The notes under the pieces: generated by a model
The model's database searches: none
What the model was told of the DNA's origin: nothing
What the model saw: only the letters and a program-made list of their open reading frames with translations
Program-made: the position numbers and the translations under genes
Shown: positions 1 to 34,831 of the stretch, piece after piece
Layout: the number at the start of each line of letters is the position of its first letter
Numbering within the stretch: position 1 is the first letter of the stretch
NCBI GenBank assembly: GCA_014381415.1
Contig: JACNLQ010000054.1
Coordinates: forward strand, 1-34,831
Direction: 5' to 3'
DNA: 34,831 nt
DNA from: Fidelibacterota bacterium
Lineage (GTDB): Bacteria > Fidelibacterota > Marinisomatia > SCGC-AAA003-L08 > D37C17

Positions 1-650
1 GTACCAAAATCCAAATAGAGTGGTGTATGTTGTAAATTAAAATGCATGCTTTGGGTGGAGTCTGCAAAAAATACGGCAGAGTTGCGATGATATTCGAATG
101 GTACAACTTCCGGTGAACCACCAAACCACTCAATCATACTATTATTGCCATCCATTTCATAATAGCGCTTTTCACAATCCAATATACCTGAAGCAGATGC
201 GGTGGCTGCCACCATTGGCTGGGCAGGGTCTAGATGATTATTAGCAAATATGGCTCCAGCGGCACCCCCCATGGAACCACCAACCATATAAATCCGGTTG
301 GAATCAATATTGTATTGTTCAGACAGCCAGATTATTTCCTGCATTACAAAATATTGAGCATCCTGGTGATTATAATTATTGGCTGACCCTCCAAAAGGCG
401 AAAGGTAGAGCCAGCTGCGGGTATTGGCTTCTTCATCGAATTGAGTATAATAGGGACTGTTTTCATCTCCACCCCATTGGTGAAAAACTACAAGTAGTGA
501 ATGAGAGTTTGAGTCATTATAATTCTCTGGCACCTGATAAGAAAATACATCAAGAGTATCGCCACCAACCACTAAATACTCAGTAATTATATCCTGACTC
601 CATCCAAAGGATGCTGAAAAAACAAGTGCATATTTGATAAATCTATTCAT
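1..650 (-). CDS. Secreted alpha/beta hydrolase (esterase/depolymerase-like), C-terminus cut by window edge
   Basis: The reading frame opens at an ATG (648-650) and runs off the left edge, giving about 216 residues. Residues 1-18 look like a signal peptide (MNRFIKYALVFSASFGWS, cleavage before QD). The first strands lead to LLVVFHQWGGDE, a likely oxyanion-hole region, and GGSMGG near residue 125 is a nucleophile elbow (GxSxG) of the alpha/beta-hydrolase fold. Layout and motif fit the LpqC / PHB-depolymerase-like esterases, which cleave ester bonds of polymers or small esters outside the cytoplasm. The Asp and His of the triad would lie beyond the window. No Shine-Dalgarno sequence is visible before the ATG. 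Fold confidence is good; the substrate is unknown. Confidence 0.75.
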   Translation of the reverse strand, partial: MNRFIKYALVFSASFGWSQDIITEYLVVGGDTLDVFSYQVPENYNDSNSHSLLVVFHQWGGDENSPYYTQFDEEANTRSWLYLSPFGGSANNYNHQDAQYFVMQEIIWLSEQYNIDSNRIYMVGGSMGGAAGAIFANNHLDPAQPMVAATASASGILDCEKRYYEMDGNNSMIEWFGGSPEVVPFEYHRNSAVFFADSTQSMHFNLQHTPLYLDFG

Positions 651-692
651 ATTTATAAGGAGAATATACTAAAAGTTTTCGTTTAGAAGGGG

Positions 693-812
693 AAAAAAGA
701 AAGGGCTTCATTTCCGAAGCCCTTAATTAGAGGAGGAGGTTGAATCTTTTGAGTTTGTTGTAAGGAGGAGTTAACTAAGAAGAAGTTCAACCACCGAATA
801 AATTTACGCTGA
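693..812 (-). ncRNA. Candidate small RNA with anti-Shine-Dalgarno loop, copy 1
   Basis: On the minus strand a TACTTT -10-like box (824-819) would give a start near 812. The predicted RNA of about 120 nt has a stem GGUUGAA / UUCAACC enclosing a loop with CUCCUCCUU, which contains the CCUCCUU core found at 16S rRNA 3' ends. A second CCUCCUCC follows. It ends in a strong intrinsic terminator (724-691): a 9-bp AAGGGCUUC / GAAGCCCUU stem with a GAAA tetraloop closed by G-U, then UCUUUUUU. No ORF fits inside. It is a direct repeat of copy 2 at an offset of exactly 345 bp. Start and expression are inference. Confidence 0.5.
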
Positions 813-859
813 ATTCCAAAAGTAAGTTTCCAAATTTAATGTAAAATTTTGTAACAAAA
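694..859. repeat. Direct repeat, copy 1 (166 bp)
   Basis: This block aligns without gaps to 1039-1204, about 87% identical by hand count. Identity is highest in the terminator half (701-790) and lowest in the promoter-side half. The 13-bp palindrome TTTTGTTACAAAA (847-859) closes the block. Its centre lies 41 nt before the predicted start of the minus-strand RNA, a position where an activator could sit. Confidence 0.85.
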
Positions 860-1037
860 GTAACTCGTCTGCAAAACCGATTTCAGTTAATTTTGTATGA
901 AAATTTCTTTGGCGTAAATCACATCTTTTAAAAATATATTCATGTACTTATGAAATACTTGGGTTGGTACATTTATCTCAGTTCATAAACCTTTGGAGAA
1001 AAATATGATTCAATAATGATTATTGTAAAATGGTCAT

Positions 1038-1157
1038 TAAAAAGAAAGGGCTTCGTTTCCGAAGCCCTTAATTAGAGGAGGAGGTTGAATCTGTTGAGTT
1101 TACTTTAAGGAGGAGTTAACTAAGAAGAAGTCCAACCACCTATAAAATTTACGCGGG
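1038..1157 (-). ncRNA. Candidate small RNA with anti-Shine-Dalgarno loop, copy 2
   Basis: This is the second copy of the element at 693-812. TACTTT at 1169-1164 is the -10-like box. The long stem reads GGUUGGA / UUCAACC, so the A-U pair of copy 1 becomes G-U and pairing survives only on the minus strand. The terminator (1069-1038) keeps the same 9-bp stem with a GAAA loop now closed by G-C. CUCCUCCUU is again in the loop. The element lies directly behind the MATE gene stop (1205), so it could be a 3'-UTR RNA of that operon rather than an independent gene. Confidence 0.5.
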
Positions 1158-1204
1158 TCTCCAAAAGTAAGTTTCCTTTTATTATGTAAAAAATTGTAAC
1201 AAAA
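1039..1204. repeat. Direct repeat, copy 2 (166 bp)
   Basis: This is the gapless partner of 694-859. It abuts the stop codon of the MATE gene. The terminal palindrome is slightly degenerate here (TTTTGTTACAATT on the minus strand). Between the copies (860-1038) I see only AT-rich sequence without an ORF. Confidence 0.85.
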
Positions 1205-2566
1205 TCAGCCTGCTTCCAATGCCGGTTTCATTGAACGATTGAGAATAATTCTAAGCCAGGTTAAGCTGACAGCAGCAGTTATAATACAGGATATTAAGGT
1301 ACCAACCCAAGCATAATGGACGGGTTTATCTAATATCATAACAAAGTACCAGGCTAAAGAGGCAGAAATAATGACTACCCTAAACAAAGTGAGTATAAAC
1401 ATGGGGTAGGCAACTCCCAACCCCTGCATTATTCTGGTACTGGTCATGCCAATAGTTATAAATGGATAAGCAAAGGCCATGATTTTAAAATATAAAACAG
1501 ACAGTCTAATTATTTCTGGAGAATCAGTAAATACCGGAAGAATACTATCACTAAAGAATAAGAATAATACACTAAAACTAAGGGATATGCCTACGGCACG
1601 TGTTAACCCATATTTTATCATTGTACGAATTAAATCAAATCGTTTTGCGCCATAAAACATTCCCACTAAAGTAACTAGAGATGTGGCTACAGAAATAATT
1701 GGAAGAAAAAATAAATGCTCAATTCTCCCTGCGGTTTGATAGGCGGCAACGGCATCTGAAGAGCCTAATATCCAGTTGAATAGTAATATTCCCATGGACA
1801 TAATGATCATGCTGAGAGAGGCAGGAACTCCCATGCGAAATATATCTTTAATAATTTTCATATTGAAGGAAAAATCTTTGAGATTAAAGGTTATGTAACT
1901 GTGCTCTTTAAATAACAAAGCATAAATAAAAACCAAAGTGACCAAGGCTTGGCTGATAACCGTAGCAATGGCAGCACCAGCAATTTGGTAATAGTGAATA
2001 AAAATGGGGTCGAGGATTATATTTAACACGGTTCCAGCCCCCAATACTTTCATAGGGAACATCATTTCTCCCTCACCAGATAAAATGGATCTAAAGAAAA
2101 CGGAGAGTATCATGAAAATAGAACCTCCAATCATGATATAAAAATATTCGAGAGCAACCTCTACCGTTTCTACATCTGCACCCTGAACGCCAATGAATTT
2201 GTGACCATATAAAATCCCGAATCCAACAATTATAGCCCCAATTATGAGTCCCAATAAAATGGTATGTTCTGCTGCATTATCTGCATTCTTTTTATCTTTT
2301 GCACCGATAAATTGGGCAATTACGGTAGTAGCACCCGACCCAAGCCCGAAAGTAATTCCCATAAGAATAAATAAAAACGGAAAGACATATCCCAATGCGG
2401 CAAGGGCAGTACCTCCAACCCATTTGCCAATGAAGGCAGTATCAACCAGCATATATATCGCCTGTACTGCCATGCCAAACATCATGGGAAGAGATAACTT
2501 CCATAATGCTTTAATGGGGTTTTCTATAAACTCTTCTAATCGACTTTCTTTCGGCTGTGTTTCCAT
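1205..2566 (-). CDS. MATE family multidrug/Na+ antiporter
   Basis: This 453-residue inner-membrane protein has about 12 hydrophobic segments, the usual MATE size. The N-terminal half shows the family pattern PMMFGMAVQAIYMLVDTAFIG followed by LAALGYVFPF. The second half repeats the arrangement (GVPASLSMIIMSMGILLFNWILG). MATE proteins export cationic drugs or metabolites in exchange for Na+ or H+; the substrate cannot be read here. The ATG (2564-2566) overlaps the stop of the upstream gene by one base (TAATG), so translation is probably coupled. The gene ends directly at the copy-2 RNA element, whose terminator would also end this transcript. Confidence 0.9.
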   Translation of the reverse strand: METQPKESRLEEFIENPIKALWKLSLPMMFGMAVQAIYMLVDTAFIGKWVGGTALAALGYVFPFLFILMGITFGLGSGATTVIAQFIGAKDKKNADNAAEHTILLGLIIGAIIVGFGILYGHKFIGVQGADVETVEVALEYFYIMIGGSIFMILSVFFRSILSGEGEMMFPMKVLGAGTVLNIILDPIFIHYYQIAGAAIATVISQALVTLVFIYALLFKEHSYITFNLKDFSFNMKIIKDIFRMGVPASLSMIIMSMGILLFNWILGSSDAVAAYQTAGRIEHLFFLPIISVATSLVTLVGMFYGAKRFDLIRTMIKYGLTRAVGISLSFSVLFLFFSDSILPVFTDSPEIIRLSVLYFKIMAFAYPFITIGMTSTRIMQGLGVAYPMFILTLFRVVIISASLAWYFVMILDKPVHYAWVGTLISCIITAAVSLTWLRIILNRSMKPALEAG

Positions 2567-4020
2567 TATTTTATATTTATTTTATCACCAATTTGTGGTT
2601 GAGTAAACGGAAATAATTTTCCCGTAACCTTTGCTGTGGCAATACTATCTTGAACCGTTAATATTTTAAGATAGTATCTGAATTCTGTTTTCCCAAAACC
2701 TATAACCTCTTCATATTTTTGATTTTGATATTCATTAACAATATTTTGATAATTTTCTTCTAATGAATCAATTTCAATTTTATACCAATTGAGTAGATTT
2801 GATTTCCCCCCATAATCAAGAGAATCAAGATCTAATTCTGTATAATAATTTTCAATAGATTCAGGATGTTGAGTGAAAAAGTTGTGAATGGTTTTGTAAT
2901 CAGCAGTATAATTCTTTAACGTTGCTTCTATATTTTTTTCTTGAAATAGATATTCTCTTGATAAATTGATTAATTGAGTACCCCTAATTAATTCAGGTTT
3001 ATTTAATTTAATGGTCACCAAATCTGTATCTAAGATACTGTTAATTACACCTATATATTCCCCAAAGCTAAAATCTTTTATATTATTTGATAAAGATTCA
3101 AATATAGGATCTTTTATATCATCATCTTCAATATGACTAACATCATATATATTATTCCTTACAGATTCAAAAAATAACAGTCTTTCACCATCATCATCTG
3201 TGTAACCACTCGTACTAACATACCTAAACCCAACAACAGTTGTATTTTCATGGGTATCAATCATGAGAATTTTACCTTTAAGAGATGGAATTGCCTCCAT
3301 CACATCAATATTTAAAATAAAATCAATATGGGTGTTATGTTTTTTGTTAAAATAATCTAGTATTTCAAAATAAAGCGGTTCGATGTTATTTGTTTTTTTC
3401 TTACTCAGACTATCCTCAAGACCCAATAAATAAAAGATATAATCCATGGAAATCAGTTCATTTAACATTTCTTTTTCTTTACTGGTTTCTGCAAAATTAA
3501 TGTCAATGTCATGATGAATAAATTCCTGGCGCAGCTTTGCATATACAAAACCCTGAATTTCAGTTAATCTGGAATTTGTAATGGGATATATAGAATCAAC
3601 AAAAGTGCTTACTTCATCAAATGCGGGTGTCTTTTTGTAATTATCAATATATTGTTGGGTTGATTTGATATTCACCAGAAAACTATCATACACTTTCGAA
3701 TGATCCGGAGGTACTTCTTCGAAATAATTAAATGTGTAGCCAAAATACAAGGCTGCAGCAATAAAAACAATATTAATGGGAATGCCAAATTTCTCAACTT
3801 TTGTCCATTCATCTTTCCCTGGTGCACCATGAAAGTAGGCTAAAATAATTACCGACGGGATAATGCAAATTAGTCCAAATAGTGCAAGGGATGTATAATA
3901 TTCTGAAAATTCATATTTAACCACCAGCCAGTCGATGAAAAATATCAAGGTAGTGGCACCAATAAAATATGAGCCCAAAATTTGAGGCACTCTTCTATCT
4001 ACTAATTTTTTAATAAACAT
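2566..4020 (-). CDS. Unknown membrane protein with three N-terminal TM helices and large soluble domain
   Basis: I do not recognise the whole 484-residue protein. Residues about 12-95 hold three hydrophobic helices with the loop AYFHGAPGKDEWTKVEKFGI. This resembles the HGAPG-type membrane module at the start of some TPR, FlgO-like and adenylate-cyclase-like proteins of FCB bacteria (a resemblance I recall, not a search). The remaining roughly 390 residues are acidic, hydrophilic and probably periplasmic, with a helical, coiled-coil-prone stretch near residues 340-440 and a short beta-rich tail (VTGKLFPFTQPQIGDKINIK). It is translationally coupled to the MATE exporter, so it may work with it, but no function can be assigned. 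Confidence 0.7.
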   Translation of the reverse strand: MFIKKLVDRRVPQILGSYFIGATTLIFFIDWLVVKYEFSEYYTSLALFGLICIIPSVIILAYFHGAPGKDEWTKVEKFGIPINIVFIAAALYFGYTFNYFEEVPPDHSKVYDSFLVNIKSTQQYIDNYKKTPAFDEVSTFVDSIYPITNSRLTEIQGFVYAKLRQEFIHHDIDINFAETSKEKEMLNELISMDYIFYLLGLEDSLSKKKTNNIEPLYFEILDYFNKKHNTHIDFILNIDVMEAIPSLKGKILMIDTHENTTVVGFRYVSTSGYTDDDGERLLFFESVRNNIYDVSHIEDDDIKDPIFESLSNNIKDFSFGEYIGVINSILDTDLVTIKLNKPELIRGTQLINLSREYLFQEKNIEATLKNYTADYKTIHNFFTQHPESIENYYTELDLDSLDYGGKSNLLNWYKIEIDSLEENYQNIVNEYQNQKYEEVIGFGKTEFRYYLKILTVQDSIATAKVTGKLFPFTQPQIGDKINIK

Positions 4021-4157
4021 TTTAATTACAAGCGTTATATAATCGAAAGTATAATTTACGGCTGTGTGGCTCTGCGGAATTATGAATATTCAAAATATAA
4101 TATTAATAGTGTCCCGTTAAAATATAACTGTATCTCTGTATCAACGAGAGCAAGTGA

Positions 4158-4314
4158 ATATATTCCCCTCTTGATAGGGGGTTCACGGAGTGAATGGGGT
4201 GTGTACGAAGGGTTGCAATTGTAAATAAATATATCAAATTCTACTATTTTTGTAATTATAATCGATTCAAACCCACCCCTCGGCTTCGCAGATCCCCTCA
4301 AAGGATGGGAATAT
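4158..4314. repeat. Inverted pair of REP-like palindromic elements
   Basis: The arm at 4158-4204 begins ATATTCCCCTCTTGATAGGG. The arm at 4264-4314, read on the minus strand, begins ATATTCCCATCCTTTGAGGG. Both continue with a GCGAAG- or CGGAG-like centre and a GGGGTG(T/G)G end, so they are one family in opposite orientation about 60 bp apart. Such G/C-rich arms in AT-rich DNA are typical of REP elements mobilised by RAYT transposases. The rest of the 4021-4457 gap is AT-rich with nothing I can name. A 73-codon minus-strand frame across it is just the repeat being read through. Confidence 0.6.
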
Positions 4315-4457
4315 AAAAATTAAACATTATATATTAAATTCTAAAAATTCCCTAGTATTTATAAATTCTTAATCGTCTCATCAGAATCACACATCATTTA
4401 TAAAAAAATCAAAATAAATGAAATTTATTCCGGACACTACTGATACAATATAGTTTT

Positions 4458-5204
4458 TCATTTGGGCAGTCTTTTCAAATATCGCTCATGAAAAAAACTA
4501 TCTTCTACACCCCTGTCCAATTCTATGTTTTCGAATTTGAGGGTGGTTGAATGATTTTTCTGGATGTTGGCTACATGAACTTTCAATAAAATTTGATAGT
4601 CATTAATGACCATATAGGTGAAAACTTTTTCCTTCAAAAGTTTCCCCTTTTTATCATACGACTCTTCCCGCAATGGTAGAAATAAAGTAGAATCCACCCA
4701 AGTAATATGCCGGCTGTACTCGGTTCGAATATGCTCTTTCGGTTTGGATTCTAACAAATGGCAACCCACTTCTTGAATAGTATCATTTCCTATTATATTA
4801 AAATTGAATTCATCTATTTGGCGGGTGGACATATCCTCATAACTCATATCAGAACCCATAAAACTATCCGATCTCTTTTTGGCAGATATACGACGAATTT
4901 TTTTAAAGGCTGGCAACCACATACGCATTTCATCATCTTTTTCATCATGCTCAATTTTCAGAAATGAAACCCCCTTATCATCTGCCGGTGACAAAAACCA
5001 AATTATCTGTTTGGCACCATCATCCTTAGTTATCGACCGAAGCGAGGATGATCTGGTTTTTCCCTTTTTATTGGTTAAGGTCATTATCATATCCGCCTTC
5101 GAATCTTTTGGAGTAATCCGATCCTCCATTTTTTGTACCAATTCATCACCGGTTAGTCCCAATGCCCTACTCATTATCATTATGATGGTAAGTAATTTTT
5201 TCAT
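4458..5204 (-). CDS. LolA-like outer membrane lipoprotein-sorting family protein
   Basis: About 248 residues. I choose the ATG at 5204-5202, one base after the permease stop; it places MKKLLTIIMIMSRALG as a short signal sequence. An upstream ATG at 5219 would add METHN and overlap the permease. The mature part matches the LolA_like family found beside RND permeases: DELVQKMEDRITPKDSKADM, then MWLPAFKKIRRISAKKRSDSFMGSD, whose S-D-M-S-YEDM turn is characteristic. The fold is an open beta-barrel that binds a lipid or lipoprotein acyl chain in the periplasm. It probably hands lipid cargo to or from the coupled MMPL permease. The exact ligand is unknown. Confidence 0.85.
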   Translation of the reverse strand: MKKLLTIIMIMSRALGLTGDELVQKMEDRITPKDSKADMIMTLTNKKGKTRSSSLRSITKDDGAKQIIWFLSPADDKGVSFLKIEHDEKDDEMRMWLPAFKKIRRISAKKRSDSFMGSDMSYEDMSTRQIDEFNFNIIGNDTIQEVGCHLLESKPKEHIRTEYSRHITWVDSTLFLPLREESYDKKGKLLKEKVFTYMVINDYQILLKVHVANIQKNHSTTLKFENIELDRGVEDSFFHERYLKRLPK

Positions 5205-5205
5205 G

Positions 5206-7506
5206 TTATGCGTTTCCAAGTTTAATTAAGTTTTGCTTATTAATTTCCATGAGGGATGCCAAAATTGTGAGAGTGCCTAATGAGGTGGAAATCATGGCAA
5301 AAACCATGAGTCCCCCCATGTGAACCAGTGGTATAAGTGAAGATGCAACCAGTGCGCCAAATCCCATATTAGAAAAAACATCCAGCAGAATGGGATAACC
5401 CACATCATCCACAACTTGCCGACTGATTTCATCTGTACCAATTCCATTTTTTGAATAATGAATAAACTCTGAAATATAGTGGATGGCAAAATCCACACCC
5501 ACCCCAATAATAATGGCAGTGAGCAAAGCTGTAAAATGACTTAAGTCTATACCGAACCAGCCCATGAGTCCAAAATTTAGAATAACCGCCGATGTAAGGG
5601 GAATGACCGAAAAAAGTCCAAATTTCCAATGCTTGAAAAATATCCAGGCAATAAAAAATATTATTACTAATGATAATAAAATACTATTGATGGAGGATTG
5701 AACCACAAGATTGGTAAAGTCTTTTAAAAACATCATCATCCCTGAAGTTTCGGTTGTGAATTCTTCCGTTCCCACTTCATTTATATAGGCTTCTATTTGA
5801 TCAGCCATTATGACAATTTCTTTTGTTGAGACGGACTGCATCATGGCAGTTATAAGACCGGTTTCATATTCGTAATCAACCAATGCTTCAAAATCATCCG
5901 GGTCACCTGACATAGAGTACATGGTAAAAAGATTGTTTATTTTTCCACGAGTCTCTGGAATTGAGTCAAATTTCGGGTCATTATCCATGATGGATTTATG
6001 CATCTCCTTAATGACATCGGCAATTGAAAAAGTAGTATTTACTGTGGGAAAGACAGAAATATAATCCTGAATATCAATCATCTTATTCAGCACCGCCGGA
6101 TCTTTCAAGTCGCCTTCTACTTTTAAAACGAGACTCATTGACCCAGCCATTTCCCTATCTAAAAATAGAGTTGATTCTCTAATTTCGTGCCCGGGTTTAA
6201 ATAAGTTGATTATGTTCACTTCCACATTAATAAACCAAATTCCAACAGATGATACTGCAACTATAAGAAACCCAGTTAAAAATACCTGTTTTGGATAATT
6301 AAGAAGACTTTTACCGAAGCGATGGATGAGTTTTTCCAAAATGCTGGGTTTATCAATAGCAGCATTTTTCATGTCCCATTTTTTCAGATTAATTACAGCC
6401 GGGAGGTAGGTAGAAGAAAGTATCCACGCCCACATGATGCCAAATCCAATGGTTACACCGTAACCCGTCATGGTAGAAATGGGAGATGACACCATAGTCA
6501 GAAAAGCAGCGGTAGTGGTTAATGAAGTAAGAAAAACTGGTAACATGAGCTGATTCATGGTCATGGTGAGAGCTTTTTTTACATCTTTATATTTTCTGGC
6601 TTCTCTGAAAAACCGAGATATGATATGTACTCCATCCGAATTTGCTATGGTGAGCAGAACGATGGGCATGGAGGTATTTACCATTGAAAAAGAAAACCGA
6701 GGAGTTTCAGTGAAATAATACACCCAGCCCATGAAACCCATCATAGCTAAAGCAGAGAGAAAAATAACTGATAATACCATTCCTACGGCAGGTAGGCTGC
6801 GAAGATTTATTAACAAAATTGTTGCCATTATAAAAAGCCCCAGCAACATGAGTTGTTGCGTTTCAGTTTTTATCAATTCCGGTATTGCACCGGTAAGATG
6901 GGGCTGGCCTCCAAAATTAAATTCATACTGATTTTGATACGGTGCGGTAATTTCATTAACCGCTGCCACCAATCCGGGAAAGTCATCATCACCTTTTGGT
7001 CTGATTACTATATTAATGTAGTTCCCCCCTTTACTGAGAATTCTGGAACTTATATTTGAGTTGTTTTCCAAATAATCTGAAAGCGAAGCAACCTCTTCAT
7101 CTGTAAGATGTTTTTGAGGCATGAGATCCGCTACTTCCAGAAAACCATCTTCACTATCCATTCGGTTCATAGTAGAAATGGAAATTACCTCATCCACAAG
7201 AGAAATATTTTCAAATTTTTCCGTAAGGTCCCAGGCAATAGCAAGGGCATCTGGATTCAATATCTTTTCATTTGGATTACCAAAAGCAACAAAGAAAAAA
7301 TCAGTGTATTTGAATTCTTCTATTACCTCGTCCCAGATTCGTCGGGAGTCAATATCCTTTGGAAGCATATTCATTATATTATCATCAAGAAAAATGAATC
7401 GGACTCCCGATCCTATAAATGCGGTGATTAGCAATACCAATATAACGGTTCGCCTGGAATGTTCGATAGCCTGGTTAAGTGCCCAGCTTTTTAGTTTATG
7501 AGTCAA
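5206..7506 (-). CDS. MMPL/RND superfamily permease
   Basis: This 766-residue protein has two repeats of the RND plan: TM1 (residues 17-38), a large periplasmic loop (40-220), five or six helices, then TM7, a second loop (about 440-610) and the last helices. GVGVDFAIHYISEF in the second half is a typical MMPL/SSD helix motif, with SDGVHIISRFFREAR as the first-half counterpart. Length and layout fit the hydrophobe-exporter group that pairs with LolA-like proteins, and the next gene is exactly such a partner. The start is a TTG (7504-7506) with GGAG about 11 nt upstream. A later ATG would remove TM1. A CRP-type site lies about 113 bp upstream. Confidence 0.88.
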   Translation of the reverse strand: MTHKLKSWALNQAIEHSRRTVILVLLITAFIGSGVRFIFLDDNIMNMLPKDIDSRRIWDEVIEEFKYTDFFFVAFGNPNEKILNPDALAIAWDLTEKFENISLVDEVISISTMNRMDSEDGFLEVADLMPQKHLTDEEVASLSDYLENNSNISSRILSKGGNYINIVIRPKGDDDFPGLVAAVNEITAPYQNQYEFNFGGQPHLTGAIPELIKTETQQLMLLGLFIMATILLINLRSLPAVGMVLSVIFLSALAMMGFMGWVYYFTETPRFSFSMVNTSMPIVLLTIANSDGVHIISRFFREARKYKDVKKALTMTMNQLMLPVFLTSLTTTAAFLTMVSSPISTMTGYGVTIGFGIMWAWILSSTYLPAVINLKKWDMKNAAIDKPSILEKLIHRFGKSLLNYPKQVFLTGFLIVAVSSVGIWFINVEVNIINLFKPGHEIRESTLFLDREMAGSMSLVLKVEGDLKDPAVLNKMIDIQDYISVFPTVNTTFSIADVIKEMHKSIMDNDPKFDSIPETRGKINNLFTMYSMSGDPDDFEALVDYEYETGLITAMMQSVSTKEIVIMADQIEAYINEVGTEEFTTETSGMMMFLKDFTNLVVQSSINSILLSLVIIFFIAWIFFKHWKFGLFSVIPLTSAVILNFGLMGWFGIDLSHFTALLTAIIIGVGVDFAIHYISEFIHYSKNGIGTDEISRQVVDDVGYPILLDVFSNMGFGALVASSLIPLVHMGGLMVFAMISTSLGTLTILASLMEINKQNLIKLGNA

Positions 7507-7618
7507 TTGGGGTTATTCTCCATAGTAATTATGCGGGGAAAAGTTAGTGAGAATTGATGTTCTATATTAATGAATATATTAGAGCCATTTTTGTTTTAAT
7601 TTTATATGAGAGTTTACT

Positions 7619-7634
7619 TGTGACTTAACTCACA
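7619..7634. promoter_or_regulatory. CRP-type operator, perfect TGTGA-N6-TCACA palindrome
   Basis: The sequence TGTGACTTAACTCACA is a perfect inverted repeat and matches the CRP/FNR-superfamily consensus TGTGA-N6-TCACA at all ten defined positions. Its centre (7626.5) is about 42 nt before a plus-strand start predicted from TATTTT at 7657-7662, a class II activator spacing. It also lies upstream of the minus-strand MMPL gene, so it could act in either direction. Confidence 0.6.
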
Positions 7635-7668
7635 AAATTTCGGCGGAAAATCAGTCTATTTTTTAGTA

Positions 7669-7746
7669 CTGTCAGGCATGAGTGTCTGGCAATTAACGCC
7701 AAGGTTAGAATCGGGGGGAATTCATTTCCCCTCGATTTATTTTTTA
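7669..7746 (+). ncRNA. Candidate CRP/FNR-controlled small RNA
   Basis: Both flanking genes are on the minus strand, yet a strong plus-strand intrinsic terminator lies at 7709-7746: a 12-bp stem (AATCGGGGGGAA pairing with TTTCCCCTCGATT, one G-U) and then TTTATTTTTT. The G-U pair would be a C-A mismatch on the other strand, so the structure fits a plus-strand RNA. A TATTTT -10 at 7657-7662 and the CRP-type box at 7619-7634 give a start near 7669. A first hairpin GUCAGG / UCUGGC (7671-7690) completes a roughly 78-nt RNA. Expression is inferred, not shown. Confidence 0.45.
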
Positions 7747-7770
7747 CTTAATTCTTACTTCTTACCCCAC

Positions 7771-9966
7771 TCACCTTTTTCTTAAAAGCAAAGTATTCCC
7801 AACAACGCTTACAGATGAAAACGCCATTGCCACACCGGCTAGCATTGGATTTAATAAATATCCACTAATTGGGTAGAGAAGCCCCATGGCGATGGGAATC
7901 CCCACCACATTATAGGCAAAAGCCCAAAATAAATTCTGCTTGATTTTATTTACCACCCGTTTACTCAATTGCAATGCATTGACGACTGATGTTAAGTCAT
8001 CACGCATGAGCACAACATCGGAGGTTTCCAGCGCGACATCTGTACCTGACCCAATAGAAATTCCCACATCTGCCGTTGCCAATGCAGGAGCATCATTGAT
8101 ACCATCCCCCACCATTGCAACTTTCATTCCAGAAGCTCGCATCTCCGAAATTTTTTCTGCTTTATCTTTGGGTAAAAGTTCAGCATGGACAATTTTAATT
8201 CCTATTTTATGGGCAATAAATTCGCCTGATGTTATTCTATCACCAGTTAATAAATGAGTTGACACGCTGTTTTGTTTTAATTGCTGAATTACAATTTTTG
8301 AATCTTTTCTGAGGGTATCTGATATTGCAACCATACCAATCCACTCACCAACGGATGCTACATGAATTATAGTGTACCCATTTTTTTCCCATTCGGCTAA
8401 TTTTTCGATATACGGGAGGGGCAATTTTACACCTGAATTGTTTAGCCATTTTAATGTCCCAATTTGAATAGTTTTCCCATCCACATCACCTTGAATTCCC
8501 TTTCCAGAGACAGCTTGAAAGTTTTGACATTCACTGGTTTGGATATCTAAGTCTTCAGCCAACTTCATTATTGCATCTGCTAATGGATGTTCTGATCCTT
8601 TTTCCAAAGATGCCGATTTCATGATAAATTCATTCTCGGCGATATCGGTTTTGAATTCCACAACTTTTGGTTTTCCTAAAGTTAAGGTACCCGTTTTATC
8701 AAAAAATATTGTGGCAATTTCACTTAAATTCTGCAAAGCTTCGGCAGATTTAAAATGAATCCCCAAATCTGCAGCTAACCCGGTACCAACCACCATAGCA
8801 GTAGGAGTTGCCAAACCAAGGGCACAGGGGCAGGCTATAATTAACACTGAAATAAAAATGTTAAATGCGAAAACCAATGATTGCCCAATCAACAGCCACC
8901 CAGAAAAAGATACAATTGCCAAAATCAAAACTACTGGTACGAATACTGCCGCGACTTTATCAGCAAGAGATTGAATGGGTGCCTTACTATTTTGAGCTTG
9001 TTCAACCAATTGAATTATTCGAGAAAATATAGTGTCTCCTCCAACCTGTTGAGCCTCCATAATTAGTACGCCTGAAGTATTTATGGTCGCACCGGTTAAG
9101 GCATCTCCTTCTGTTTTTTCAATGGGGATCGGCTCTCCCGTAATGGCTGATTCATTCACAAATGATGACCCCTCAACCACAATGCCATCAACAGGAATTT
9201 GGCCACCAGGTTTTATCATCACTTTATCACCTTGTTGAATATCGATGACCGGGACTTCCACCCATTGATCTCCCTTTTTTAAGAACCCAGTTTTGGGAGC
9301 CCTATCGAAAAGTTCTAATAATGCTCTAGTGGTTTGATATTTTGCACGGGCTTCCAGAAATCGCCCCATGGTAATAAAAACCAAAATGACTCCGGCACTT
9401 TCGAAATACAATTTTTCGAATCCTGTAATCCCTAATTGAAATAGAATATTTACCGATGAAATAAGGGAATATAGAATAGCAGCACCCGTACCTAAAGCCA
9501 CCAAACTATTCATATTGGGATTTCTGTGAGCCAGGGCTGTAAATCCGTTTATGTAAAATTGTCGGCTAATAAAAATGATGGGGGCTACCAAACAGAATTG
9601 AAGCAGTATAGATTGCCATCCAATTTCTCCACTTGCCATCATCTCCCACATGGCAAAAATGAGCAGGGGTGAACCCAGAATAGTCGCCCAAATAAATCGC
9701 CTTCTCCAATCTGCAATATCCTTTTCTTTTTGAGCTGATAAGTCTTGAGGTGGTTCATCAACCAAGGTATAACCTGCGGACTGAAGTTCATCTTTTAATT
9801 TTACAAAGGGCAACTCTTGCACAAAATTAATCCGTACATTTTCGAGGGGTAAATTCACTGTTGCAGACTGGACCCCATCAATTGCATTTAGTGATTTTTC
9901 AACTGATGCCACACATCCAGCACAATGCATACCCTCAACTCTATAGGTTTTTGCAGAATTTCCCAT
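7771..9966 (-). CDS. copA: Cu(+)-exporting P1B-type ATPase
   Basis: This 731-residue protein has one N-terminal heavy-metal domain with GMHCAGC (Cys15, Cys18). It has the actuator TGEP motif, the transmembrane CPC motif (Cys379-Pro380-Cys381), the phosphorylation site DKTGT (Asp423), the SEHPLA nucleotide-binding motif and the hinge GDGINDAP. The last two helices carry the P1B-1 signature: Tyr-Asn (FAYNVVGIP) and Met-x-x-Ser-Ser (MAFSS). That specifies Cu(+)/Ag(+) export from cytoplasm to periplasm rather than Zn or Cd. Length is normal. No copper-sensor gene or recognisable CueR/CsoR operator is nearby. In this respiring cell it could also help supply copper to the oxidase, though that is usually done by a dedicated paralogue. 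Confidence 0.95.
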   Translation of the reverse strand: MGNSAKTYRVEGMHCAGCVASVEKSLNAIDGVQSATVNLPLENVRINFVQELPFVKLKDELQSAGYTLVDEPPQDLSAQKEKDIADWRRRFIWATILGSPLLIFAMWEMMASGEIGWQSILLQFCLVAPIIFISRQFYINGFTALAHRNPNMNSLVALGTGAAILYSLISSVNILFQLGITGFEKLYFESAGVILVFITMGRFLEARAKYQTTRALLELFDRAPKTGFLKKGDQWVEVPVIDIQQGDKVMIKPGGQIPVDGIVVEGSSFVNESAITGEPIPIEKTEGDALTGATINTSGVLIMEAQQVGGDTIFSRIIQLVEQAQNSKAPIQSLADKVAAVFVPVVLILAIVSFSGWLLIGQSLVFAFNIFISVLIIACPCALGLATPTAMVVGTGLAADLGIHFKSAEALQNLSEIATIFFDKTGTLTLGKPKVVEFKTDIAENEFIMKSASLEKGSEHPLADAIMKLAEDLDIQTSECQNFQAVSGKGIQGDVDGKTIQIGTLKWLNNSGVKLPLPYIEKLAEWEKNGYTIIHVASVGEWIGMVAISDTLRKDSKIVIQQLKQNSVSTHLLTGDRITSGEFIAHKIGIKIVHAELLPKDKAEKISEMRASGMKVAMVGDGINDAPALATADVGISIGSGTDVALETSDVVLMRDDLTSVVNALQLSKRVVNKIKQNLFWAFAYNVVGIPIAMGLLYPISGYLLNPMLAGVAMAFSSVSVVGNTLLLRKR

Positions 9967-10221
9967 GAGGAAATTTACAGCATTATTATTGAACTCCTTT
10001 ATGGATCTAGTAATTATTTATATCAAATTCTATATGGCTTTTTTGAACTACTATTATATAATAAATGAATTGATATTCAAGTACCTATTTAAAAGAATAT
10101 ACCAAAATACCATTTAATTAAATGCTCTCCATAATAAATAATATCCTATAAAAATATTAAGAAACTACTGTAAATTATTTTAATTAATAATGGCACGATC
10201 GTTCAGAAATATTATTATCTC

Positions 10222-10833
10222 ATGATTAAAAGAATTCCCAAATTATTTTATTATTTTATTTTTATTTTATCTTTTTTATTTGGAGATACTGGGGGAGGAA
10301 AATTGTCTTTAATATTAATTGGTAACGTAGGAAGTTTTAGTCCAGTGGTAAATAATTTTACAACAATTTATGGTAATTCAAATTACAATTTAAGAGGAGG
10401 GCTTGGTCTAGGATGGAATAAATCATTTTTTTTAATTAAATATAATCAGTTTAATGCTGAAGGAGAGTCAATAGTAAAAAGTATCGATTTAACTGGAAGC
10501 GCTACTTGGAACCAGGAGTTTATTTCATTAGGTTTCAGATACTATCCTGAAAAAAATTATTATTCTGAAGTGGGAATAATTTTAGGAAAAGTCAAAGAAA
10601 CAATTACAACAAGTGTGCCTATTTTAACAGATTTAAATACTGATTTTTCAACAAATCAAAATCAAGGTGGATATTTCTTATATGGATTTAACTTCCCTTT
10701 TATATTAGGGATAGTTATAAATGGTGAAATTGAGTATGACTTAATTTACCTTAAACCATATAAAAATAACAGAAATGATAATTTGAATTTGGGTGGTCCC
10801 ATGATAAATGTTGGAGCAAGTATTGTTTTTTAA
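10222..10833 (+). CDS. Outer-membrane beta-barrel-like protein, unknown
   Basis: This 203-residue protein has a signal peptide (about residues 1-21, MIKRIPKLFYYFIFILSFLFG). The mature part alternates polar and apolar residues in about eight strands, for example LGLGWNKSFFLIKYNQF and FISLGFRYYPEKNYYSEVGI. It ends in GASIVF with a terminal Phe, as outer-membrane barrels do. Size suits an eight-stranded barrel. No family can be named. The next gene starts inside its last codons, so the two form an operon. The preceding 255 bp (9967-10221) is very AT-rich and holds the promoter region, including the small palindrome ACGATCGT at 10195-10202. No clear ribosome binding site is seen. Confidence 0.6.
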   Translation: MIKRIPKLFYYFIFILSFLFGDTGGGKLSLILIGNVGSFSPVVNNFTTIYGNSNYNLRGGLGLGWNKSFFLIKYNQFNAEGESIVKSIDLTGSATWNQEFISLGFRYYPEKNYYSEVGIILGKVKETITTSVPILTDLNTDFSTNQNQGGYFLYGFNFPFILGIVINGEIEYDLIYLKPYKNNRNDNLNLGGPMINVGASIVF

Positions 10834-11851
10834 GTTAAGATTTATACTTATTTGTTTATCTATAAGCATTTTCACTCAGATGTGTAATGAAAAACCAGAA
10901 TCAAAAATAACAACTACACTTTTAAAATTAAATATTTTTTCTGAAATGGATACAATTTTGCTAGGAGAAGGCAAAATTATAAATTTATCTGCTGAGGGAA
11001 TTTACTCCCAAAAAGATAAGATCACTATTTCAAACAATGGAGTATTATCCTATACGGAGTACGTTGAGATAAATATTGATACTATTGTACAAAGTTTAAA
11101 TAACAAAGATATAACTTGGATATCGGCAGATCAATTTGTTGCACAAGTATCGAATGGAACTATATTAGGTATTTCCAAAGGTGAAACCAATATTACAGGT
11201 AAAATTGATTCTTTATTAAGCAATTCTATAGTTGTAAGGGTAGCATCCGGTGAACCATTATTATCTATAAATCCACCAATATTTGAAGTGTTATTTCAAT
11301 CCGAGGGTACAATTTCTGGTTGGGTTGTTGGTGGAGAATTAGACTTAACAATTAATGATAATATTGTTAATGTCTCAGAAAATGGTCAATTTGAAGAAAT
11401 AGTTTCACTAGAAGCAGGAGTAAATGATTTCATTGTCATTGCTAAAAATATCGATGAACTAGGGTTGAGTGTCTCAAAAACAAAGCAAATACTTTACTTA
11501 TTTTTTGATGATATTGTTGGCAATTGGGAGGGAGAAACACTTACAAGACCATTTTCATTTAATATCTATAAACTCGGCGATGAATATTTAATTGCCGGAA
11601 CTATGACAATTGACCTGACATTTTTTGGAGGGGAATATATTGTTGAAAATATTGCTGTTTTAGGATTAATAAATAGTGATGGTACAATTGATGCAGAATT
11701 AAGTTTAAGTACTTCTGATTTTTCGGTTACCGGTTCTTTGGAAGGCTCTTTTTCAAATGAAGGTACCGCCGGCGGGAGTTTTACACTTTCTGTCGGTATG
11801 TTTGGTGTATCTATAGCACATTCTGAACAATGGACCGCAGTGAAACAATGA
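10808..11851 (+). CDS. Secreted protein with BIg2-like and lipocalin-like domains
   Basis: This 347-residue protein overlaps the barrel gene by 26 bases. The N-terminus is hydrophobic and ends FTQMC, with Cys26 as a possible lipidation site, although the box is not classical. Residues about 40-150 resemble a bacterial Ig-like group 2 domain (ITWISADQFVAQVSNGTILG, then SKGETNITGKID). Residues about 155-230 are a second Ig-like domain (TISGWVVGGELDLTINDNIV), of the type seen in glucodextranase domain B. The last roughly 110 residues begin GNWEGETLTRPFSFNIYK and look like a small lipocalin-like beta-barrel. It is probably a surface or periplasmic partner of the upstream barrel. Function unknown. 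Confidence 0.65.
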   Translation: MLEQVLFFKLRFILICLSISIFTQMCNEKPESKITTTLLKLNIFSEMDTILLGEGKIINLSAEGIYSQKDKITISNNGVLSYTEYVEINIDTIVQSLNNKDITWISADQFVAQVSNGTILGISKGETNITGKIDSLLSNSIVVRVASGEPLLSINPPIFEVLFQSEGTISGWVVGGELDLTINDNIVNVSENGQFEEIVSLEAGVNDFIVIAKNIDELGLSVSKTKQILYLFFDDIVGNWEGETLTRPFSFNIYKLGDEYLIAGTMTIDLTFFGGEYIVENIAVLGLINSDGTIDAELSLSTSDFSVTGSLEGSFSNEGTAGGSFTLSVGMFGVSIAHSEQWTAVKQ

Positions 11852-12016
11852 TTAATTCCCTATATATCAGGAAAAATAAAACTATTTGAATAATTTAAAG
11901 AAATACTGGTTGAATACCATCCATGTACTATTAAATGATACAAACTATTACATTATTGGAATTGGTTTCCCTTTATTAAAATTCATAGTTTTCATGCAAA
12001 TTTGGAAAATGGATAA

Positions 12017-14017
12017 ATGAAGAAAAATATAATTATACTTTTAGCACTTTTTTCCCTAGGCTTTTCTCTGTCAGAAAAGCATATGGTAGAAATCTCCTTT
12101 AATAATATCACCCAACTTCATCAGCTGGTGGAAATGGGTATTGATTTGGATCATCACCGTACTCTAACGGAAGTACACGCATTTGTCACAGATGAAGAAT
12201 TTAATCAAATCCAACAACTCAATTTTGGAATAATAGAAATTCCTAACCAAGCTAAACTGTATTATGATGAGCTAAAAAGTAGCACCCAAGATTCAAGAAA
12301 TTCTATGGAAGACTACCACGATTATAATGAGCTCACTACCTTTATGCAGTATATTGCCGATTCATACCCAGAGATTACTCGTTTGGAAAGTATAGGCCAA
12401 TCTGTCCAAGGCAGGGAATTGTGGGTAATGGAAATTTCAGATAATCCCGGTGTGAATGAAGTGGAACCCGAGTTTAAATATGTTGCCAATATGCACGGTG
12501 ATGAAACAGTTGGTCGAGAGCTATCCCTGTATCTGATTGAATGGTTGGTAGAGGGTTACGGCAGTAATTCTCAAGCTACCAATCTTATTGACAACACAGC
12601 TATTTTCATCATGCCCACCATGAATCCAGACGGATTTGAATTGGGGCAACGATACAATGCAAATGGAGTTGATCTGAATCGAGATTTCCCAGATCAATTT
12701 ACAGATGTAAGCAATACAATAAGTGGGCGGGAACCTGAAACCCGTGCATTAATGGAATGGACATGGAATCATCATTTTGTACTCTCTGCCAATATGCATA
12801 CAGGTGCTTTGGTTGCTAATTTCCCTTTTGATGGACCCAATTCAGGTGTGTATTCAGCTTCACCCGATGATGATCTTTTTGTTCACTTAGCACTTACCTA
12901 TGCAGATGCTCATCCCAATATGGCTTCTGGAGGATTTTCAAACGGTATTACCAACGGATCACAGTGGTACGCAATTTTTGGCGGAATGCAGGATTGGAAT
13001 TATATCTGGGAAGGAGATTGTGACATTACTTTAGAACAAAATAATACAAAATGGCCAAATTCAAATCAACTCCCGGGATTATGGAATGACCACCGAGAAC
13101 CCATGCTTGCGTATTTGGAAGCTGTCCATGATGGTGTGAGGGGTATAGTAACCAATACCGAAACGGGTGAACCCATGGACGCCATTATTTCCGTTCAGGG
13201 TATTAATCACGATATTACTCCTGATCCTGAAAATGGGGATTATTATCGATTGCTCACTCCCGGTACTTATACTATTACTGCCAGCGCATTTGGGTATTTA
13301 GCTCAAAGTGAAACAGTAACCGTTCCTCCCACAGGATTTACTGAATTAAATTTTCAGTTGAGTATTGATCCCTGGCTGGAAAATGCTGATATTGAAGACT
13401 TTGAAGCAGATGGATTTTCAAATTTGGGTTGGGAATTTAGCGGTAATGCTGATTGGACAATAGATGTAAATACTACTTTTGAAGGAGTCAATAGTGGTAA
13501 ATCCGGTAGTATTGATCATAGTGAAACATCAGCCCTTTCTATTACTCTGGATGTATTAGAAGATGGACAGATATCCTTTTATAAAAAAGTATCCTGTGAA
13601 AATGTGGGTTCCCAAACTGGGAATTATTACGATTACCTCTCCTTTTCAATAGATGGAATTGAGTTGGAAAAATGGGCTGGCGAGGTAGATTGGTCTTTAG
13701 AATCATTTCCAGTTTCTACGGGAATTCATACTTTTAAATGGCTCTATATTAAGGATACGGGAGTAGTAAGTGGAGATGATGCAGCATGGATTGATTTTAT
13801 TGTATTTCCTCCCCTTTCTCCTTCAACTGAATGTCCTGCATCAGATATCAATGAGGATTGCATTATAAATGTGCTGGATGTAATTCTGCTGGTGAATTTT
13901 GTATTGGAAAATGATATACCTACAGCTACAGAATTTGCTGCTGCAGATGTTAATCAAGATGGTGTTCTGAACGTTATTGATGTGGTACTTCTAGTAAACG
14001 AAATTCTGCAACCCTAA
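12017..14017 (+). CDS. Secreted M14 zinc carboxypeptidase with C-terminal dockerin
   Basis: This 666-residue protein starts with a signal peptide (MKKNIIILLALFSLGFSLS) and a propeptide to about residue 105. The peptidase domain shows the zinc ligands His160 and Glu163 in NMHGDETVGREL, the substrate-binding NPDGFE and GVDLNRDFPD, the third zinc ligand His261 in SANMHTG, and the catalytic Glu340 in DITLEQN. A transthyretin-like CarboxypepD_reg domain follows (about 375-450), then a MAM/jelly-roll-like domain (about 455-595), then two dockerin repeats (DINEDCIINVLDVILLVN and DVNQDGVLNVIDVVLLVN). It trims C-terminal residues from extracellular peptides. The dockerin pair probably anchors or sorts it. 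A terminator follows at 14060. Confidence 0.92.
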   Translation: MKKNIIILLALFSLGFSLSEKHMVEISFNNITQLHQLVEMGIDLDHHRTLTEVHAFVTDEEFNQIQQLNFGIIEIPNQAKLYYDELKSSTQDSRNSMEDYHDYNELTTFMQYIADSYPEITRLESIGQSVQGRELWVMEISDNPGVNEVEPEFKYVANMHGDETVGRELSLYLIEWLVEGYGSNSQATNLIDNTAIFIMPTMNPDGFELGQRYNANGVDLNRDFPDQFTDVSNTISGREPETRALMEWTWNHHFVLSANMHTGALVANFPFDGPNSGVYSASPDDDLFVHLALTYADAHPNMASGGFSNGITNGSQWYAIFGGMQDWNYIWEGDCDITLEQNNTKWPNSNQLPGLWNDHREPMLAYLEAVHDGVRGIVTNTETGEPMDAIISVQGINHDITPDPENGDYYRLLTPGTYTITASAFGYLAQSETVTVPPTGFTELNFQLSIDPWLENADIEDFEADGFSNLGWEFSGNADWTIDVNTTFEGVNSGKSGSIDHSETSALSITLDVLEDGQISFYKKVSCENVGSQTGNYYDYLSFSIDGIELEKWAGEVDWSLESFPVSTGIHTFKWLYIKDTGVVSGDDAAWIDFIVFPPLSPSTECPASDINEDCIINVLDVILLVNFVLENDIPTATEFAAADVNQDGVLNVIDVVLLVNEILQP

Positions 14018-14059
14018 CCATCAGACCACTTAGAGTAGCGAGATAATTATAAAAAATCT

Positions 14060-14110
14060 AACCTTCAAGGTGACACCATGATAATTCAATATCAACCTTG
14101 AAGGTTTTTA
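14060..14110 (+). terminator. Bidirectional intrinsic terminator
   Basis: The 12-bp arms AACCTTCAAGGT (14060-14071) and ACCTTGAAGGTT (14095-14106) flank a 23-nt loop, and TTTTT follows on the plus strand. It lies between the convergent carboxypeptidase gene and the minus-strand gene ending at 14115, and can serve both. Confidence 0.75.
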
Positions 14111-14114
14111 ATTT

Positions 14115-14534
14115 CTACATTTTTGGATTAAATATTCCACTTAGTTTCCAGCCTAGATAGCCCATAGGAATATAGGCAAATCCTAAATCCAATATATTAA
14201 ACCATAATGGTGAGGGCAACATCATAACCATGGTAATTCCACCCATTAAATAAAAACAGCCAATAGATAATGCAAATTTGAATTGATGACTTGAAGCGGT
14301 TAGAGAGGCAATTAATGCACCAACAAATGTGCCTAAAGCATGAGCTAAAAAGGGAACCAAAAAATGAATTATCCCATAGAGATGAATATTTTCCCTTATA
14401 CTTTCAAAATTATTTGGATCTACACCTTCAGGGGGAGGTATTAAAATTCCACCATAATTAATTAGGGACATATTAACGAACCCACCTATAATTATTCCAA
14501 GTATTACGGCTGAAATATTTCTAACTATTTTCAT
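14115..14534 (-). CDS. Small four-TM membrane protein, unknown
   Basis: This 139-residue protein has four predicted helices: ISAVILGIIIGGFVNMSLI, then after an IPPPEGVDPNNFESIRENI periplasmic loop, HFLVPFLAHALGTFVGALIA, FALSIGCFYLMGGITMVMML and LDLGFAYIPMGYLGWKL. The proline-rich loop with PPEGVDPNN recurs in small inner-membrane proteins of marine Bacteroidota-like genomes that have no assigned function (from memory). It ends five bases from a bidirectional terminator and is probably a single-gene unit. Confidence 0.65.
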   Translation of the reverse strand: MKIVRNISAVILGIIIGGFVNMSLINYGGILIPPPEGVDPNNFESIRENIHLYGIIHFLVPFLAHALGTFVGALIASLTASSHQFKFALSIGCFYLMGGITMVMMLPSPLWFNILDLGFAYIPMGYLGWKLSGIFNPKM

Positions 14535-14613
14535 ATTACTTTACTCCTCCCTAAACTATTTAACCATTTGACCGCTTGGTACGGTCTGACGGATAAGAAC
14601 AGTATAGCAGATA

Positions 14614-15384
14614 CTAAGCCTTTTTCATCAAATTTCGGGTAACTGCCAATGTTATAGCAGATGGCAAAAAACGATTGGAGTGAGCCATTATTTTATTAAT
14701 TAACCCATTAATTACCAAATTTTTTCCCTTTTTATGAGCGATTAGGGATTGCCGAACAACATCGTCCGGCAGCATTTTAATTCCCACTGCATTAGGACTC
14801 ATTTTCGCCGCATTTTGGAAATTGGTCTTGGTATATCCCGGACAGACAGCTGTTATAACTATGCCTCTATCCTTATACTCTTCATGTAGTGCTAAAGAAA
14901 ATGACCTCACATATGCTTTTGTTGCCGAATAAACATTCATATAAGGTACCGGCTGGAAAGCTGCCACAGAAGCCACATTGATAATTCCCCCCTTGCCCTT
15001 TTCTGCCATATCGGTAATAAATAAATGGGAAAGCTGAGTCAAAGAAGTGATATTTACCTGAACCATGCTTTCATAAATTACGGAATCGGATCTTAACAAC
15101 TTACCAATTGATCCAAATCCCGCATTGTTAATTAAAATGTCCACCTCTATTCCTTTGGATTGAATCTCATTATATAATTGAGATGGAAAAGTATTATCGC
15201 TTAAATCACCAGGGATAACGATAGCACTTTGGTAATTTTCTGCCAGTTCATTTAATTTGGCTTTACTCCGTGCGGTGAGTATTAAATTTGCTCCAAATTC
15301 ATTTAATTGATTGGCAAATTCAAGACCAATTCCCGAAGAAGCACCTGTAATTAATATAGTTTTATCTGAATAATAATTTTTCAT
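14614..15384 (-). CDS. Short-chain dehydrogenase/reductase (classical SDR)
   Basis: 256 residues, the normal length of a classical SDR. The NAD(P)-binding TGASSGIG is at 13-20, NNAG at 86-89, the catalytic Ser139, and Tyr152/Lys156 in YSATK. PGYTKTNF follows the cofactor site. An Arg after the second strand (TARSKAK) favours NADPH. The type is close to the DltE/YqjQ-like SDRs acting on ketones or fatty aldehydes. It sits 8 bp behind the P450 gene in the same operon, so it probably oxidises or reduces the product or precursor of that hydroxylase. The substrate cannot be read from the sequence. Confidence 0.9.
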   Translation of the reverse strand: MKNYYSDKTILITGASSGIGLEFANQLNEFGANLILTARSKAKLNELAENYQSAIVIPGDLSDNTFPSQLYNEIQSKGIEVDILINNAGFGSIGKLLRSDSVIYESMVQVNITSLTQLSHLFITDMAEKGKGGIINVASVAAFQPVPYMNVYSATKAYVRSFSLALHEEYKDRGIVITAVCPGYTKTNFQNAAKMSPNAVGIKMLPDDVVRQSLIAHKKGKNLVINGLINKIMAHSNRFLPSAITLAVTRNLMKKA

Positions 15385-15392
15385 ATAATCCT

Positions 15393-16739
15393 TTAATGTA
15401 GTTGTGCAAAAAAATCTTGGTGGGGTCGTGTGGTTACCCCATTGTGGGCTTGAATATCGCCTAAGTTTTCAATGGTAATTGTAAATTCTTTTGTGAGAAG
15501 GGTTAGAATTATCTGCATTTCTAATAATGCAAAATTATTACCTATACATTTCCTGGGCCCTTCTCCAAATGGCATATAAATCCATTTTTTATCTTTTTGA
15601 AGATCCAAATCTTTAAATCGGTCTGGAGAAAACTTTTCAGGGTTGTCCCAATAGTCTGGATGGTGATGCATATATAAAATGGGAACCATAACAGCCTTTC
15701 CTTTAGGTATTTTATATCCATCAATTTCATCATCTATAATAGCCTCTCGACCAATACCCCAAACTACAGGAAAAAACCTCATCGTTTCATTTATTAACCA
15801 CTCTGTGTACTCTGAATTCATTATTTCTTCCATGGTAATATTCTCAGTACTCCCTAATTCTCCAAGACTTGATCGAAATTTGTCATACACATCTTCATGC
15901 TTGTTTAGTAAATAATAACACCACATAATACTATGGGCAGTAGTTTCATGACCTGCTAAAAACATGGTTATAACCTCATCAATAAGCTGTTGATTCGTCA
16001 TCCCTAAGCCGGTTTCTTCATCTTGTGCCAATATTAACATATCCAACATATCTCTCGGTTCATTCAAATCTTTTCTTTTTTCATCAATTATATGAGTTAA
16101 TGCGGATACAACTTTTGAATAATTTTTCTTAAACCGAAGATGTCTAGCAGTAGGGAGAATTGGTTTCCCAGGAATTTTTATTAACAACTCCATTCTAAAA
16201 TTTAAATATTCAATCAAATCATTTATTATCCAACCGAGACTTTGCGCATCATCCCTCATATCAACACTGAAAAGACACTTGGATATAATGGATAAAGTTA
16301 ATGTTTTCATCTCTTCCACAAAATTCACCCTTTTATCTTTAAGAGATTGCCAGTTTTTAAGAGTTATTAATGTCTCCTGGCGAATAATTTCTGCAAAATT
16401 TGAAATACTGTGTCGGTGAAAGGTAGGTTGAATTAATTTGCGCTGTTGCCTCCAATAATCCCCCTCACTGGTAACTAATCCCTGCCCCAAAGCAAGACTC
16501 AAGTCTTTATAAAAATAATCCTTTTTATAATTCTTATAATTTTCCTGAAGTATGTATTTAATGTACTGTGGATTGGAAATAAATATGACCGGTTCAGTAC
16601 CTAAGTTGAACCGAACAATCTCTCCATATTTTGCAAGGTTCGTAAATAATTGAAAATGATTATCGGTTTTAAAATCATTTAATGCACCCGTAATAAAAGA
16701 CCCCTCTTTATACTTTGGAATTTGCTTCCTGACATTCAT
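15393..16739 (-). CDS. Cytochrome P450 monooxygenase
   Basis: 448 residues with all core P450 motifs: WRQQRKLIQPTFH in helix C, AGHETTAHS in the I helix (about residue 260, oxygen activation), ETMR for the ExxR pair, PDRF for the PERF motif, and FGEGPRKCIG with the heme-thiolate Cys398. There is no N-terminal membrane anchor, so it is soluble. The style resembles the CYP102/CYP4-related bacterial P450s that hydroxylate fatty acids or alkyl chains, but it has no fused reductase and no ferredoxin gene nearby, so electrons must come from elsewhere. The ATG overlaps the stop of the upstream YjbR-like gene (ATGA). Confidence 0.93.
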   Translation of the reverse strand: MNVRKQIPKYKEGSFITGALNDFKTDNHFQLFTNLAKYGEIVRFNLGTEPVIFISNPQYIKYILQENYKNYKKDYFYKDLSLALGQGLVTSEGDYWRQQRKLIQPTFHRHSISNFAEIIRQETLITLKNWQSLKDKRVNFVEEMKTLTLSIISKCLFSVDMRDDAQSLGWIINDLIEYLNFRMELLIKIPGKPILPTARHLRFKKNYSKVVSALTHIIDEKRKDLNEPRDMLDMLILAQDEETGLGMTNQQLIDEVITMFLAGHETTAHSIMWCYYLLNKHEDVYDKFRSSLGELGSTENITMEEIMNSEYTEWLINETMRFFPVVWGIGREAIIDDEIDGYKIPKGKAVMVPILYMHHHPDYWDNPEKFSPDRFKDLDLQKDKKWIYMPFGEGPRKCIGNNFALLEMQIILTLLTKEFTITIENLGDIQAHNGVTTRPHQDFFAQLH

Positions 16740-17098
16740 TTGTTTATACCAATATCTTCTCTTGATTTATTTGATAACTTCTTTATGACCAGATTATAAG
16801 ATTCTTCTAACATCTGTTTAATTAAATCTGTGGGAATGCTGCCATCCAAAGTTACCGTATTCCAATGTTCTTTATTCAAATGATATCCCGGTTGCACTGC
16901 ATCATACATATTACGCTGAATAATGGCATCTTCAGGGTCAGCCTTAAGTGATATTTTTAAGGGGTTAGCTTCCAACCCCACAATGGCAAACATTTTTCCA
17001 CCCACCTTAATGACCATGGGGGAGGGTCCCCAAGGGTACTCTTCCGTGACTCCTGCAAACGCAAGGAGATTAGATTTTAATTCAGATAATTCTGTCAT
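16736..17098 (-). CDS. MmcQ/YjbR family protein
   Basis: About 120 residues; I choose the ATG at 17098-17096, because the longer frame would need a TTG. Family features are EYPWGPSPMVIKVGGKMFAI near the start, ISLKADPEDA, then PGYHLNKEHWNTVTLDGSIP and a C-terminal helix (LIKQMLEESYNLVIKKL). YjbR-like proteins adopt a CyaY-like alpha/beta fold and are often described as DNA-binding, without firm function. The gene shares four bases with the P450 start, so it is the first gene of a YjbR-P450-SDR operon. Its 5' end overlaps the transposase relic, suggesting an insertion close to its promoter. Confidence 0.85.
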   Translation of the reverse strand: MTELSELKSNLLAFAGVTEEYPWGPSPMVIKVGGKMFAIVGLEANPLKISLKADPEDAIIQRNMYDAVQPGYHLNKEHWNTVTLDGSIPTDLIKQMLEESYNLVIKKLSNKSREDIGINK

Positions 17099-17438
17099 AT
17101 TGCATTCCAATTTTTTCCGTGTCCCATTCCCATTTAGCAGGATTTATGTCAATATACATTTGGGTATTCCAATAATCTTCATCGTTGCGTATGATGTGAT
17201 CGTAGAAGGAGCGTTGCCAGAGTTTAGTACCGAGGGTATTTATTTTTTGGTTGATATGTTTGTTGGTGAGATATTTAAAATAAGCAATAATCTGACTTAA
17301 AAAAGGTCTCTTTTGGGGCAGGGTCTCCCTGCCCGTCTTATGATTGTGCTCAATCTCGGGCGTGGTGACCTTGCCCCTACGATTTACTTGGATCAATCTG
17401 TGCCTATCTGTGTGAATCTGCTTGCCTGCCTTAGGCAT
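17082..17438 (-). pseudogene. Relic of REP-associated tyrosine transposase (RAYT, Y1/HUH type)
   Basis: The 118-codon frame ends with the unmistakable C-terminal part of RAYT transposases: an IIAYFKYLTNKHINQ helix, GTKLWQRSFYDHIIRND, then YIDINPAKWEWD. The N-terminal catalytic domain, with the HUH metal motif and the catalytic Tyr, is absent. In its place are about 35 codons from a repeat-like GC-rich linker (HNHKTGRETLPQKRP) commonly seen in the middle of such genes. It therefore cannot transpose. The stop lies inside the YjbR-like gene start. RAYTs move REP palindromes, and REP-like elements occur at 4158-4314, 18792-18875 and 19668-19763. Confidence 0.75.
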
Positions 17439-17450
17439 GGTGGTTAATTA

Positions 17451-18773
17451 CTACTCACACGCTTCCTGGCATTCCTCCAATGTATCAAAGGGTACAACCC
17501 CTTCGCAACAACCCCAGAAAAACACCTCACATTCTTCGGAGTCGGGGTCAAAAAAGTATTTCGGACAAGAACCATCACAGGGTCCAATATCGGGTTCTAT
17601 ATAACAATCGTCCGGGAGGGTATCGCCGGAGAGAATGATATTAACCATAATTACAATATCCAATATATTTAAATTACCATCTCCATTAACATCTAATGCC
17701 CAAATTTCACATTCAGTCATCCATTCCCCGCAATGACCAATTGCACAGTTTACCGCTATTATCACATCCAAAATATTCACTTCCCAATCCAGATTTACGT
17801 CACCCAATAATGTGCAGTCATCTCCGCAAAACCCTAATGGGTCAGTGCCATCCCAATCAGAGTTGCAGTCCCCACAGTCATAACCGAATTCTTCGCAATT
17901 AAATGTTATGCCCCATGATTCATCACAATATCCGTCTCCGAGCCATTGATCATAAAAAACTTCATCGATACAAAACTTTTCGCAATCCAAAAAACCGGGA
18001 TCACTAGAAGTTGATTCACACATATCCCCAATTTGAGGGTCAGGTTCAACCACTGAAATGGTGCAGGTATCGGAGTAGTCAATATTTTCGATTGGATTAG
18101 GATTCGATCCTTCCATAACAACATTTGAAAATTCTAATTGAACATCACCTCCTAAATCTAAGCCTGAAAATTCAATATTAAATAATAAACCAACTCCTGG
18201 GGGAATCATTAACCCCGTACCAATACTAAATGATAATATATAAATTTGTGTAGAATCACTGTAATACCAACTGGTGTAATTAATATAAACTAATTCACCT
18301 CCCACAATATTTGTAATTTCTATATTCTGAGAACTTAACTCTATGTATAATTCTATTCCACCAACATAAACCTCATTTTCCATTATTATCGATATTGTAT
18401 TTCCCTCACTCCCTGCCACCACTTCTTCAGGGCAGTCAAAGCTGAGGGTGACATCTGGTTCAGTTTCTGCCAATTCAATACTGATAACCTGCAAAGCTGG
18501 TTGGACTTCATCACAGAACCCCTCGCAGATGTATTCACTAAGTACACCGGTAATAATGACCTGTTGATCCGCATATTCCTGGTAGGCAACCGATTCATAA
18601 GGGGTAGTTCCCATGGCATAGTTTATATTCATACTGTCATCCACTAAAACAAAGGGTGCACACATACATTCGGGGATGTAAAACATTCCCTGAACAGTGC
18701 CCTGTACCATGAGGGTATCTTGGGAAAATGAAAAGTTAAAAATGAAAAATGAAAAAAGTAGTATTTGTTTCAT
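17451..18773 (-). CDS. Secreted cohesin-like / LNR-like / dockerin / Kunitz-like protein
   Basis: 440 residues. The signal peptide is at 1-17 (MKQILLFSFFIFNFSFS). Residues 20-105 form an OB-like beta domain. About 108-245 resembles a cohesin (TLSFDCPEEVVAGSEGNTIS ... GVGLLFNIEFSG). About 265-305 is a Cys-rich Notch/LNR-like module (GDGYCDESW ... EEFGYDCGDC). Two dockerin repeats follow (GDVNLDWEVNILDVIIAVN and DVNGDGNLNILDIVIMVN). Residues 390-440 match the Kunitz/BPTI cysteine pattern with an extra Cys pair. It is probably an extracellular scaffold or binding protein. The ATG has GGGAG 7 nt upstream, and the leader is nearly identical to that of the gene at 18904-19650. Confidence 0.8.
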   Translation of the reverse strand: MKQILLFSFFIFNFSFSQDTLMVQGTVQGMFYIPECMCAPFVLVDDSMNINYAMGTTPYESVAYQEYADQQVIITGVLSEYICEGFCDEVQPALQVISIELAETEPDVTLSFDCPEEVVAGSEGNTISIIMENEVYVGGIELYIELSSQNIEITNIVGGELVYINYTSWYYSDSTQIYILSFSIGTGLMIPPGVGLLFNIEFSGLDLGGDVQLEFSNVVMEGSNPNPIENIDYSDTCTISVVEPDPQIGDMCESTSSDPGFLDCEKFCIDEVFYDQWLGDGYCDESWGITFNCEEFGYDCGDCNSDWDGTDPLGFCGDDCTLLGDVNLDWEVNILDVIIAVNCAIGHCGEWMTECEIWALDVNGDGNLNILDIVIMVNIILSGDTLPDDCYIEPDIGPCDGSCPKYFFDPDSEECEVFFWGCCEGVVPFDTLEECQEACE

Positions 18774-18791
18774 ATTGTTTCTCCCATTACT

Positions 18792-18875
18792 CTGTCATAC
18801 TGAATGGAGTGAAGTATCTCAAATGTTAAAAATTCAAATAAAGGATTGAGATGCTTCGTATCCTAAGCATGACAG
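18792..18875. repeat. REP-like palindromic element A
   Basis: The ends are CTGTCAT and ATGACAG. Inner arms (GTATCTCAA and TTGAGATGC) continue the imperfect palindrome. It is the same family as 19668-19763, of the TGTCATnCTGAA...GAnTCTC type scattered through many bacterial genomes. It sits just upstream of the gene starting at 18773 and may end the transcript of the gene before it. Confidence 0.7.
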
Positions 18876-18903
18876 GTTTTAATAAAATCGGGGTTCATTT
18901 CAA

Positions 18904-19650
18904 TTAATTCTCCAAAATGATATTCACTATCATAACAATATCCAATACATTCACTGTGCCGTCACCGTTTACATCACCACTACATTCGGTGCCACATGGT
19001 GGCCATATACACACCATAATTATAATATCTATTACATTAACTTCTCCATCATTATTGGTATCACCCAAAATGGTACAATCTTCTGGCGGGTCAATGCAGT
19101 TTACCAAAATATCATTCACATAGAAATCGGCATAGCAGTCACCGCAGTAATCAGCCATACACTCAGCATTAGGATAAGCCTCGCAGGTTTCATAATTACA
19201 GGGGTCCTGCCAACAAGACACCTCGTAAAGACAGTGTTCATCTTCTACCCAATAGGGCACAAAATTACAGGCATTTGGATCCATGCATACTGAAGGCAAA
19301 ACATCAATTTGAAAAATGTAAACCGTCCATAAATCTTCTTCCAATGTTTCCAGATTAATCTCGAACCAACCCAGGGTCACTTCATAATTATCAACCCATA
19401 ATGGGTCGCCATGAATATGAGGCTGAATTCCCCAATTTGTGGTTTCTTCCAGTCCCACTGTGAGCCAATTGGGCTGAGAAATAATCTGAATAGATGATTC
19501 ATCCCCGGGGTAAATGGTGTAATCAGCATAATCATAATCAAATTTCTCCCATGCATCGGGGCAATTTATGATGACGGTATCCGGTTCTTGGGCAATTACG
19601 AATTGAAAATTAAAAATTAAAAAAAGTATGAGCATTAATAAATGTTTCAT
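18904..19650 (-). CDS. Secreted Cys-rich protein with C-terminal dockerin pair
   Basis: About 248 residues from the ATG at 19650-19648, preceded by AGGAG; a frame extending upstream would run into the REP element. The signal peptide is MKHLLMLILFLIFNFQFVIA. Residues about 25-120 form a beta-rich domain with many Trp and acidic residues. Next comes CMDPNACNF...DEHCLY, a short calcium-type motif common in marine FCB secreted proteins. A Cys-rich module follows (DPCNYETCEAYPNAECMADY ... CGDCYADFY). Dockerin repeats close it: GDTNNDGEVNVIDIIIMV and GDVNGDGTVNVLDIVMIVN. The first repeat is followed by an unusual IWPPCGTEC insert. Role unknown; surface display or binding is likely. Confidence 0.75.
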   Translation of the reverse strand: MKHLLMLILFLIFNFQFVIAQEPDTVIINCPDAWEKFDYDYADYTIYPGDESSIQIISQPNWLTVGLEETTNWGIQPHIHGDPLWVDNYEVTLGWFEINLETLEEDLWTVYIFQIDVLPSVCMDPNACNFVPYWVEDEHCLYEVSCWQDPCNYETCEAYPNAECMADYCGDCYADFYVNDILVNCIDPPEDCTILGDTNNDGEVNVIDIIIMVCIWPPCGTECSGDVNGDGTVNVLDIVMIVNIILEN

Positions 19651-19667
19651 GTTGTTTCTCCTATTAC

Positions 19668-19763
19668 CTGTCATTCTGAATGAAACAGAGTGAAGTGAAG
19701 AATCTCAATATCATACTACAATACCAACCAGTGAGACCCTTCGCTGTTCGCTCAGGGTGACAG
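19668..19763. repeat. REP-like palindromic element B
   Basis: The ends are CTGTCATTCTGAA and CTCAGGGTGACAG, with inner arms GAATCTCA and GTGAGACCCTTC. It is the same family as 18792-18875 and sits in the same position relative to the following gene: REP, about 18 nt, start codon. The two downstream leaders also match, so gene start and REP were probably copied together. Confidence 0.7.
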
Positions 19764-19779
19764 TTGTTTTTCCGTGAGT

Positions 19780-22700
19780 TTACCATCCTATACAGGTTTC
19801 AATGCAGGCTTCCATGCTATGAAAGGCTTCTACACCGCAGCATCCTGTGATGAATTCTTCGCATTCACCGCTGTCCTGATTAAAATAATAGGTGGGGCAG
19901 ATACCATCACAGGGACCCACCTCGGGAATAATATAACAATCCTCAGAAAGGGGGTAACCGGATAAAATGGCATTCACCATGAGGACCACATCCAATACAT
20001 CCAGTTCGCCATCATGGTTCAAATCACCAGCTGAAAATTCAGCATTATTGGGTTCATCAATATAAATGACAAAATTCACCAATGCCACTACATCAAGTAC
20101 ATTAATGGTGCCATCAAAATTTATATCTCCCATTAGTCCAAAGGTAATGGTGCTTCCCTCTCCTTCAGTAAACACCTCATTGCCATCTGCATCTAACACC
20201 AATAGATAATTGAAAATCATTGGTATTTCATACCCCGTAGGGACCTCATCATGAGATGTGAAAGTAAGATTGGCGATATGCTGCATTTCATGAGATTCAA
20301 AAACACAGCCATCAATACCTGCCATTATTCCCCAAAGCTGACCATAGACATTGCCCCATTCAGAGGAAAAACATTCATAGGTGGATTCCAAACCGGAGGG
20401 CTCCAGATAATACCATTCATCCCAATTTTCAAGTACTGGGTAAACAGCAAATTCTAAACTGCTAATGGGCACATCGGAGCTGAGGAAAAGCGGTATTGTA
20501 ATATCTCCATTGGAAATACCAATGCCATCACCCAAACTGAGTATAGCATCCGGCATCATACCATCATCAATGGGTGTGAGATAGAAGTCCATCTCTGTAA
20601 TACCATTCACCATAACGGTGGCATCAGCAGAAAAATAACCCTCTGCCTCAACCACAATGTAATATTCACTTGCCCATGGGAGGTCTAGCCAATATGAACC
20701 GCCTTCAATCCAGGTTTCAAACAAGTCACCATCCATTGTGTGGGCAATAATATGCCCATCTAAAATAACGCTAAGTTCTTCATCGGATCCATATACCATT
20801 CCCGTTAGGATATTAGGGTAGTCTGGCTCACCAAACCAGAAGTCCACTATGGCGGAGGTCCCTGCAATTATCTCCACTTCCTGGGTCATAGTTTCACCAG
20901 TGTGAACGGTGCAAGATACTGCATAATTGCCAACGGGGATATTCTCTAAGAGGTAAAATCCATTTTCATTGGTTTCAGTTGTGTAGGTATTATTCCCTGC
21001 AGAATTATGCACTTGTATGAGGGCACCGGAAACTATTTCGATGGCATCTCCCCATTGGTAGAAGACTTCTCCGGCAAGAGTACCATGTTCAGCCACATCG
21101 GTGCAGGCATCATTGCATTCCTCTAAAGAATCAAAGAAGGCATTGGAATGATCTACTCCAAATTGGTCCACAGTACCACAACCGGAGTAATAAGTACATT
21201 CCTCACCATTCCAGCCGATACCTATGACCATTTCGCAGTCTCCAAAATGTAACCCTGAAAGATCTTCACATTCCGGATCAGGATAGAGGTCGGCACAGGC
21301 TACATTACTGGATTCCGATTCCACATTGGAGAAAGGGTCAATGGCTGTAACCTTAAAACACAACTGTTCGGGCCACCAGAAATCACCCAAAAGATAGTCA
21401 AAGTTATGGGTTTGAGAGGTGCCGGTGAGCATCCATTCATTATCCGCCCAGCCATAATTAACATAGATATTGAAGGTAGAAACAATACCCCAATAATTGT
21501 CATAATGCCAGTTTAGATGGGCGGTACCCCCTAAAGGATTGGGTTCATATTCCACTGTGAGGTCATATGGTGCAGGCACAGATGGATCCGATTCAATACA
21601 AGCCACATTACTGGCCTCAGACTCTACTCCTTCCACAATGGCGGTGACCCTAAAGCAGGTTGACATATCAATGACATCCCCAATAACAAATTGATGATGG
21701 GTTTCATTCGTTTCCCCTACCAACTGCCACTCATCATCTTCATTCCAGCTCCAGTTGGCATAGATGAGATATACAGGCATATTATTGGCAGGGTCGGTTG
21801 CATCATAATCATAATGCCAGTTTAATGCTGCCTGGAGTGGTTCTGATTCCAGAATTTCGATAGATAAATCATAAGGCGGTGCAATATCTGGTGGATCATT
21901 TTCCCCGCAGGCAATATTACTGGGTTCAGATTCCACTCCTCCCTGCACTGCGGTCACATAAAAACAGCCATTATAGCCCACTACACCTCCCAAAGCCATT
22001 TCAAATTGTGTGTCGTAGGTAGTAGCTGCATGAACCCAGCCATCATTATTTGAATCTACCTGTCCATACACATTAAATACTGACGGCATGTTAAAATCAT
22101 CTACTGGTGGATATTGCCAATCTAATAATGCAATGGGATACCAGCTTTCAGTTTCGACCAACTCTACAGTAAGGTCAAAGGGTGCAGGTACTTCAGGTTC
22201 TTCCCAGGCAGTGAAATGGAAGTTGACCTCTATCTCTAACTGATATACTAAGTAAACTTCAGTTGTTTGAGTGCCAAATTCTTCTGCTGTACACGTAACC
22301 AACCAGGCAACAGTAGGATCAGGATTTTCAATTTGTAATTCATAATTTCCATTTTCATCCGTAGTAGTAGTAAAGAAAGGTTCCCATACATTTCCTGGTG
22401 TCACTGTAATAGTGGCTCCGGCAATTGGAAATTCTGGTCCCATCTGTGACATTTGTCCTGAAACCATGCCAAATAGAGTTGCGACTTCCTGCTGGTAGTC
22501 CATATTAAGATAAAAATCATGTTGAAATGGGAAGCAGTCCATAGAATTGGGATTACTGGAATCACAGAGTTCCATTATAGAATGATCCTGTCCCTGATAT
22601 CCTGCAGCCTCAATACTAACGGCAGTGGCAGACATAACCACATCACCAAATTCAAAATAGCCATTTTCGTTTGAATGGGTTTCGGCAAGAATGCCTCCAG

Positions 22701-23466
22701 TAAATCCACCAAATAAATATACAACTGCCCCTTCTATGGGTACAAAGGCAGGAAGCTGAGGTGAAACTTCACCTGATACGGTTCCGGAAAAATAGACCTC
22801 GGTATTAATCCCATCTTCAAATAGATGAAAATCATATACAGCTCCTTCTGCACTAATGGTCATATCTACTGAATCACTCAACCAACCTTCAGCAGAGCAG
22901 GTGATCATATAAGCTCCAATGGGAAGATCTATGATGTAATGTCCCCAATTATCAGAAACAGCAGAAAAGGCAACATCATTAGGACTATTCAGGGGAACAG
23001 CAGAAATGGTAGCACCTTCAATAGGACAGCCCACAGGGCCGCCCAGACATCCATTATTCTGCCAGACATTGCCCTCTAAATGGGTCATATCTCCACCTCC
23101 AGAAGTAGGCGTTAAGACAATATCAAATTCAACCTCAATACTATTGCCTTCGGGGAAAATGGTTGCTAAGAAAAATTCATACCCCTCCGCTTCACAGGCT
23201 ATGGGAATGGGTCCGTCCCAATTCCATTCAAAATGGAGTTCGTAATACCCATTTTCATCTGAATGGGTAAGGGTTCCTTCCGGTACAGAGTTCATGCCAA
23301 TGCCCACCTGGGCACCTGCTATTGGAATTAATTCTCCGCTGGATGTGTTGCCTGAATAGACATGTCCCGATAACATTATTTCCTGAGCAGTGAGGGCTGA
23401 AGTAAATCCAAATATAAAGAGAAATACTAAAATTGAGGTATTTTTAAAAGTGTTTTTCATAATCAT
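19780..23466 (-). CDS. Large secreted multidomain protein: CarboxypepD_reg repeats, FnIII, cohesin-like, dockerin, Kunitz-like
   Basis: 1228 residues. A signal peptide (to about 28) is followed by four transthyretin-like CarboxypepD_reg domains (about 30-415), each with a GAxI/V ... ENGYYE/F pattern. Three fibronectin-III-like domains follow (about 425-735), each ending VESE(P/A/S)SN(I/V)AC. Then come a Cys-rich module (about 740-800), two more CarboxypepD_reg-like domains (about 805-970), a cohesin-like domain (about 980-1110), two dockerin repeats (GDINFDGTINVLDVVALVN and GDLNHDGELDVLDVVLMVN) and a Kunitz-like tail (1177-1228). No catalytic domain is visible, so it looks like an adhesin or scaffold. 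GGGGAG lies 8 nt before the ATG. Confidence 0.85.
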   Translation of the reverse strand: MIMKNTFKNTSILVFLFIFGFTSALTAQEIMLSGHVYSGNTSSGELIPIAGAQVGIGMNSVPEGTLTHSDENGYYELHFEWNWDGPIPIACEAEGYEFFLATIFPEGNSIEVEFDIVLTPTSGGGDMTHLEGNVWQNNGCLGGPVGCPIEGATISAVPLNSPNDVAFSAVSDNWGHYIIDLPIGAYMITCSAEGWLSDSVDMTISAEGAVYDFHLFEDGINTEVYFSGTVSGEVSPQLPAFVPIEGAVVYLFGGFTGGILAETHSNENGYFEFGDVVMSATAVSIEAAGYQGQDHSIMELCDSSNPNSMDCFPFQHDFYLNMDYQQEVATLFGMVSGQMSQMGPEFPIAGATITVTPGNVWEPFFTTTTDENGNYELQIENPDPTVAWLVTCTAEEFGTQTTEVYLVYQLEIEVNFHFTAWEEPEVPAPFDLTVELVETESWYPIALLDWQYPPVDDFNMPSVFNVYGQVDSNNDGWVHAATTYDTQFEMALGGVVGYNGCFYVTAVQGGVESEPSNIACGENDPPDIAPPYDLSIEILESEPLQAALNWHYDYDATDPANNMPVYLIYANWSWNEDDEWQLVGETNETHHQFVIGDVIDMSTCFRVTAIVEGVESEASNVACIESDPSVPAPYDLTVEYEPNPLGGTAHLNWHYDNYWGIVSTFNIYVNYGWADNEWMLTGTSQTHNFDYLLGDFWWPEQLCFKVTAIDPFSNVESESSNVACADLYPDPECEDLSGLHFGDCEMVIGIGWNGEECTYYSGCGTVDQFGVDHSNAFFDSLEECNDACTDVAEHGTLAGEVFYQWGDAIEIVSGALIQVHNSAGNNTYTTETNENGFYLLENIPVGNYAVSCTVHTGETMTQEVEIIAGTSAIVDFWFGEPDYPNILTGMVYGSDEELSVILDGHIIAHTMDGDLFETWIEGGSYWLDLPWASEYYIVVEAEGYFSADATVMVNGITEMDFYLTPIDDGMMPDAILSLGDGIGISNGDITIPLFLSSDVPISSLEFAVYPVLENWDEWYYLEPSGLESTYECFSSEWGNVYGQLWGIMAGIDGCVFESHEMQHIANLTFTSHDEVPTGYEIPMIFNYLLVLDADGNEVFTEGEGSTITFGLMGDINFDGTINVLDVVALVNFVIYIDEPNNAEFSAGDLNHDGELDVLDVVLMVNAILSGYPLSEDCYIIPEVGPCDGICPTYYFNQDSGECEEFITGCCGVEAFHSMEACIETCIGW

Positions 23467-23560
23467 GAGGCAATCTCCCCTAAGTTAATTTGTAGAATAT
23501 TAAAGAAAGCACCAAAGAATTTACCCCAATTAATTATTATATTAGTTAGAATAAGGGAAT

Positions 23561-23577
23561 TGTTACAAGATGTTACA
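23561..23577. promoter_or_regulatory. Tandem TGTTACA repeat upstream of the large secreted protein gene
   Basis: TGTTACA occurs at 23561-23567 and 23571-23577, ten bases (one helical turn) apart, about 95 bp upstream of the start at 23466. A related TTGTTACAA palindrome lies before the two tandem small-RNA elements. This could be a site for a dimeric response regulator. It is a weak, pattern-only call. Confidence 0.25.
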
Positions 23578-23662
23578 TAGAACCGTTGAGGGTAGTTTTG
23601 GTTCAAATTTATATATGGAGTGAACCAACTATGTTAATCCAAGCGTCACAAAATATTGATAC

Positions 23663-23690
23663 AAAAAAATCCGCCTGTTAGCGGACTTTT
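23663..23690 (-). terminator. Intrinsic terminator
   Basis: On the minus strand AAGTCCGC-TAACAG-GCGGATTT is followed by a run of seven T. It lies 28 bases behind the stop of the CxxCH/dockerin gene (23718) and should end its transcript. The rest of 23467-23717 is AT-rich promoter region for the 1228-residue protein gene. Confidence 0.75.
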
Positions 23691-23717
23691 AAATGCCTTA
23701 ATTATAGTCTATAAAAA

Positions 23718-24464
23718 TTATGGGATAAGAATAAGATTCACCAATGCTATGACATCCAAAATATTAATACCACCATCGGCATTCAAGTCGCCAGCTATTT
23801 CTTGTTGAGGTGTAGGGTCTATTGCTCCCAGAATAATATTGACTTCTACAATGATATCTAAAATATTGATGACACCATTACCGTCTAAATCACCCATCAT
23901 ACCATCATTATAACTTAGGGTAATAATCTGGGTGTATGTATTATCTCCCCAGGTGGAATGGCTATGATTGGTAGCTAAAGCGGATAAATAAATTTTTATA
24001 TCCCCTATATCCGCAGTTGGAGCCTGCCAATTAAATGCATATTGAATTGACCCTGGAGTTTCGGTATCAGCGCCGCAGACTGTATGGCCTACATAAATTC
24101 TATCAGATCCGTTATGATCGTCTTCAATCAGACGGGTATTATAGGTGTCGGTAATATTAAATTCCCCTGCATTAGAATTGTTACTGGAACGAAGAGCAAC
24201 GGTTTGAAATCCAAATTGATTGACGCCATCTTGTTCCATGTTCAACAAGAAATTGATGGTTTCACCAGGGGAGTAATAGCCAGTTCCTGAACCAATCTGA
24301 TAAGTCACATTTCCCGGACCTGTATTGGGCGATCCTGAGTGACAACCAGAACAATTTACCTCTCCAGGTGCACCGGAATGAGCTGCACCCAGTAAGGGAG
24401 CAGAACAATCATCTGCATAGAGCATGAAATTGCTAATTAGAAATATGGTGAGGATATTTTTCAT
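23718..24464 (-). CDS. Secreted choice-of-anchor-V/reeler-like protein with CxxCH motif and dockerin
   Basis: 248 residues. A signal peptide (MKNILTIFLISNFMLYA) is followed by GAPGEVNCSGCHSG, the start of the choice-of-anchor V / reeler-like domain, which carries a single CxxCH heme c-binding motif. The domain runs to about residue 170 as a beta-sandwich (YYSPGETINFLLNM ... TYTQIITLSY). The usual anchor is replaced by dockerin repeats (GDLDGNGVINILDIIVEVN and GDLNADGGINILDVIALVN). If the motif is hemylated the protein would be a mono-heme secreted cytochrome. The family's biochemical role is unknown. It is transcribed alone, with a terminator behind it. Confidence 0.8.
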   Translation of the reverse strand: MKNILTIFLISNFMLYADDCSAPLLGAAHSGAPGEVNCSGCHSGSPNTGPGNVTYQIGSGTGYYSPGETINFLLNMEQDGVNQFGFQTVALRSSNNSNAGEFNITDTYNTRLIEDDHNGSDRIYVGHTVCGADTETPGSIQYAFNWQAPTADIGDIKIYLSALATNHSHSTWGDNTYTQIITLSYNDGMMGDLDGNGVINILDIIVEVNIILGAIDPTPQQEIAGDLNADGGINILDVIALVNLILIP

Positions 24465-24549
24465 ATTTATTTAGCTTACCTATTAAATTAGCTACTATTT
24501 ACCACCTAAATCAATATTTGATACCAATTTGTTTCATCTAGAACTATTT

Positions 24550-24966
24550 TTATTTATTGGGATCATCAATCCTTTTAAGTCCATCATTAAAATTTAGCCA
24601 TTCCACATGGGTATCAAAATAGGCGTGGGCTTGGGGTTTCAGGTTGTGGGGAGGATGAAGGTTTGCCAGAGTAATATGTATTTCGCCCTCCCACTTGGTT
24701 GATTTGAATAAGATGGAACTGCCACATTTTGAGCAAAATCCATATTTTGATTTTTTTGATGAGGAAACCCAGTTGAGTAGAGTATTACCTTTTTTAAGAA
24801 AAAACTGATTTTTATTTATGCCAACCCAAGTTACAAATCCTGCACCATGGGAACGCTGACAGCGGGTGCAATGGCAGTTGGCACACCATTTTATAGGGAG
24901 AGAAAATAAAAATTCCACCTCTCCACATAAACAACTGCCAGAAATCGAATTACTCTTTGGTCTCAT
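24550..24966 (-). CDS. GFA/CENP-V family zinc protein
   Basis: About 138 residues from the ATG at 24966-24964, which lies inside the last codons of tatA. Zinc ligands follow the family layout: SCLCGEVEF (two Cys), [17 protein letters not shown] (Cys cluster) and FCSKCGSSI (two Cys). The family is called glutathione-dependent formaldehyde-activating enzyme, but many members bind other thiols or have unknown substrates. [13 protein letters not shown] is the usual C-terminal signature. The overlap with tatA suggests co-transcription, without an obvious functional tie. Confidence 0.9.
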
Positions 24967-25147
24967 CAACTGCTCTTTTTACATCATCTGCAGCAGAGTT
25001 CACTTCATCCTTCAGGTCTTTAGTAGTTTTCCGAAATTCCTTCAATCCTTTCCCTAATCCTCGTGCAAGTTCAGGAATTTTTTTACCCCCAAAGAGGATT
25101 ATTATTACCAATAGAATAAGTAAAATTTCCCAAGGTCCTAAATTCAT
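24950..25147 (-). CDS. tatA: Twin-arginine translocase subunit TatA/E
   Basis: 65 residues. A short periplasmic N-terminus (MNLGPWE) leads into one TM helix ([13 protein letters not shown]), the [20 protein letters not shown] hinge plus amphipathic helix that defines TatA/E, and an acidic, lysine-rich tail. TatA subunits assemble the pore that carries folded Tat substrates across the inner membrane. tatB and tatC are not in the window. AAGGAG lies 7 nt before the ATG. The gene overlaps the GFA gene behind it. Confidence 0.95.
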
Positions 25148-25183
25148 AATATCTCCTTGTTTTTGTAATTACCCAAAAGTCTA

Positions 25184-26113
25184 TCAAAATTTGAACTGAA
25201 AATTAACCTTATATTCTATTACAGCTTCAGTTTCACCTTTGTGGGTAGTCATTCTCACATTTGGTGCAACAGAAATACCACCATCACGGGTTAATACAAT
25301 TCCTGCAATGAGATAATTTTTACTATCGTCATTTTCACCCGTATCCCCATCCTCAAAAATATCATACCGGGCAAAAACATCTATGTTTTCCTTAACACGG
25401 TAATTAACACTACCAGAAATGATATTAGAGTTCACACCGCCCATTGTTTGCATATCATACTCTCCGCCAAGCCTAATTCCCATTCCTGCAAAACCTGCAA
25501 ATAATCCTGCAACGGTTGTTGGATCACCATCAGTACCCTCCGTAGAATAAACCACACCTGCGTTGTAGCCATCATTTTTGCTTAAATTGCTCTCTCCATA
25601 AGTTGTATTAATGGCAATTTTATGATATTTATCTGCCTGCGGTTTTTTAAACCCTTCCCCATTTACAACCAGCAAACTGAAATTGAGATTATCCATTACA
25701 GATCGAGAAAATCCAACCCCAGCATCCACCGTTGATGTAAAGCCATATTTATCAATGGCGGAATTATAAATAAAACGATACCCCCAATTTTTTTCCTGCA
25801 CTCCATAAGTATTCATGCCAATCAATCCAAAATAGAACTTGCCCCATTGTGATTTATAATTTACTTGTCCCTTTTTAAGGAATGCAACCAGTCGTGTATC
25901 TTCACCATCATTCTTATTGGTTCTACCTACATCAAAAATTATGTTATAGTCTACTTTATCAGACACCTCTCCACCATAACTAAAATATTGCCTAGTAAAG
26001 TTAAAAGCGGTGGCATCATCCGTTTTATTTAAGTCAAAGTAAGTTACACCCCCAATTTTGCCGTCAGCAAACATGAAGCTGGTAATACTTAATACTAATA
26101 GTATTAATTTCAT
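25184..26113 (-). CDS. Outer-membrane porin-like protein, probably phosphate-linked
   Basis: 309 residues from the ATG at 26113-26111, with GAGGAG 7 nt upstream; this gives the signal peptide MKLILLVLSITSFMFA. A longer frame would start inside the aquaporin gene. The mature part consists of alternating beta strands (for example YRVKENIDVFARYDIFEDGD) and ends KVNFQFKF, with the terminal Phe of outer-membrane barrels. Layout resembles the phosphate-selective porin O/P and related families (about 300-400 residues). It is the last gene of an operon with a Na/Pi symporter and PhoU, so phosphate, or its analogue arsenate, is the likely solute. Confidence 0.7.
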   Translation of the reverse strand: MKLILLVLSITSFMFADGKIGGVTYFDLNKTDDATAFNFTRQYFSYGGEVSDKVDYNIIFDVGRTNKNDGEDTRLVAFLKKGQVNYKSQWGKFYFGLIGMNTYGVQEKNWGYRFIYNSAIDKYGFTSTVDAGVGFSRSVMDNLNFSLLVVNGEGFKKPQADKYHKIAINTTYGESNLSKNDGYNAGVVYSTEGTDGDPTTVAGLFAGFAGMGIRLGGEYDMQTMGGVNSNIISGSVNYRVKENIDVFARYDIFEDGDTGENDDSKNYLIAGIVLTRDGGISVAPNVRMTTHKGETEAVIEYKVNFQFKF

Positions 26114-26129
26114 TTTTATCTCCTCTGAT

Positions 26130-26780
26130 TTAGTTTTGATTATTATTTTCGAACAATTGAAATATTTTATATCCAATTAAACAACCTATTAATTGTCCAC
26201 CTAAAAAATATAAGGTTGAAACGGGTGCAATTCCTGTAAAGGTGTCCGTAAAATTACGAGAAATAGTAACTGCGGGGTTTGCAAAAGAGGTTGAGGAAGT
26301 AAACCAATATCCTGCAGTAATAAATAAGGCAACAGCCATTGCAACGGACGGTGCATCATTTTTCCGTACAAATAAAATAGTAGAAACAAGTCCAAAGGTT
26401 GCCAATATTTCACTGACAAGCAATGGTATTTCACCTCGAACATTATTAGATAGTTGAAATAGTTCAATTTCAAAAATATAGTGGACAAGTAATACTGCCA
26501 TAAGTCCCCCACCAATTTGGAGAAGGATATATTTATAGAAATCACCTGCCCCTAATTCTTTTCTCAACCAAAAGACTAAACTCACAGCAGGATTAAAATG
26601 TGCTCCCGATACAGAATCAAACATTTTTATTATAACAAATAAAATTGCTCCCGTTGGTATAGTATTTCCCAACAAGGCGATAGCCACATTCCCGCCGGAT
26701 AAATTTTCTGCCATGATACCTGACCCAATTACCACTGCAACCAATAAAAATGTACCTATAAATTCTGCAATAAATTTCAA
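26130..26780 (-). CDS. MIP family channel (aquaporin, AqpS-like)
   Basis: 216 residues with six helices and two half-helices: HFNPAVS and SFANPAVTISRNFTDTFTGI carry the two NPA boxes, and the second is followed by the pore-lining Arg. The region around NPA-2 is very close in style to AqpS, the aquaglyceroporin of rhizobial ars operons that lets arsenite leave the cell. The start is a TTG (26780-26778) six bases after the phoU stop; no ATG precedes the first helix. Between phoU and a porin it may carry a phosphate- or arsenic-related neutral solute. Selectivity cannot be fixed from sequence. Confidence 0.88.
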   Translation of the reverse strand: MKFIAEFIGTFLLVAVVIGSGIMAENLSGGNVAIALLGNTIPTGAILFVIIKMFDSVSGAHFNPAVSLVFWLRKELGAGDFYKYILLQIGGGLMAVLLVHYIFEIELFQLSNNVRGEIPLLVSEILATFGLVSTILFVRKNDAPSVAMAVALFITAGYWFTSSTSFANPAVTISRNFTDTFTGIAPVSTLYFLGGQLIGCLIGYKIFQLFENNNQN

Positions 26781-26786
26781 TTTTTT

Positions 26787-27452
26787 TTATTCTGGATAGC
26801 CAATTCGTTCAAATGGGTTCACAACGCTTGAAATCAGATTTCTTGAATGTGCAGCAATCCTTTTTAAATATCTTGCATAAAGCGCAACTGAGGTTGCTTT
26901 TCCAACTTCAATATCTCCTACCTTTCCTGAAATAATATCATTGGTAATAATGTCACACTGCGAAGATATATTTTCCTTATATGATCCCATAAGGCTGCGA
27001 GCTTTTTCAATATCTTGATTTTTAAAAGCATCGATGGATTCTCCAAATAAATCGAAGGATATTTTTTCTACATCTGCCAATTTTTCTTCAACAGCACCAC
27101 CATCCAGCTTTTTGGGATGATTTACAGCAAGATCATAAATATTCTTAGTATAATCTCCTATTCTTTCAATATCAATTACTACAGATACCAAGACCAATCC
27201 GGACCCAATATCTTCCTTCCCACCAATTGCTAGGTGGGTCATTACTTTTCTACGGACATCCCGTTCGAATTCATTAATTTTTTTATCCATTGCAAAAATA
27301 TCTATGTCAATTTCTGCTGAATCTGATTTTCGTAATGACTGGATTGAAGCTTTAAACATGGTGAGGTCAATATCCAGCATTTCATGACACTCAGCCAGTG
27401 CCTGTTCGTATAAGCTGTCCGATTTGAAAATTTCAAAGATTTGTTTAAACAT
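26787..27452 (-). CDS. PhoU domain protein
   Basis: 221 residues, nearly all helical. The two PhoU three-helix units are visible: residues about 15-100 (with MDKKINEFERDVRRKVMTHL) and 115-205 (ERIGDYTKNIYDLA marks the metal-binding turn before the second unit). PhoU proteins bind metal clusters and damp phosphate uptake. Members fused or coupled to Na/Pi symporters act on those rather than on PstSCAB. The ATG overlaps the symporter stop by one base (TAATG), which ties it to that transporter. Confidence 0.88.
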   Translation of the reverse strand: MFKQIFEIFKSDSLYEQALAECHEMLDIDLTMFKASIQSLRKSDSAEIDIDIFAMDKKINEFERDVRRKVMTHLAIGGKEDIGSGLVLVSVVIDIERIGDYTKNIYDLAVNHPKKLDGGAVEEKLADVEKISFDLFGESIDAFKNQDIEKARSLMGSYKENISSQCDIITNDIISGKVGDIEVGKATSVALYARYLKRIAAHSRNLISSVVNPFERIGYPE

Positions 27453-28549
27453 TATTGTCTCCCTATAAAAATGATAATTAATGGTAGTAAAAAGAAAAAT
27501 GTTGCTAAATATAAAACGGGAATTAATTTATTTTTTAATGATGCATCTGCAATCCATTCTGCTAATTTAATAGGAATGTCCCTTAATAAAGGATTCAAAT
27601 AAATTATTATAATTCCAAAAATATTAAAAAATAAATGGGCAAATGCTGCTACCATGGCAGTAACATTTAATGTTAGTGATGCCAGCAGTGCGGTCACTGT
27701 TGTACCTAAATTGGCGCCCAGTGTGAAAGGGTATAATTGCCTTAATGTTACAATGCCTGCACCAGCTAATGGCACAACCATGGATGTTGTGATAGATGAA
27801 CTCTGCACCATTATTGTTAACAAAACTCCAAACAACATTGCCCGGACCGCAGTTTTAAAAATATACTGATCAAAATATTGTTTAATATTATCTAAAACAA
27901 GACTCCGAAGTAATTTTACGATACTGTAAAGCATGGCAAAAGTTAATAATACACTTAGAAAAATGAAAAATATATTATTATCAAAACTAAGGTTCTCAAT
28001 TTGTTTAGCACCCCACTTAATAGCCGCCTTTATAGGACTTTTAAAAACTTCCTCTGTGCTGATAGTTCCAAATAAGATAGCACCCAATCCAGTGGCTGCT
28101 TTTTCTATTAGCCCAAACGCTATTTCAAGTGGAAATAAAATAAGGACTGCTAAAATATTAAAGAAATCATGAACTGTAGAAGCTGAGAATGCTCGTTTAA
28201 ATTCGTTTCCTCGGTTAATATGGCCAATGGACACAATGGTATTGGTTACAGTGGTACCAATATTTGCTCCCATTATCATAGGAATTGCACCCGTTAATGT
28301 AACAGCACCTCCACTTACCATTCCTACAATTATAGATGTAGTGGTGGATGAACTTTGAAATAAAGTGGTGGCTAAAATACCAATAAAGAGTGCTAAAAAT
28401 GGGTCACTGGTCGTGGTCATAATTTCTTTTGCAAAATCACCACCTAAATTTTTGATCCCTGAGGATAGACCTTTGATGCCCACTAAAAACAGGTATAATG
28501 ACAAAGCAACGCCTGTCACTTTTATAAATATTAGAGAGTTTTTATTCAA
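27452..28549 (-). CDS. Na+/phosphate symporter family protein
   Basis: 365 residues with two inverted repeats of the NptA/PNaS family. Each repeat has a QSSS motif and a GAN(I/L)GTTVT motif: FQSSSTTTSIIVGM with MGANIGTTVTNTI, and VQSSSITTSMVVPL with LGANLGTTVTALL. It imports phosphate with Na+ across the inner membrane. The start is a TTG (28549-28547); no in-frame ATG precedes the first helix. It is the first gene of the symporter-PhoU-aquaporin-porin operon and is divergent from the oxidase operon. The 28550-28769 intergenic region holds both promoters; I see no clear operator there. Confidence 0.9.
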   Translation of the reverse strand: MNKNSLIFIKVTGVALSLYLFLVGIKGLSSGIKNLGGDFAKEIMTTTSDPFLALFIGILATTLFQSSSTTTSIIVGMVSGGAVTLTGAIPMIMGANIGTTVTNTIVSIGHINRGNEFKRAFSASTVHDFFNILAVLILFPLEIAFGLIEKAATGLGAILFGTISTEEVFKSPIKAAIKWGAKQIENLSFDNNIFFIFLSVLLTFAMLYSIVKLLRSLVLDNIKQYFDQYIFKTAVRAMLFGVLLTIMVQSSSITTSMVVPLAGAGIVTLRQLYPFTLGANLGTTVTALLASLTLNVTAMVAAFAHLFFNIFGIIIIYLNPLLRDIPIKLAEWIADASLKNKLIPVLYLATFFFLLPLIIIFIGRQ

Positions 28550-28769
28550 GAAAAATTGTATTAAAATTAACCCTTAAATTTATTGTATGTTGCTCCTTTA
28601 ATATAAGCTAATATTTAATTGAGAATGTAATTCTGCGTTTTATTTTTATCCGTAAAATTTCTTTTTGTCTGTATTAAATACCTTCAATAAATTTTTAGCT
28701 ATACTTACATACCATATCAGGGTAATTCAAACATAATATAATATAATTTTTACGAATCTGGAGGATTTA

Positions 28770-30515
28770 GTGTCTGATTCACATCACGAAGAAAGTTTTT
28801 GGCGGAAATATATATTTTCCACAGATCATAAGGTAATTGGAATTCAATATGGAGTAACTGCCCTCCTATTTTTATTTTTTGGTTTTTCACTTATGATGGT
28901 AATGCGCTGGCAGTTGGCATTTCCGGATACCGCAGTTCCATTCGTTGGTGGTCTGATAAAATGGTTAGCTGATTTGAATGGATTTGCAAGTGATGGAAAT
29001 TTGCCTGCAGACCTCTATAATGCTTTTGGAGCTATGCACGGTACCATTATGATTTTCTTAGGCGTAGTGCCTTTAGTAGTTGGTGCTTTTGGTAACTACT
29101 TGGTTCCTCTGCAAATAGGAGCAGTGGATATGGCATTTCCAAAATTAAATATGTCTTCTTATTGGGTGTATTTTATTGGTGGCGTAATTATGTTTGCCAG
29201 CTTCTTTTTGCCAGGTGGTGCTGCAAATTCGGGCTGGACATCCTATCCACCTCTTTCAGATATTGCTACCACAGGTCAAACATATTGGTTACTTGGCATG
29301 GTCTTCTTAATCACCTCCTCTCTTCTTGGATCAATAAATATTATTGTTACTATTGTTCAGCTACGAGCGCCTGGGCTTACATGGATGCGATTACCCTTCT
29401 TTATTTGGAGCCAATTTGTAACCTCATTCTTATTGGTTCTCGCTTTTCCACCTTTAGAAGCAGCTGGTATTTTTCAGTTGATGGATAGAGTTTTTCATAC
29501 CAGTTTCTTTTTACCAACTGGTCTTGTTGTTGGAGGGGAAATTTTAAATGTAAGTGGTGGAGGAAGTCCATTATTATGGCAACATTTATTTTGGTTCTTA
29601 GCACACCCCGAAGTGTATGTTTTAATTTTACCAGGAATGGGAATAATTGCAGAAATTTTAACCAACAATACTCGAAAACCCATTTGGGGGTATAAATCAT
29701 TGGTGTATTCCTCTGCATTCCTTGGGTTTATGTCTTTTTTAGTGTGGGCACACCACATGTTCCTAACAGGAATGGGACAGGGGATGAGTGTTTTCTTTCA
29801 AACAACCACTATGATAATTTCAGTACCGTCAGTAATCATTTTATCCTGTTTTATGCTCTCACTCTGGGGTGGTTCTATTCGATTCAATACACCTATGCTT
29901 TTTGCTTTGGGGTGGATTCCCATGTTTGGGATTGGTGGCTTAACGGGACTTCCATTGGGGCTATCCACTCCTGATATTCATTTGCATGATACCTACTATG
30001 TTATTGGGCATTTTCATTATGTGGTTGCTCCAGGTACTATTTTTGCTATTTTTGCAGGGATTTACTATTGGTTTCCAAAAATAACAGGAAAAATGCTTAA
30101 TGAAACCATGGGTAAAATTCATTTTTATACTTCTTTTATATTTATGAATGGTATCTTTTGGCCCATGTTTATTCAAGGTTTAGCAGGAGTTTCTCGTAGG
30201 TTAGCTGATGGTGGTACATCGTATGCACATGCTCAAGATGTGTTAAATTGGAATGCTGTTATGTCATATTCTGCTTGGCTTCTGGCTCTGGCACAAATTC
30301 CATTTATCATTAACCTGATTCTGACACTGAAAAAAGAAAGAGAAGCAAACCCAGATCCAAATCCATGGAAAGCTACTACCATTGAATGGACTGATACGAC
30401 CTCTCCTCCTCTCGGTCATGGGAATTTTGAAAAAGTTCCTACTGCCCATAGGGGTCCCTATGAGTATAGTGTGCCCGGGGAAGATTCTGATTTTACACCT
30501 CAATCTCAAAATTAA
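28770..30515 (+). CDS. coxA: Cytochrome c oxidase subunit I (A-type; K-pathway lysine replaced)
   Basis: 581 residues; GTG start with GGAGGA just upstream. Heme and copper ligands are present: His90 (heme a), His279 in HPEVY with cross-link Tyr283 and Glu281, His328-His329 (CuB), His414 (heme a3) and His416 (heme a). The D-pathway residues Asn109, Asp120 and Asn127 are intact in NYLVPLQIGAVDMAFPKLN. At the K-pathway lysine position (PTGxK in other A-type enzymes) the protein reads VPSVII, so Ile357 replaces Lys. It reduces O2 to water and pumps protons across the inner membrane. It is the first gene of a six-gene operon. Confidence 0.97.
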   Translation: MSDSHHEESFWRKYIFSTDHKVIGIQYGVTALLFLFFGFSLMMVMRWQLAFPDTAVPFVGGLIKWLADLNGFASDGNLPADLYNAFGAMHGTIMIFLGVVPLVVGAFGNYLVPLQIGAVDMAFPKLNMSSYWVYFIGGVIMFASFFLPGGAANSGWTSYPPLSDIATTGQTYWLLGMVFLITSSLLGSINIIVTIVQLRAPGLTWMRLPFFIWSQFVTSFLLVLAFPPLEAAGIFQLMDRVFHTSFFLPTGLVVGGEILNVSGGGSPLLWQHLFWFLAHPEVYVLILPGMGIIAEILTNNTRKPIWGYKSLVYSSAFLGFMSFLVWAHHMFLTGMGQGMSVFFQTTTMIISVPSVIILSCFMLSLWGGSIRFNTPMLFALGWIPMFGIGGLTGLPLGLSTPDIHLHDTYYVIGHFHYVVAPGTIFAIFAGIYYWFPKITGKMLNETMGKIHFYTSFIFMNGIFWPMFIQGLAGVSRRLADGGTSYAHAQDVLNWNAVMSYSAWLLALAQIPFIINLILTLKKEREANPDPNPWKATTIEWTDTTSPPLGHGNFEKVPTAHRGPYEYSVPGEDSDFTPQSQN

Positions 30516-30529
30516 TAAAGGACAAATAA

Positions 30530-31147
30530 ATGGAAATTCCATATAATGTAGAGCTGAGAGAGGATACCGGCTTATATAATTCAAAGTTAGGGATCTGGCT
30601 CTTTTTAGCTTCGGAGGTCATGTTGTTTGGCGGATTGTTTTCAGCCTATATTCTCCTTCGAACCGGTGCGCCTGTGTGGCCTCCTATAGGGGAGCACGGT
30701 TCTATCACTCATTTATTAACAGAGACAATTCCACATGCCACATTCAATACTGTTATATTAATACTATCCAGTGTGACTATGGTGATGGCATGGATGTCGT
30801 TAAGAATGAAAGACTTGGGCAAATTTAAGCTGTATTTGGGCACTACCATCGTCTGTGCTATTATTTTTTTGGTGGTAAAATATTTTGAATACTCCCATAA
30901 AATACATGAAGGTTTCGTGCCATCTCATGATACTTATATGGCACTCTATTTTACATTAACCGGTCTCCATGGAGTTCATATTTTAGGCGGGATTGTGGTT
31001 TTGGCCTATTTCTTCGGACCCGGTTTAAAAATGTGGGATGTGGAGCCACAACGATTTACAAACCGAATTGAAATTGTGGGATTATATTGGCATTTTGTAG
31101 ATTTGGTATGGATTTTCTTATTCCCAACTTTATATTTATTAAATTAA
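30530..31147 (+). CDS. coxC: Cytochrome c oxidase subunit III
   Basis: 205 residues and five to six helices, the short bacterial form. Family patterns are SKLGIWLFLASEVMLFGGLF, AYILLRTGAPVWPP and, at the end, GLHGVHILGGIVVL and YWHFVDLVWIFLFPTLYL. The conserved Glu in LASEVM and the histidines HGVH and YWHFVD match subunit III, which stabilises the D-pathway of subunit I. The start ATG has AAAGGA 7 nt upstream and follows coxA by 14 bases. Confidence 0.95.
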   Translation: MEIPYNVELREDTGLYNSKLGIWLFLASEVMLFGGLFSAYILLRTGAPVWPPIGEHGSITHLLTETIPHATFNTVILILSSVTMVMAWMSLRMKDLGKFKLYLGTTIVCAIIFLVVKYFEYSHKIHEGFVPSHDTYMALYFTLTGLHGVHILGGIVVLAYFFGPGLKMWDVEPQRFTNRIEIVGLYWHFVDLVWIFLFPTLYLLN

Positions 31148-31156
31148 GGAGAAGTA

Positions 31157-31465
31157 ATGTCTGGTAAAGATTTCACAGAACATATTTTACATTATCGAAA
31201 TATATTTATTTATTTATTAATCGGAACCGCTTTGACAGTTGGGGCATCTTATATGGATTTCAATGTATCCAATTCAATTGCAGGTGCCGTTTTTGTTGGT
31301 TTAACCATTGCCACAGTAAAAGGATATTTAGTAGCTGCTAATTTTATGCACTTAAATTCCGAAAAGAAATTAATTCACTGGATTTTATTGCTAACTGTGT
31401 TCTTTTTAGGATTGTTACTTTTGATTCCTTTATTATGGGATATAAATCTCATAAGCAATTATTAA
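31157..31465 (+). CDS. coxD: Cytochrome c oxidase subunit IV (prokaryotic type)
   Basis: 102 residues with three helices: NIFIYLLIGTALTVGASYM, IAGAVFVGLTIATVKGYLVA and HWILLLTVFFLGLLLLIPLL. The second carries the KGYLVAANFMHL pattern typical of prokaryotic COX subunit IV. It is a structural subunit without cofactors. AAGGAG lies 5 nt before the ATG, and the gene follows coxC by nine bases. Confidence 0.9.
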   Translation: MSGKDFTEHILHYRNIFIYLLIGTALTVGASYMDFNVSNSIAGAVFVGLTIATVKGYLVAANFMHLNSEKKLIHWILLLTVFFLGLLLLIPLLWDINLISNY

Positions 31466-31469
31466 ACCC

Positions 31470-31673
31470 ATGTCATTAAAATCATTTCATATAATTTTTA
31501 TTTGTATTTCTACACTATTTTCCATATTCTTTGGCTATTGGTGTTATAATGAATGGTCACAAATTGGCGGTATTCAATACATTGTTTATGCCATACTTTC
31601 GGTGATGTTTACTGTGGGAATGCTCAGTTATGGAAAATGGTTTTTCAAAGAAATTACTGAGTTAAATGCATAA
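31470..31673 (+). CDS. Small two-TM protein of the oxidase operon
   Basis: 67 residues with two helices (FHIIFICISTLFSIFFGYW and IVYAILSVMFTVGMLSYG). I cannot name a family. It starts four bases after coxD and its end overlaps the next gene by eight bases, so it is co-translated with the oxidase subunits and is probably an assembly or accessory subunit. No ribosome binding site is visible; coupling from coxD is likely. Confidence 0.65.
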   Translation: MSLKSFHIIFICISTLFSIFFGYWCYNEWSQIGGIQYIVYAILSVMFTVGMLSYGKWFFKEITELNA

Positions 31674-31872
31674 ATTACTAACTATTCTTTTTAGTTTATC
31701 AGGGATGCTATTCCCCTGCGCGGTTTGTTATGGTGATCCAGAGTCACCCATGACACATGGTATGAATATGGGCGTATTAACATTATTGGGCTTCATTACT
31801 TTTATATTATCAATTGTAGCATTTTCTATTATTACAATTTCAAAAAGAGAAAAAAAATTAAATAATTTATAG
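31666..31872 (+). CDS. Small CxxC membrane protein of the oxidase operon
   Basis: 68 residues. A hydrophobic start (MHKLLTILFSLSGMLF) is followed by PCAVCYGDPESPMTHGMNMG and one TM helix (VLTLLGFITFILSIVAFSII). The CxxC plus PxSPMTxGMN stretch recurs in small proteins of oxidase clusters in FCB bacteria and Planctomycetes (from memory). It would face the periplasm, where a Cys pair next to Met and His could hold copper or a disulphide. A role in CuA or CuB assembly is possible but unproven. Confidence 0.65.
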   Translation: MHKLLTILFSLSGMLFPCAVCYGDPESPMTHGMNMGVLTLLGFITFILSIVAFSIITISKREKKLNNL

Positions 31873-31879
31873 GAGTATT

Positions 31880-32707
31880 ATGTTTGAATCACTTGGAAAT
31901 ATAAGTAATTATCTGGGTATGCCTATGGGATCATCCAGCCATAGTCAATCCATTGATTTTATGATTGGGTGGGTACATTGGCTTATGATAGTACTTTTTG
32001 TTGGATGGGGAATTTATCTTATCATTACCGTCATTAAATTCAATGCGAAGGCAAACCCGAAAGCAAATCATAAAGGGGTTACCTCTCATATTTCTCAATA
32101 TGCTGAAATTGGAGTTATTGTATTTGAAGCCTTTTTATTAATAGGATTATCAATTCCTCTATATTCTCAACTGAAAACGACCCTTCCTACTGATGATGAT
32201 ATTCTTGAAATTAGAGTTGTGGCACAGCAATTTGCCTGGAATATTCATTACCCCGGTGCCGATGGCCAATTTGGCACTACAGATATTTATTTAGTAGATG
32301 AGGAATCAAATCGTATTGGATTAAAAAGGGATGGATATGGTACAGACGATATTGTTGCCATTAATCAAATGCATTTACCTGTAGATCAACAGGTACTAAT
32401 TCACCTATCATCTAAAGATGTCATTCATAGTTTTTCTCTACCAGAAATGCGGGTAAAACAAGATGCAGTTCCAGGAATGACAATTCCTATTTATTTTACA
32501 CCTACCATGACTTCCTCAGAATTTATGACGAAAATTCAGGGTACTGCAAGAGAGGGAAAAGGGTACGAAATAGCGTGTGCCCAGCTCTGTGGAAACTCTC
32601 ACTATAGGATGAAGGGATATGTAACCGTTGAAACAGATGCAGAATTTAATGCTTGGCTGGAAGAAGAAGCTGAATACCTAGAAGATGAGGATGACGACGA
32701 CTGGTAA
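31880..32707 (+). CDS. coxB: Cytochrome c oxidase subunit II
   Basis: 275 residues. Two TM helices (about 27-55 and 70-98) are followed by the periplasmic cupredoxin domain. VVAQQFAWNIHYPGADG holds the aromatic electron-entry patch. CuA ligands are His183 (DVIHSF), Cys233, Cys237, His241 and Met244 in CAQLCGNSHYRM. The residue between the cysteines is Gln235, where A-type enzymes usually have the Mg-binding Glu. No heme c domain is fused; the tail is a run of Asp and Glu. It takes electrons from a cytochrome c or cupredoxin. The gene comes last in the operon, an uncommon place for subunit II. AGGAG precedes the ATG. Confidence 0.95.
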   Translation: MFESLGNISNYLGMPMGSSSHSQSIDFMIGWVHWLMIVLFVGWGIYLIITVIKFNAKANPKANHKGVTSHISQYAEIGVIVFEAFLLIGLSIPLYSQLKTTLPTDDDILEIRVVAQQFAWNIHYPGADGQFGTTDIYLVDEESNRIGLKRDGYGTDDIVAINQMHLPVDQQVLIHLSSKDVIHSFSLPEMRVKQDAVPGMTIPIYFTPTMTSSEFMTKIQGTAREGKGYEIACAQLCGNSHYRMKGYVTVETDAEFNAWLEEEAEYLEDEDDDDW

Positions 32708-32731
32708 AAATGAATTTATTACTAAATAATT

Positions 32732-32769
32732 AAAGCGGGAGATCAAATTGATCTCCCGCTTTTTATTTT
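32732..32769 (+). terminator. Bidirectional intrinsic terminator of the oxidase operon
   Basis: The stem AAAGCGGGAGATCAA / TTGATCTCCCGCTTT has almost no loop and is followed by TTTTTATTTT. It lies 25 bases after coxB. Read backwards it has an A/T-rich flank too, so it may also serve the minus-strand gene ending at 32795. Confidence 0.85.
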
Positions 32770-32794
32770 AACCCAAATAGAATATCAAATATTT

Positions 32795-33196
32795 TTAGTT
32801 TTTACTGATAAATGCTCTGAAGTTATCAACTGCAAAATTGGGATAGTTAGATTCAACGATATCATTCGATGAATAGCTAAGAGTCCAAAGAATAGACACT
32901 CCCTTTTTGAGATTAACGTTGAATGACTGTTGATCACCACCCAATATTAAAGTAAATGTGCTATCCGAATAAAATTCAGCTTCAACAGACCAAGGAGCAA
33001 TAATTGTTGTATCTCCAATATTTGTTATCATTCCCGTTACGATTAATTTTTCATTTGTTGTAGAATACCCATTAGGGTCTTCAGTAGTACCAATTGACCA
33101 CTCTACATGATTAATGGTTTCATTATCTTCTGACCCTATTACACCATTGCATCCCAAGTTAAATAAAATTAGGGTGATTATAATAATTAATTTCAT
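32795..33196 (-). CDS. Putative lipoprotein with CARDB/FxLYD-like domain
   Basis: 133 residues. MKLIIIITLILFNLGC is a lipoprotein signal with the lipobox NLGC. The rest is one beta-sandwich with KLIVTGMITNIGDTTIIAPW and VEAEFYSDSTFTLILGG, the pattern of FxLYD/CARDB-type domains that compare bound and free strands at the cell surface. AAGGAG lies 6 nt before the ATG. No partner gene can be named. Confidence 0.65.
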   Translation of the reverse strand: MKLIIIITLILFNLGCNGVIGSEDNETINHVEWSIGTTEDPNGYSTTNEKLIVTGMITNIGDTTIIAPWSVEAEFYSDSTFTLILGGDQQSFNVNLKKGVSILWTLSYSSNDIVESNYPNFAVDNFRAFISKN

Positions 33197-33225
33197 GACT
33201 TCTCCTTATTTTGACGTTTTTGTTA

Positions 33226-33633
33226 CTAAAAAATAATTTTCATTCCAAAATTTATCCATCCTCCAATAAGCATTACAAAGCTTCCTGCAAATAATCCAAA
33301 TCGTAGATTAACATCTCTATTGGGTATTCTTGAGATGCTATGAAGTATCCTGAATAACACAAATCCCCATGCAAATAAAATATCAAAAGATGTGGCGTTA
33401 TCATTAATTATTAGTAATACACATAATAAATAAAATAAAACCGGCATTTCAAACATATTTTTATAATGCTGAGAGACAGATTGTAATTTGGGAGGAATTC
33501 CATCATCAAACAACCTGAAATGTTTAATGTGTACTTCATTTCGAAGAACAGACGAAATATTGAAATACAATGGTCGAAGTACTACTAAAATTGTCAATAT
33601 TACCATTATAAATAGTGGGTAATATATATTCAT
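33226..33633 (-). CDS. MAPEG family membrane protein
   Basis: 135 residues with four helices. YKNMFEMPVLFYLLCVLLI carries the family's helix-2 signature (N-x-F-E-x-P-x-L-F). Arg-rich turns follow (FRILHSISRIPNRDVNLRFG). MAPEG proteins are glutathione-linked or eicosanoid-type enzymes in animals; bacterial members are mostly uncharacterised. The candidate RNA and terminator at 33713-33812 lie 80 bases upstream on the same strand, so this gene could be controlled by read-through of that hairpin. Confidence 0.8.
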   Translation of the reverse strand: MNIYYPLFIMVILTILVVLRPLYFNISSVLRNEVHIKHFRLFDDGIPPKLQSVSQHYKNMFEMPVLFYLLCVLLIINDNATSFDILFAWGFVLFRILHSISRIPNRDVNLRFGLFAGSFVMLIGGWINFGMKIIF

Positions 33634-33712
33634 ATCCTATACCTGGTTATTCTGAAAAGTTGATGAAATTTACAGCTATAATAATGGAATTAAAAAGAAA
33701 GTAATTTTGCCC

Positions 33713-33812
33713 AAAACTAAGAAAGCTCTCCCCTCCTCCGGAGAGAGCTTTCGAAACAATAAGGAGATCGTTTCAAGTAAGACGGCGATGATTTAACATC
33801 TCTTGCCCTACA
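33713..33812 (-). ncRNA. Candidate FNR-controlled three-hairpin small RNA with anti-Shine-Dalgarno loop
   Basis: Read on the minus strand: hairpin 1 is GAUG-UUAAAU-CAUC (33800-33787). Hairpin 2 is GAAAC-GAUCUCCUUAUU-GUUUC (33774-33753), whose loop shows UCUCCUU, complementary to an AAGGAGA Shine-Dalgarno sequence. Hairpin 3 is a 10-bp GAAAGCUCUC / GAGAGCUUUC stem (33752-33721) followed by UUAGUUUU, a moderate terminator. A TAAGTT -10-like box (33823-33818) would start it near 33812, 41 nt after the centre of a perfect FNR box. It could instead be a leader of the MAPEG gene. No ORF fits. Confidence 0.5.
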
Positions 33813-33846
33813 ACCATAACTTAAGGGGTATTTAAGATGCTATTTA

Positions 33847-33860
33847 TTGATCTGGATCAA
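33847..33860. promoter_or_regulatory. FNR-type box TTGAT-N4-ATCAA
   Basis: TTGATCTGGATCAA is a perfect match to the FNR/ANR consensus on both half-sites. It lies 45 bases after the CHMI-like gene stop and 41 nt before the likely start of the minus-strand RNA at 33812. That is the position where FNR activates class II promoters when oxygen is low. Confidence 0.6.
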
Positions 33861-33904
33861 ATAAAATCCTAAATTTGACCAACATCACAAAAATGGGTTG
33901 ATCA

Positions 33905-34261
33905 TTAAATTTTGGTGGTTGTGAAATAATTTTTTGAATCCATATCCCGTAATTCCACACTTACATGAATCTCGGCTGAATTCTCAATAAAACTCTGAAT
34001 TATTTGGCTACATTCTTCCCCAATATTTGTTTTCACCTCTTTCGATCTTCCACTGAGCAAAATAATTTCTAAATGAATAAATCCTCCAGGACTGCCACCA
34101 ATAGTGCAGAAATAGTCCTTCAATTGGGTTGCTCGATGCTTACAATTTTCAGGTTTTACTCCCGCATGTTGAATTAATACGGTTTGCAGTTTAGGAAAAA
34201 TATCCTGAATAGGACTTTTCCAATTGACATTTTCGGTATATTCTAATTTTACATGTGGCAT
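33905..34261 (-). CDS. 5-carboxymethyl-2-hydroxymuconate isomerase-like tautomerase
   Basis: 118 residues, one CHMI subunit of the tautomerase superfamily. It starts MPH, so Pro2 becomes the catalytic N-terminal proline after Met removal. EYTENVNW follows, as in HpaF/CHMI. GFIHLEIILLSGRSKEVK corresponds to the trimer strand with the conserved Arg. CHMI acts in homoprotocatechuate breakdown, but no other hpa genes are here. It begins three bases after the cyclase gene stop, so the pair is an operon and may handle a different unsaturated keto acid. Confidence 0.8.
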   Translation of the reverse strand: MPHVKLEYTENVNWKSPIQDIFPKLQTVLIQHAGVKPENCKHRATQLKDYFCTIGGSPGGFIHLEIILLSGRSKEVKTNIGEECSQIIQSFIENSAEIHVSVELRDMDSKNYFTTTKI

Positions 34262-34264
34262 ATA

Positions 34265-34831
34265 TTATTCTGGTTTATATAGTAATGGTCGGCTGGGTGC
34301 CGCATCACATACAAAATGGGGAATTTGAATATTCAGAAAGTAAAACCCATCATCAACATGATTGGGAATATATGCCAACTCCGTAATTGTTTTTTCCGAC
34401 TCAAGGCTTACTTCCCCATTTGGATTATGTCCATCACCCCAAAAGATTCTATGATTGCCTAAAATACCATCATCAGCCATATGGTCCACCGAGGGTAAGT
34501 CTACAATAAGATGATTAATTTCCATTTTATGAATTAACATGAATACATCATTGGTAAAAAATGGAGGCGGTGATTCGTTGAACCGGAGAAATTGTTTCTC
34601 GTCATTATTGGGCAATGTTCTAATAATTAATGCCAGAGGATGAAGATGTTCCCATTTATCAAATTGTCGTTTTATTGATGAGGCGGTAATTACTGATTCA
34701 TCTCTATTTACAGTACAATGATAATCCTCATTCGTATTTTGGAATAATTCAGGCGAAACGGTAATGAGTACAGAGGGTAGAAATCCATCTTTTACCATAC
34801 TACCAATATCGCCTGTATTTTTTAAGAGATG
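34265..34831 (-). CDS. Cyclase-family (kynurenine formamidase-like) metal hydrolase, N-terminus cut
   Basis: The frame stays open to the right edge (reading HLLKNTGDIGSMVKDG at its visible start), so the first part is outside the window and at least 189 residues are visible. HLIVDLPSVDHMADDG and GNHRIFWG are the C-terminal signature of the cyclase / kynurenine formamidase fold (PF04199). The metal-binding HxGTHxD motif would lie upstream. The family hydrolyses amides or lactones with bound Mn or Zn. An internal ATG at 34798 is not the true start. It is co-transcribed with the CHMI-like gene. Confidence 0.78.
   Translation of the reverse strand, partial: HLLKNTGDIGSMVKDGFLPSVLITVSPELFQNTNEDYHCTVNRDESVITASSIKRQFDKWEHLHPLALIIRTLPNNDEKQFLRFNESPPPFFTNDVFMLIHKMEINHLIVDLPSVDHMADDGILGNHRIFWGDGHNPNGEVSLESEKTITELAYIPNHVDDGFYFLNIQIPHFVCDAAPSRPLLYKPE

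Follow-up and report, generated by a model that had tools for sequence, protein, structure and literature searches.

Small RNAs (sRNAs) with C-rich unpaired seeds that target Shine-Dalgarno (SD) regions include AbcR1/2, RsaE/RoxS, the C-rich RNAs of Staphylococcus and other sRNAs with C-rich loops. RNAs that mimic the anti-SD (aSD) sequence are already described in alphaproteobacteria. They include the ar14 family and the cuckoo RNAs. In ar14 RNAs, CCUCCUCCC is carried by each of three hairpins; NfeR1 of Sinorhizobium meliloti, a member of this family, pairs at the start of ntrB and thereby silences ntrBC (PMC10746234; PMC3927594). The Bacteroidia rarely use the SD; their aSD is masked by bS21, bS18 and bS6, and their strong-SD genes include rpsU (PMC8710568).

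The locus described here is a tandem repeat from a Fidelibacterota bacterium (Marinisomatia; SCGC-AAA003-L08; D37C17). The window, the whole stretch of DNA that was analysed, spans 34,831 nt (contig JACNLQ010000054.1 of assembly GCA_014381415.1, positions 1 to 34,831 of the forward strand). Judged from their sequence, copies 1 and 2 of the repeat are very probably real sRNA genes. Like the ar14/cuckoo RNAs, the predicted products carry CUCCUCC-type aSD motifs in loops, stems that vary between members and a terminator, and a trans-acting role is proposed for them. The CUCCUCC of the inner loop is predicted to be unpaired and the stems covary, as in ar14, whereas the three CCUCCUCCC hairpins give way to one aSD hairpin and one partly linear CCUCCUCCU before the terminator. 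As regards silencing at a start region, the sequence shows a 16-nt complementarity over a GGAGGAG-AUG start. The host, by contrast, belongs to another phylum and rarely uses the SD, and the upstream box is different. No match to the RNA is found in Rfam at the curated gathering thresholds; once the thresholds are relaxed, ar14 (RF02344) comes out best (22.8 bits versus a gathering threshold of 58.8, E 0.04) and also appears at 17.1 bits. This match reflects a likeness of motif and layout and does not make the RNA a member of the family. The cuckoo analogy drawn in the initial annotation holds for the proposed way of working, with ar14 as the best sub-threshold match. AbcR1/2, RsaE/RoxS and the Staphylococcus C-rich RNAs differ in seeds, structures and phyla, and none of them is matched by the RNA in Rfam at the thresholds used. 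The likeness to the bS21/SD circuit of Bacteroidia lies in an SD-poor lineage with few strong-SD genes as a special class (PMC8710568); there the aSD is masked by proteins, whereas here a copy of the aSD would be carried by a separate RNA, and most of the strong-SD genes that were found encode secreted proteins.

Repeat unit and predicted transcripts

The 166-bp repeat occupies positions 694-859 (copy 1) and 1039-1204 (copy 2). Alignment bears out the earlier description of two gapless copies 345 bp apart (start to start), at 88% identity. On the minus strand, where all features given below for the two copies lie, copy 2 reads from 1204 to 1039 and copy 1 from 859 to 694. The pair is placed between the end of a MATE-family transporter gene (1205-2566, minus strand; Pfam MatE E 3e-55), which is the conserved upstream neighbour, and the start of a gene for a secreted esterase-like protein (1-650, minus strand; read from sequence), which begins near 650 downstream of copy 1 and runs past the window edge. 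The block had been reported to lack an ORF; indeed, none of at least 80 aa overlaps it, and its homologues differ by indels of 1-4 nt. A small peptide encoded by the repeat was considered and rejected, as no frame is conserved and G002 carries a 4-nt deletion. A phage or mobile origin was also rejected, with no convincing phage match and no match to viral contigs.

The block recurs as first delimited, but a promoter-like box further upstream (854-840 and 1199-1185) marks the beginning of the conserved unit. The shared layout comprises (i) a TTACA-N5-TTACA box, (ii) a 45-nt gap, (iii) a start G with TANNTT near -10, (iv) a hairpin or short single strand with CUCCUCC, and (v) a terminator. In copy 2, the box TTACAATTTTTTACA (1185-1199), a 10-bp direct repeat found by pattern match at about -60 to -46, comes right after the MATE stop codon and is followed at fixed spacing by a putative -10 hexamer TAAATT (1146-1151). 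The predicted sRNA of about 101 nt (1039-1139) runs from the start G, set from the fixed geometry, to the end of the T-run, set from the terminator. In copy 1, the box TTACAAAATTTTACA (840-854; pattern match and aligned rows) precedes the putative hexamer TAAATT (801-806; fixed spacing) and a predicted sRNA of about 102 nt (693-794; geometry and terminator). Both products are shorter than the roughly 120 nt given in the initial annotation.

The box-to-G spacing is 45 nt in 14 aligned rows, with G at the predicted start in 13 of the 14 and A in the remaining row. These rows also have a TANNTT-type hexamer around -12 to -7, offset in a few of them by roughly one base, and none departs from T at -63 or G at -61, two positions that the search pattern leaves free. 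The pattern of box and hexamer without the aSD motif has 39 matches in the family compared to 3 in the reversed control (family figure summed from a table). Promoter and transcript ends are predicted from sequence features (box, spacing and terminator), which together give each copy its own putative promoter and intrinsic terminator, as expected of an sRNA gene. Sites of OmpR/PhoB-family regulators are short direct repeats one helical turn apart. By analogy, we infer that the box resembles the sites of these response regulators in spacing and half-site.

Among the 39 matches, an ATG lies at or beside the predicted start of TTACA-N5-TTACA-N33-TANNNT promoters at seven loci (L110, L111, L112, L114, L123, L124 and L128), which suggests leaderless mRNAs at these sites and supports the start-site prediction. 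The promoter-like pattern also occurs just upstream of the MATE gene in G003 and G005 (L104, L105).

Each copy is predicted to fold on the minus strand into an outer stem, GGUGGUUGRA/UUCAACCUCC with one U-U mismatch, around an inner hairpin in which CUCCUCCUU is unpaired, followed by CCUCCUCCU and the terminator. The loop display of an aSD sequence noted earlier is present in both copies; the motifs number two per copy, however, not one. In copy 2, the arms of the outer stem are GGUGGUUGGA (1131-1140) and UUCAACCUCC (1080-1089), assigned from fold and covariation, the extreme 5' bases being paired only when transcription begins no further downstream than 1140. The first motif, CUCCUCCUU (1107-1115), sits in the inner loop with a mean unpaired probability of 0.76, and the second, CCUCCUCCU (1076-1084; from sequence and fold), is partly within the outer stem. 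The corresponding parts of copy 1 are the arms GGUGGUUGAA (786-795) and UUCAACCUCC (735-744), the inner-loop motif CUCCUCCUU (762-770; mean unpaired probability 1.0) and the second motif CCUCCUCCU (731-739), on the same kinds of evidence. Across the computed folds, the mean unpaired probability of the first motif ranges from about 0.6 to 1.0. The GAAA-tetraloop terminator reported on this strand is found in both copies, as a 10-bp stem, a GAAA loop and a T-run, at 1039-1069 in copy 2 (stem 1069-1046) and at 694-724 in copy 1 (terminator scan); these two terminator-like sites compare to 0.4 in shuffles. Two pairing-preserving differences between the copies are likewise real: A-U to G-U in the outer stem and G-U to G-C beside the tetraloop. 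The fold is more stable than that of shuffled sequences, with z = -4.3 on the minus strand versus about -3.3 on the plus strand. CTCCTCC occurs nine times in the window compared to 2.05 expected, a count that none of 100 shuffles reaches, and four of the nine are loops of the two copies.

Homologues and covariation

The repeat is not private to this genome, and sequence searches place versions of it in several related genera. Among 150 relatives, a DNA search finds the block in four of five same-genus genomes (two copies in G001, one each in G002, G003 and G005) and, as a weak match, in another genus (G006). Named records with the exact core belong to Candidatus Marinimicrobia/Neomarinimicrobiota. 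A covariance model built from six copies adds G009, G007 and a second locus in the genome of the window. A combined pattern (TTACA-N5-TTACA, 42-72 nt, CTCCTCC), run on 171 genomes of the class, matches 12 of 23 genomes of the family versus 2 of 148 others, with one match in the 171 genomes for the reversed control; G007 is the thirteenth family genome, by covariance model, while the members from G010 and G022 come from the pattern search. The two matches outside the family (G079, G085) fall in a stretch that reads as coding sequence (PriA-like by reading). Other covariance-model matches within the family (G021, G013, G017, G014, G004, G010:C1, G012 and G022:C4) are terminators or coding sequence only and are not counted. 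The initial annotation had named a lack of homologues with conserved loop and stem as the result that would count against it; instead, loop, stems, terminator and promoter-like box all recur in several genera of the family.

The unit varies in its details. Genus g7 has a reduced RNA that consists of GAGUUUAUUUAACUCCUCCUUAAAA, or a sequence near it, plus the terminator; in copy b of G001, the second motif is degraded to CCUCCUCUU. A conserved UUAA precedes CUCCUCCUUA in g1 and in most of g7.

Covariation beyond shuffles is absent from a six-sequence alignment of the same genus, where the pairs hardly vary, and the signal appears only once other genera are added. In an alignment of eleven sequences (ten distinct), which takes in G006, G007, G009 and the second locus of the genome itself, 91% of cells pair, 18 of 26 pairs have changed on both sides and none of 500 shuffles reaches these values; the figures lean toward the structure because the alignment was fitted to the model structure, and the shuffles preserve columns, not relatedness. 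Slid structures score far lower than the predicted one in this alignment.

Further RNA-like loci with comparable loops are seen in the searched genomes. One with an aSD loop is found twice within the same genus, at L061:1269-1371 (G000:C2) and L063 (G001:C8:36098-36206, minus strand), where the sequence upstream is strongly conserved, the terminator shows compensatory changes and the loop in G001 is CUCUUCC; no TTACA repeat is seen upstream of this locus. Also among the 39 matches of box and hexamer, and so under a TTACA box, L126:1501-1730 in G007:C18 reads by eye as a long stem that encloses a hairpin with CUCCUCCUCC in its loop. Hairpins with CUCCUCC-like or CCUCC-like loops also occur at L069 (G011:C5:1581-1660, minus strand), L064 (G002:C74:22491-22559, minus strand), L070 (G009:C16:26922-26999) and L058 (G024:C39:43501-43583, minus strand), most with a terminator after the hairpin and one outside the family.

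Shine-Dalgarno use and candidate targets

Strong SDs are uncommon in this lineage, and most of its genes are without one: a 5-nt SD core precedes 23 of 231 starts in the sampled loci, a sample rather than the whole genome. The 16S 3' end was not found by pattern search. In the family, AGGAGGAG before ATG is enriched about twofold (266 versus 123 in the reversed control, summed from a table). From pattern matches, selected in part by hand, 28 strong-SD starts were kept as true-looking gene starts. A signal-peptide-like N-terminus follows 23 of these 28 GGAGGAG starts compared to 72 of 189 other starts, and the one-sided Fisher p of about 1e-5 is a guide only, because several of the 28 genes are orthologues of each other and thus non-independent, the signal-peptide call is a simple rule altered between rounds, and the background is lenient in allowing any of three start codons. 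Among the products of the strong-SD genes are a secreted family that is conserved (AVSALxVAQDAAG), proteins that start with ADVFMTELADPQN and large Cys-rich proteins, whose genes in g1 and g7 have the leader AACTCGAGGAGGAG. The same leader, common to these two genera, stands before the secreted proteins of L003, L262, L263, L301 and L311, several of them Cys-rich. Within the window, a 139-aa membrane protein (14115-14550, minus strand) with GGAGGAG about 10 nt before its ATG is a candidate target.

With self-matches set aside, the genome's best match to the RNA (E 0.04) is the start of a large secreted protein on G000:C62, the candidate-target leader of which is CUCGAGGAGGAGUUAACUAAUG; a further leader considered as a candidate target is AAGGAGGAGUAAUAAUG. 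The G000:C62 mRNA, AGGAGGAGUUAACUAA then UG, has 16 contiguous nt of perfect complementarity to UUAGUUAACUCCUCCU, covering the SD up to the AUG. The predicted loop duplex of -27.3 kcal/mol (mean -6.3, sd 3.75) is the strongest of 614 candidate starts, a set that includes loci fetched for their SD. Since any RNA with an aSD-like sequence is complementary to a strong SD, most of the predicted pairing is unspecific; pairing that extends past the SD is clear for one gene and less so for the CTCGAGGAGGAG group. A search of the sister genomes turned up no true orthologue of the best target.

A shared regulator box sought upstream of 23 strong-SD genes turned up at L003; in the same search, L252 has a weaker TTAC repeat far upstream and the match at L317 is its own SD. 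The repeat at L003 is reverse-oriented (mRNA strand GTAATTGACCGTAA) and lies upstream of the best candidate target, at a distance of about 34-47 nt from the start codon (1507, minus strand).

Alternative explanations

The surroundings of the element bear on two readings in which the repeat would belong to a neighbouring mRNA. In most genomes the element lies 3' of MATE; copy 2 starts at the MATE stop codon, and in several genomes the upstream box touches that codon. The MATE mRNA could then have its 3' end and its terminator in the element, perhaps with processing to a 3'-UTR-derived sRNA. Transcripts confined to the MATE mRNA are nevertheless rather unlikely, because copy 1 lies 345 bp further from MATE, the conserved box of copy 2 keeps a fixed distance from the predicted start, and in G007 the element stands before the esterase gene without MATE ahead of it. 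Read-through from MATE may be a second source of the RNA. Some genomes have a MATE match and lack the element; in the four of them that were read downstream of MATE (G013, G014, G017 and G018), another gene comes right after it. On its other side, copy 1 ends about 45 nt ahead of the esterase start, and an esterase gene is also downstream in G001, G006, G007 and G009 (full-length homologues adjoin the element in L094 and L095), as would suit attenuators or riboswitch-like leaders of that gene. Such a leader role is unlikely because the downstream gene varies: no co-oriented neighbour is conserved, and in G002, G010 and G016 it is a convergent SDR gene, which leaves nothing to lead into. Moreover, copy 2 has its own terminator and is then followed by a further complete unit with promoter box before the esterase gene is reached.

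The RNA might also mimic the 16S 3' tail and titrate an aSD-binding protein rather than pair with mRNA. This protein decoy would suit an SD-poor lineage, like the Bacteroidia, where bS21, bS18 and bS6 occlude the aSD (PMC8710568), but it is very unlikely, as a decoy would need neither the 16 nt complementary to a start region nor the UUAA conserved ahead of CUCCUCCUUA. While the support for a small-RNA reading comes from DNA, a repeat with no regulatory role, that is, a chance duplication of a terminator-rich intergenic stretch, is extremely improbable given the covariation, the spacing of the promoter box and the conservation across genera; the covariation, along with the pattern control, largely contradicts such a duplication.

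Proposed mechanism and significance

The probable, though far from certain, function of the repeat is to encode a trans-acting sRNA, controlled by an activator, that would keep ribosomes from binding to mRNAs with a strong GGAGGAG SD. Each copy would be a free-standing gene, in which a regulator would recognise the 10-bp-spaced direct repeat TNGTTACA-N5-TTACAT and drive transcription from the G 45 nt downstream of the box. The RNA, of about 100 nt, would form an outer stem around an inner hairpin displaying ACUCCUCCUUA, then the second CCUCCUCCU, then the terminator. The exposed aSD-like bases would pair with extended SD sequences (AAGGAGGAG) and keep ribosomes off the start sites. The aligned homologues show a conserved anatomy, and the proposed pairing with targets is supported by complementarity and target statistics, from which we infer silencing. 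Because most genes of the lineage lack a strong SD, the action would be selective and fall on a minority of mRNAs led by an SD, most of which encode secreted and surface proteins.

More broadly, and more tentatively, the tandem locus, the second locus of the same genome and the loci of sister genera could form a class of aSD-displaying sRNAs, several under the box of one regulator. In a lineage where translation otherwise mostly does without the SD, this class would perhaps act as a dedicated off-switch for the minority of strong-SD messages, most of which encode secreted or surface proteins.

In the literature searched, Marinimicrobia and small RNA appear together in passing mentions only. 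An apparently non-homologous family of aSD-mimicking RNAs in an uncultured, SD-sparse phylum suggests convergence with those of alphaproteobacteria. The few messages that carry the bait in such a host suggest that selectivity is possible, and the proposal yields a testable prediction on how large secreted proteins may be controlled in these ocean bacteria.
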